Shown here: positions 1 to 45,714 of the stretch, in pieces
How positions within the stretch are numbered: position 1 is the stretch's first letter
Layout of the letters: every line of letters starts with the position of its first letter
Assembly (NCBI RefSeq): GCF_024653915.1
Contig: NZ_JANLGY010000023.1
Span: 1 to 45,714 of the forward strand
DNA: 45,714 bases
Direction: 5' to 3'
DNA from: Sulfuricaulis sp.
GTDB lineage: Bacteria; Pseudomonadota; Gammaproteobacteria; Acidiferrobacterales; Sulfurifustaceae
The notes under the pieces: generated by a model
Databases searched by the model: none
What the model was told of the DNA's origin: nothing
Seen by the model: the letters and a program-made list of their open reading frames with translations, nothing else
Made by a program: the position numbers and the translations under genes

Positions 1-6
1 AAAAAA

Positions 7-84
7 TGGGGTGAGCGATGGGATTCGAACCCACGACAACCGGAATCACAATCCGGGACTCTAACCAGCTGAGCTACGCCCACC
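7..84 (-). tRNA. tRNA-His (GTG anticodon)
   Basis: Reading the minus strand, a full cloverleaf is visible. The acceptor stem GTGGGCG pairs with CGCTCAC, and there is an extra 5' G at 84 (the G-1 typical of tRNA-His) opposite the discriminator C. The anticodon loop TTGTGAT gives anticodon GTG, and the T-arm contains GGTTCGAATCC. The 3' CCA is encoded at 7-9. It is the last gene of a three-tRNA minus-strand cluster; the tRNA terminator lies outside the window. Confidence 0.95.
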
Positions 85-297
85 ATAACTGATGATCAAG
101 TCACCGGATATTATACCTGCGATGAATCTCTCCGCTCCACTCGGAAATGGCGCGCCCGGCAGGGTGAGGCGGGGTCCTCGTAAACGTCCAGTGGACGTTT
201 ACGCCGCCGAACGCCCGGCCATGGAAGGCCGGGCCGGGGCTCCATTGAAGCCAACCGTGTCCCGCCATGGATGGCATGTACAACACATGTATATGTA
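85..297. repeat. Palindromes in the tRNA-Arg/tRNA-His spacer
   Basis: The 213 bp spacer between two co-oriented tRNA genes is long for a tRNA operon and holds no supportable gene. It contains an almost perfect 23 bp palindrome at 180-202 (GTAAACGTCCA, one base, then its complement). A GC-rich hairpin follows at 213-234 (GCCCGGCC, six-base loop, GGCCGGGC). They could be processing or attenuation structures in the tRNA precursor. Confidence 0.6.
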
Positions 298-373
298 TGG
301 CGCGCCCGGCAGGAATCGAACCTGCGACCCCCAGCTTAGAAGGCTGGTGCTCTATCCGTTGAGCTACGGGCGC
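298..373 (-). tRNA. tRNA-Arg (TCT anticodon)
   Basis: Minus-strand cloverleaf with acceptor GCGCCCG pairing CGGGCGC, a D-arm starting TAGCTCA, anticodon loop CTTCTAA (anticodon TCT, Arg) and T-arm GCAGG-TTCGATT-CCTGC. The CCA tail is encoded at 298-300. It lies 53 bp downstream of tRNA-Pro in transcription order, so it is probably cotranscribed. Confidence 0.95.
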
Positions 374-426
374 CGGCGAAACGCCCGCACATTACATCTC
401 AAGCACCACCATCGTGCAATTGAAAA

Positions 427-503
<77 letters not shown>

Positions 504-634
504 ATTGGTACTCACGCCAGACGCTGCTCGTGCGAATCACATCAGCGAGTACTCGCGAATATCGATAGAGCCCGGCCGACGCGAGGCCGGCACTATACGC
601 ACCGCTCTCGGGACCGTCAATCTGGCGTGGCTGA

Positions 635-640
635 ATTATA
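635..640 (-). promoter_or_regulatory. Candidate -10 box of the tRNA cluster
   Basis: On the minus strand a consensus TATAAT lies at 640-635, about 130 bp upstream of tRNA-Pro. No good -35 hexamer is seen at 16-18 bp, which is common for strong, stringently controlled stable-RNA promoters but also weakens the call. The rest of 504-726 has no gene I can support. Confidence 0.35.
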
Positions 641-726
641 GGCTAAAAAACAAGCATATACGCTTGGCGCGCCGCGGCGGTGCATGCGATGATGCGCCGG
701 GCGCATTCATCCGCACCGTAGCTTGC

Positions 727-927
727 TATTGACCCGGCACGGTAGTGCTTAGGCGGAGATTTCGACGATGGGAATTCCCCAGTCTTGGTAAACACACTGA
801 TATGCCGGGTCAATATCGAAATTATTACTGATTTTCGATTATTGAGGCGGCAAGACGGCCTTGATAGCGATAGAGCAATAATAGACTGGCAGAAATTTTT
901 GAGTTTATTCACGCCGCCTCAATAATC
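727..927. repeat. Double-palindrome element, copy A (upstream of folD)
   Basis: Two long palindromes stand in tandem. Palindrome 1 has perfect 13 bp arms at 727-739 (TATTGACCCGGCA) and 803-815. Palindrome 2 has perfect 15 bp arms at 837-851 (GATTATTGAGGCGGC) and 913-927. The 21 bp between them is AT-rich. The last arm ends at the base before the folD ATG. A second copy of the same architecture lies upstream of clpB at 42787-42985. The arm sequences differ between copies by paired substitutions, and the linker length is identical. The family is not one I recognise. It may be a structured mRNA leader, a pair of DNA-binding sites or a miniature mobile element. Confidence 0.75.
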
Positions 928-1785
928 ATGAGCGCACGCATCCTCGACGGAAAGAAAATCGCACAACAACTGCGCGCCGAGATCAAACAGCGGGTTGACC
1001 GCCGCCTGGCATCAGGCAAACGGCCACCCGGGCTCGCCGTTCTCAAGGTCGGCAACGAAGCCGCCTCAGAGGTCTACGTGCGCAATAAACGCGAGGCCTG
1101 TGCCGAAGCCGGGTTTATCTCTTTTGATTACGACTTGCCACTGGATATTTCCCAGGAAAAAATCCTGTCCCACATCGACCGATTGAATACAGACCCGGAT
1201 GTGGACGGCATCCTGGTGCAGCTGCCGCTGCCGAAGCACATCGATCAGACAGTCATCATCGAAAGCATCAATCCTGCCAAGGATGTTGACGGATTTCATC
1301 CTTACAACATCGGCCGACTGGCCCAGCGTATGCCGCGTTTACGGCCCTGCACACCGTTCGGCATCATGCGCCTGCTCCAAGCCACCGGCGAGGCGCTGGA
1401 AGGCAAGGAGGCCGTCGTGGTGGGCGCCTCCAATATCGTCGGACGTCCCATGTCGCTCGAGCTGCTGCTGGCCGGCTGCACCGTTACCACTTGCCACCGC
1501 TACACCAAGAATCTGGCTGGGCATGTCGCCCGTGCTGATGTGCTCGTGGTCGCCGTGGGTAAACCCGGAATGGTTAAGGGTGATTGGATCAAGCCTGGCG
1601 CCATGGTCATCGACGTCGGCATCAACCGCTTGCCCGACGGCAAGCTGGTAGGCGACGTGGAATATGACGCAGCCAGACAGCGCGCCGGATGGATCACGCC
1701 AGTGCCGGGCGGCGTCGGACCGATGACCGTGGCCACGCTACTGCTCAACACACTGGAAGCCGCGGAGGAGCGCGACAAAGGATGA
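928..1785 (+). CDS. folD: Bifunctional methylenetetrahydrofolate dehydrogenase/cyclohydrolase FolD
   Basis: FolD interconverts 5,10-methylene-THF, 5,10-methenyl-THF and 10-formyl-THF in the cytoplasm, with NADP as cofactor. The 285-residue protein has the usual length. The YVRNK motif at 50-54 places the catalytic lysine at 54. VQLPLP follows at 97-102, the active-site aspartate lies near 121, the nucleotide-binding stretch [10 protein letters not shown] is at 165-174, and the folate signature PGGVGPMT is at 260-267. The ATG is set by the conserved MSARILDG N-terminus. No Shine-Dalgarno sequence is visible because the palindrome arm at 913-927 abuts the start codon. It precedes pgi on the same strand by 42 bp. 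Confidence 0.97.
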
Positions 1786-1827
1786 TAGAATTGCGTCCGC
1801 TCCCGTTGCAAAAGAGATAATTCCGTC

Positions 1828-3198
1828 GTGGCCAACAGCAAAATTTCATCCCCGCATCCCGCTTCATCGTTGCTGCTGCATATTGATACAGCCTGCCTGT
1901 ATCGCGACAGCATAGGCACAGAAGGCGTGGACAGGAGCGAAATCGAATCTCTCGCGCCTGAACTTCACCGCATACACCAGACACTGACAAAAAAGTCCGC
2001 GGGCGGACTGGATGCCGAGTTCGCCTGTCTCAGCTTGCACAACACCATGCCGGAATCATTGCCGCCAATCGAAGCGGCGGCGGAGCAGCTGCGCCGTTTC
2101 GAGGATATCGCTGTCATCGGCATTGGCGGCTCCAGCCTCGGCGCCAAGGCCGTGCATCAGGCGCTCGAAATGGATATGCCGGGCCCTGCTCTCCCCCGGC
2201 TGAATTTTCTGGAAAATATCAATCCGCGCCAATTAGACAAGTTGCTGCGCAACTGGAGCGCCGAAAAAACGGCCATCATCGCTATCAGCAAGTCCGGCGG
2301 AACGATTGAAACGGTTATCCAGTTTTTGATTGTGCGCGCATGGCTCGAAAAACAGCTCGGGGCGGACAAAGCGCGTCATCACCAGTGGCTGATCACCGAT
2401 CCGGCGCAGGGATGGCTGCGCGAACTGGCCCAACGCGAGGGAACAGCGTCACTGCCAGTACCGCCCAGGGTGGGTGGGCGTTTTTCGGTCCTCACGGCAG
2501 TGGGGCTATTGCCGCTGGCCGTGGCGGGGGTGGATATTCACCGCCTGCTCGCCGGCAGCGCTGCCAACGCGGCGCGTTGTGTCAGCGACAATCCCCTGGA
2601 AAACCCGGCATTGGAAATGGCCGCGCTGTTTTACCTGCTGGATACCAAACACAACAAGCGTGTATCGATCATGATGCCGTACGCCGATCCGTTGCAACTC
2701 TTCGGCGACTGGTACCGCCAGCTATGGGCAGAATCTCTCGGCAAGATCCGTGGCGGACAGCAGGACGGATCTCCTGCTGGAACATTACCGGTAACAGCCC
2801 TGGGCACGGTGGATCAACACAGTCAGATGCAGATGTATCTCGAGTCGCGGCGCGACAAGATTTTCACTTTCATGGCGATCAACGATTGGGGCCAAAATCT
2901 TCCTATCCCGCTATCCAGCGCGGACAAAAAATATTTTCCCTATCTGGAAGACAAGCGCATGCAGGATGTTCTCGATGCCGAATTCCGCGCCACCGTACAG
3001 GTGATCTCCGATACCGGCCACCCGAACATGACCCTGCGCCTGCCCAGGCTTGATGCCCACGTGCTGGGTCAATTGATCGATCTATACCAGCGTGCCACGG
3101 TCTATGCCGGTCTGCTGTATGGTATCAATCCGTTGGATCAGCCCGCCGTAGAAAAAGGCAAACAGTTGGCCATCAAGCTCCTCAGCGGTGGCCACTAG
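1828..3198 (+). CDS. pgi: Glucose-6-phosphate isomerase, short form
   Basis: Catalyses the reversible conversion of glucose 6-phosphate and fructose 6-phosphate in glycolysis and gluconeogenesis. The 456-residue length matches the shorter bacterial Pgi subfamily rather than the roughly 550-residue E. coli type. Visible motifs are GIGGSSLG at 98-105, FLENINP near 127, the sugar-phosphate-binding SKSGGTIET at 154-162, the PGI signature GGRFSVLT at 217-224, and GTVDQHSQ at 326-333. A late lysine near residue 447 lies in VEKGKQLA. The predicted start is GTG. The 3' end overlaps the next gene by 11 bp, suggesting translational coupling. Confidence 0.95.
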   Translation: MANSKISSPHPASSLLLHIDTACLYRDSIGTEGVDRSEIESLAPELHRIHQTLTKKSAGGLDAEFACLSLHNTMPESLPPIEAAAEQLRRFEDIAVIGIGGSSLGAKAVHQALEMDMPGPALPRLNFLENINPRQLDKLLRNWSAEKTAIIAISKSGGTIETVIQFLIVRAWLEKQLGADKARHHQWLITDPAQGWLRELAQREGTASLPVPPRVGGRFSVLTAVGLLPLAVAGVDIHRLLAGSAANAARCVSDNPLENPALEMAALFYLLDTKHNKRVSIMMPYADPLQLFGDWYRQLWAESLGKIRGGQQDGSPAGTLPVTALGTVDQHSQMQMYLESRRDKIFTFMAINDWGQNLPIPLSSADKKYFPYLEDKRMQDVLDAEFRATVQVISDTGHPNMTLRLPRLDAHVLGQLIDLYQRATVYAGLLYGINPLDQPAVEKGKQLAIKLLSGGH

Positions 3199-4006
3199 CC
3201 GCAAAACCGGTCCACGCCGTACTGTCCGTGCGGCAGATAAACTCAAAAAGCTTTATCGCCGCTGGCGCAGTGGCCACAATGCTTTGTCCGATTTACTGTG
3301 GACCAAAACACTGCGGACCTCATCCTATGCCAGCGCCCTGCCATTAAAAGACCAAACACAACTGCGTCTGCTCGCGACGCAAATTCTGCGCATCAAATCC
3401 TTCGAAGGAGCTTCAGGACTCAATGTGAGCGAAACAATGCGTGCGCGCATCGCGCTGCATGCCAGCATTCCTATTCTCAATATCGGGCTCGATTACTATG
3501 CCGATTGGACTTCGATCGTGATCTATCCGGGCGATTTTCGTGTGCACGACGAGTACATGGATGAACACGGCGTCGTGCATCGCGAAATCATGGATCTTTG
3601 CGGTCAGTCCCTGTCCCAGGGCCCGATCGTGTTGTCATGGGAAGCGATGCGGGAGGAGGATGAGACACCCGCCGATCATGATCTCGTGATCCACGAATGT
3701 GCGCACAAGCTGGACGTACTCAACGGCGATGCCAACGGATTTCCCCCGCTGCACGCGGACATGGTGACACGCGCTTGGGCGCGCGACTTCCATGCCGCCT
3801 ACCATCAGCTATGCTCGGAACAGGATACGCGCGGCGCCAGCCGCATCGACCCTTACGCCACGGAGGACCCGGCGGAATTTTTCGCCGTCATGAGCGAGAC
3901 CTTTTTTACCGCCCCACATCTCGTTTACGAAAATCATCCGGCCGTGTATAAGCACTTGCAGCGTTTCTATCACCAGGATCCCCATTCGATCATGAAACAA
4001 CGATAA
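3188..4006 (+). CDS. mtfA: MtfA-like zinc metallopeptidase (M90 family)
   Basis: The protein resembles MtfA, a cytosolic zinc peptidase that in enterobacteria binds the glucose repressor Mlc and so affects the phosphotransferase system. The 272-residue protein carries the zinc motif HECAH at 169-173. The downstream helix EFFAVMSETFF at 230-240 contains the third-ligand glutamate. The start is a GTG inside the end of pgi (11 bp overlap), and the N-terminus is basic. The gene is followed after 3 bp by the rhomboid gene, so pgi, this gene and the next probably form one transcript. Whether an Mlc partner exists here is unknown, so the specific role is inferred only by family. Confidence 0.85.
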   Translation: MATSRKTGPRRTVRAADKLKKLYRRWRSGHNALSDLLWTKTLRTSSYASALPLKDQTQLRLLATQILRIKSFEGASGLNVSETMRARIALHASIPILNIGLDYYADWTSIVIYPGDFRVHDEYMDEHGVVHREIMDLCGQSLSQGPIVLSWEAMREEDETPADHDLVIHECAHKLDVLNGDANGFPPLHADMVTRAWARDFHAAYHQLCSEQDTRGASRIDPYATEDPAEFFAVMSETFFTAPHLVYENHPAVYKHLQRFYHQDPHSIMKQR

Positions 4007-4009
4007 ACG

Positions 4010-4705
4010 ATGATTCCACTGCACGACGACAATCCCACGACCATCAAGCCACTGCTGACGGTAATCTTTATCGTTGCCTGCTCGCTGGTTTTCCTGTGGC
4101 AACTGTCGCTCGGCGCGCGTGGTTTCGAAATGGCCGTGTATCGCCTTGGCGCTATCCCGGCCATGCTGTTCGGTGACAAGACGCTTCCCCCGGAGCTGGC
4201 CATGGTCCCACCGACGCTGACGGTGTTCACCTCCATGTTTATGCACGGCGGCTGGATGCACCTCATCGGCAACATGCTGTATCTCTGGATCTTCGGGAAT
4301 AATATTGAAGACTCCATGGGCCACGGGCGTTTCGTGATTTTCTATTTGTTGTGCGGGGTCGCCGCCGTGTTCGCCCAGGCGCTGCCCAACGCCGATTCCA
4401 CGATCCCCATGATCGGCGCCAGCGGTGCGATTTCCGGCGTTCTCGGCGCCTACCTGCTACTCTTCCCACGCGCGCACGTGCTGGTGTTGATACCCCTGGG
4501 CGTTTACATGCGCACCATGCGCCTGCCGGCCATGGTGGTGCTGGGTTTCTGGTTCGTGCTGCAACTGGTTAATTCGGTGCTCGCCGATCCCGGCAAGGGC
4601 GGCGTGGCCTTTGGCGCGCACATCGGCGGCTTCATCGCTGGCATGGTGTTGTTACCGCTGTTCAAATACCGTCACGTGCGGCTGTTCGCACCGCCGCGGC
4701 ATTAA
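4010..4705 (+). CDS. Rhomboid-family intramembrane serine protease
   Basis: This is a six-helix membrane protease that cuts within or next to the transmembrane segments of its substrates. The 231-residue sequence is strongly hydrophobic. It carries the HLIGN motif at 84-88 (rhomboid HxxxN), the catalytic serine in GASG at 136-139 (Ser138), and the catalytic histidine in AHIGG (His204). The second half of the first hydrophobic hairpin is followed by a long loop at 35-70, as in many bacterial rhomboids of this size. It starts 3 bp after the mtfA-like stop. No substrate can be guessed from the neighbours. Confidence 0.93.
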   Translation: MIPLHDDNPTTIKPLLTVIFIVACSLVFLWQLSLGARGFEMAVYRLGAIPAMLFGDKTLPPELAMVPPTLTVFTSMFMHGGWMHLIGNMLYLWIFGNNIEDSMGHGRFVIFYLLCGVAAVFAQALPNADSTIPMIGASGAISGVLGAYLLLFPRAHVLVLIPLGVYMRTMRLPAMVVLGFWFVLQLVNSVLADPGKGGVAFGAHIGGFIAGMVLLPLFKYRHVRLFAPPRH

Positions 4706-4725
4706 CAAAACATGATTTTAATTAG

Positions 4726-4800
4726 AACCGCCAAGACGCCAAGAACGCCAAGTTTTTTAGATTTTTCTTGCTTTTCTGGCGCCTTGGCGTCTTGGCGGTT
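4726..4800. repeat. Intergenic palindromic repeat, CCAAG/CTTGG family (copy 1)
   Basis: The perfect 18 bp arm AACCGCCAAGACGCCAAG at 4726-4743 is complementary to 4783-4800. Inside each arm a unit close to CGCCAAGA recurs with a period of about 9 bp. A sister copy lies at 30517-30592. The position between two co-directional genes and the T-rich loop allow a hairpin that could end or attenuate transcription. Confidence 0.85.
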
Positions 4801-4842
4801 AAACTTCAATATCATTTTTCATCGCAGACTGGGGAAATTGTT

Positions 4843-5637
4843 ATGCGGCAGTACCTCGACCTGATGCGCCATGTTATGCAACACGGTACGCGCAAAGATG
4901 ATCGTACGGGCACCGGCACGCTTTCCGTATTCGGCCACCAGATGCGCTTCGACCTGGCTCAGGGATTTCCTCTCCTTACCACCAAGAAGGTTCACACCAA
5001 ATCCATCATCCACGAGCTGTTGTGGTTCCTGCGCGGCGATACCAACATTCGCTATCTGAAGGAGCACGGCGTCAACATCTGGAATGAATGGGCCAATGAA
5101 AACGGCGATCTCGGCCCGGTTTACGGCTCCCAATGGCGCTCCTGGCCCACAGCCGATGGCCGTCAGATTGACCAGATTAGCCAGGTGGTGCGGGACATCC
5201 GTCAAAACCCGGATTCGCGCCGCCTGATTGTCAGCGCCTGGAACGTGGCCGAGATCGAACGCATGGCGCTGCCTCCCTGTCATTTGTTGTTCCAGTTCTA
5301 CGTGGCCGAGGGCCGGCTCTCCTGCCAGCTGTATCAGCGCAGCGCCGATATTTTCCTTGGCGTGCCATTCAACATTGCCTCGTACGCCCTGCTCACAAAG
5401 ATGATTGCCCAGGTCACCGGCCTCAAGCCGGGTGAATTCATCCACACGCTCGGCGATGCCCATCTCTACATGAACCATCTCGAGCAGGTCCAGACACAAC
5501 TCGCGCGTGAACCGCGCCCGCTACCCTCCATGCGCCTGAACCCTGAAAGAATCTCGTTGTTCGATTTCGAATACGACGATTTCGAGCTGCTGAACTACGA
5601 CCCCCATCCCTCCATCAAGGCCCCGGTGGCGGTGTAA
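4843..5637 (+). CDS. thyA: Thymidylate synthase ThyA
   Basis: Methylates dUMP to dTMP using 5,10-methylene-THF, giving dihydrofolate, which the next gene product recycles. From the chosen ATG the protein has 264 residues, exactly the E. coli length, with the catalytic cysteine in ALPPCH at Cys146. The folate-binding C-terminus, the RTGTGT loop near 21 and the dUMP-binding QRSAD motif near 165 are also present. This start is preferred over an upstream in-frame ATG at 4768 because MRQYLDLM is the conserved N-terminus and a GGGGA ribosome-binding site lies 7 bp before it. folA starts 5 bp after the stop. Confidence 0.97.
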
Positions 5638-5642
5638 TTCCG

Positions 5643-6149
5643 GTGTCACGGGCAAGGCGCGTTTCGCTCATCGCCGCCATGGCGGAGAACCGCGCAATCG
5701 GAGTCAACAACGCGCTCCCCTGGCGCTTGCCGGCCGACCTCAGGCATTTCCGGCAACTCACCACTGGTCATCACGTGATCATGGGGCGGCGCAACTATGA
5801 ATCCATCGGCAAGCCGCTGCCCGATCGCACCAATATCGTTGTCACACGCAATCCCGCCTATCAGGCGCCGGGGTGCCAGGTAAAGCACTCGCTGGTGGAT
5901 GCGCTGCAAGACATCCACGGCGATACGGAAGTATTTGTCATCGGCGGAGCGGAGATTTATCGTCAGGCGATGGGCGATGCCAACCGTCTTTACCTGACGC
6001 TGGTTCACGCCGATATCAGCGGAGACACTTTTTTTCCGGAGTTCAATGCGCACGAATGGATCGAGATCAGCCGCACACGCCATGAGGCGGACGAAAAGCA
6101 TCCCTATGCGTACAGTTTCGTGACTTATGACAGGAAAAACAGTGAATGA
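5643..6149 (+). CDS. folA: Dihydrofolate reductase FolA
   Basis: Reduces dihydrofolate to tetrahydrofolate with NADPH. The 168-residue protein is of type-I chromosomal DHFR length. LPWRLPADL at 25-33 holds the substrate-binding acidic residue (Asp32), GHHVIMGRRNYESIG is the NADP-binding region, and VIGGAEIY near 99-106 is the second glycine loop. The start is GTG, just downstream of thyA. The thyA-folA order couples production and recycling of dihydrofolate. Its end overlaps the following ORF by 4 bp. Confidence 0.95.
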   Translation: MSRARRVSLIAAMAENRAIGVNNALPWRLPADLRHFRQLTTGHHVIMGRRNYESIGKPLPDRTNIVVTRNPAYQAPGCQVKHSLVDALQDIHGDTEVFVIGGAEIYRQAMGDANRLYLTLVHADISGDTFFPEFNAHEWIEISRTRHEADEKHPYAYSFVTYDRKNSE

Positions 6150-6826
6150 AGCGTTTAATCGCCATGTTGCTGATTCTCATCCTGCCCACACTGGCCGAGG
6201 CCGCCGGTCCACTGGTGCCGCAAGATAACAACAGCACCCTGGACTTCTCGCTTCGATTGGCGCGCTCCAATATCCCGCTCGACTACGGCAATCGCACCCA
6301 CGACACCACCAGCCGCTGGCTGGGCGTTAGCCTGCGCGAGAAGGCCGGTAAACGCGTGACGCTGGGGATGTACGGCGGATATGCCTGGCTTACCCAGGCC
6401 AACAATCCCGTGACGGCCGGTATCGAACTCGGTGGATTCCATGCCGGTTTCTCCTTGCACGGCATTCTGTTGGAGGGCCAACGCGCCTTTTTGTACGGCG
6501 CACTCGATTACTCCTATCAGAAGGTGGATCACAAAAGCGATCTCCAGACGGTCGTGATCGATTGGGTGCAACCGCAAGCGCAGCTCGGCGTCGTGCTGAC
6601 GTTAGCGCAAAAATGGCGCCTCTACGGTGGTGGAAACTACGGCAAAATAGACGGCGAGGAACGCGCCAGCGGATCGGTTAATCACACGCTGACGTTCGAA
6701 CGTGGCGCGCAGTCCGGGGGGTTTCTTGGTTTTGACCTGAACGTGGAAACGGACGGTTATATCGGCGTCGAAGCCCGATCAGGCCTGATGCGCGGCGGGG
6801 AAATTTATTTTAAGCGAAGATTTTGA
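6146..6826 (+). CDS. Predicted outer-membrane beta-barrel protein
   Basis: A 226-residue exported protein. Residues 1-19 form a clear Sec signal peptide (MKR, a hydrophobic core, AEA cleavage). The mature part alternates polar and apolar residues with many glycines and aromatic residues. It ends in KRRF, and a C-terminal phenylalanine is typical of BAM-inserted barrels. The length suggests an eight-stranded barrel. The start overlaps folA by 4 bp (ATGA type), so it is probably translated from the same mRNA, although no functional link with folate metabolism is evident. I do not recognise a named family. Confidence 0.7.
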   Translation: MKRLIAMLLILILPTLAEAAGPLVPQDNNSTLDFSLRLARSNIPLDYGNRTHDTTSRWLGVSLREKAGKRVTLGMYGGYAWLTQANNPVTAGIELGGFHAGFSLHGILLEGQRAFLYGALDYSYQKVDHKSDLQTVVIDWVQPQAQLGVVLTLAQKWRLYGGGNYGKIDGEERASGSVNHTLTFERGAQSGGFLGFDLNVETDGYIGVEARSGLMRGGEIYFKRRF

Positions 6827-6858
6827 GCGGACTTCGAAAGGCCAGAAAACAACAATTC

Positions 6859-6911
6859 ACAGGATTTACAGGAATTTTTGATTCTAAAATCTTTAATCCT
6901 GTTAATCCTGT
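6859..6911. repeat. Intergenic palindromic repeat, AATCCTGT family
   Basis: ACAGGATTTACAGGAA at 6859-6874 pairs with ATCCTGTTAATCCTGT at 6896-6911 (14 of 16). Each arm is itself a duplicated AATCCTGT-like unit. It sits between two convergent genes (ending at 6826 and 6932), so it can act as a bidirectional terminator. Confidence 0.8.
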
Positions 6912-6931
6912 CTATTTATTTCGTTAGAGCC

Positions 6932-9784
6932 TTAAGCGATCTGGGACGAAAGTTCCTGCGCCTGTTTCTTCTGCGCTTCACTGCCTTCCACCATCACTTC
7001 CTGCAGAATGCTGCGAGCACCTTCGGCATCACCCATGTCGATGTAGGCCTTGGCAAGATCAAGTTTCGTGGCGGCTTCATCCCACTGCGCGGAAGATTCA
7101 CCTTCGCCAGCGGGCGCTTCCAGGCTCACCTCGGTCTCGACGGCGGACGCGGCAGGTGCTTCATCGCCACCGATATCGAAATTGAGTCCGCTGTCCGCTG
7201 AACTGCCCATATCGAACGAATCGATGCTGGGTTCCTGTTTGGCCGTGGACGGCGATTCCGGCATGGCAACCGAGAAATCATCGCCATCAGCGGGCTTGGC
7301 TGCCTTTGCCGCGGGTGTATCGATGTCAAAATCAAAATCGCCGGCCATTTCTGTTTTTGCTGTTTCGGTCGCAGAGGCCTGGAAATCAATACCCGCGGGC
7401 GCCGCCTTGGCGGCAGATACAGGCTGGGCGGGTGCCGCGCCCGATGGGGCCTTGCCTGGTGCTCCACCACGGAACATCGGGTTGTCCGGATTGAGCTTGC
7501 GCCCCATTTCTTCAACCTTGTCCCAGATCTTGCCACCACGTCCACCTTGCGTGGCGTAGAGTTCTTCTGCCAGCGTTTCGAACGCGGAAATATCATTACG
7601 CTGGTGATAGATCTCAAGCAGCTTGAGCTTGATCTCCTGGCGGTCAGGATTCTTGACCATGGCCTCTTTGAGAATTTCCTCGGCCGTTTCGTCGCGTCCG
7701 TAAGCAAGGTAAACCTCGGCCTCGGCAATCGGGTCCACTTCATCGGTGTGGATGTTGCCCATACCACCCTGGCTGAAGTCGCTGAGGAACGAAGTATCAC
7801 CACCGGTGGTCGCGGCCGCCGGTTGCTGGCCCGCTACGGTGCCGGTGGTCGCCGGCTGTTCGGTGCTGATGGCATCGGCCGAGAGAATACTTTCTTCGAA
7901 TTCGGCGATGGACTTCTGGCGCCGGCGAAAATAGACCAGCATGATGCCGCCGCCAAACAGAACCACGATACCTATAACAGCCGGCATCAACAGATCGCCT
8001 TGCACCGCCTCAAGCACGGTGGCCAGAAAATCCTTTTCTTCCGGTGCTGCAACCGGAAGCGGTGCCTTCTTCTTTAGCGCGGCAGGTGCCGGCTTGGCAG
8101 GCGGCAACGGCTCGATCTTTGCTTTCTCTTCTGATGCAGGCGCAGCGGCTTTTTCCAGCTGCTTGGGGGCGGCTTCCGGCGGTTTGACGACGGGTTCCGC
8201 CGGCTTGGTTTCAGCCGGCTTGGGCTGCTGAGCCAAACTCTGGTTTTCCAGCTCGATCAAGCGCGACTCTTTCTTCAGCTGCGACCGCACCAGACCAACC
8301 TTGTCGCTGAGATCCTTGTTTTCTAGGCGCTTGGATTCCAGGGATTCTTCCAGCGTAACGGCACGATCCGCCAGTGCCTGCTGCTCACGGGCCGTCGCTT
8401 CCTTGGCAGATTCTTTTTCAGATACAGCCTTGTCCGGCGTGCTCTTTTCCTGCTGCAGGGTGTTGCGCACGATCTTGAGCAACTCGTCCTGCTTGCCTTT
8501 GTCCGTTACCGTCGGCGCGACCTTTGACGGCTTTGCCAATTCTTTCTTGGGTTCTGGCGCCGGCACAGGCATCTCCGGTGCTGCCTCCGGTACCACTTCG
8601 GACGCTTCCGCTAGTTTGACGGCGCCACTCGCGCTTGCCAGTTTCAACTTGTATTCCTGCCAGGCATCGTACTGCGCCCGAAACTCTCGGCGCGCCTGCG
8701 AGGTCGTGACCGAGTCCATTTCCGTGCGCTCGGGCATCTTGAGGATTTTTCCCGCTTTCAGATTGTTGACGTTGTTACCGAAAAAAGCGTCCTTGTTGGT
8801 GCGGTAGATTGCCAGGATCATCTGTTCGACGCTCACGTCGCGATTGTCGGCGCGCGCCTTTTCAGCGATCGTCCACAGCACGTCGCCCCGCTTGACACTG
8901 TAATCCGACATCTGCGCCATCACCGGAACGGGCACCGGCTTGGTTTCAGGTTCCATTATTGGCGGCGACTCCTCTTTGGGAGTCGCTTCCAGAGGTTCTA
9001 CTTTCGGTGCGCCGGGCTCTTCCGGCGCAACGCCCTGGGCCACGTCCGGCGGCCCGAGTTTTGTCTCATCCGGCATCACCTCTGAGGGCGGTGCTTCTCT
9101 GGCAACTTCTTCTTGGGGGGGTGCGGCTTCGGCTTTCAGTTCCTCGGGTGCTTTCGGTTCTTCCGGCTTGGCGACGATGGGCGGGATTTCTTCTTTTGCC
9201 ATTTCCGCCTGGGGTGCTTCGGCTACGGGAGCGGGTGGCTGTATTTCCCGCATAGGTGTCGATTCAGGTTCTGGCGCGACAGCGACAGGTTCTGGTACGG
9301 TGGCGACAGGTTCCGGCGCGGGCGGCGTCACTACGGGTGTTTCAACGGGAGCGGCCTTGCCAGTGATCTTGTAGGGCGGATCAATCAGCGCCGTGTATTC
9401 GCGTACAAGGAGGCCACCGGGCCATTCAACTTTCAGCAGCAGATGCAGGAAGGGCTCGTTAATCTGTTGCTCGGTGCGAAGCTGAAGGAAATGACGGCCA
9501 TCGGATTTCCGATCGACCACGAATTTAAGTTCAGACAGAAACGGAAGGCGCTCCACCCCCGCATCATTGAAATCAGAACGCGACGCCAGCGTAACGCTAA
9601 GCCCTTTCAACTCTTTCTCGGTGATGGAGGTAAGTTCGATCTCGGCATTGAGTGGTTCATTCAAAGCAGAGAGAACTTTTAATTTGCCCAATGCCAGCGC
9701 ATGACTAACAGCCGGGAGCAACGCCATGATGCCGACCAGCATCCATTTTGAGATGAGCGCTATTCCCCTCCTGTTCCGAAACAT
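6932..9784 (-). CDS. fimV: FimV/HubP-type polar hub protein
   Basis: FimV/HubP is an inner-membrane peptidoglycan-binding protein needed for type IV pilus assembly and for polar organisation. Starting from the MFRNRR methionine the protein has 950 residues. It has a signal peptide to about residue 30, followed by the conserved FimV N-terminal region ALGKLKVLSALNEPLNAEI. A proline- and glutamate-rich stretch lies at about 140-285, a LysM domain at about 290-350, and a coiled coil at about 420-540. A transmembrane helix spans about 595-615, and an acidic cytoplasmic region ends in the conserved C-terminal FimV TPR-like domain. An upstream in-frame ATG at 9883 is less likely because it would precede the signal peptide. 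The gene follows asd, as in Pseudomonas, but truA does not follow it here. Confidence 0.92.
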   Translation of the reverse strand: MFRNRRGIALISKWMLVGIMALLPAVSHALALGKLKVLSALNEPLNAEIELTSITEKELKGLSVTLASRSDFNDAGVERLPFLSELKFVVDRKSDGRHFLQLRTEQQINEPFLHLLLKVEWPGGLLVREYTALIDPPYKITGKAAPVETPVVTPPAPEPVATVPEPVAVAPEPESTPMREIQPPAPVAEAPQAEMAKEEIPPIVAKPEEPKAPEELKAEAAPPQEEVAREAPPSEVMPDETKLGPPDVAQGVAPEEPGAPKVEPLEATPKEESPPIMEPETKPVPVPVMAQMSDYSVKRGDVLWTIAEKARADNRDVSVEQMILAIYRTNKDAFFGNNVNNLKAGKILKMPERTEMDSVTTSQARREFRAQYDAWQEYKLKLASASGAVKLAEASEVVPEAAPEMPVPAPEPKKELAKPSKVAPTVTDKGKQDELLKIVRNTLQQEKSTPDKAVSEKESAKEATAREQQALADRAVTLEESLESKRLENKDLSDKVGLVRSQLKKESRLIELENQSLAQQPKPAETKPAEPVVKPPEAAPKQLEKAAAPASEEKAKIEPLPPAKPAPAALKKKAPLPVAAPEEKDFLATVLEAVQGDLLMPAVIGIVVLFGGGIMLVYFRRRQKSIAEFEESILSADAISTEQPATTGTVAGQQPAAATTGGDTSFLSDFSQGGMGNIHTDEVDPIAEAEVYLAYGRDETAEEILKEAMVKNPDRQEIKLKLLEIYHQRNDISAFETLAEELYATQGGRGGKIWDKVEEMGRKLNPDNPMFRGGAPGKAPSGAAPAQPVSAAKAAPAGIDFQASATETAKTEMAGDFDFDIDTPAAKAAKPADGDDFSVAMPESPSTAKQEPSIDSFDMGSSADSGLNFDIGGDEAPAASAVETEVSLEAPAGEGESSAQWDEAATKLDLAKAYIDMGDAEGARSILQEVMVEGSEAQKKQAQELSSQIA

Positions 9785-10123
9785 TCTGTACACCCCTTTT
9801 GTAGTCAACGGGCTTCCTTGTCTAAAGGCCTTATAAGACCGGGAGTTAGGCAAATAAACAGCAATACTCTTTACAAACCTCAACTAACTATAGCGTACAG
9901 AAGATTATTTACCAGACATCCCGTTAGCGGCATACAGTCCTACACCCCTGAATTTGCCTGTATTAATGCGCCAGCCACTGCACCACTGCCAGAACGATCC
10001 GCGCCATTTTTCGGCCAGATCTGGCGCATTTTCAGCTTTCTATTTTATATAGTCGCGCACCCGATCGACATCAATGTGCCGGAGAAGCCGCATTTCAGGC
10101 GGGGAAAACCGGAATATCGAAAT
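9785..10123. other. Intergenic region between asd and fimV
   Basis: 339 bp with no ORF I can support. It must hold the fimV leader and any asd terminator. The visible structure is a 12 bp self-palindrome GCCAGATCTGGC at 10014-10025, inside GCGCCA/TGGCGC arms at 10001-10006 and 10022-10027. No convincing promoter pair was found by eye. Confidence 0.5.
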
Positions 10124-11239
10124 TCAACGGTGGTCCAGCAGGATGCGCAACATGCGCCGCAACGGTTCAGCCGCTCCCCAAAGCAGCTGGTCGCCGACCG
10201 TAAAGGCGCCCAGATATTCCTGGCCCATATTCAGTTTGCGCAGGCGCCCCACGGGTACGGTGAGCGTGCCCGTCACCGCTGCCGGGGTGAGTTCGCGCAT
10301 GCTCTTGTCGCGCTCGTTCGGAATGACTTTCACCCACGCATTGTGCGCCGCCAGCATGGCATTGATCTCGTCGAGCGGCACATCTTTCCTGAGCTTGATG
10401 GTCATCGCCTGACTGTGACAGCGCATGGCGCCGACACGCACGCAGATGCCGTCAATAGGAATCGGCTGCTCGGAACGACCGAGGATCTTGTTGGTCTCGG
10501 CCTGGCCTTTCCATTCCTCCTTCGACTGGCCGCTATCGAGCTGCTTGTCGATATAAGGAATGATCGAACCCGCCAGCGGAACGCCAAAGAATTCCTTCGG
10601 GTACTTGTCGCTGCGGATGTGATCGGCGACCGCGCGGTCAATATCCAGAATCGCCGAAGCCGGGTCGTCGAGCTTGCTCTTCACAATGGCATGGACGCTA
10701 CCCATCTGCTTCACCAGCTCACGCATGTTATTGGCGCCCGCACCCGAGGCGGCCTGATAGGTCATCGAAGTCATCCACTCGATAAGATTGGCCTTGAACA
10801 ACCCGCCAAGCGCCATGAGCATGAGCGACACCGTGCAGTTGCCACCGATATAATTCATCACGCCGTTCTTGAGTCCGGCCTTGATGATCTCATTATTAAG
10901 CGGATCGAGAATGATAATGGCATCCTTGTCCATGCGCAGGCTGGAGGCCGCGTCAATCCAGTAGCCCTTCCAGCCGGCAGCGCGCAGTTTGGGAAATATT
11001 TCCGAGGTATAGTCACCGCCCTGACAGGTGATGATGACATCCATCGCCTTCAGCTCGTTGATGTTCTTGGCGTCCTTGAGCGGCGGCACATCCTTGCCGA
11101 TCGCGGGACCCTTGCCGCCGACGTTCGACGTGGTAAAGAACACCGGCTCGATGTGATCGAAATCCTTTTCCGCCTGCATGCGGCCCATCAGCACCGAACC
11201 CACCATGCCGCGCCAACCTACCAGTCCCACCCGCTTCAT
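10124..11239 (-). CDS. asd: Aspartate-semialdehyde dehydrogenase (gammaproteobacterial type)
   Basis: Reduces beta-aspartyl phosphate to aspartate semialdehyde, the branch point to lysine/diaminopimelate, threonine and methionine. The 371 residues match the long E. coli-like subfamily. The N-terminal NADP-binding [18 protein letters not shown] has the glycine-rich turn. The catalytic cysteine is Cys135 in GGNCTVSL, and the acid-base histidine is His275 in RCHSQA. It lies downstream of leuB in the leuCDB-asd-fimV series. The space to leuB (114 bp) contains a palindromic repeat, so expression may be partly uncoupled. Confidence 0.97.
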
Positions 11240-11273
11240 AATCGTGTCCTCACTTCAAAAAGTTTTGAGATAT

Positions 11274-11351
11274 GAGTGTTTAGTGTTGAGTTAAGGAGCG
11301 CCCTCTGCGCGCAACAAGAACTAAGCACTTAACACTAAAAACTAAACACTC
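11274..11351. repeat. Intergenic palindromic repeat, AGTGTTTAGTGTT family
   Basis: GAGTGTTTAGTGTTGAGTTA at 11274-11293 faces CTTAACACT...CTAAACACTC at 11328-11351, an imperfect long hairpin. The unit GTGTTTA/GTGTTGA repeats inside the arm. It lies between leuB and asd, which are transcribed in the same direction. Confidence 0.75.
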
Positions 11352-11353
11352 GT

Positions 11354-12433
11354 TCAGGCGCCAAGCGCCTGAACGATCGCGTCGCCCATTTCCTCCGTGC
11401 CAACTTTTTTCATTCCGTCGGTGTAAATATCGCCTGTGCGCAAACCCTGATCGAGCACGCTGGAAACCGCCTTTTCTATTTTCCCGGCGAGCGACGCTTC
11501 GTTGAGCGTGTAGCGCAACATCATGGCCACGGAGAGTATCGTCGCCAGGGGATTAGCCACGCCCTTGCCGGCAAGGTCCGGCGCGGAACCGTGAATCGGC
11601 TCGTACATACCCTTGTTGGCGGCATCGAGCGAGGCCGAGGGCAACATGCCAATGGAACCCGTCAGCATGGCCGCCTCGTCCGACAGGATATCGCCGAAAA
11701 TATTGCCGGTCACGATGACGTCAAATTGCTTCGGCGCGCGCACCAGCTGCATGGCGGCATTGTCCACGTACATATGGCTCAATTCCACGTCAGAATAATC
11801 CTTGCCAACGCGCAGCACCACGTCGCGCCACAGGCCGGAGGTTTCCAGCACATTGGCCTTTTCCACCGAGCAGAGTTTCTTGCGGCGCTTGCGCGCGGCA
11901 TCGAAGGCCACGCGCGCCACACGATCCACTTCGTGCTCGGCATAGACCATGGTGTTGTACCCCTGACGTTCCCCGCTCTCAAGCGTGCGCACACCACGCG
12001 GCTCGCCAAAATAGATATCGCCCGTTAGTTCGCGCACGATCAGGAGATCGAGCCCCGCCACAATCTCAGGCTTGAGCGTCGAGGCCGAGGCCAATTGCGG
12101 ATAAAGAATCGCGGGACGCAGATTGGCGAACAGCTTGAGTTCCGAACGCAATCTCAGCAGGGCTTTTTCCGGACGCAGCTCGCGCGGCAACGTATCCCAC
12201 TGGGTGCCGCCCACGGCCCCAAGTAACACGGCATCCGCCTGTTGCGCCAGTTTCAGCGTCGCACCCGGGAGCGGGTGCTTGTTTGCCTCATAGGCCGTCC
12301 CGCCCACGAGAGCCGATTCCATCTCGATTTTGAGGCCGAAATCCTTGCGCAGGCGCTCAAGAACTTTGACCGCCTCGGCCACTACTTCGGGCCCAATGCC
12401 ATCTCCCGGCAATATCGCAATTTTTTTGGTCAT
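11354..12433 (-). CDS. leuB: 3-isopropylmalate dehydrogenase LeuB
   Basis: Oxidatively decarboxylates 3-isopropylmalate to 2-oxoisocaproate in leucine synthesis, using NAD. The 359-residue protein begins [17 protein letters not shown]. The family signature region reads [17 protein letters not shown], carrying the metal-binding aspartates. The substrate-binding arginines lie in [15 protein letters not shown]. The start is chosen at this methionine rather than one 19 codons upstream, since the upstream residues are basic, not conserved and overlap leuD. It follows leuD by 10 bp. Confidence 0.97.
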
Positions 12434-12443
12434 GTTCGTCCTT

Positions 12444-13085
12444 TTATTTCGCGAAGAGCCACGGCGCTTCTTTGCGGCGCCGCGCTTCAAAAACCTTAAT
12501 CTCGTCCATATGCTGGAGCGTAAGACCGATTTCGTCGAGACCGTTCAACAAGCAGTGCTTGCGGAAGGCGTCGATCTCGAATTTGAATACCTTGCCCGCG
12601 GGTGTTACTACGGTCTGCGCGGCAAGATCTACCGTGAGCCGGTAGCCCGGCATCGCTTCGGTTTCCCGGAACAACTGGTCAACGGCAGCGGCATCAAGCA
12701 CGATCGGTAGTAAACCATTCTTGATACTGTTGTTGTAAAAAATATCAGCATAACTTGGCGCGATGATCGCGCGGAAACCGTAATCCACTAACGACCATGG
12801 CGCATGTTCGCGCGAAGAACCGCAACCGAAATTGTCGCGCGCCAGCATTACCTGCGCGCCATGGTAACGCGGCTGATTCAGCACAAAGTCCGGATTGATG
12901 CGACGCTGGCTGTGGTCCATGCCCGGTTCGCCCGGGTCGAGATAGCGCCAGTCGTCGAACAGGTTCGGCCCGAAACCCGTGCGATGAATCGACTTCAGAT
13001 ACTGCTTGGCAATGATCGCATCAGTATCAACGTTGCCGCGATCCAGCGGCATCACAAGACCCGTCAGTTTTTCAAACTTTTGCAT
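12444..13085 (-). CDS. leuD: 3-isopropylmalate dehydratase small subunit LeuD
   Basis: Small subunit of isopropylmalate isomerase, which with LeuC moves the hydroxyl group of isopropylmalate. The 213-residue protein has the swivelling-domain motifs [15 protein letters not shown] near 18 and [13 protein letters not shown] near 85-97, the substrate-contacting loop of the aconitase family. Length and motifs are standard. It is separated from leuC by 119 bp, nearly all taken up by a palindromic repeat. Confidence 0.97.
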
Positions 13086-13108
13086 AAAAAATATTTAATA
13101 AGTTTTCC

Positions 13109-13201
13109 ACCGCAAAGGCGCGAAGGACGCAAAGGTTAACAAGGTGGATTTCTGCTTTAACCATTTTTGAAATTCTTTGCGCTCTTTGCGTCTTTGCGGT
13201 G
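13109..13201. repeat. Intergenic palindromic repeat, CGCAAAG/CTTTGCG family
   Basis: CACCGCAAAGGCGCGAAGGA (start of the left arm, to about 13135) faces a complementary right arm at 13175-13201 ending CTTTGCGGTG, with about four mismatches, several of which are G-T compatible. The arms have an internal period of about 9 bp. It is unusual in lying inside an operon, between leuC and leuD, where a hairpin could adjust the LeuC:LeuD ratio. Confidence 0.8.
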
Positions 13202-13204
13202 AAT

Positions 13205-14608
13205 TTAGAGATCTCTAATATCCACAAAATGTCCGGCGATGGCCGCGGCGGCGGCCATCGCCGGACTCACGAGATGGGAGCGTCCGCCGGCCCCTTGGCG
13301 GCCCTCAAAGTTGCGGTTCGATGTTGAAGCGCAACGTTCGCCCGGTTCGAGCCGGTCGGCGTTCATGGCCAGGCACATGGAGCATCCCGGTTCACGCCAT
13401 TCAAAACCGGCGGCGCGAAAAATTATATCCAAGCCTTCTTTTTCGGCCTGAACTTTCACCAAACCGGAACCCGGCACTACCAGCGCTAGCTTGATGCTGT
13501 TGGCGATCTTCCTGCCTTTCACCACCGCGGCGGCAGCGCGCAAATCTTCAATGCGCGAGTTGGTGCAGGAACCGATGAAAATCTTGTCGAGAAAAATATC
13601 GCGCATGGCTGTTCCCGGTTTGAGGCCCATGTACTGGAGCGCCCGTTGCATGCTGCCACGTTTGATGGAATCGGTTTCCTTGTCCGGATCGGGCACCGTG
13701 CCGTCTACCGGCACCACCATCTCGGGCGAAGTGCCCCACGTGACCTGTGGTTTGATGTCGGCAGCCTGGAGCACCACGTCCTTGTCGAACTTCGCATCCG
13801 CATCGCTCGTCATGCCGTGCCACGCGACCACTGCCTTGTCCCACATGTCGCCTTTCGGCGCGTAAGGTCGGCCACGGAAATATTCGATGGTCTTTTCATC
13901 CACGGCAATCATCCCGGCGCGCGCGCCGGCTTCGATGGCCATGTTGCACACCGTCATGCGGCCTTCGACGGAAAGTTCTCTGATCGCGTCGCCGGCAAAC
14001 TCGATAGCATGGCCGTTACCGCCGGCGGTGCCAATCTTCCCGATGATCGCAAGCACAATATCCTTGGCGGTGATGCCGGCGGGAATTTTTCCCTCGACCC
14101 GCACGCGCATGTTCTTGGCTTTCTTCAAGATCAGACATTGCGTCGCGAGCACATGCTCAACCTCGGAAGTGCCGATGCCGAAGGCGAGCGCGCCGAAGGC
14201 GCCATGCGTCGAGGTATGCGAATCGCCGCACACCACAGTCATGCCGGGCAGCGTCGCGCCCTGTTCCGGACCAATCACGTGCACGATCCCCTGGCGCGCA
14301 TCGTTCATGGCGAATTCGGTAATGCCGTAGTCGTGGCAATTCTGATCGAGGGTTTCCACCTGCAAGCGCGACACCGGATCGGCAATGCCGCGGGCACGGT
14401 CCGTGGTCGGGACGTTGTGGTCGGCGGTGGCAAGATTCGCGTCCACGCGCCAGAGCTTGCGGCCGGCGAGGCGCAGCCCCTCGAAGGCCTGCGGGCTGGT
14501 CACTTCGTGCACCAGATGGCGGTCGACATAGAGCAGGCTGGTGCCGTCATCGTTATGACGCACCACATGCGCATCCCAGAGCTTGTCGTAAAGGGTGTTT
14601 CCGGCCAT
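13205..14608 (-). CDS. leuC: 3-isopropylmalate dehydratase large subunit LeuC
   Basis: Catalytic subunit of isopropylmalate isomerase, carrying a [4Fe-4S] cluster. From the [10 protein letters not shown] methionine the protein has 467 residues. The cluster cysteines are at about 348 (IGSCTNSR), 409 and 412 (PGCSMC), closely matching E. coli LeuC. The start 10 codons upstream (14638) is rejected because those residues are not conserved and the predicted promoter would place the transcript start near 14632. It is the first gene of the leuCDB series and is divergent from the LysR gene at 14703. Confidence 0.96.
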
Positions 14609-14638
14609 GTCTGCCACTACGTATGAATACTTGCGCAA

Positions 14639-14667
14639 ATATTAGGCAGGATCTATAAATAACACAA
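14639..14667 (-). promoter_or_regulatory. Predicted leuC promoter (sigma-70 type)
   Basis: On the minus strand a -35 TTGTGT at 14667-14662 and a -10 TAATAT at 14644-14639 are separated by 17 bp. The predicted start near 14632 leaves a leader of only about 24 nt before leuC. This rules out a classical leucine attenuator and points to control by the divergent LysR protein. The region is AT-rich compared with its surroundings. Confidence 0.5.
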
Positions 14668-14702
14668 ATTCATGTTTATAATATAAACTATTCCATTAAG
14701 TT

Positions 14703-15578
14703 ATGGACATCTCCGCCTTGCAAGCCTTTCTGGCCGTGGCCGAATCCGGGTCATTTTCCCGCGCGGCTGAACGGATTTACCTGACCCAGCCCGCCATCAG
14801 CAAGCGCATCGCCACGCTCGAAAAAGAGCTCGACGCCCGCCTGTTCGATCGCATTGGCCGCGGTATCCACCTCACCCCGGCCGGCGAGGCCCTGCTCTCC
14901 CGCGCCCGCAACGTGCTGAAGGAACTCGAAGACGTGAAGCGCGGCATTACCAATCTCTCTGGTGACATCGCCGGGGAATTGCTGGTCGCCACCAGTCATC
15001 ACATCGGTTTGCACCGGCTGCCGGGGCTGCTCAAGCGCTTTCACGAAACCTACACCCAAGTGCGCCTGAATTTGCAATTCATGGATTCCGAAAAGGCCTG
15101 CCAGGCGGTGGCCCGCGGCGATCTGGAGCTGGCGGTGGTCACGCTCCCGCCCAAGGTTGCTGCGCCCCTGAAAACAGAGAAGATCTGGGACGATCCGCTG
15201 GATATCGTCGTTAGCCCCGGGCACCCGCTGGCGCGGGAATTGCACGTATCTTTCAGCAGATTGCTGGATTACCCGGCCATTCTTCCGGGGCCCGGCACTT
15301 ATACCCGGGAGATCATCCTGAATGCCTTCGGCCGTCTGCGCGACCGCATTCAGGTCGGGATGGCCACCAACTATCTGGAAGTGCTGAAGATGCTGGCGGC
15401 GATTGGTCTCGGGTGGAGTGCCTTGCCACGTACTATGATTGATTCAGGGCTGAGTGTGATCCAGCTTGAAAAGGGAGAGATAAAACGCGAACTGGGTATT
15501 GTCACTCACGAGAAACGCACAATTTCCAATGCCGGACAGGCCATGATACGAATAATTCGGGAAAACAAAACGCAATGA
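14703..15578 (+). CDS. LysR-family transcriptional regulator divergent from leuCDB
   Basis: The 291-residue protein has the N-terminal winged helix-turn-helix of LysR regulators (residues 1-60, ESGSFSRAAERIYLTQPAIS) and a C-terminal effector-binding domain from about 90. The divergent placement, with a 94 bp shared AT-rich gap, is the usual arrangement for a LysR protein controlling its neighbour. It therefore probably governs leuC expression in response to a leucine-pathway metabolite; this is inference from position. Its stop overlaps the next gene by 4 bp (ATGA). Confidence 0.9.
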   Translation: MDISALQAFLAVAESGSFSRAAERIYLTQPAISKRIATLEKELDARLFDRIGRGIHLTPAGEALLSRARNVLKELEDVKRGITNLSGDIAGELLVATSHHIGLHRLPGLLKRFHETYTQVRLNLQFMDSEKACQAVARGDLELAVVTLPPKVAAPLKTEKIWDDPLDIVVSPGHPLARELHVSFSRLLDYPAILPGPGTYTREIILNAFGRLRDRIQVGMATNYLEVLKMLAAIGLGWSALPRTMIDSGLSVIQLEKGEIKRELGIVTHEKRTISNAGQAMIRIIRENKTQ

Positions 15579-15994
15579 ATTTTAAAGAGTTACTGGAACA
15601 GCTGGAAGAACGTCTGGGTTATCACCAATTTCCGGTGAACCCCGCGGCGACCAATATCAAAGACGTGTTTGAGGGCAGCCCACTGCACCACGACATCATG
15701 ACGCGTCTGGTGCGCGCGATTTTTGTCTCGAACGCCTGCCGCCGCCTGACCGATCCGGTGAATCTGGACAGAACCCTTCTGGCGCTTACGCCGATCCGTC
15801 AGGAAGTCCTGCGCGCCGCGCGCACGGATGTCGATCTCTACCGCGTGCTCGACGAACTCGGTGCTGTATTGGGCAAAATCTTCGCTGAAGGCACGCCCGT
15901 CATAAAGGTCGTCTCTCCGGTGATACGGCGCACTGCCGAGATCATTCCGCTCTCCGCCTATCGCCACCTGCGCAAGCTCAAGTCTTCGGCTTAA
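15575..15994 (+). CDS. Conserved-looking hypothetical protein coupled to the LysR gene
   Basis: A 139-residue protein with no signal peptide and no membrane segment. It is mostly helical in appearance and begins MNFKELLEQLEERLGYH. It shares a 4 bp ATGA overlap with the LysR gene, which implies coupled translation. Its 3' end overlaps the convergent transporter gene by 17 bp. I do not recognise a family. A possible CxxxC-like motif is absent, and the only cysteine is in SNACRRL. Confidence 0.6.
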   Translation: MNFKELLEQLEERLGYHQFPVNPAATNIKDVFEGSPLHHDIMTRLVRAIFVSNACRRLTDPVNLDRTLLALTPIRQEVLRAARTDVDLYRVLDELGAVLGKIFAEGTPVIKVVSPVIRRTAEIIPLSAYRHLRKLKSSA

Positions 15995-17111
15995 TTAGAA
16001 ACCAGGCTACCAGAAACGCCAGCCCTGCTGCGGCGGCGGCAATATTGAAAGTAACGGTCGGGCCCAGCGTGGCCCAGGTATGACCACTGTATAAGCTTCC
16101 CACCGCCCCGCCAATTCCAAAGCTCAGACTTCCATAAATCGCCTGTCCGCGATGCTGATGTTTTCCCGTGAAAAAACGATGCACGAGTTGAATCGCCGTG
16201 GCGTGAAAACTGCCGAAGGTCGCGGCGTGCATGGCCTGCGCCAGTACCAGCACGGACATATTTTCCGGAAAATGACCGATCAGCAGCCAGCGCACGGCGG
16301 CGAGAAAGAAACTCGCGATCAGCACCGCGCGCAGCGATACACTCGTAAGCAGGCGCTGCATCAACAGGAATACGCCTATTTCGCACAGCACGGCAAACGC
16401 CCACAGCATACCGATCACGGTTTTCGAATAGCCGTGACTCTCCAGATAAATGGAATAAAAGGTGTAGTAAGGACCGTGACTGATCTGCATGAGCAGACAG
16501 GCCAGCAGAAAAAAGAACACACCCGGTTGCCATAAGGCATCGCGGAACCGCCCCGCCGGTTCGACAGTGCCTTTCATTTCCGATTCCGGCAAGGTTTGGC
16601 TGAACAGCCAGATGCCCAGCATCAGCGACAGTAGCGACGGCAGCACCCACCACGTTCCGCGCGCGTCGATCACCGGACCAAGCGCAATTACTGAAACAAT
16701 AAATCCAATCGAACCCCACAGACGCACGCGCCCGTATGCACCCGGCTGCGCCGCCGTGTGTTGCATGACGAACACTTCGAGCAGCGGCAACGAGGCGTGC
16801 CAGAAAAAACTGAACAGCAGCATGACCGCCGCCAGCCACCAGAAAGATGTTCCGAAGAAGACGCCGCTGAACGCTGCGAACGTCAGGAACGAAGCCAGCC
16901 GCACCACCGCCATGCGCTGCTCGCGATGATCGGCGATCCAGCCCCACACCACCGGCGCCACGATGCGCGAGAACATGAGAATGGCGACGAGGTTACCGAT
17001 GTCCACCGGCGCGAAGCCAACGGACTGGAGATACAAACTCCAGTACGGCACCAGCACGCCAAGGGTGGCGAAGTAGAAAAAATAAAAACCGGAGAGGCGC
17101 CAGTAAGGCAT
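15978..17111 (-). CDS. MFS transporter, HcaT/phenylpropionate-permease-like
   Basis: A 377-residue, twelve-helix major facilitator protein. The start at MPYWRLSGFYFFYFA is chosen because this is the typical N-terminus of the MFS_1-like/HcaT group; the ORF upstream runs back into the cassette palindrome at 17221-17270. Conserved features include the loop WGWIADHREQRM after helix 2 and RVRLWGSIGFIVS in helix 5. The substrate is unknown, since family members range from phenylpropionate to nucleoside carriers. In many proteobacteria a transporter of this type is next to aroC on the same strand. Here the two are separated by the cassette array at 17211-19926. Confidence 0.88.
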   Translation of the reverse strand: MPYWRLSGFYFFYFATLGVLVPYWSLYLQSVGFAPVDIGNLVAILMFSRIVAPVVWGWIADHREQRMAVVRLASFLTFAAFSGVFFGTSFWWLAAVMLLFSFFWHASLPLLEVFVMQHTAAQPGAYGRVRLWGSIGFIVSVIALGPVIDARGTWWVLPSLLSLMLGIWLFSQTLPESEMKGTVEPAGRFRDALWQPGVFFFLLACLLMQISHGPYYTFYSIYLESHGYSKTVIGMLWAFAVLCEIGVFLLMQRLLTSVSLRAVLIASFFLAAVRWLLIGHFPENMSVLVLAQAMHAATFGSFHATAIQLVHRFFTGKHQHRGQAIYGSLSFGIGGAVGSLYSGHTWATLGPTVTFNIAAAAAGLAFLVAWFLIKPKT

Positions 17112-17210
17112 GGAATTAGCGACGGCTTGGCTAGAAAGAAGTTGGTAAAAATAGAATGGTACTTGATTGGTTACCCAAGCAAGACGGGTTAGCTCAGAGG
17201 CTCTTCCGGT

Positions 17211-17279
17211 GTTTAACGTTCGACATCGAGCGGTAGCAACCGGCAAGCCGGTTGCTACCGCTCGATGTCGGGGCTATGC
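17211..17279 (-). other. attC-like site 0 (end of the DUF4238-type cassette)
   Basis: On the minus strand the site opens with GCATAGC (17279-17273, R''-like). It continues as a perfect 24 bp stem with a two-base loop (17221-17270) and closes with GTTAAAC (17217-17211), a match to the attC R' consensus GTTRRRY. The stop codon of the cassette gene lies inside the R''-like box. The total of 69 bp is close to attC site 2. The lack of extrahelical bases is unusual for attC, so a simple terminator hairpin is the alternative. Confidence 0.5.
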
Positions 17280-18212
17280 GTCCCTGCTTTCATACGCTTC
17301 CGCCCAACAGACCATCTCGGAAAGGACGCTATGAACGGGGCGGCCCGTAATCATGAAGCGGCTACCGTTTCTCCATACGCCGAGGTTAAAGGCACCCATA
17401 GCGGACTCATGAAGTGGGTAGTACTGGTTGGCAGGCTCCTGATGCATGTCGTCCATTACGAGAAGACGCTTCGGTCCGAGAGGGAAGCTCACTATGACAC
17501 CAGGAGTGCCCAAGCCAAAGGTCGGACGCGACTGGTGCTGCAGTACAACAGGCTTGTCTGTGGTCACGAAGACATCTCGCTCCGTCATGACTATTGACCA
17601 GCGCTTTCGCATCAGCAACTCTGCGGTGCGGATGGCTTCAGATTCGATGACATGGATGAAGAAGCGATCATGATCATTCTTGGCCCAGTTTCGGTACTTG
17701 TGCCATTCGGTGGCATTTAGTTGATGAACTACGCCTGAAACCTCGATGGTCTCAACGTCGGGTGTTCCGTCCGGCTTTGTGGGTGCGTCCTCGAATAGCT
17801 GGATGATTTGACGATGGGCCACCTCTACTGCCCTGCGAGTCTCGGGGTTTCGCAAGTGCAATACTGCGACAAAAAGCGACAGCCCCTTGCGGATAGTTGA
17901 ATCACCGAGATCAATGAATCCCTCCGCAATGGCAGGCCAGATCGCCCCCATTGTCATTTCGAGACTCTGGATCTTCTCGTCAAGGTGCCACAATCGCTCT
18001 CCAGAGTCATCAAGCGGCGTGTACAGGTATCTCTTTCCGCAAACGTTACGAACGTTTGTCAGCGTCTCGTCGCCGTCGGCGTCGTCCTTTGAGAATATCC
18101 ACACTTGGGCCTGCTCACTGTCGCAAGATTCCGACGTCGCGAAATAGCGCAGATAGAACTGCGGTACCCAGTGTTGATGCTTAGGACGGTTCACACGTGG
18201 ACTAGGACGCAT
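17274..18212 (-). CDS. DUF4238-like protein (gene cassette)
   Basis: A 312-residue protein of unknown function. It opens with PKHQHWVPQFYLRYF, the histidine-rich start characteristic of the DUF4238 family. Near residue 205 it has VFVTTDKPV, followed by FPLGPKRLLVM, also typical of that family. The start is the ATG that overlaps the R' box GTTATGC of the preceding attC site; a GTG seven codons later is a possible alternative. Upstream in-frame codons are inside attC site 2 and are not counted as gene. It is the third gene of the cassette array, in the same orientation as the others. No catalytic role is established for the family. Confidence 0.75.
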   Translation of the reverse strand: MRPSPRVNRPKHQHWVPQFYLRYFATSESCDSEQAQVWIFSKDDADGDETLTNVRNVCGKRYLYTPLDDSGERLWHLDEKIQSLEMTMGAIWPAIAEGFIDLGDSTIRKGLSLFVAVLHLRNPETRRAVEVAHRQIIQLFEDAPTKPDGTPDVETIEVSGVVHQLNATEWHKYRNWAKNDHDRFFIHVIESEAIRTAELLMRKRWSIVMTERDVFVTTDKPVVLQHQSRPTFGLGTPGVIVSFPLGPKRLLVMDDMHQEPANQYYPLHESAMGAFNLGVWRNGSRFMITGRPVHSVLSEMVCWAEAYESRDA

Positions 18213-18274
18213 AACGCGAAGCACACCCGATGCGCGCCGTCGTTGCGCGCGTCCGGTGGAGCGTCTTGTTTGGC
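18209..18274 (-). other. attC site 2 (end of the HNH cassette)
   Basis: On the minus strand, R'' GCCAAAC (18274-18268) and R' GTTATGC (18215-18209) bound a 66 bp imperfect palindrome. CACCGGACGCGCGC faces GGCGCGCATCGGGTG with unpaired bases, and the outer L boxes are GACGC/GCTTCGCG-like. This is the clearest attC in the window. It begins 26 bp after the HNH gene stop and its R' overlaps the ATG of the next gene, the compact layout expected for gene cassettes. Confidence 0.8.
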
Positions 18275-18300
18275 AAACAGATTTCGCCATGCTTGAGCGT

Positions 18301-19077
18301 TCATTCTTCTGATATCTTAATGCTGATAGTTACGGAAGGCATTTGCGATGGTGGTTCAATATAATAACGATGGTTAGGATTGTTCAAAACTTCGTTAACC
18401 AAATTTGGATCAATCCCTAAACTGAGCAGGTATCCCTTTCGATCTTCCTTCCAGCGCTTCCAGTCAAACTCAAATTCAAAGAGTTCAGTTTGTTTCTTTA
18501 GGATTGGTTCAAGCCTACTAAGCTCTTCTGGTGTGTAGAAATCCTCAGGATGCAAATCAAGCTTTTTGTTATTGCATTTTTTACAAAGAGCTACCAAGTA
18601 ACCAGGCACTAAATGCCCGCCCAACACCATCGGTATATGGTGGTCTATGTCTAAAAAATCGTTCGAACCACATTTGAAACATTGATACTCAAATAAGGCA
18701 AACAATTTGTTCTTATATAGATTGGCAACTACTGGATAGCCAAAACGTTTGAAAAGATCGCGCTTTTCTTTATTTCTTTGCCCCTTGTACGCTTCATTGC
18801 TGTGGCCAGGTATTGAAATAACAGGCTGTTCAATCCTGCTTGATATTTCTGTCTTATTATCCGCCAAAGGTAAGCTAAAGCACTTATTCAGGTCCTCGAC
18901 CTTTTTGTCGGTGTCTGGGTAAACCGCAGAAAGAATTCTTCTTACGACAAAAGTTCTTCTTTCCTGACGAAGGTGGCAAAAGGCACTGATTGTGCTCGGA
19001 CCTTCGGGCACAATCTCAGATATGCGCCTCTCAGTTACATTTCCTTCGCTGTCCTCATACTTGATTATTAAGTCCAT
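18301..19077 (-). CDS. WYL-like domain/HNH endonuclease fusion (gene cassette)
   Basis: A 258-residue protein. Residues 1-60 resemble the ligand-binding half of a WYL domain: IKYEDSEGNVTERRISEI, then FCHLRQERRTFVVRRI. A linker follows. Residues about 133-170 form an HNH nuclease: CFKCG, DIDHHIPMVLGG, then LVALCKKCNNKK, giving two zinc-type CxxC pairs and the catalytic histidines. The C-terminus is charged. Codon use is clearly more AT-rich than in the flanking genes, which indicates recent transfer. It is bounded by attC sites 1 and 2. Inferred role: a DNA-cutting effector controlled by a small-ligand sensor, possibly anti-phage; no experiment supports this here. Confidence 0.8.
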   Translation of the reverse strand: MDLIIKYEDSEGNVTERRISEIVPEGPSTISAFCHLRQERRTFVVRRILSAVYPDTDKKVEDLNKCFSLPLADNKTEISSRIEQPVISIPGHSNEAYKGQRNKEKRDLFKRFGYPVVANLYKNKLFALFEYQCFKCGSNDFLDIDHHIPMVLGGHLVPGYLVALCKKCNNKKLDLHPEDFYTPEELSRLEPILKKQTELFEFEFDWKRWKEDRKGYLLSLGIDPNLVNEVLNNPNHRYYIEPPSQMPSVTISIKISEE

Positions 19078-19094
19078 CGTCTCGATGTTCTTGA

Positions 19095-19184
19095 AGCTGA
19101 ACGCTGCCTTTGAGCCGCGCCGACACGAAACGTCAGGAAACGGTGCGCTGTCCCCGGCGTCGGCTCGAAAGGCTTGTTATGTGC
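19095..19184 (-). other. attC site 1 (end of the lipoprotein cassette)
   Basis: On the minus strand the site runs from GCACATAAC (19184-19176, R''), through AAGCCTTTCGAGCCGACGCC, a variable loop and GTCGGCGCGGCTCAAAGGC, to GCGTTCAGC (19104-19096, R'). The arms are complementary apart from single unpaired bases, as attC folding requires. The R' box GTTCAGC departs from GTTRRRY at one position. The HNH gene starts 18 bp further on. Confidence 0.7.
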
Positions 19185-19208
19185 ATTCCACGAAGCATTT
19201 CGTACGAG

Positions 19209-19607
19209 TCAGAACTGGGGGCCAGTGCACTGGCCGTTCAGCATGGTTCCGTAGCATCTCTGGGGTACCGCAGACTTGGGTATTATCGCTCCATGGCATT
19301 CTCCGTTAATCACTGGTCCCGTGCATTCGTCCGCCCGGTAGACAGGCGTGCCGCCAACGTTCGGTGCTGAAGCACTACCCCTTCTAATAGTTGGCTTCCC
19401 GTATGACCGTTGTTGGTCCGCGTATACGTTTGTAAGTGCTTCAGTTAACTTCATAAGGCACCATGAATTCTTGTCTGGCTCAGGAAAGCGAGCCTGACAC
19501 TCTTGAGCGATCCACGCTCTATCTTCTTGTGTAAGTTCTGGTCTGCTGACTTGATGACTACATGCGGCCACGAACAGGAGCGTGGGAACCCACATCGTCT
19601 TTTTCAT
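19209..19607 (-). CDS. Predicted small lipoprotein (gene cassette)
   Basis: A 132-residue protein with a lipoprotein signal: MKKTMWVPTLLFVAAC, where LFVAAC is a lipobox with the lipidated cysteine at 16. The mature part has a short charged region followed by a cysteine-containing C-terminal segment with two similar stretches (CTGPVINGECHG and CYGTMLNGQCTG). This suggests a small duplicated, possibly disulfide-stabilised motif. It is preceded by a 71-codon gene 25 bp upstream, and both lie in one cassette that ends at attC site 1. I do not recognise the family. Confidence 0.65.
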   Translation of the reverse strand: MKKTMWVPTLLFVAACSHQVSRPELTQEDRAWIAQECQARFPEPDKNSWCLMKLTEALTNVYADQQRSYGKPTIRRGSASAPNVGGTPVYRADECTGPVINGECHGAIIPKSAVPQRCYGTMLNGQCTGPQF

Positions 19608-19632
19608 CTTTCCTCCTCCCTACCCGAAACCA

Positions 19633-19848
19633 TCAGCATGCGGGTTTCTTATGCAACCATTTGCAAGCACCCCGATATATGTTCTCAAGCGCTTCCTCCT
19701 GCGAAAAGGACAGCGATGCAAAGTCGAGAATGCTTTCGACTGTGTCGAGGCATTCTGTAGCCCAAGTCGCCGCACTCTGAGGCAAAGCGCCGGACTTGAC
19801 CCGCAAAAGAATTTCCTGAAGTTCTTCCGAAGGATCTTCTGCTGACAT
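19633..19848 (-). CDS. Small hypothetical protein (gene cassette)
   Basis: A 71-residue acidic, probably helical protein beginning MSAEDPSEELQEILLRV, without signal peptide or membrane segment. It starts 13 bp after the R' box GTTATGT of attC-like site 3, a normal distance for a first cassette gene, with a GGAAT-type weak ribosome-binding site. The two-gene cassette could encode a small cytosolic protein paired with the lipoprotein downstream. Function unknown. Confidence 0.55.
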   Translation of the reverse strand: MSAEDPSEELQEILLRVKSGALPQSAATWATECLDTVESILDFASLSFSQEEALENIYRGACKWLHKKPAC

Positions 19849-19861
19849 CTTTATTCCTTAC

Positions 19862-19926
19862 ACATAACGTGCCGCTGACCGGCGCCAGAATGGCGTCCGG
19901 TCCAGGGCTAAAGGGGACGCTACCCT
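19862..19926 (-). other. attC-like site 3, degenerate at its R'' end
   Basis: On the minus strand GGACCGGACGCCA, four bases, then TGGCGCCGGTC forms a stem with one unpaired T, and the site ends in GTTATGT (19868-19862), an R' box. The expected R'' box is not clear (CTTTAGC at best). This is the upstream edge of the array, next to aroC. The neighbouring AAAGGGGACGCTACCCTTTT at 19911-19930 is itself a hairpin with a T run on the plus strand. Confidence 0.5.
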
Positions 19927-20069
19927 TTTTCATCATCCTTTCTCGGTCGTCCACGTGGCCGGCACTGTAACACCCGCGCGGTCATCATCGTCCAGTTTCT
20001 GGACGAGCTTCCCCCAACCGCAGGACAATCCCTTGTCGACGTTACGTCTCAACGCACTTGCATATTTCT

Positions 20070-21167
20070 TCAGACGTTGCCGGGTATCACCGGCGTGGGA
20101 CTTCTGACATCGGGGTTCTGCGCGCGGTGGCGCAGTGCGTGGTCCATCAGCACGATGGCCAGCATGGCCTCGGCAATCGGCGTAGCGCGGATACCGACAC
20201 AGGGATCGTGACGCCCGGTGGTGGCGACTTCAACGGCCTCGCCCTTCACATTCACGGTTTTCCCCGGCAGGCGGATGCTGGATGTCGGCTTGAGGGCGAT
20301 GCTCACGACGATATCCTGCCCGGAGGAAATACCACCGAGCGTGCCGCCGGCGTGATTGGAAAGAAAACCCTTGGGCGTGATTTCATCGCGGTGCTCGGTA
20401 CCCTTCTGCTCGACACAGTGAAATCCTGCGCCGATCTCGACACCCTTGACCGCGTTGATACCCATCATGGCGTAGGCGATGTCAGCGTCCAGCCGCCCGA
20501 ATATCGGTTCGCCGAGACCCACCGGCATGTGGCTGGCAACTATATTGATGCGCGCGCCGATGGAGTTGCCTTCCTTGCGCAATGCATCCATGTAGGCCTC
20601 CAGTTCCGCCACCTTGGAGGCATCCGGACAAAAGAAGTCATTGTTCTCGACTTCGTTCCAATCCTTGAGTTCAGGTTTAATCGGGCCCAGTTGCGCGAGA
20701 TAGCCGCGAATAACCACGCCATAAAGTTCATGTAGATATTTTTTGGCAACGGCCCCGGCCGCCACGCGCATCGCGGTTTCGCGCGCGGATGAACGTCCGC
20801 CGCCGCGGTAATCGCGCAGGCCGTACTTCTGCATGTAGGTGTAATCGGCGTGGCCCGGACGAAACCGGTCCATGATCTTGGAATAATCCTGCGGGCGCTG
20901 GTCGGTGTTCTGGATCATCAGGCCGATCGGCGTGCCGGTAGTCTTGCCTTCGAACACGCCTGAAAGAATTTTTACCTCGTCCGACTCGCGCCGTTGCGTG
21001 GTGTGGCGCGACTGGCCGGGCTTGCGCCGGTCGAGGTCGGGCTGGATATCGGCCTCGCTGAGCGCCATGCCGGGCGGGCACCCATCAATAATCGCCACAT
21101 ACGCCGGACCGTGGGATTCACCCGCGGTGGTGACGGTGAAGAGCTTGCCAATGGTATTTCCGGACAT
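20070..21167 (-). CDS. aroC: Chorismate synthase AroC
   Basis: Converts 5-enolpyruvylshikimate 3-phosphate to chorismate, the last common step of aromatic amino acid synthesis; it needs reduced FMN. The 365-residue protein begins [20 protein letters not shown], the first chorismate synthase signature. [21 protein letters not shown] near 125-136 and a histidine-containing C-terminal signature [17 protein letters not shown] near 318-334 follow. Length is standard. After its stop, about 140 bp without a gene separate it from the cassette array. Confidence 0.97.
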
Positions 21168-21235
21168 TATGTGATGTTACCGGCTGTGGCGACCGATGAC
21201 AAATTACGCGTTATCGCAAAGAGATAATAATTTGG

Positions 21236-21333
21236 AACCACTGATGAACACAAATTAACACGGATTAAAGCGCTAATTCTCTTTGTTTCCCATCCGCGTT
21301 CATCCGCGTTCATCCGCGTTCATCTGTGGTTTC
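21236..21333. repeat. Intergenic palindromic repeat, CATCCGCGTT family
   Basis: Three exact tandem units CATCCGCGTT at 21291-21320, followed by a variant CATCTGTGGT, form the right arm. The left arm, from AACCACTGATGAACAC at about 21236, is a degenerate complement. The unit length is 10 bp, about one helical turn. It lies between the aroC start and the end of the minus-strand MipA-like gene. Confidence 0.85.
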
Positions 21334-21340
21334 AGGAATA

Positions 21341-22138
21341 TTATTTTTTAGCCTCCGCCAACACCCAGACGACGCCCACTCCTGCCATGAATGAGGATTT
21401 TTTCTTTACCAGCGGGCTGTCCTCGAAGGCCGCGCCGGAAAGATAATCATAACGTGCGAACGCCCCGACCCAGAAATCCGGGAAGCGCCGGCTCGCGGTG
21501 AACGTCATCCGACTGCCGCTGTAACCGCCCGATGCATCGTAGGCGGGGCGTGTGACCGTGTCATGGATCGGCAAAACTTCGTAATAGTAGTCGTGATATT
21601 TCTCCGAGGCGTATAACGGCCCGACCGCCGCCCCGAAGCCCCAACCGTCGAGGCGGCGTGCCTCGTAATTCAGATTGGGCGCGAACACCCAGCCGATGCC
21701 ATCCACGCGCGAAAGATCGGTCGCCGCCACGGCGCGCCATGGCAGCCGGATTGACCAGGCACGGTCATGCGACAAATAAATCTCCAGCGAAGGGCCGACC
21801 TCCACGGTCGGATCGATGTCCGGCATGCCGCGGCGGGCCTCGCTGTGATCGCTGCGGGCCGGCGGCCCGGCATTGACGCTCAGCTCGAGCCGAACGTGCT
21901 CCGAGGCAAACAGCTTGCCATGCGCACCCTCGCGGTCGATCTGAAACATCTCGCCCCGATACTGGACGTAGGGCAAGGGCAGAAGATAGCCGCGTTGTTC
22001 ATCGGAGCCGCGGTAGTCGGGGATGCTCAAACCGGCCAGGCCCAGCCCCAGCTCCCAACGCGGCAAGTCTCCGGCGCGCGCGGTGGACGCGAGCAGGCAG
22101 AACGCGATTAAAGAAATTAGTATTTGGCGCATCGGCAT
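21341..22138 (-). CDS. MipA/OmpV-family outer-membrane protein
   Basis: A 265-residue exported protein from MPMRQILISL, with a signal peptide cleaved after about residue 24 (ASTARA-GD). The mature part begins with the MipA/OmpV-like GLGLAGLSIPDYRGSDEQRGYLLPLP region (positions about 32-57). It continues with alternating aromatic/glycine strands ending VGVVWVLAE. Family members are scaffold or porin-like barrels, some linked to murein hydrolases. The longer upstream ORF is rejected because it overlaps the divergent gene at 22197. The true start gives a 58 bp divergent promoter gap. Confidence 0.8.
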   Translation of the reverse strand: MPMRQILISLIAFCLLASTARAGDLPRWELGLGLAGLSIPDYRGSDEQRGYLLPLPYVQYRGEMFQIDREGAHGKLFASEHVRLELSVNAGPPARSDHSEARRGMPDIDPTVEVGPSLEIYLSHDRAWSIRLPWRAVAATDLSRVDGIGWVFAPNLNYEARRLDGWGFGAAVGPLYASEKYHDYYYEVLPIHDTVTRPAYDASGGYSGSRMTFTASRRFPDFWVGAFARYDYLSGAAFEDSPLVKKKSSFMAGVGVVWVLAEAKK

Positions 22139-22196
22139 TCCTAATATATTCTTGGATACATGGTAATCGGGCACTCTTCCTGAAGCCAACCGTTCA

Positions 22197-23159
22197 ATGC
22201 GACGACATTCCGCCATCCGTACAGTGTCGTCCACAGCTGATTTCCGTTTTTTTTTCAGATTCCTCCTTGCCGTCCTTTTTGCCCTACCATCCTGGACGGG
22301 CGCGGAGGCGGCGGCTTCCGCGGCAAAAAGCAGCGTCAGCGCCGTTTCCGATCCTGCTTCACGCTTCACCAGGGGCCTGCTATGGAAAATCGAATCGCCG
22401 GGCGCCACGGCAAGTTATCTGTTCGGCACGATTCACTCCGACGATGCGCGCGTCATCGCCCTGCCGGAGGCCGTGACACGTTCGCTGGATACCTCCAGCC
22501 GCTTCGTCATGGAGGCCATTATCGATGGCGAAGCCCTGGTGCGCATGGCCGAGGTCATGTTCTTCAACGATGGGCGAACGTTGGAACAGGTTGTCGGCAA
22601 AAAACTCCACATGGAATCCATGAAGGCATTGACCGCGCGCGGCGTCCCGACGCTGGGCATTGAGAAGCAAAAACCCTGGGCGGTCATGATGACGTTGTCC
22701 ATGCCGCCGCCCAAGACCGGCGAATATCTCGATCTCGTGCTGCAAGCGCGCGCGACGGAACAAAACAAACCCGTGTCCGGGCTGGAAACCATCGCCGAGC
22801 AATTGGCGGTATTCGACGGCCTGCCACTGCTCGATCAGGTGGCGCTGCTGCAGGATACCGTGAATACACAGACCGAACTTGAGAAGGAGTTCGAGGCGCT
22901 GCACAAGGCATACCTCGCGCGCAACCTCGGCGACATCACGGCCATCACGGAGAAAAATAAACCGGGCGATGAGCGGCTCTATGAAGAGGTCATGGACCGG
23001 TTACTGGCGAAACGCAATCGGCGCATGGTCGAACGCATGGTGCCGATTCTCAAACAGGGTGGCGCCTTCATGGCCGTGGGCGCGGCGCACCTGCCGGGCG
23101 AAACCGGTCTGTTGTACCGGCTTGAGAAAGCCGGCTATCGTGTTACCGTGGTCTATTGA
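22197..23159 (+). CDS. TraB/GumN-family protein (putative metalloprotease)
   Basis: A 320-residue protein with a basic N-terminus and a hydrophobic signal segment at about 19-36. The TraB/GumN (Tiki-like) motifs are present: LFGTIHSDD at 76-83 (metal-ligand histidine 80), GLETIAEQL near 200, and FMAVGAAHLPGETGLL near 293-308 with the second GxxH. Relatives have been proposed to be metal-dependent proteases acting outside the cytoplasm. It is transcribed divergently from the MipA-like gene. Confidence 0.85.
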   Translation: MRRHSAIRTVSSTADFRFFFRFLLAVLFALPSWTGAEAAASAAKSSVSAVSDPASRFTRGLLWKIESPGATASYLFGTIHSDDARVIALPEAVTRSLDTSSRFVMEAIIDGEALVRMAEVMFFNDGRTLEQVVGKKLHMESMKALTARGVPTLGIEKQKPWAVMMTLSMPPPKTGEYLDLVLQARATEQNKPVSGLETIAEQLAVFDGLPLLDQVALLQDTVNTQTELEKEFEALHKAYLARNLGDITAITEKNKPGDERLYEEVMDRLLAKRNRRMVERMVPILKQGGAFMAVGAAHLPGETGLLYRLEKAGYRVTVVY

Positions 23160-23192
23160 CGATCCATACTGAAGAACATCAAGGAGACGGAC

Positions 23193-24266
23193 ATCCCTTC
23201 CAAAAAAACAAAAAAACGCAAGAAACTGCGCCGGAAGAAAGCATCGCGGCGCCCGGGGGCAGTCTCCTGGACGCGCCTGTCCGACGAGCACCTCCTGGAC
23301 ACCCGGCTGTGCGACTTGGGGCTCACGCTGAACGGCAGCAAGATCCAGAAAGAGGTTAGACAGCTGTGGCACGATCTCGCCAATCGCGGCTTCGCGTTCC
23401 GCCCGCATTTCTGGCTGTCAGACTGCTGGTTCTGCCCGGACGGCGTACCCGGAATTGCCATCCCGTTTTTCCTCGTACACCCGCGGCTCATGCGCCTGGA
23501 AAAAGCGCACATGCTCGAATTCGACGGCAACACCCTGGAGTCACGCATGAAGTTGCTGCGGCACGAAACCGCGCACGCGCTGGCCAACGCTTACCGCCTG
23601 CACCTGAAACAGAGCTGGCGCCGCCGCTTTGGACGCAACAGCAAGGCCTATCCCGAAAGCTACATGCCGCGGCCCTACAGCCGCAATTACGTGCTGCACC
23701 TCGACAACTGGTATGCGCAGAGTCACCCCGCTGAGGACTGGGCTGAGACTTTCGCCGTGTGGCTCGACCCGGGTTCGCGCTGGCGCGAGAAATACCGCGA
23801 CTGGCCGGCGATCAAGAAACTCAATTACGTGGATGAGCTGATGAAGGAGATTGTCGGCCGCACCCCGCCGGTGCGCAGCAAGAAACAGGTCGATTCAATC
23901 AACACGCAGCGGATCACTCTGCGAGAATACTTCGCGGAGAAGCAGACACGCCTGCAACTGGACCTGCCCTGCTTCCATGAACAGCAGTTGCGGCAAATCT
24001 TCCCTGCTTCGGTGAGCCACCAGAACGAGCGGGCCGCACATTTCGTCCGGAAAATGCGCCGCGAAGCCATCACCAGCGTGGCCCGTTGGACCTCCGAATC
24101 CCGCTATCGCATCAACCTGACCATCGAAGACATGATCCACCGTTGTGAAGAAATGAATCTTCACGCCTCCCGCGACAAGGAAGAAACCAAGACCGCGCTC
24201 ATCGCCTCGCTTGTGATGCTCTACATGGGCTCGCTGCGCAGCGGGATGTCGCGCCTCGCGATATGA
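23193..24266 (+). CDS. Putative zinc-binding metallopeptidase with unusual start
   Basis: The conserved core has WLSDCWFCPDGVPGIAIPF, then the zinc motif HETAH (about 124-128 from the start used here) and AEDWAETFAVWLDP, where the glutamates can complete the site. The first ordinary start codon is TTG at 23316. The open frame, however, extends upstream through WTRLSDEHLLDTRLCDLGL, which belongs to this family. An AAGGAG ribosome-binding site at 23181-23186 sits six bases before ATC at 23193, followed by a lysine/arginine-rich tail. I therefore propose ATC as the start. A sequencing indel that removed an ATG, or true TTG initiation, are the alternatives. It overlaps the ATP-grasp gene by 4 bp. 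Confidence 0.75.
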   Translation: MPSKKTKKRKKLRRKKASRRPGAVSWTRLSDEHLLDTRLCDLGLTLNGSKIQKEVRQLWHDLANRGFAFRPHFWLSDCWFCPDGVPGIAIPFFLVHPRLMRLEKAHMLEFDGNTLESRMKLLRHETAHALANAYRLHLKQSWRRRFGRNSKAYPESYMPRPYSRNYVLHLDNWYAQSHPAEDWAETFAVWLDPGSRWREKYRDWPAIKKLNYVDELMKEIVGRTPPVRSKKQVDSINTQRITLREYFAEKQTRLQLDLPCFHEQQLRQIFPASVSHQNERAAHFVRKMRREAITSVARWTSESRYRINLTIEDMIHRCEEMNLHASRDKEETKTALIASLVMLYMGSLRSGMSRLAI

Positions 24267-25282
24267 AAAAGCTGCGTGTCATGATGGTGGTGCACTACAC
24301 GCTGGTGCCGCCGGAAGACTTGAAGGACAAAGATGATCCGCGCATGGAGAAATTCCGCACCGAGTATGACGTCAAGAACGCGTTGATCACCCTTGGCCAT
24401 GAAGTCCAGATCGTGGGCGTTTACGATGATCTCATGCCGATCCGCAAGATGAATGAGGAATTCAAGCCCCACATTGCATTCAATCTTCTGGAGGACTTCG
24501 CCGGCAACAGCGCCTTCGATTACTACGTCGTCAGCTATTTCGAGATGATGCGCATCCCCTACACCGGCTGCAATCCGCGCGGCCTGCTGCTGGCGCGCGA
24601 CAAGGCGCTAACCAAGATGGTTCTCACTTACCATCGCATCAGCGTTCCGGACTTTTATGTATTCCGGCTCGGTCGCAAAATCAGCCGGCGGCGAAAATTC
24701 GTCTTTCCCCTGATCGTCAAGTCATTGACCGAGGAAGGCTCGGTCGGCATTGCTCAGGCCTCTTACGTAGAGAACGAGGACCAGCTGCGCGAACGCGTGG
24801 CGCTGATCCACGACAAGCTGCATGGCGACGCGATCGCCGAGCAGTACATCGACGGGCGCGAGCTGTATGTCACGGTTCTCGGCAACAGCAAGCTTGAGGT
24901 CCTGCCCATCCGTGAGCTGGTATTCGACAACGTCGAGCCGGGAACACCGAAGATGGCAACCTACGCAGTTAAATGGGACGACAAGTACCGCGAACGCTGG
25001 GGTATCGTTTACCAGTTTGCGCGCACTCTGCCGAATGGCATGGAAGGGCGCATCCAGCACCTGTGCAAACGCGTTTACCACCTGCTCGACATGAACGGCT
25101 ACGGCCGCATCGACCTGCGCGTAACGGCGGACGGCGAGCTTTACGTGCTGGAAGCGAACCCCAACCCCGGGATCGCACGTGACGAGGACTGCACCCATTC
25201 CGCCATCAAGTCCGGATTGAGCTATGAGGACTTCATTCAGCGTATTCTCCATCTGGGAATAACCACCCGGTCCATCGAGTAA
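24263..25282 (+). CDS. ATP-grasp ligase, D-Ala-D-Ala ligase-like
   Basis: A 339-residue soluble protein with the three-part ATP-grasp fold. The N-terminal domain ends with AFNLLEDFAGN and YTGCNPRGLLLARDKALTK. The central ATP-binding part includes FPLIVKSLTEEGSVGI and AEQYIDGRELYVTVLG. The C-terminal metal-binding motif is LEANPNPGI near 296-304. It is too divergent to be called Ddl. The ATGA overlap with the metallopeptidase gene implies one operon, and a peptidase next to a peptide-bond-forming ligase suggests synthesis and trimming of a small peptide. The substrate is unknown. Confidence 0.85.
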   Translation: MKKLRVMMVVHYTLVPPEDLKDKDDPRMEKFRTEYDVKNALITLGHEVQIVGVYDDLMPIRKMNEEFKPHIAFNLLEDFAGNSAFDYYVVSYFEMMRIPYTGCNPRGLLLARDKALTKMVLTYHRISVPDFYVFRLGRKISRRRKFVFPLIVKSLTEEGSVGIAQASYVENEDQLRERVALIHDKLHGDAIAEQYIDGRELYVTVLGNSKLEVLPIRELVFDNVEPGTPKMATYAVKWDDKYRERWGIVYQFARTLPNGMEGRIQHLCKRVYHLLDMNGYGRIDLRVTADGELYVLEANPNPGIARDEDCTHSAIKSGLSYEDFIQRILHLGITTRSIE

Positions 25283-25382
25283 TCCCCGCGGGGTGTTCTG
25301 CCCCCCCCCTCGTTGAGGTATTCCCGACTTGATTGGCCTGTCTCTTGCATCCTTGAAACCCGGTTTGTTTGCCCCCAATTAG

Positions 25383-25412
25383 TTGACTTAATCAGTATGG
25401 TATTGATAGAAT
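25383..25412 (+). promoter_or_regulatory. Predicted sigma-70 promoter before the gene at 25489
   Basis: TTGACT at 25383-25388 and TAGAAT at 25407-25412 are separated by 18 bp. The -10 box lies in the left arm of the palindrome at 25402-25439, so a repressor or RNA hairpin could act here. A strong GGAGGT ribosome-binding site follows at 25475-25480. Confidence 0.55.
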
Positions 25413-25439
25413 ATTAACGTTCTCTAATATTCTGTCAAT
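25402..25439. promoter_or_regulatory. Promoter-overlapping palindrome (candidate operator)
   Basis: ATTGATAGAATATTA at 25402-25416 faces TAATATTCTGTCAAT at 25425-25439 (14 of 15 complementary, 8 bp between). It covers the predicted -10 region and transcription start, a usual place for a repressor operator. No regulator gene is adjacent. Confidence 0.5.
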
Positions 25440-25488
25440 TCTCACTATTTGGGAACACTGTAATCAATGATTTTGGAGGTGCTTTGCG

Positions 25489-25947
25489 ATGACTCAGCTA
25501 ATCAACGGTTTTCCATCAGACGGCGTGGTGACGGTTAACCGCGTCTTGCTCAAACCCGGCTACACCGTAGACGATCTGCAGGAACGCGTGGCCATGCTGT
25601 GCGAAAACGTAAAGACCTATCACTCCGAAACCGGTTTTGTGGGCGGCTTCGTGGCCCTCAACAGCGGCGCCATTTCCAACGAAGGTTCAACCATCGGCCA
25701 GGCCGTCAAAAGCCCGCTCAAGGAAAAAGAAGCGCTGATCGTCACCTTCTGGCGCACGTTTGAGGAACATGAAGCATCGCATCGCAGCGAGACCTTCCAG
25801 CCGTTGTTCAAAAAGGTCCTCGATCTGTGCGAAAACGGCAATGAAGAGATTGCTTACACCATGCTCTGGTCCGGCAGCGCCTATTCCCCCAAAGAGGCCA
25901 AGGCTGCGCGTGCCGCCAAAGCCAAATACGGGAACAAGGCAGCATAA
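25489..25947 (+). CDS. Hypothetical protein, possibly an alpha+beta-barrel (ABM-like) fold
   Basis: A 152-residue soluble protein beginning MTQLINGFPSDGVVTVNRVL. The pattern VTVNRVLLKPG, IVTFWRTFEEHEASHRSETFQPLFKKVLDL resembles dimeric alpha+beta-barrel/antibiotic-monooxygenase-like proteins, with a helix followed by HxxSH-type residues, but the match is weak. The C-terminus is alanine/lysine-rich. It stands alone with its own promoter, a palindromic operator, a strong ribosome-binding site and an intrinsic terminator, which suggests high, independently controlled expression. Function unknown. Confidence 0.7.
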   Translation: MTQLINGFPSDGVVTVNRVLLKPGYTVDDLQERVAMLCENVKTYHSETGFVGGFVALNSGAISNEGSTIGQAVKSPLKEKEALIVTFWRTFEEHEASHRSETFQPLFKKVLDLCENGNEEIAYTMLWSGSAYSPKEAKAARAAKAKYGNKAA

Positions 25948-25977
25948 CGATAACCGCTCCGCATCCGTTAGGTGTCT

Positions 25978-26008
25978 GACAACCCCGCCTCACGCGGGGT
26001 TGTCGTTT
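25978..26008 (+). terminator. Intrinsic terminator
   Basis: An 11 bp perfect stem GACAACCCCGC (25978-25988) with loop CTCAC and GCGGGGTTGTC (25994-26004), followed by GTTTC. It lies 31 bp after the stop of the preceding gene and ahead of metH, so it insulates the two. The T tail is short. Confidence 0.8.
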
Positions 26009-26075
26009 CATGCATTCACCGCGGCTTTCCGCTAAACTCCGTCAGCTCTTAATATGAGCCAGAACCTGAAGAAGA

Positions 26076-29000
26076 ATGTCCCAACGTCCCTACGTCGTCC
26101 CTGACGGCGCCCGTCGAGTACGCCTGTCCCGGCTTGAGAGCCTCCTCCAAGAGCGAATTCTGATCCTGGACGGTGCCATGGGCACCATGATCCAGCGCTA
26201 CAAGCTGGGCGAAAAAGATTATCGCGGCGAACGCTTCGCGAGCTGGGCGCATGAGCTGAAGGGCAATAACGACCTGCTGACGCTGACGCAGCCCAAGATC
26301 ATCCACGACATCCACGCCGCCTACCTCGACGCCGGCGCCGATATCCTCGAAACCAACACCTTCAATTCGCAATCCATCTCCATGGCGGATTACAAGATGG
26401 AGGAGCTGGCTTTTGAGCTGAACCGTGAGGGCGCGCGCCTGGCACGGGCCACGGCCGACGAATACGAGCGCAAGGATCCAGCGCGTCCGCGTTTCGTGGC
26501 CGGCGTGCTCGGGCCGACCAACCGCACCGCTTCGCTGTCACCGGATGTGAACAACCCGGGTTTCCGCAACACCCATTACGATGAGTTGGTTGCCGCCTAC
26601 ACCGAATGCACGCGCGGGCTGCTCGAAGGCGGCGCCGATCTGTTGCTGGTCGAAACCGTGTTCGACACCCTCAACTGCAAGGCAGCGCTGTACGCCATCG
26701 ACCAGTATTTTGAAAAGCACGGCATCCGCGTGCCGATCATGATTTCCGGCACCATTACCGACGCCAGCGGGCGTACGCTTTCCGGGCAGACCACCGAGGC
26801 GTTCTGGAATTCCATCGCGCATGCGCAACCGCTGAGCGTGGGCCTGAACTGCGCGCTCGGCACCGAGCAATTGCGCCAGTACGTCGAGGAAATGGCGCGC
26901 GTCGCCAACGTGCACGTCAGCAGCCACCCCAATGCCGGCCTGCCGAATGAATTCGGCGGTTATGACGACACCCCGGAATTCATGGCCGAGCAAATCAAGG
27001 AATGGGCCGAATCCAGCTTCCTTAATATCATCGGCGGCTGCTGCGGCACCACACCACCGCATATCAAGGCCATGGCCGACGCCGTGCGGTCAATTCGTCC
27101 GCGTACGCTGCCGAAGATCGCGCCGCAGTGCCGCCTCGCGGGCCTGGAACCGCTCAACATCGGCCCCGAAAGCCTGTTCGTGAACGTGGGTGAACGCACC
27201 AACGTTACCGGCTCGGCCGCGTTCAAAAAACTTATTCTTAACAACGAATACGACAAGGCCCTCGATGTCGCGCGCCAACAAGTGCAAAACGGCGCGCAGA
27301 TAATCGACGTGAACATGGACGAAGCCATGCTCGACGGCGAGAAGGCCATGACGGACTTCCTGCATCTGATCGCCTCCGAGCCGGAAATCTCGCGCGTGCC
27401 GGTCATGATCGACTCCTCGAAGTGGAGCGTGCTCGAAGCCGGCCTGAAATGCGTGCAGGGCAAGCCGGTGGTCAACTCCATCAGTCTCAAGGAGGGCGAG
27501 GAAAAGTTTATCGAGCAGGCGCGCGCCTGCCGCCGTTACGGCGCGGCCGTGGTGGTGATGGCCTTCGACGAGAAAGGCCAGGCCGACACGCGTGAACGCA
27601 AGATTGAGATTTGCTCGCGCTCATACAAAGTGCTCACCGAGAAAGTGGGCTTCGCGCCGCAAGACATTATCTTCGACCCGAATATTTTCGCGATCGCGAC
27701 CGGCATCGAGGAACACAACAACTACGCGGTGGATTACATCGAGGCCACGCGCGAAATCCGCAAACGCCTGACGCACGCACATATCTCGGGTGGCGTGTCC
27801 AACGTGTCATTTTCGTTCCGGGGTAACAACGCGGTGCGTGAAGCCATTCATTCCGTATTTTTGTACCACGCGATCAAGGCCGGCATGACCATGGGCATCG
27901 TGAACGCAGGTCAGCTCGCGGTGTACGCGGACATCCCGGAGGAATTGCGCGAACGCGTCGAAGACGTAATTCTTAACCGCCGTCCGGACGCCACCGAGCG
28001 CTTGCTCGAGACCGCCGCGAAGTTCGCCGGTGAAGGCGGCAAGGCCAAGGCCGAGGACCTTTCCTGGCGTGAGGCACCGGTGACCGAGCGGCTGACACAC
28101 GCGCTGGTGCATGGCATCGACGGGTTCGTCGAACAGGATACCGAAGAAGCGCGTAAACAGTTCCCCCGCCCGATTCAGGTTATCGAAGGCCCGCTCATGG
28201 ATGGCATGAACGTGGTCGGCGATCTGTTCGGCGCCGGCAAGATGTTCCTGCCACAGGTGGTCAAGAGCGCACGCGTCATGAAAAAGGCCGTGGCCTGGCT
28301 CATCCCCTTCATCGAGAAGGAGAAGACCGCCGAGAGCCGCGCCAAGGGCAAGATCCTCATGGCGACGGTCAAGGGCGACGTGCACGACATTGGCAAGAAT
28401 ATCGTCGGCGTGGTGCTGGCCTGCAACAACTACGAAGTCATCGATCTCGGTGTCATGGTGCCAGCGGCGAAGATCCTCGAAGCTGCGAAAAAGGAAAAGG
28501 TGGACATCATCGGACTGTCCGGCCTGATTACGCCGTCGCTGGATGAAATGGCGCATGTTGCCAAGGAAATGCAGCGTGAAGGTTTCACGGTCCCGCTGCT
28601 GATCGGCGGCGCCACCACCTCGCGTGTGCACACGGCGGTAAAAATCGCCCCGAACTATCCGCACCCTGTGATTTGGGTCAAGGACGCCTCGCGTGGCGTC
28701 GGCGTGGCCTCCAATCTCCTGAGCGACGAGCTGAAAACTGATTTTGTTGCGAAAGTCCACGCCGAATACGAGGAAGTGCGTGCGCGCCACAAAGGCAAGA
28801 AGGCCGGCACACGCATGCTCTCGCTCGTCGATGCGCGCGCAAACAAAACCAAGGTCGAATGGCAAGGCCATGCACCGACGGCACCGCGCAAGCCGGGCAT
28901 TACCGTTTTCGAAAACTACCCGCTCGATGAACTGACGCGCTATATCGACTGGACACCGTTCTTCATCACCTGGGAGATGAAAGGTCGTTACCCGGACATT

Positions 29001-29801
29001 CTCAAGGATGAAAAAACCGGTGTGGAGGCCATCAAGCTTTTTAACGATGCCCAGGCGCTGCTCAAACGCATCATTCAGGAGAAATTATTTGTCGCGAAGG
29101 GCGTCATCGGCCTGTTCCCGGCCAACAGCGTGAACGACGACGACATCGAGGTGTACGCGGACGAGTCACGCAAAAAGATATCGACCGTGCTGCACGCCCT
29201 GCGTCAACAGGACGAAAAACCACCGGGACGACCTAATCGTGCGCTCGCGGATTTCGTCGCGCCGAAAGCTTCCGGTCTCAAGGACTATGTCGGCGGTTTC
29301 GCCGTCGGAATCCATGGCGCCGACGAGCTAGCGAAGACATTCGAGAAGGGTCACGACGACTACAACGCCATCATGGCCAAGGCGCTGGCCGACCGCCTGG
29401 CCGAGGCCTTTGCCGAGCGCCTGCATGAACGCGTGCGCAAGGAATTCTGGGGACATGCCCCCGACGAGAAGCTTGACAGTGAAGCGCTGGTCCGCGAGGA
29501 ATACAAAGGCATCCGCCCGGCTCCCGGCTACCCGGCCTGCCCGGATCACACTGAAAAGGAACTGCTGTTTAAAATGATCGATGCGGCCAAGAATACCGGC
29601 GTGACGCTTACCGAAAGCTTCGCCATGTGGCCAGCCGCCGCCGTGAGCGGTTTTTATTTCTCGCATCCCGACTCACAGTACTTTGCCGTCGGGAATCTCG
29701 GCAAGGATCAGGTCGAAGATTACGCGCGTCGCAAGGATATGAAGCTCGCCGTCATCGAACGCTGGCTGTCGCCCAATCTCGGGTACGAACCGCAGGACTG
29801 A
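26076..29801 (+). CDS. metH: Cobalamin-dependent methionine synthase MetH
   Basis: Transfers the methyl group of 5-methyl-THF to homocysteine through methylcobalamin. All four modules are present in the 1241 residues. The homocysteine domain has the zinc cysteines in [11 protein letters not shown] near 318. The folate domain starts at [13 protein letters not shown] near 370. The B12 cap and binding domains carry [12 protein letters not shown] near 768, where the histidine is the lower cobalt ligand. The C-terminal reactivation domain has [12 protein letters not shown] near 1146 and [16 protein letters not shown]. No cobalamin riboswitch is seen in the short leader. The ATG is preceded by GAAGAAG. 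Confidence 0.98.
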
Positions 29802-30001
29802 CCGCATTTCTCTGTGCTGTTCCCGCACGTCTGTAAACCATAGTATTGGCTGGGGCGTTTATCCCGGTATGCCAAGGCAGGTGCAGGATATTCCCGACGC
29901 AAGCGTTAAACTTTGTGACAGCAGGCTTGTCCCGGCAGCCTATTCCGATGAAGTTGCAGTAGAATCCGCCTCGACAACACGATTTCCCACAGGAGACAAC
30001 C

Positions 30002-30505
30002 ATGCCACTCAGCACGATACAAATTGCCGCCATCACCTCGGCCGCGATCGCCGTTGGAGGCGTCGCCGCGGTCAAAACCGGCGTTGTCCAGAACCCGTTC
30101 CAATCCGCCGGACAGGCGGAAGCCCCCGCCAATACCGGCAAGTCCAAAGTGGCCAAGGCCAGCCCTGTCGTATGCCGTGAATGCGGCGTGGTCGAATCCA
30201 TCGATACTTTTACCGAGAAGGGCCAAGCCAGTGGTGGTGGCGCAATTGCCGGCGGCGTGATCGGCGCCATCGTCGGGCACCAGATCGGCAGTGGCCGCGG
30301 CAAGGACCTCGCGACCGTGGCCGGAGGCGTCGGCGGCGCCATCGCCGGCAATGAGATCGAAAAGAACACGAAAAAGGTCACGCGTTACCGCATCGCCCTG
30401 CGCATGGACGACGGCACACGCCAGCAGCTCACGCTCAACGCCGCCAACGGCGTGAACGTCGGCGACAAGGTCAAGATCGTGGATGGGACGCTCGTTCGCA
30501 ACTGA
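30002..30505 (+). CDS. Glycine-zipper 2TM-domain protein
   Basis: A 167-residue envelope protein. An N-terminal hydrophobic segment (about 6-26) can be a signal or anchor. A Pro/Ala linker, a short CREC motif and then two glycine-zipper hairpin segments rich in GGxxG follow at about 77-120 (GGGAIAGGVIGAIVGHQIGSG and GGVGGAIAGNEIE). The C-terminal part is beta-rich (RYRIALRMDDGTRQQLTL). This is the SlyB/17 kDa-antigen-like domain order, but no lipobox is present. An ATG follows a CAGGAGA ribosome-binding site. It is single, with no operon partner. Confidence 0.85.
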   Translation: MPLSTIQIAAITSAAIAVGGVAAVKTGVVQNPFQSAGQAEAPANTGKSKVAKASPVVCRECGVVESIDTFTEKGQASGGGAIAGGVIGAIVGHQIGSGRGKDLATVAGGVGGAIAGNEIEKNTKKVTRYRIALRMDDGTRQQLTLNAANGVNVGDKVKIVDGTLVRN

Positions 30506-30516
30506 TATTGATTTTG

Positions 30517-30592
30517 AACCGCCAAGACGCCAAGGTCGCCAAAAAGACTTTTTTAAATATAGAAACTTGGCGACCTTGGCGTCTTGGCGGTT
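30517..30592. repeat. Intergenic palindromic repeat, CCAAG/CTTGG family (copy 2)
   Basis: A perfect 26 bp arm, beginning AACCGCCAAGACGCCAAG at 30517, is complementary to 30567-30592; the loop is 24 bp and AT-rich. The outer 18 bp of the arm are identical to copy 1 at 4726-4800. It lies between convergent genes ending at 30505 and 30612 and can serve as a bidirectional terminator. Confidence 0.9.
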
Positions 30593-30611
30593 AATTCCTT
30601 TTTGTTAGATT

Positions 30612-30995
30612 CTAAGGGGCGTATTGGGCTACACCGTTCCCGAACGACCAGTTTTCCTTTTTAACCTCGACCAGACTGATAAATACGTCCTGCGGTTTCA
30701 GACCGATGGCTTTCTGCAAACCCTCTGCGATAGCCTTGTACAGCGCCTTCTTCAGCTCTACCGTGCGACCTTCGTTCAACGTGATCTGGATCACGACCAA
30801 ATCATCGGTATGCGGAATATTCAGATACTCCGAGGCATAGAGATAATTGCCCTTGGGGTGTTCGCTGATAAGCTGGAAGCGGTCCTGTGGCGGGCAATTT
30901 ATCTTATCTACCATCGCCTGATGCACTACGTCACCGATCTTACGCCGGTACTCGGCGTTCTTGCCTTCTATCAGGGAAATTCGCACGAGTGGCAT
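30612..30995 (-). CDS. Tautomerase-superfamily protein
   Basis: A 127-residue protein starting MPLVRISLIEG, so removal of the methionine exposes the catalytic Pro1 typical of 4-oxalocrotonate tautomerase/MIF-type enzymes. The length and two repeated beta-alpha-beta halves (about 2-60, and 66-120 starting VIQITLNEGRTVELKKALY) fit the longer members of the family. The C-terminal VKKENWSFGNGVAQY is the usual ending. The natural substrate is not predictable. Confidence 0.88.
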   Translation of the reverse strand: MPLVRISLIEGKNAEYRRKIGDVVHQAMVDKINCPPQDRFQLISEHPKGNYLYASEYLNIPHTDDLVVIQITLNEGRTVELKKALYKAIAEGLQKAIGLKPQDVFISLVEVKKENWSFGNGVAQYAP

Positions 30996-31099
30996 TTGGC
31001 CTCCGAATGTTTTCGAGAACTTAAATATTATGGCTGGTTAGCGTGAAGGCAGAACGAATAGCATGATTTCAAAAACTCTGACTTCTTGAATCCACTCAC

Positions 31100-31990
31100 T
31101 CAGGACAAGCGTCCCATCTTGCCATTCTGGTAATCCGCCATCGCCTGGCGAATCTCCTGCGGGGTATTCATGACGAAAGGTCCGCTGCCCACGATGGGTT
31201 CATCGATCGGCTCGCCGCTGAGCAGCAAAGCCGTCACACCTTTCGCGCTGTCGATGGAAATGCTTCCTCCCGCGCGCTCGAACACGCCAACCTCCGCCGC
31301 TCCGACCAACTCGGAGCCGTTCACACGCAGCGTGCCTTTGAGCACCACCAGCGCCGTGGTCCAGCCGTCCGGCACGGCAAGGTTCGTGCGCTGATCACTG
31401 GCGAGGTGCAGATCCCAAACATGAATGGGCGTGAAGGTCTTGGCTGGCCCCTTGACGCCGGCGAACTCGCCCGCAATCACGCGCACCGTTCCCTGACCAT
31501 CGGGCAAGCTTACGGCAGGAATCTGACTGTTCAGGATGCCCTGGTAATGCGGAGTTGTCATCTTGTCCTTGGCGGGCAAATTGACCCAAAGCTGTACCAT
31601 TTCAAACTTGCCACCACGTTTGGCGAAATGGCGGCCATGAAATTCTTCGTGAACCAGGCCCGATGCGGCGGTCATCCACTGCACGTCGCCGGGGCCAATA
31701 CTTCCGCCACCCCCGGAGGAATCCCGGTGTTCCACTTCGCCCTCGTAGACGATGGTCACCGTCTCGAATCCGCGGTGCGGGTGTTCACCCACACCGAGGC
31801 GTTCCTCCGTCGGCGGGAATTCCGTGGGGCCAGCGTAATCGAGGAGCAGGAACGGGCTGAGGATCGCACCGAGACTTGGGTAGGAAAAAAGCGAGCGCAC
31901 CGGGAAGCCATCGCCTACCCAGTGACGATCCGCGGTGCGCTCGATGCGATGCAGCTTCTTGATGGATTGCATTTCCTTGGTTGCTTGCAT
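31100..31990 (-). CDS. Pirin-family protein
   Basis: A 296-residue bicupin. The N-terminal pirin domain has the metal-ligand motif GEHPHRGFETVTIVYEGEVEH (about 66-86) with two histidines, and ASGLVHEEFH near 108-117 supplies the remaining ligands. A C-terminal cupin-like half ends GSGPFVMNTPQEIRQAMADYQ. Bacterial pirins act as quercetinases or as regulators of central metabolism; nothing here tells which. Not in an operon with its neighbours. Confidence 0.93.
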   Translation of the reverse strand: MQATKEMQSIKKLHRIERTADRHWVGDGFPVRSLFSYPSLGAILSPFLLLDYAGPTEFPPTEERLGVGEHPHRGFETVTIVYEGEVEHRDSSGGGGSIGPGDVQWMTAASGLVHEEFHGRHFAKRGGKFEMVQLWVNLPAKDKMTTPHYQGILNSQIPAVSLPDGQGTVRVIAGEFAGVKGPAKTFTPIHVWDLHLASDQRTNLAVPDGWTTALVVLKGTLRVNGSELVGAAEVGVFERAGGSISIDSAKGVTALLLSGEPIDEPIVGSGPFVMNTPQEIRQAMADYQNGKMGRLS

Positions 31991-32107
31991 TGGTTACGTC
32001 CTCACTCCTTCGTTTAAAAATGTCTCTCTAACAATGAGCAGAGAATCATTCCTCCGCATGCTTTGTTCCTGTCCATGCCAGAAAGGGAGATATTACGCCT
32101 GCTCAAA

Positions 32108-32509
32108 TCAGCCTGAAACAGCGCGTTGCAGGCTTTGTTCGAGTTTCGCGGTATCGATGGGGAACGCCAGGGTTTCGTGGATGGGATACTGGTTCGTGAG
32201 GCGGGTGAGCTGGTGCGCGTGGTCTTTTTCGTAGAACACAATCACTTTGGTTTTCGGTAACCGTTGCACCACGGCCAATAGCGATTCCAAGCTGCTGGTG
32301 CGGTCGCGGAAATCCGACTGGAAATTGAACTCGGCAACAATGACGTCGGGACTGAGTTTCTTCAGCAACCCCAAGGCCTTGCGCACCGAGGCAGCGGATT
32401 CAACTTCATAACCGGCCGTCCGGTAAAGCGGCTTGAAATCGGGATACCCCCCAAGCTCAATGATGGAAAGTAACAGACGCTTTGAGATTTGCGCGGCGGG
32501 ATGATTCAT
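32108..32509 (-). CDS. Degenerate response-regulator receiver-like protein
   Basis: From MNHPAAQISK the protein has 133 residues and follows the receiver order: GGYPDFKPLYRTAGYEVESAASVRKALGLL, then SPDVIVAEFNF, then KVIVFYEKD. The position that holds the phosphorylated aspartate in receivers (after DVIVA) is glutamate, so ordinary phosphotransfer is unlikely. There is no output domain. An ATG 18 codons upstream exists but is less likely. It may bind a partner, perhaps in the pathway of the diguanylate cyclase encoded divergently at 32802. Confidence 0.65.
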   Translation of the reverse strand: MNHPAAQISKRLLLSIIELGGYPDFKPLYRTAGYEVESAASVRKALGLLKKLSPDVIVAEFNFQSDFRDRTSSLESLLAVVQRLPKTKVIVFYEKDHAHQLTRLTNQYPIHETLAFPIDTAKLEQSLQRAVSG

Positions 32510-32749
32510 GCGTTGGGCTCCGATTGTAGTGCAACGAATCAAACATCTCGCCAACCATTTCATGCGACTCCCGCGTCAAGTGGGGCCGCCAACACCGCTA
32601 ACCTACATTGAAAATGAGGGACGCCGCCCATGGACGCATCAGTCTGAAAACACCGTCTGTGGCACATTTCATTTTTTATTCTGTTGATTTGACTGCTAAT
32701 TTCTCGTGGAAATAAGGAAGGAGTACATATCTGCTAGCTTTTAGGTATA

Positions 32750-32786
32750 GCGACGGCCCGGCAAACTACCGGGGATGTCCCGTCGC
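32750..32786 (+). promoter_or_regulatory. Nested hairpin in the leader of the diguanylate cyclase gene
   Basis: The outer stem is GCGACGG (32750-32756)/CCGTCGC (32780-32786). Inside it CCCGG (32757-32761) pairs CCGGG (32769-32773) around the loop CAAACTA. It lies just upstream of the ribosome-binding site GGAGGT at 32790-32795. It is too short for a full GEMM cyclic-di-GMP riboswitch, although the GGCAAAC stretch recalls one. Confidence 0.35.
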
Positions 32787-32801
32787 GCCGGAGGTACCCC
32801 T

Positions 32802-33752
32802 GTGAAGTCGCCAAAGGGCTCCCCACCCCCGGAAAAGGATTTCCACTTGTCACTGTTGCGCGCCTATATCGACAGCGCAAACGACGGTATTTTCGTCGTG
32901 TGCGACGAAATGAAATTTCACGTGGCCAATCACCTGCTCGCTGAATGGCTGGGCGAAACAGAGAAATCCCTGACAGCGCACAAACAACGGTTGCCCATAA
33001 CCCGATTCTTCGGCAACGCCGAAAGCAAAAAACTATTCAAGGACAAATTCCAGGCCGTGCTCGACGGGAAACCGGCGCGCTTCGAGTGCCGTCTCAAGCC
33101 CAAGTGCGGCGAGCCACGCTGGGTGGAAATCAGCATGAACAAAGTGGATATCGAAGCCGGCGATCTTGTCATCGGCGTGGTGCGCGACATCACCGAACGC
33201 CGCGAGATACTCGCGGAAGCGCATCACCATGCACGCCACGACGATCTCACCGGTCTCTTTAACCGGCGCGAGTTTGAGCGGCGGCTGAACGAGCTGTTCG
33301 AGTCCGCCAGAATCCGGAATCTCCGGCACACGCTGCTTTACGTGGACCTGGACCAGTTCAAGATCGTCAACGATACCTGCGGTCACATGGCGGGCGATGA
33401 ATTACTGCGCCAGATTGCCGCGCGCACTCATAAGCAGGTGCGCAAGAAAGACACGTTCGCGCGGTTGGGCGGCGATGAATTTGGCGTGCTGCTGGAAAAC
33501 TGTCAGATGGAACAGGCGCTGGAGATCGCTGAGAAACTGCGGCAGAGCATCGCCGGCTTCCGTTTCAAGTGTAATGACCGGTTGTTCGACATCAGCGCCA
33601 GCATCGGCGCCTGCGAAATCACGCAGGCAACCGAAAGTCCGGCGACCATTCTCAGTAACGCCGACACCGCCTGTTATGTCGCCAAGGACAAGGGGCGCAA
33701 CCGCGTGCAACTGTTCTACGGCGGGCGCGACTACATGCTCAATCGCGGCTAA
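32802..33752 (+). CDS. PAS-GGDEF diguanylate cyclase
   Basis: Predicted to make cyclic di-GMP. After a short N-terminus, a PAS-type sensor lies at about 15-130 (LRAYIDSANDGIFVVCDE, ending VIGVVRDITERREI). It is followed by a GGDEF domain with HDDLTGLFNRREFERRL, VDLDQFKIVND and an intact RLGGDEFGVL. RKKD upstream of that motif fits the inhibitory I-site RxxD. GTG at 32802 is preferred to ATG at 32775 because GGAGGT lies six bases before it, while the ATG falls inside a hairpin. The protein is soluble, about 316 residues. Confidence 0.92.
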   Translation: MKSPKGSPPPEKDFHLSLLRAYIDSANDGIFVVCDEMKFHVANHLLAEWLGETEKSLTAHKQRLPITRFFGNAESKKLFKDKFQAVLDGKPARFECRLKPKCGEPRWVEISMNKVDIEAGDLVIGVVRDITERREILAEAHHHARHDDLTGLFNRREFERRLNELFESARIRNLRHTLLYVDLDQFKIVNDTCGHMAGDELLRQIAARTHKQVRKKDTFARLGGDEFGVLLENCQMEQALEIAEKLRQSIAGFRFKCNDRLFDISASIGACEITQATESPATILSNADTACYVAKDKGRNRVQLFYGGRDYMLNRG

Positions 33753-33789
33753 ATAGACAAACTGGAATCGCAGTTATACCGTTGGGTTT

Positions 33790-36309
33790 CTACGTTCTCG
33801 GACGTCGCATAGCGCGCCGCGTCGGCGTGGCGCTCCACGGGTCGTCGGGCCAGGGGTGCTTCGGATACTTCCCCTTCAATTCCTTTTTGACCTCCGGATA
33901 GGTCCGCTCCCAGAAGCCACGCAAATCCTGCGTGACCTGGATCGGCCGCTGCGCCGGCGAGAGCAGGTGCAGCGTTACCGGTACCTTGCCCCAGGCCACG
34001 CGCGGCGTGTCCGCCAGTCCGAACATTTCCTGAAGTTTCACTTTGAGCACCGGGAATTCGCCCGGAATATATTCGAGCCGCAGGCTCGAACCACTCGGCA
34101 CCACCAGATGCGTCGGCGCGCCTTCCTCGAGCCGCTGGCTCATGTCCCAATCCAGACATACCTTCAAAATTGTCAGAAGATCGAGCCGAGCCAGGTGATC
34201 GCGACGCGCCATGCCATCGAGATAGGGTCCAAGCCATTCCGCGAGCGTATCCCGCAGCATTGTATCCGAGACATCCGGCCAGTCTTCACCCGGGAGCCAT
34301 TGCCGCAGGGACAACACCCGCGTCTGCCATTCACGCGCCTCACGCGTCCAGGGAAGCGCCTCGATGCCCATGCGGCGTACGCCTTCAAGCATAGCGGCGC
34401 GGATTTTCTCCGGGTCGGCTTTGATTAACGGCTTGCCCTCGAGCACCAGCGCGCCGAAACGCTCCTCGCGCCGCGCAATCACAATCTGCTGCGGCGGGTC
34501 CCACCGCACAACATCTTCTTCCCGGATATGTGTTGCGAGATGTTCCCGCAGTACCTCCATATCCAGCGGTGCGGCGGAATAAATAAGACCTTCTGTTTCA
34601 CCCGCGTCAAGACTTGCCGCGACAATGCAAGGCTGACGCAGGCGCATCTCGGAATCGTGCAGGCGCGCGCCACGGCCGGACGCCAGCAGGTAGCGCGTGT
34701 CACCCGGCGTGCGCGCCAGCGCCACACGATCGGGATAGGCCATTGCCAGCAACAATCCGGTGCGTTCAATATCGGTGGTGGATTCAACCTTTGATGACAG
34801 CAGGCGCTGGAATTGCTGCGCCGCCTGATTGACGCGCGCGCAACCGTTGGCGTCTGCCTGATGCGACTGCGCACCCGCTCGGCCATTCTTGCGAAACGCA
34901 TGCAGCGCTTCCACTCGCTGAACGAAATCGGCGGAGCGGCGTGCCTCGCCCATCAGGATATCGCGTTCCGAGATTAATGCCGCCACATCGCAGGCCAGTG
35001 CTCCGAGACCCAAACGCTCCGCACTGAACAACATGTGCGACAGACGCGGATGCAGTGGCAGGCGCGCCATGGCACGTCCGATTTCAGTCACGTGACCATC
35101 GGGATCTATCGCATCGAGCTCAGTCAACAACTCGCGCGCCTGGTTCATCGCGACCTCGGGTGGAGGATCCAGCCAGGCGAGAGTGCCCGCATCGCGCACG
35201 CCCCACGCGGCCAGCTCCAGCGCAAGTGGTGCCAGATCGGTGCCGCGTATTTCCGGAGGCGATTGCGGAACCAGACCGCGCTGCGTGGTCTCGCTCCAGA
35301 GCCGGTAACACGCCCCGGGTGCGATCCGGCCGGCGCGTCCCGCGCGCTGCTCGCTCGAGGCGCGCGAGATGCGTACCGTGGTCAGGCGCGACAGGCCCGA
35401 TCGTGGATCAAACTGCGGTACACGCGCAAAACCGCCATCCACCACCACGCGTATCCCCTCGATGGTCAGGCTGGTTTCGGCAATGGGCGTTGCCAGCACA
35501 ATCTTGCGTCGGCCGGTCGAGGGTTGGATGGCGCGATCCTGCGCTTCCCATGGCAGATCGCCGTAGAGCGGGAACAGTTCTGCGCGTGTTCCCAGCCGGG
35601 CCTGCAACAGTTCCTGCGTGCGGCGGATTTCCCAGGCACCCGGCAGAAACACCAGGACATCGCCTTCGTGTTTTTCCAGCGCATCCATCACCGCATCGCA
35701 CACAGTCTGCGCCAGCGGTCCCTCGGGGTCGCGCGATAAGTAATTGATATCCACGGGATAGCTGCGGCCTTGACTGGTAATGATCGGCGCATTGTTCAGG
35801 AGCATGGAAACCGACTCACTGTCGAGCGTGGCCGACATCACCAGAATTTTCAGGTCTTCGCGCAACGCCTTCTGGCTGTCGAGACAAAGCGCCAGCGCCA
35901 GATCGGCATGCAGATGGCGTTCATGGAATTCGTCAAAAATGACGAGTCCGGCATTTTTCAATTCCGGATCAGTTTGCAGCCGGCGTGTGAGGATTCCCTC
36001 GGTAAGCACTTCGATGCGGGTTTTTGCCGACACCTTGGCGTCGAAGCGGATGCGGTAGCCAACAGTCTGTCCTGCCGTTTCGCCGAGCAGATGCGCCATG
36101 CGCGCACAGGCGGCGCGCGCCGCCAACCGGCGCGGCTCGAGCATCAATATCGAGCGTCCGGCCAGCCAGGGCTCGTTCAGCAGCGCAAGAGGGACGTGGG
36201 TGGTCTTGCCGGCACCGGGGGGCGCCTGTAACACCACGGCAGAATGCGTGGCGAAAAACTGGCGCAACGACGGCAGGATTTCGTCGACCGGAAGTTTGTC
36301 TCCAGTCAT
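33790..36309 (-). CDS. hrpB: ATP-dependent helicase HrpB
   Basis: A DEAH-type RNA helicase of the HrpB family, 839 residues. The Walker A motif is APPGAGKTT at 29-37. The family-specific DEFHER variant of the DEAH box is at 126-131, SAT is in LVMSATLDS, and the motif VI region is EQRAGRAGR. A long HrpB-specific C-terminal half ends with GFWERTYPEVKKELKGKYPKHPWP at about 800. Physiological substrates in gammaproteobacteria are uncertain. Its start overlaps the stop of the GNAT gene by 4 bp (ATGA), so they are cotranscribed. Confidence 0.96.
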   Translation of the reverse strand: MTGDKLPVDEILPSLRQFFATHSAVVLQAPPGAGKTTHVPLALLNEPWLAGRSILMLEPRRLAARAACARMAHLLGETAGQTVGYRIRFDAKVSAKTRIEVLTEGILTRRLQTDPELKNAGLVIFDEFHERHLHADLALALCLDSQKALREDLKILVMSATLDSESVSMLLNNAPIITSQGRSYPVDINYLSRDPEGPLAQTVCDAVMDALEKHEGDVLVFLPGAWEIRRTQELLQARLGTRAELFPLYGDLPWEAQDRAIQPSTGRRKIVLATPIAETSLTIEGIRVVVDGGFARVPQFDPRSGLSRLTTVRISRASSEQRAGRAGRIAPGACYRLWSETTQRGLVPQSPPEIRGTDLAPLALELAAWGVRDAGTLAWLDPPPEVAMNQARELLTELDAIDPDGHVTEIGRAMARLPLHPRLSHMLFSAERLGLGALACDVAALISERDILMGEARRSADFVQRVEALHAFRKNGRAGAQSHQADANGCARVNQAAQQFQRLLSSKVESTTDIERTGLLLAMAYPDRVALARTPGDTRYLLASGRGARLHDSEMRLRQPCIVAASLDAGETEGLIYSAAPLDMEVLREHLATHIREEDVVRWDPPQQIVIARREERFGALVLEGKPLIKADPEKIRAAMLEGVRRMGIEALPWTREAREWQTRVLSLRQWLPGEDWPDVSDTMLRDTLAEWLGPYLDGMARRDHLARLDLLTILKVCLDWDMSQRLEEGAPTHLVVPSGSSLRLEYIPGEFPVLKVKLQEMFGLADTPRVAWGKVPVTLHLLSPAQRPIQVTQDLRGFWERTYPEVKKELKGKYPKHPWPDDPWSATPTRRAMRRPRT

Positions 36310-37514
36310 ACCAACTGGCCACAGGCCAGCAGAGCTTCATTCACGGCAGGTGGAACAGCGGCAAACAAATTCATGCTACCCGGCTGCGGAGCAGTCTGGG
36401 TCATTTTGCGAAACGTATTCTTGACCCGCCACACCGAAGACAACAATGACAGATAACCATGCGGCAGTCTTCGCGGCATGGCGATATAAAAGGCATGCAT
36501 CTCGGCCAGCTCGCGCCAGTAGGACCGCAGATAGGACTCGGCCGTCGCACCACCTTCACCTCGCACCAGTTCCGGCGTTTCATGAAACAGCCTGACCGTC
36601 TGGACTTCCGCCAGGATTCCCGGCGAATAATCCTGGTAATCCGGATCGTAGGCAATCTTGAAGGCGAACAAGGTATGCCCAATGATAAAATTGGTTGTCA
36701 TGGCAATAAGCTTGCCGTTGAGTTTCAGTTCGACAAAGAAAACTTTTCCTTCACGCGCACTCTTGTCCACGATTTCGCGGAAGAAGCTGGCCTCTTCCGA
36801 ATCGCAGGCCATGGCCGTACCACGCGATCCCTTCCAGCTGTGTTGCTCAAGCCGCAGGAAACGCTCCGCCAGATCGCCGGCCTGATCCAGATTCCGGTGC
36901 AACACCACTTCGACAGCGCCATCGCGCGCCAGCTGCTTCCATCGGCGGCGATAACTCTTGCGCCGCGCTGATGACAACGACGCCAGATAGGCTTCGAAAT
37001 TCTCGTAACGCTCAAGCATGGGGCGCAAAAACATGCGCTTTGACAGATAACGCCTGCCGCGCTTGTCGAGCATGGTTTTGAGTTGCGGCAGAAATGGCGA
37101 GGTTTCGCCGATGCCGTGGAAAATAACCATCTGCCATGGATGCGTTGGTTGTTCGAGCCATTCCCACAATGAATTGAGGGCGTCGCCTGAGTCATCGCGG
37201 TCCACCAGGGGATGAGAAAGATATCCATGCGGGCTGACGAAGCCACAAAGCACGGAGAACGGGATCTTAAGAGTCGGGCGTTCTTGTGAAAAGGGCGCGA
37301 CCGCCACAAGCCGATCCGTCCCGGATTCATGACAATAAACAAACACCACGCGGTAATGGCTTTCCACCTGATGGCGCAGGACGGCCGAAAGAAACACAGG
37401 GGAAAGATAGAAATTGTCCTCCAGCGCCCGCGACATCAAATCCTGCCAAGCCGCCAAATGCGGCTCAATTTCCGCCTGCGAAGTGGCTGTCACACAACGA
37501 TAATCCGGTTTCAT
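36306..37514 (-). CDS. GNAT-family acetyltransferase (CelD/BcsL-type, FemAB-like)
   Basis: A 402-residue protein with the double-GNAT layout of the Acetyltransf_6/CelD group. An N-terminal region has WQDLMSRALEDNFYLSPVFL near 23-42. The conserved segment SSARRKSYRRRWKQLARDG lies near 180-198, and an acceptor-binding part has FFVELKLNGKLIAMTTNFIIGHTLFAFKIAYDPDY in short pieces near 262-295. It ends with a segment resembling YLSLLSSVWRVKNTF. Members often transfer acyl groups to polysaccharides or cell-envelope glycans. It is coupled to hrpB, whose function is unrelated. Confidence 0.8.
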   Translation of the reverse strand: MKPDYRCVTATSQAEIEPHLAAWQDLMSRALEDNFYLSPVFLSAVLRHQVESHYRVVFVYCHESGTDRLVAVAPFSQERPTLKIPFSVLCGFVSPHGYLSHPLVDRDDSGDALNSLWEWLEQPTHPWQMVIFHGIGETSPFLPQLKTMLDKRGRRYLSKRMFLRPMLERYENFEAYLASLSSARRKSYRRRWKQLARDGAVEVVLHRNLDQAGDLAERFLRLEQHSWKGSRGTAMACDSEEASFFREIVDKSAREGKVFFVELKLNGKLIAMTTNFIIGHTLFAFKIAYDPDYQDYSPGILAEVQTVRLFHETPELVRGEGGATAESYLRSYWRELAEMHAFYIAMPRRLPHGYLSLLSSVWRVKNTFRKMTQTAPQPGSMNLFAAVPPAVNEALLACGQLV

Positions 37515-37619
37515 GGCGAGAATCTATCATGGCCTGTCCTCAGCCCGTAAATAAAATATCCGAAGGGCAATTGAAGTTTACTGGCGGAAATGATCGCCGG
37601 TCATTATTCTCTGTAAACC

Positions 37620-38492
37620 ATGGACGTCATGCGAACTCTGCGAGCTTCTGACGGGGCCACACTCGGTTACCGGCTATGGAGTGAAACCGCTGACCCCAGG
37701 CAATTCATCGTGCTGTTGCATGGCATGGCCAGCAACATGACCCGGTGGTCCGAATTTGTGGAACATACGGCACTGAAGGAAACCTGGGGCATTCTCCGCC
37801 CCGATCTGCGTGGCCACGGTGAATCCTTCGCGCGCGGCCGGCTCGGCATGGATGTGTGGTGCCGGGATTTGCAGACCATTCTGGACGCGGAGGGCGGCGA
37901 CAAGGCGGTGCTCGTCGGTCACAGCCTGGGCGCGCAGGTCGCCGTGCATTTCGCGGGACGCTATCCAGCACGGGTGCGCGGGCTGGTATTGATAGACCCG
38001 GTCTTTCATCAGGCTATACGAAGCACGATGCGGACGGTAAGCCGGGTGCAACCTGTCATTCAAGGAATCGTGTCCGTTATTCTTTTCCTGAACCGACTCG
38101 GCCTGCGACGTCGGCACGTTCCAGGCCGCGATTTGAGAAAGATGGATGAGGCTACACGGGCGAAACTGCTTGGGGCCGGCAAACAGGAGGAGATGATAGC
38201 CCTCTATTCCTCACCGTGGGAGGACCTGCGTTTTTTTCCGGTGGCGAGTTATCTGCAGGAAATGCTCGAAATTATCCGCCCGCTCCCGCCGCTTTCGCAG
38301 ATTCCAGCGCCGATACTCGCGCTGCTCTCAAAGGGAATCACCTACACCGATCCGGAAATAACGCGCCGCGTGCTTAGTGAGCATCCACAAACACGGATAG
38401 AAACTATCGATGCCTATCACTGGCCGCTGACGGAAAAACCGGCGCAGGTGCGCGCCGCCATTGAAACGTGGTGCGCGCGTCTTTCAGTCTGA
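37620..38492 (+). CDS. Alpha/beta-hydrolase
   Basis: A 290-residue protein with the classical fold. The oxyanion loop is LLHGMASNM near 32-40, DLRGHGES is near 62-69, and the nucleophile serine lies in GHSLG (about 99-103). The acid residue is probably near ITYTDPEI, and the catalytic histidine is in DAYHWPLTE near 269. There is no signal peptide. A basic loop, FLNRLGLRRRHVPGRDL, is inserted in the cap region. The substrate cannot be assigned. Confidence 0.85.
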   Translation: MDVMRTLRASDGATLGYRLWSETADPRQFIVLLHGMASNMTRWSEFVEHTALKETWGILRPDLRGHGESFARGRLGMDVWCRDLQTILDAEGGDKAVLVGHSLGAQVAVHFAGRYPARVRGLVLIDPVFHQAIRSTMRTVSRVQPVIQGIVSVILFLNRLGLRRRHVPGRDLRKMDEATRAKLLGAGKQEEMIALYSSPWEDLRFFPVASYLQEMLEIIRPLPPLSQIPAPILALLSKGITYTDPEITRRVLSEHPQTRIETIDAYHWPLTEKPAQVRAAIETWCARLSV

Positions 38493-38508
38493 ATTTATTT
38501 GGCCGTCT

Positions 38509-38559
38509 GTAGGGGCGGGATTTATCCCGCCCACGGGCGCGATGAATCGCGCCCCTACA
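38509..38559. repeat. Three-way palindromic repeat, TGTAGGGGCG family
   Basis: Outer arms TGTAGGGGCG (38509-38518) and CGCCCCTACA (38550-38559) enclose two smaller hairpins: GGGCGGGA/TCCCGCCC (38513-38520, 38525-38532) and GGGCGCG/CGCGCCC (38535-38541, 38548-38554). It is followed by an A run. It separates two convergent genes and can form either one long or two short hairpins. Confidence 0.85.
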
Positions 38560-38566
38560 AAAAACA

Positions 38567-40060
<1,494 letters not shown>

Positions 40061-40125
40061 AAATTTTCCTCCCGACTGGCGGGTTATTTTATCCATGAGC
40101 ATGGATGGGGGAAACAGGTAAAAGT

Positions 40126-42747
<2,622 letters not shown>

Positions 42748-42786
42748 AAAAAAACCGTCCTCAATTCCGGGTTATGTTATGACCGA

Positions 42787-42985
42787 TTATTGCGGCGGCA
42801 TGAAACTATTTGAGCCATCCGGACAGATTCGACACTCGGTATCACATCCATATTAATCATGCCGCCGCAATAACAGAAATCTTCAATGAATTTTGTTATT
42901 AACCCGGCACACCTATCCATCGGAAGGCTGTACTGTTAGATCAGGCATGCCCTTCGTTTAATAACAATCGTGCCGGGTTAATAAC
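42787..42985. repeat. Double-palindrome element, copy B (upstream of clpB)
   Basis: In the minus-strand reading, palindrome 1 has arms GTTATTAACCCGGCAC at 42985-42970 and 42895-42910 (16 of 16 complementary). Palindrome 2 has arms TTATTGCGGCGGCATGA at 42873-42857 and 42787-42803 (17 of 17). The linker of 21 bp has the same length as in copy A. Copy B differs from copy A in the arms by paired changes (GACCCGG versus AACCCGG; GAGGCGG versus GCGGCGG). It ends 39 bp before the clpB start. Confidence 0.75.
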
Positions 42986-43011
42986 TGGGGTGAAAGCCTT
43001 CACTTTTCAAG
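42982..43011 (-). promoter_or_regulatory. Candidate sigma-32 heat-shock promoter of clpB
   Basis: On the minus strand, CTTGAA at 43011-43006 and CCCCAGTTA at 42990-42982 are 15 bp apart, against a consensus CTTGAA, 13-17 bp, CCCCATTTA (one mismatch). Transcription would start near 42975, inside the first arm of the double palindrome. A heat-shock promoter before clpB is expected from known biology. Confidence 0.6.
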
Positions 43012-43013
43012 TG

Positions 43014-43778
43014 TTATTGCACGGTTTCCCCATTATCCGGCGATTTCCCGTTACGGCGTTGGCGATGCGGGTTATCGTGCCTCCGGTTCTCCCCTGACAG
43101 GGCCAACCGGTCCCACAATTCTTCCAGGCAATGCTCGTCTTCCTGTCCGGCACAGTGCAGCGGAACAAAGCTCAGGATACAGGCGCGGCTCGGAATGAAC
43201 ACGGCCGTGACGGTCATGCCCTGGGCGCGAATTCCCTCAATGCGTACCGGATGAATGGCCACGCCCGTGTGGGACGCCAGCAAGGCGATGCCGCGTTTCA
43301 AGGGCGCCGGTTCATGATGATCGAGATGAATGCGTCCATGCGGAAACAGCGCCACGATCTCGCCGCGTTTGAGCGCCTTGCGCGCCGCTTCGAGCGCGCT
43401 GCGGGGGTTGCGCGTGCGCTCCAGCGGAATGCAGCCCACAGCGCGAAACAGCCAGCGCAGCCACCAGCGGTCGTATTGCTCGCGCGCAATCAGAAAGCGC
43501 AGCGGCCTCGGGCTGGCGGCGATGAGCAGCAGCGGATCAAGGCCGGAGACGTGATTGGAAGCCACGAGCGCCCCACCGGTGGCGGGAAGATTCAGTGGCT
43601 CATGCACCAGATGGTGAAAACGGCGACAGAAAATGCGGTTCAATCCGTCCAGCCGGTTGAGCCAGCGGCTGCCCCAGTCCGCGCCGTTGGCGACCTCGCA
43701 CAAACGCAGCAACCAGAACCACAGCCACGCGAGCAGGATAATGACCGCCGCCAGCACCATGAATGTGATTGCGGTCAT
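43014..43778 (-). CDS. PlsC-family 1-acylglycerol-3-phosphate-type acyltransferase
   Basis: A 254-residue membrane-associated protein from MTAITFMVLAA, with an N-terminal transmembrane helix (about 6-25). The acyltransferase motifs are NHVSGLD at 75-81 (HX4D catalytic pair) and FPHGRI at 145-150. The usual second block is FPEGTRS, so the glutamate is replaced by histidine, a notable departure. VAIHPVRIEG near 170 fits block III. The C-terminal tail is rich in Arg/Asn. The ORF runs further upstream, but the residues there overlap the UMF1 gene and are not conserved in character. Substrate: lysophosphatidate or another lysolipid, unproven. Confidence 0.8.
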   Translation of the reverse strand: MTAITFMVLAAVIILLAWLWFWLLRLCEVANGADWGSRWLNRLDGLNRIFCRRFHHLVHEPLNLPATGGALVASNHVSGLDPLLLIAASPRPLRFLIAREQYDRWWLRWLFRAVGCIPLERTRNPRSALEAARKALKRGEIVALFPHGRIHLDHHEPAPLKRGIALLASHTGVAIHPVRIEGIRAQGMTVTAVFIPSRACILSFVPLHCAGQEDEHCLEELWDRLALSGENRRHDNPHRQRRNGKSPDNGETVQ

Positions 43779-43795
43779 GGGTGAAGCGGCGAGAC

Positions 43796-45121
43796 TCAAC
43801 CCGGGTGAACTGCCGCGGCGCGCCCGCGGGGTTCGTTCACGGTCATCAACAGCAGAAGTCCGGCGATGAAGAATCCACAGGTGGAGAGCAGCGCCAGGCG
43901 ATGATTGCCGTGTGTCAGGTAAGTCACCAATCCATAAACCAGCGGTCCGATAACCGCCGCGAGCTTGCCAGCCAGGCCCCACAAACCGAAAAATTCCGCC
44001 GCACGCGCCGGTGGCGAGAACTGCCCCACCAGAGCGCGTCCGGCCGACTGGCTCGAGCCTAGCGCGAGCCCGACAAGATTCGCCACCACCCAGAAACCGG
44101 CACGGGTTTCAGTTAGGTATGCCAGCACCAGCGCCGCAATCCATACGACAAGCGTCACCGCCAGCGTGCGCACCGAACCGAGACGGTCCTGCACCAGGCC
44201 GAACAGCAGCGCGCCCACCGCGGCGGTGACATTAACAACGAGAATCAGGATGATGTTTTCCTGCATGGTGAAGCCCATCGTCTCCTGCGCATAAATAGCG
44301 GCCAGCACAATCACGGTATTAATGCCGCAGTAATACACCGCGAGCGTGACGAGAAAGCGGAACAGGTCGCGATAATGCCGCGCGTGCGCCAGCGTGTGCC
44401 GCACGCGCGCGAAACCGATGCGAAAATAGGTTTCACCCGGCGCGAGCCGCTGTGGCACAGCGCGTTCACGCAACCAAAGGAAAGTGGGGAGCGCCGCCAG
44501 CGCAAACATCACCGCAGTGATCCACATGGTCACCGGCACATACTGTTCGGCGAGAGCGCCACGCGACTGCGCCCACTGTATGTAAACCAGGCACAGGCCC
44601 AGCACCAGCAGGCCGCCGAGATAACCGAGCGACCAACCATAGCCCGAGATGCGCCCCATTTCCTTCTGGCTGGCAATCTCGGGCAGAAATGCCGCGATGA
44701 AATTCTCGCCGCTGGCGAACATCAACGTCGCCAGGATCACGAACGTCATGCCGAGTACCACATCGCCGGGTCCGACAAAACCGAGAAGCATAGTAAAGAA
44801 CACGCAACCGGCGGTGGTGAGCGCAAGGAATCTTTTTTTGTGCGCGCCGCGATCGGCGATGGCTCCCAGCACCGGAGCGCTCGCCAGCACCACCATATTG
44901 GTAATGGCCATGGCCACGGTCCACAACAACGTCGCCGTGCCGCTCCGGTCCGCGCCGTTGGCGGCCACGACGCCGACGAAATAGGCATTGAACACCGCCG
45001 TCAGCACCACCGTGGTGTAACCGGAGTTGGCGAAATCGTACATGGCCCAGGCCAGCACTTCGCGCCGGGGCACCGGGAGACTGACGGGGGAAGACAGCGT
45101 TTCGGGTCGGAGATCGGTCAC
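43796..45121 (-). CDS. UMF1-family MFS transporter
   Basis: A 441-residue multi-helix transporter of the UMF1/Atg22-like subset of the major facilitator superfamily. The family-defining N-terminal motif AWAMYDFANSGYTTVVLT sits near 24-41, and the loop LGAIADRGAHKKRF follows helix 2. Further family features are SGYGWSLGYLGGLL near 160 and ALGSSQSAGRALVGQ near 355. The start is GTG at 45121 with no clear ribosome-binding site, next to a 10 bp palindrome (arms 45137-45146 and 45209-45218). The cargo is unknown. The acyltransferase gene follows after 17 bp. Confidence 0.9.
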   Translation of the reverse strand: MTDLRPETLSSPVSLPVPRREVLAWAMYDFANSGYTTVVLTAVFNAYFVGVVAANGADRSGTATLLWTVAMAITNMVVLASAPVLGAIADRGAHKKRFLALTTAGCVFFTMLLGFVGPGDVVLGMTFVILATLMFASGENFIAAFLPEIASQKEMGRISGYGWSLGYLGGLLVLGLCLVYIQWAQSRGALAEQYVPVTMWITAVMFALAALPTFLWLRERAVPQRLAPGETYFRIGFARVRHTLAHARHYRDLFRFLVTLAVYYCGINTVIVLAAIYAQETMGFTMQENIILILVVNVTAAVGALLFGLVQDRLGSVRTLAVTLVVWIAALVLAYLTETRAGFWVVANLVGLALGSSQSAGRALVGQFSPPARAAEFFGLWGLAGKLAAVIGPLVYGLVTYLTHGNHRLALLSTCGFFIAGLLLLMTVNEPRGRAAAVHPG

Positions 45122-45136
45122 TGGAGTTTAATAATA

Positions 45137-45218
45137 CGGCAAGACGAGCGAGCGCCGTGAGCAGGGCTACATTTACAACCGGAAACCGGCATGCTCGGGA
45201 GGCGAAGCCGTCTTGCCG
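45137..45218. repeat. Palindrome upstream of the UMF1 gene
   Basis: CGGCAAGACG (45137-45146) and CGTCTTGCCG (45209-45218) are perfect 10 bp inverted arms 62 bp apart. The CGGCAAGACG core also occurs in the loop-side of palindrome 2 of copy A (848-857). Loop size differs from the clpB/folD elements, so any relation is uncertain. Confidence 0.4.
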
Positions 45219-45265
45219 CGCCAAGCCTGACAGTTTGTTAAAAAACGTTTCGTCCTGCTAAAACA

Positions 45266-45282
45266 GCCGGTAACAAGCCGGC
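45266..45282 (-). terminator. Possible weak terminator after the MscS-like gene
   Basis: On the minus strand GCCGG (45282-45278), a seven-base loop and CCGGC (45270-45266) are followed by TGTTTTAG. The stem is short (5 bp), so the call is tentative. Position, 9 bp after the stop codon at 45292, is suitable. Confidence 0.35.
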
Positions 45283-45291
45283 GCCAGCGCC

Positions 45292-45714
45292 TCAGGGACG
45301 GTTGCCGGCCGCCGCGTCAACCGGAGAGGAGTGCACATGCAGCGTGCGCGTCGGATAGGCGAATTCGATAGCTTCCTCCTGGAAGCGGCGAAAAATAGCG
45401 AGATTGATGGCCTGCTGAATATCCATGTAAATGTTGTAGTCAGGGTCGAGCACAAAGTAGACAACCTCGAAGACGAGCGCTGAATCGCCGTATTCCTTGA
45501 AATGCGCGCGATCGAAGCGTGTCTTGGGCTGCTGCTCGACGATCGAACGCACCAGTGCCGGGATGCGTTCTAGTGTCGCGTGCGCCGTCTGATACACCAC
45601 ACCGATGGTAAACACCACGCGGCGCTCGAACATGCGCTTGTAGTTCCGAATACGGCTCTTGAGCAGATCGGCATTCGAGAACACGATCTGCTCGCCCGAA
45701 AGACTGCGCAGCCG
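45292..45714 (-). CDS. MscS-like mechanosensitive channel family protein (C-terminal part)
   Basis: A gene cut by the window end; only the last 140 residues are inside. They read SLSGEQIVFSNADLLKSRIRN, then RRVVFTIGVVYQTAHATLERIPALV, then a beta-rich DSALVFEVVYFVLDPDYN. This matches the cytoplasmic beta and alpha/beta domains of small-conductance mechanosensitive channels, which follow the pore helices. An internal methionine in the frame is not the start, because the conserved SNADLL motif lies upstream of it. Confidence 0.85.
   Translation of the reverse strand, partial: RLRSLSGEQIVFSNADLLKSRIRNYKRMFERRVVFTIGVVYQTAHATLERIPALVRSIVEQQPKTRFDRAHFKEYGDSALVFEVVYFVLDPDYNIYMDIQQAINLAIFRRFQEEAIEFAYPTRTLHVHSSPVDAAAGNRP

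Follow-up and report, generated by a model that had tools for sequence, protein, structure and literature searches.

Palindromes at the clpB heat-shock promoter of a Sulfuricaulis species as a probable insertion of a lineage-specific interspersed element

In Sulfuricaulis sp. two long perfect palindromes lie upstream of clpB, and the outer one runs into the -10 box of a heat-shock-type promoter. Was such an arrangement built to control the chaperone gene, or did it arrive with mobile DNA? A preliminary description of this DNA (the window, a stretch of 45,714 nucleotides) leaned towards control and suggested a DNA-level role for palindrome 1, an RNA-level role for palindrome 2 and the input of an additional regulator. 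Judged from comparative sequence analysis, the palindromes look more like a piece of inserted mobile DNA than like a switch made for the purpose. Very probably they represent a recent insertion of a lineage-specific, non-autonomous interspersed element, MITE- or BIME-like in kind, into the first few base pairs transcribed from an old sigma-32-type promoter. This reading is carried by dispersed copies that keep a fixed internal spacing, by sites without the element, by a close paralogue in front of aceE and by a promoter that is conserved where the element is absent.

The clpB promoter and its leader

The sigma-32-like promoter is found where it had been proposed, on the minus strand and overlapping the first palindrome arm, with CTTGAA, a 15-nt spacer (AAGTGAAGGCTTTCA) and the -10 box CCCCAGTTA. 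From upstream to downstream, the locus comprises:

43014..43982, minus strand: upstream open reading frame with an acyltransferase match below curated cut-offs; its stop codon stands directly before the -35 box
43006..43011, minus strand: -35 box CTTGAA of the clpB promoter (sigma-32 type)
42982..42990, minus strand: -10 box CCCCAGTTA, whose last 4 nt (GTTA) are the first 4 nt of arm A1
42974..42977, minus strand: predicted clpB transcription start, best estimate 42975, placed by dnaKp1 geometry
42785..42985, minus strand: clpB copy of the putatively mobile bi-hairpin element, including 2-nt and 3-nt feet; boundaries from comparison with the aceE copy and from covariation
42970..42985, minus strand: hairpin A, outer arm A1, GTTATTAACCCGGCAC, perfect inverted repeat
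42911..42969, minus strand: loop of hairpin A, 59 nt
42895..42910, minus strand: hairpin A, inner arm A2, perfect inverted repeat including the inner foot AC
42874..42894, minus strand: linker, 21 nt between perfect arms (24 nt counting feet)
42857..42873, minus strand: hairpin B, inner arm B1, perfect inverted repeat
42804..42856, minus strand: loop of hairpin B, 53 nt
42787..42803, minus strand: hairpin B, outer arm B2, perfect inverted repeat
40126..42747, minus strand: clpB, ATP-dependent chaperone ClpB (NCBIfam NF008118, 1523.5 bits), starting 37 nt downstream of the element

Of 30 clpB upstream regions from the order, that of the window counted in, 29 have the motif CTTGA-N12-18-CCC; among control windows, random 400-nt stretches taken from the same loci, the figure is 268 of 3000. 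This argues that the promoter is old and predates the palindromes. At the level of sequence it is ancestral, intact and more than a chance match: it has the CTTGAA, the spacing of about 13-17 nt and the CCCCAT-like -10 box of the sigma-32 type, and the identical -10 box is present at clpB of two congeners (G002 and G007), both without the element.

The position of the transcription start can be estimated from the E. coli dnaKp1 scaffold, for which the cited passages of PMC10216364 give CTTGAA at -35 to -30 and, counted along the printed sequence, the first C of CCCC at -15. Transfer of this spacing puts the clpB +1 at about 42975, inside arm A1, in line with the start predicted earlier; given this start, palindrome 2 would lie wholly within the leader RNA, as had also been claimed. 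The clpB leader RNA was folded from 10 assumed starts. The arms of hairpin A paired at 0.93 or above from the second pair inward with starts at 42978 or upstream, at 0.66-0.72 with a start at 42977, at 0.11-0.54 with starts at 42976-42974 and at 0 with 42972; hairpin B, for the start at 42977 only, paired at 0.9-1 along most of its stem. That the locus divides between DNA and RNA, as proposed, is plausible with hairpin A as 'mostly DNA' and hairpin B as 'RNA', but it hinges on 2-3 nt of the predicted start position.

From CTTGA to the ATG the distance is 264 nt in the window (G000), 65-71 nt in six congeners and 190 nt in G007, where an unrelated repeat is inserted in the leader. This insert (L055) is itself an inverted repeat and lies between -10 and ATG, and the clpB leader of G002 (L057) has another inverted-repeat insert by the -35 box, with CTTGA on both sides; by eye, both are unrelated to the element. 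The clpB promoter may be a landing spot for repeats.

A dispersed unit of two hairpins

Two perfect inverted repeats were reported in 42600-43300, and none beyond these: one of 16 bp with arms 59 nt apart (42895-42910 / 42970-42985) and one of 17 bp with arms 53 nt apart (42787-42803 / 42857-42873). Both palindromes of the preliminary description are thus real features, but they appear to be parts of one mobile unit, 42785-42985, rather than clpB's own, and the second, given as 42787-42873, should reach 42785. The unit shared with the aceE copy ends exactly at 42785 and 42985, except for one extra common A at the left, the common stretch starting with AGTTATT and ending with AATAATC. The inserted core of the clpB copy is probably about 194 bp long; overall the element measures roughly 195-201 bp and consists of hairpin A, a short linker and hairpin B. 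At the feet of the clpB copy, GT pairs with AC on the left and ATC pairs incompletely with TGT on the right. Folded as DNA, the 201-nt unit has a z of -7.26 against 200 shuffles. A covariance model of hairpin A also matches hairpin B of the clpB copy, with 34.1 bits inverted and 33.0 bits in the same orientation (window E of 1.9e-7 and 4.2e-7, respectively), which indicates that the two hairpins are related; the orientation of B as an inverted relative of A was judged by eye. As related hairpins, A and B furnish the terminal inverted repeats typical of MITEs, if imperfectly, and the short copies are dispersed without a transposase gene, as those of MITEs are.

Besides more distant copies, a sequence search of the own genome returned one of 94% at C28:3036-3237, and the covariance model recognises at least six A units there (C23:725, C23:42895, C28:3146, C28:52001, C15:13493 and C5:43376), detecting the sixth at G000:C5:43376-43470. 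The four full copies precede clpB, folD, aceE and fusA, all in sense orientation and just upstream of the start codon. The folD copy is the second one in the window:

725..927, plus strand: another complete copy of the element, which stops immediately before the folD ATG
928..1785, plus strand: folD (NCBIfam NF008058, 478.3 bits)

Abutting the start codon, this copy leaves no space for the usual ribosome-binding site after the element; at the folD site of relatives, G005 has an apparent remnant of the A arm (L247) and G008 has none (L230). The window also contains further long hairpin repeats at 30517-30592, 4717-4809 and 13108-13201, with arms such as AACCGCCAAGACGCCAAG or CACCGCAAAGGCGCGAAG, that are distinct from the element.

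Across 72 fetched regions and the window, 52 full elements were found in 11 genomes of one family, each containing a single A and a single B with 23-27 nt between them. They are written A first by convention; the constants are the spacing and, nearly always, the orientation of the loops. The hairpin lists of the fetched regions hold no A-A or B-B pairs, the pairing script itself having sought only A with B. The 52 leave out 22 of the 72 fetched regions that lacked a full pair at the arm thresholds, 18 of them with one hairpin only (in some cases with a diverged or shortened partner) and four, L165, L179, L185 and L186, with none. In three variants of G009 (L130, L133 and L135), hairpin B is partnered by a hairpin with quite different arms (GTCCCGCCACTAAATCGAC in L135, 1615-1800), and L136 has one such arm at a contig end; the hairpins of the element may be exchangeable modules.

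The element seems confined to a narrow lineage. Of 20 family genomes searched by pattern, 10 contain hairpin A and 7 contain hairpin B, and a reversed control pattern matched nowhere in the same genomes. An exact-pattern scan of a collection of 84,980 genomes returned 29 stretches, all in MAGs titled Muproteobacteria, Gammaproteobacteria, Sulfuricaulis or Acidiferrobacterales. BLAST placed the element in 11 of 41 relatives (own genome counted), every one in its own family; under stricter filters the covariance model found it in 14 of 57 genomes of the order, of which 13 are among the 20 family members and one, G054, belongs to a different family. Neither viral contigs, searched with the exact pattern, nor plasmids gave a match. 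No description of the element appears in the titles and abstract beginnings surveyed for it or for MITEs in this lineage, and the passages of PMC8889020 on mobile elements of Acidiferrobacter do not mention it.

Evidence for movement comes from comparison of the sites. At clpB the element is absent from seven congeners (G001, G002, G003, G005, G006, G007 and G008; G004 was not among the leaders read), and in the tree the own-genome copies before clpB and aceE group as sisters (SH-aLRT 100). The aceE copy has an orthologue in G001 and an internally deleted remnant in G007, hence the aceE position is the older one. For 14 elements the two flanks were joined, nine congeneric genomes were screened for the product, and the sites that span the join were aligned with it. 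The G008:C46 element (L140 site) has an empty counterpart in G000, which reads GC-TA-ATC, and the G008:C20 element (L153 site) has one in G002 and G007, which reads AG-TA-ACC or AG-TA-GCC; at both, TA stands at the junction and the flanking bases are already there. Several further sites, clpB among them, fit by length (by eye) if one TA is kept; the remaining ones are too diverged or of unequal length. Empty sites and recent copy movement, two more MITE traits, are therefore seen in this family. The alignments fit either duplication of TA or clean insertion of a unit beginning TATT; direct repeats in the flanks were weak, a 3-mer flank match being seen in 5 of 52 elements, with 1.21 expected (p 0.008, uncorrected for 45 tests, five of which fell below 0.05). 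At clpB the element would have inserted at a GT-TA site, sparing -35 and -10; the insertion would shift +1 into arm A1 and provide clpB with a structured leader of about 200 nt that holds all of hairpin B.

Stems and feet

The stems covary. Removal of the presumed orthologous duplicates L157, L168, L175, L180 and L183 reduced the 52 elements to 47 loci, and 40 of the 47 A units entered the alignment and the covariance model; those left out were L145, L155 and L169, which have inverted or possibly inverted loops, and L171, L121, L123 and L166. In these 40 units, 9 of the 16 pairs of hairpin A show changes on both sides (shuffle mean 3.4, 0 of 500 as high). Wobbles are distributed evenly over the strands, with GT 12 versus AC 11 in A and 16 versus 12 in B, and this lack of bias points to structure in DNA rather than RNA; the pattern favours stems that act at the DNA level. 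The loops show no folding beyond chance, and the linker forms a weak mini-hairpin across the family, with a mean z of about -1.7 on both strands (mononucleotide shuffles).

Pairing does not end with the TATT at the element boundary. At A it reaches exactly 2 bases further (48 and 46 of 52 elements, against 32.7 and 29.5 expected), the third base pairing in 12 of 52 (12.0 expected); at B it reaches 3 bases, the first invariant and the next two pairing in 44 and 45 of 52 (33.5 and 33.9 expected), and the fourth pairs in 10 of 52 (11.4 expected). Full complementarity of the feet is seen at A in 41 of the 47 loci, where 19.0 would be expected and none of 20,000 shuffles exceeded 28, and at B in 35 of 47, with 19.1 expected and 32 as the highest shuffled count; the feet lie outside the search patterns, and the shuffles ignore the kinship of the copies. 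Feet match in 14 of 18 cases among non-GT flanks and in 10 of 19 among non-ATC flanks. The idea that the feet are an ordinary part of the element was set aside: the empty sites of L140 and L153, as well as CCCCAGTTA at clpB of G002 and G007, already include some of the flank bases, and the flank side of the feet is thus at least partly host-derived.

Among non-consensus flanks, the copies with mismatched feet are those whose relatives are closer, with p of 0.015 for the right foot, 0.09 for the left and 0.003 when pooled. This test uses non-GT or non-ATC flanks only, pools two feet per element and takes nearest-copy distance as a rough age; mismatches next to consensus flanks, 2 at the left and 3 at the right, fall outside it, the right foot of the clpB copy among them. 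The trend suggests that the feet come to pair once the element is in place; a test of independent pairs on the tree comprised 4 pairs only (median p 0.25). Some loops are inverted, in hairpin A of L145, L155 and weakly L169 (2-3 of 52) and in hairpin B of L159 and L170 (2 of 52), which points to template switching or an inversion between the arms of a hairpin. We consider it possible, without favouring it, that a mobile element with two hairpins is completed by host DNA, either by hairpin-templated repair or by selection after insertion. If this were true, each copy would seal itself to its own site via exactly 2 (left) and 3 (right) target-derived flank bases, and a copy could convert the first transcribed bases of a promoter into a stem arm.

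Host function, mobilisation and known relatives

Several routes by which the element might serve its hosts were considered. IHF-like sites occur in 1 of 52 elements (shuffled mean 0.52) and are not enriched, so that IHF control as in Correia elements was rejected. In 42700-43100 there is no terminator-like or sigma-70-like site, and a search of 42500-43300 against Rfam returned only a chance-level miRNA match (E 0.56); along with the absence of a wobble strand bias, this led us to reject a dedicated riboswitch or attenuator. Fifty elements have two called neighbours, 18 divergent, 29 tandem and 3 convergent, no different from an intergenic background by length of 29%, 61% and 10% (p 0.35 and 0.28), and tandem elements occur in both orientations (11 sense, 18 antisense). 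Element positions that equal the background provide no general evidence of a regulatory role, and a preference for promoters, the impression given by the own-genome copies, failed against it. In presumed orthologues, two of four loci show fewer changes in the arms than in the loops (L143/L157, 0 of 54 positions versus 34 of 117; L174/L180, 3 of 54 versus 22 of 121), the other two not being significant, and L168/L178 differ by a compensatory pair change in place; arm conservation is weak support for a host role, because the loci were found via their arms.

Mobilising enzymes were sought as well. None of the regions read contains a transposase with element-like ends; the genome-wide search covered the Y1 family alone. 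The own genome has four Y1 matches, which neither neighbour an element nor carry an element arm at up to 2 mismatches, and three incomplete element-bearing genomes (G001, G014 and G015) gave no Y1 match. A RAYT/REP origin was rejected, as the own-genome Y1 loci are free of element arms and the presence of Y1 does not track that of the element; of the hallmarks of REP/BIME sequences, an adjacent TnpAREP (Y1) gene is lacking at the four own-genome Y1 loci and in the three incomplete genomes, and no GTAG-like tag beside a palindrome is conserved in the 52 flanks.

How, then, do the explanations compare? Dedicated control of clpB would have palindrome 1 act as a DNA operator over the -10 box and palindrome 2 as an RNA thermosensor or attenuator, with a second regulator involved. 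It can point to the seat of arm A1 on -10/+1, to the very stable hairpin B in the leader and to the perfection of the stems. Yet dispersed copies precede unrelated genes, seven congeneric clpB leaders have the same promoter without the element, no terminator-like or sigma-70-like site is at hand in 42700-43100, and the stems have no RNA-strand wobble bias; we regard this reading as highly improbable. The operator or anti-activator role once proposed for palindrome 1 accordingly finds no support in a unit that precedes folD, aceE, fusA and many other genes and is missing from those seven leaders, and no sign of an additional regulator of heat-shock output was apparent in the sequences, nor is there any need to assume one.

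Two other explanations would leave the insertion itself in place. Compatible with it is a domesticated family, in which copies at gene starts are kept because their hairpins benefit the host, for instance by protecting mRNA or by binding a protein. The conserved arms beside diverging loops (clear at two of four loci), the compensatory change in L168/L178 and the four sense copies just upstream of start codons agree with this, but the neighbour classes of the 50 elements equal the intergenic background, both orientations occur, broken copies exist and the loci were found through conserved arms, which makes domestication rather unlikely. A special case of the insertion would be an element derived from IS200/IS605, moved as single-stranded DNA by Y1, with the inner feet as target guides. 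A hairpin at each end, inner feet complementary to the flanks, insertion compatible with no target duplication and the precedent of IS608 in the cited part of PMC5934647 are in its favour. However, guide tetranucleotides 5' of each hairpin were not found: the complementary foot is on the 3' side of A and on the 5' side of B, so that on either strand at most one inner foot is 5' of its hairpin, whereas IS608 has both guides there. The right-foot mismatches in copies with closer relatives are the reverse of what guides would lead one to expect, an age trend that weakens the feet as target guides, and no link to Y1 is seen; we hold this origin to be distinctly unlikely.

The insertion of a small interspersed element, our preferred reading, has parallels in other bacteria. 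Correia elements (NEMIS) of Neisseria are described in the cited passages of PMC10969869 and PMC2229807 as about 100-200 bp long and often intergenic, with inverted-repeat termini and TA ends, and the clpB element is similar in length, inverted ends and TA at the ends. The nearest documented case, in the part of PMC10969869 cited, is a Correia copy just downstream of the mtrCDE promoter that affects transcription and RNase III cleavage and has an IHF site. The Sulfuricaulis element differs in comprising two long hairpins and a linker mini-hairpin, in its host, in the lack of a sigma-70-like promoter match around the clpB copy and in its unenriched IHF sites. ERIC sequences are single imperfect palindromes, unlike this two-hairpin unit. 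They share with it the character of an intergenic repeat with inverted ends and TA termini, and passages of PMC2229807 describe ERIC/IRU as 127 bp long and co-transcribed in mRNAs. REP units are 20-50 nt long, bear a GTAG tag and go together with TnpAREP. The units described here are about 88 nt long with loops of about 60 nt; they lack a conserved GTAG and, in the own genome, a Y1 gene linked to them. Common to both is the arrangement of two palindromes in inverted orientation with a linker between them, as given for REP/BIME in the passages cited from PMC8266576. With IS200/IS605, as represented by the cited passages on IS608 (PMC5934647), the element has in common a hairpin near each end, internal bases that pair with the flank and possibly the absence of target duplication; unlike in that family, the foot pairing lengthens the hairpin stem from the inner side, the matching seems to arise after insertion and no transposase was found. 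Lastly, template switching at quasipalindromes perfects the arms of inverted repeats and inverts the spacer (PMC7202029, PMC8604942 and PMC8794818, in the passages cited). Some element loops are likewise inverted; that phenomenon is a mutation process, whereas the gain of pairing in the element stops sharply at 2 and 3 flank bases.

On the preferred reading, the element would have spread in the manner of a small DNA transposon, its stems working as DNA structures and its mobilising enzyme being encoded elsewhere. Its effect on clpB would likely be incidental, through altered stability, processing or translation of the leader, and a cruciform may interfere somewhat with the -10 box, as for Correia elements near promoters. 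A supposed regulator of clpB would thereby give way to an inserted mobile element whose close relative, the aceE copy, can be traced and whose empty sites occur naturally. The empty and filled clpB sites would offer a clean comparison, with and without, of a hairpin insertion at the +1 of a heat-shock promoter, and the 52 natural copies may reveal how palindromes perfect themselves after insertion and how far into the host DNA this extends.
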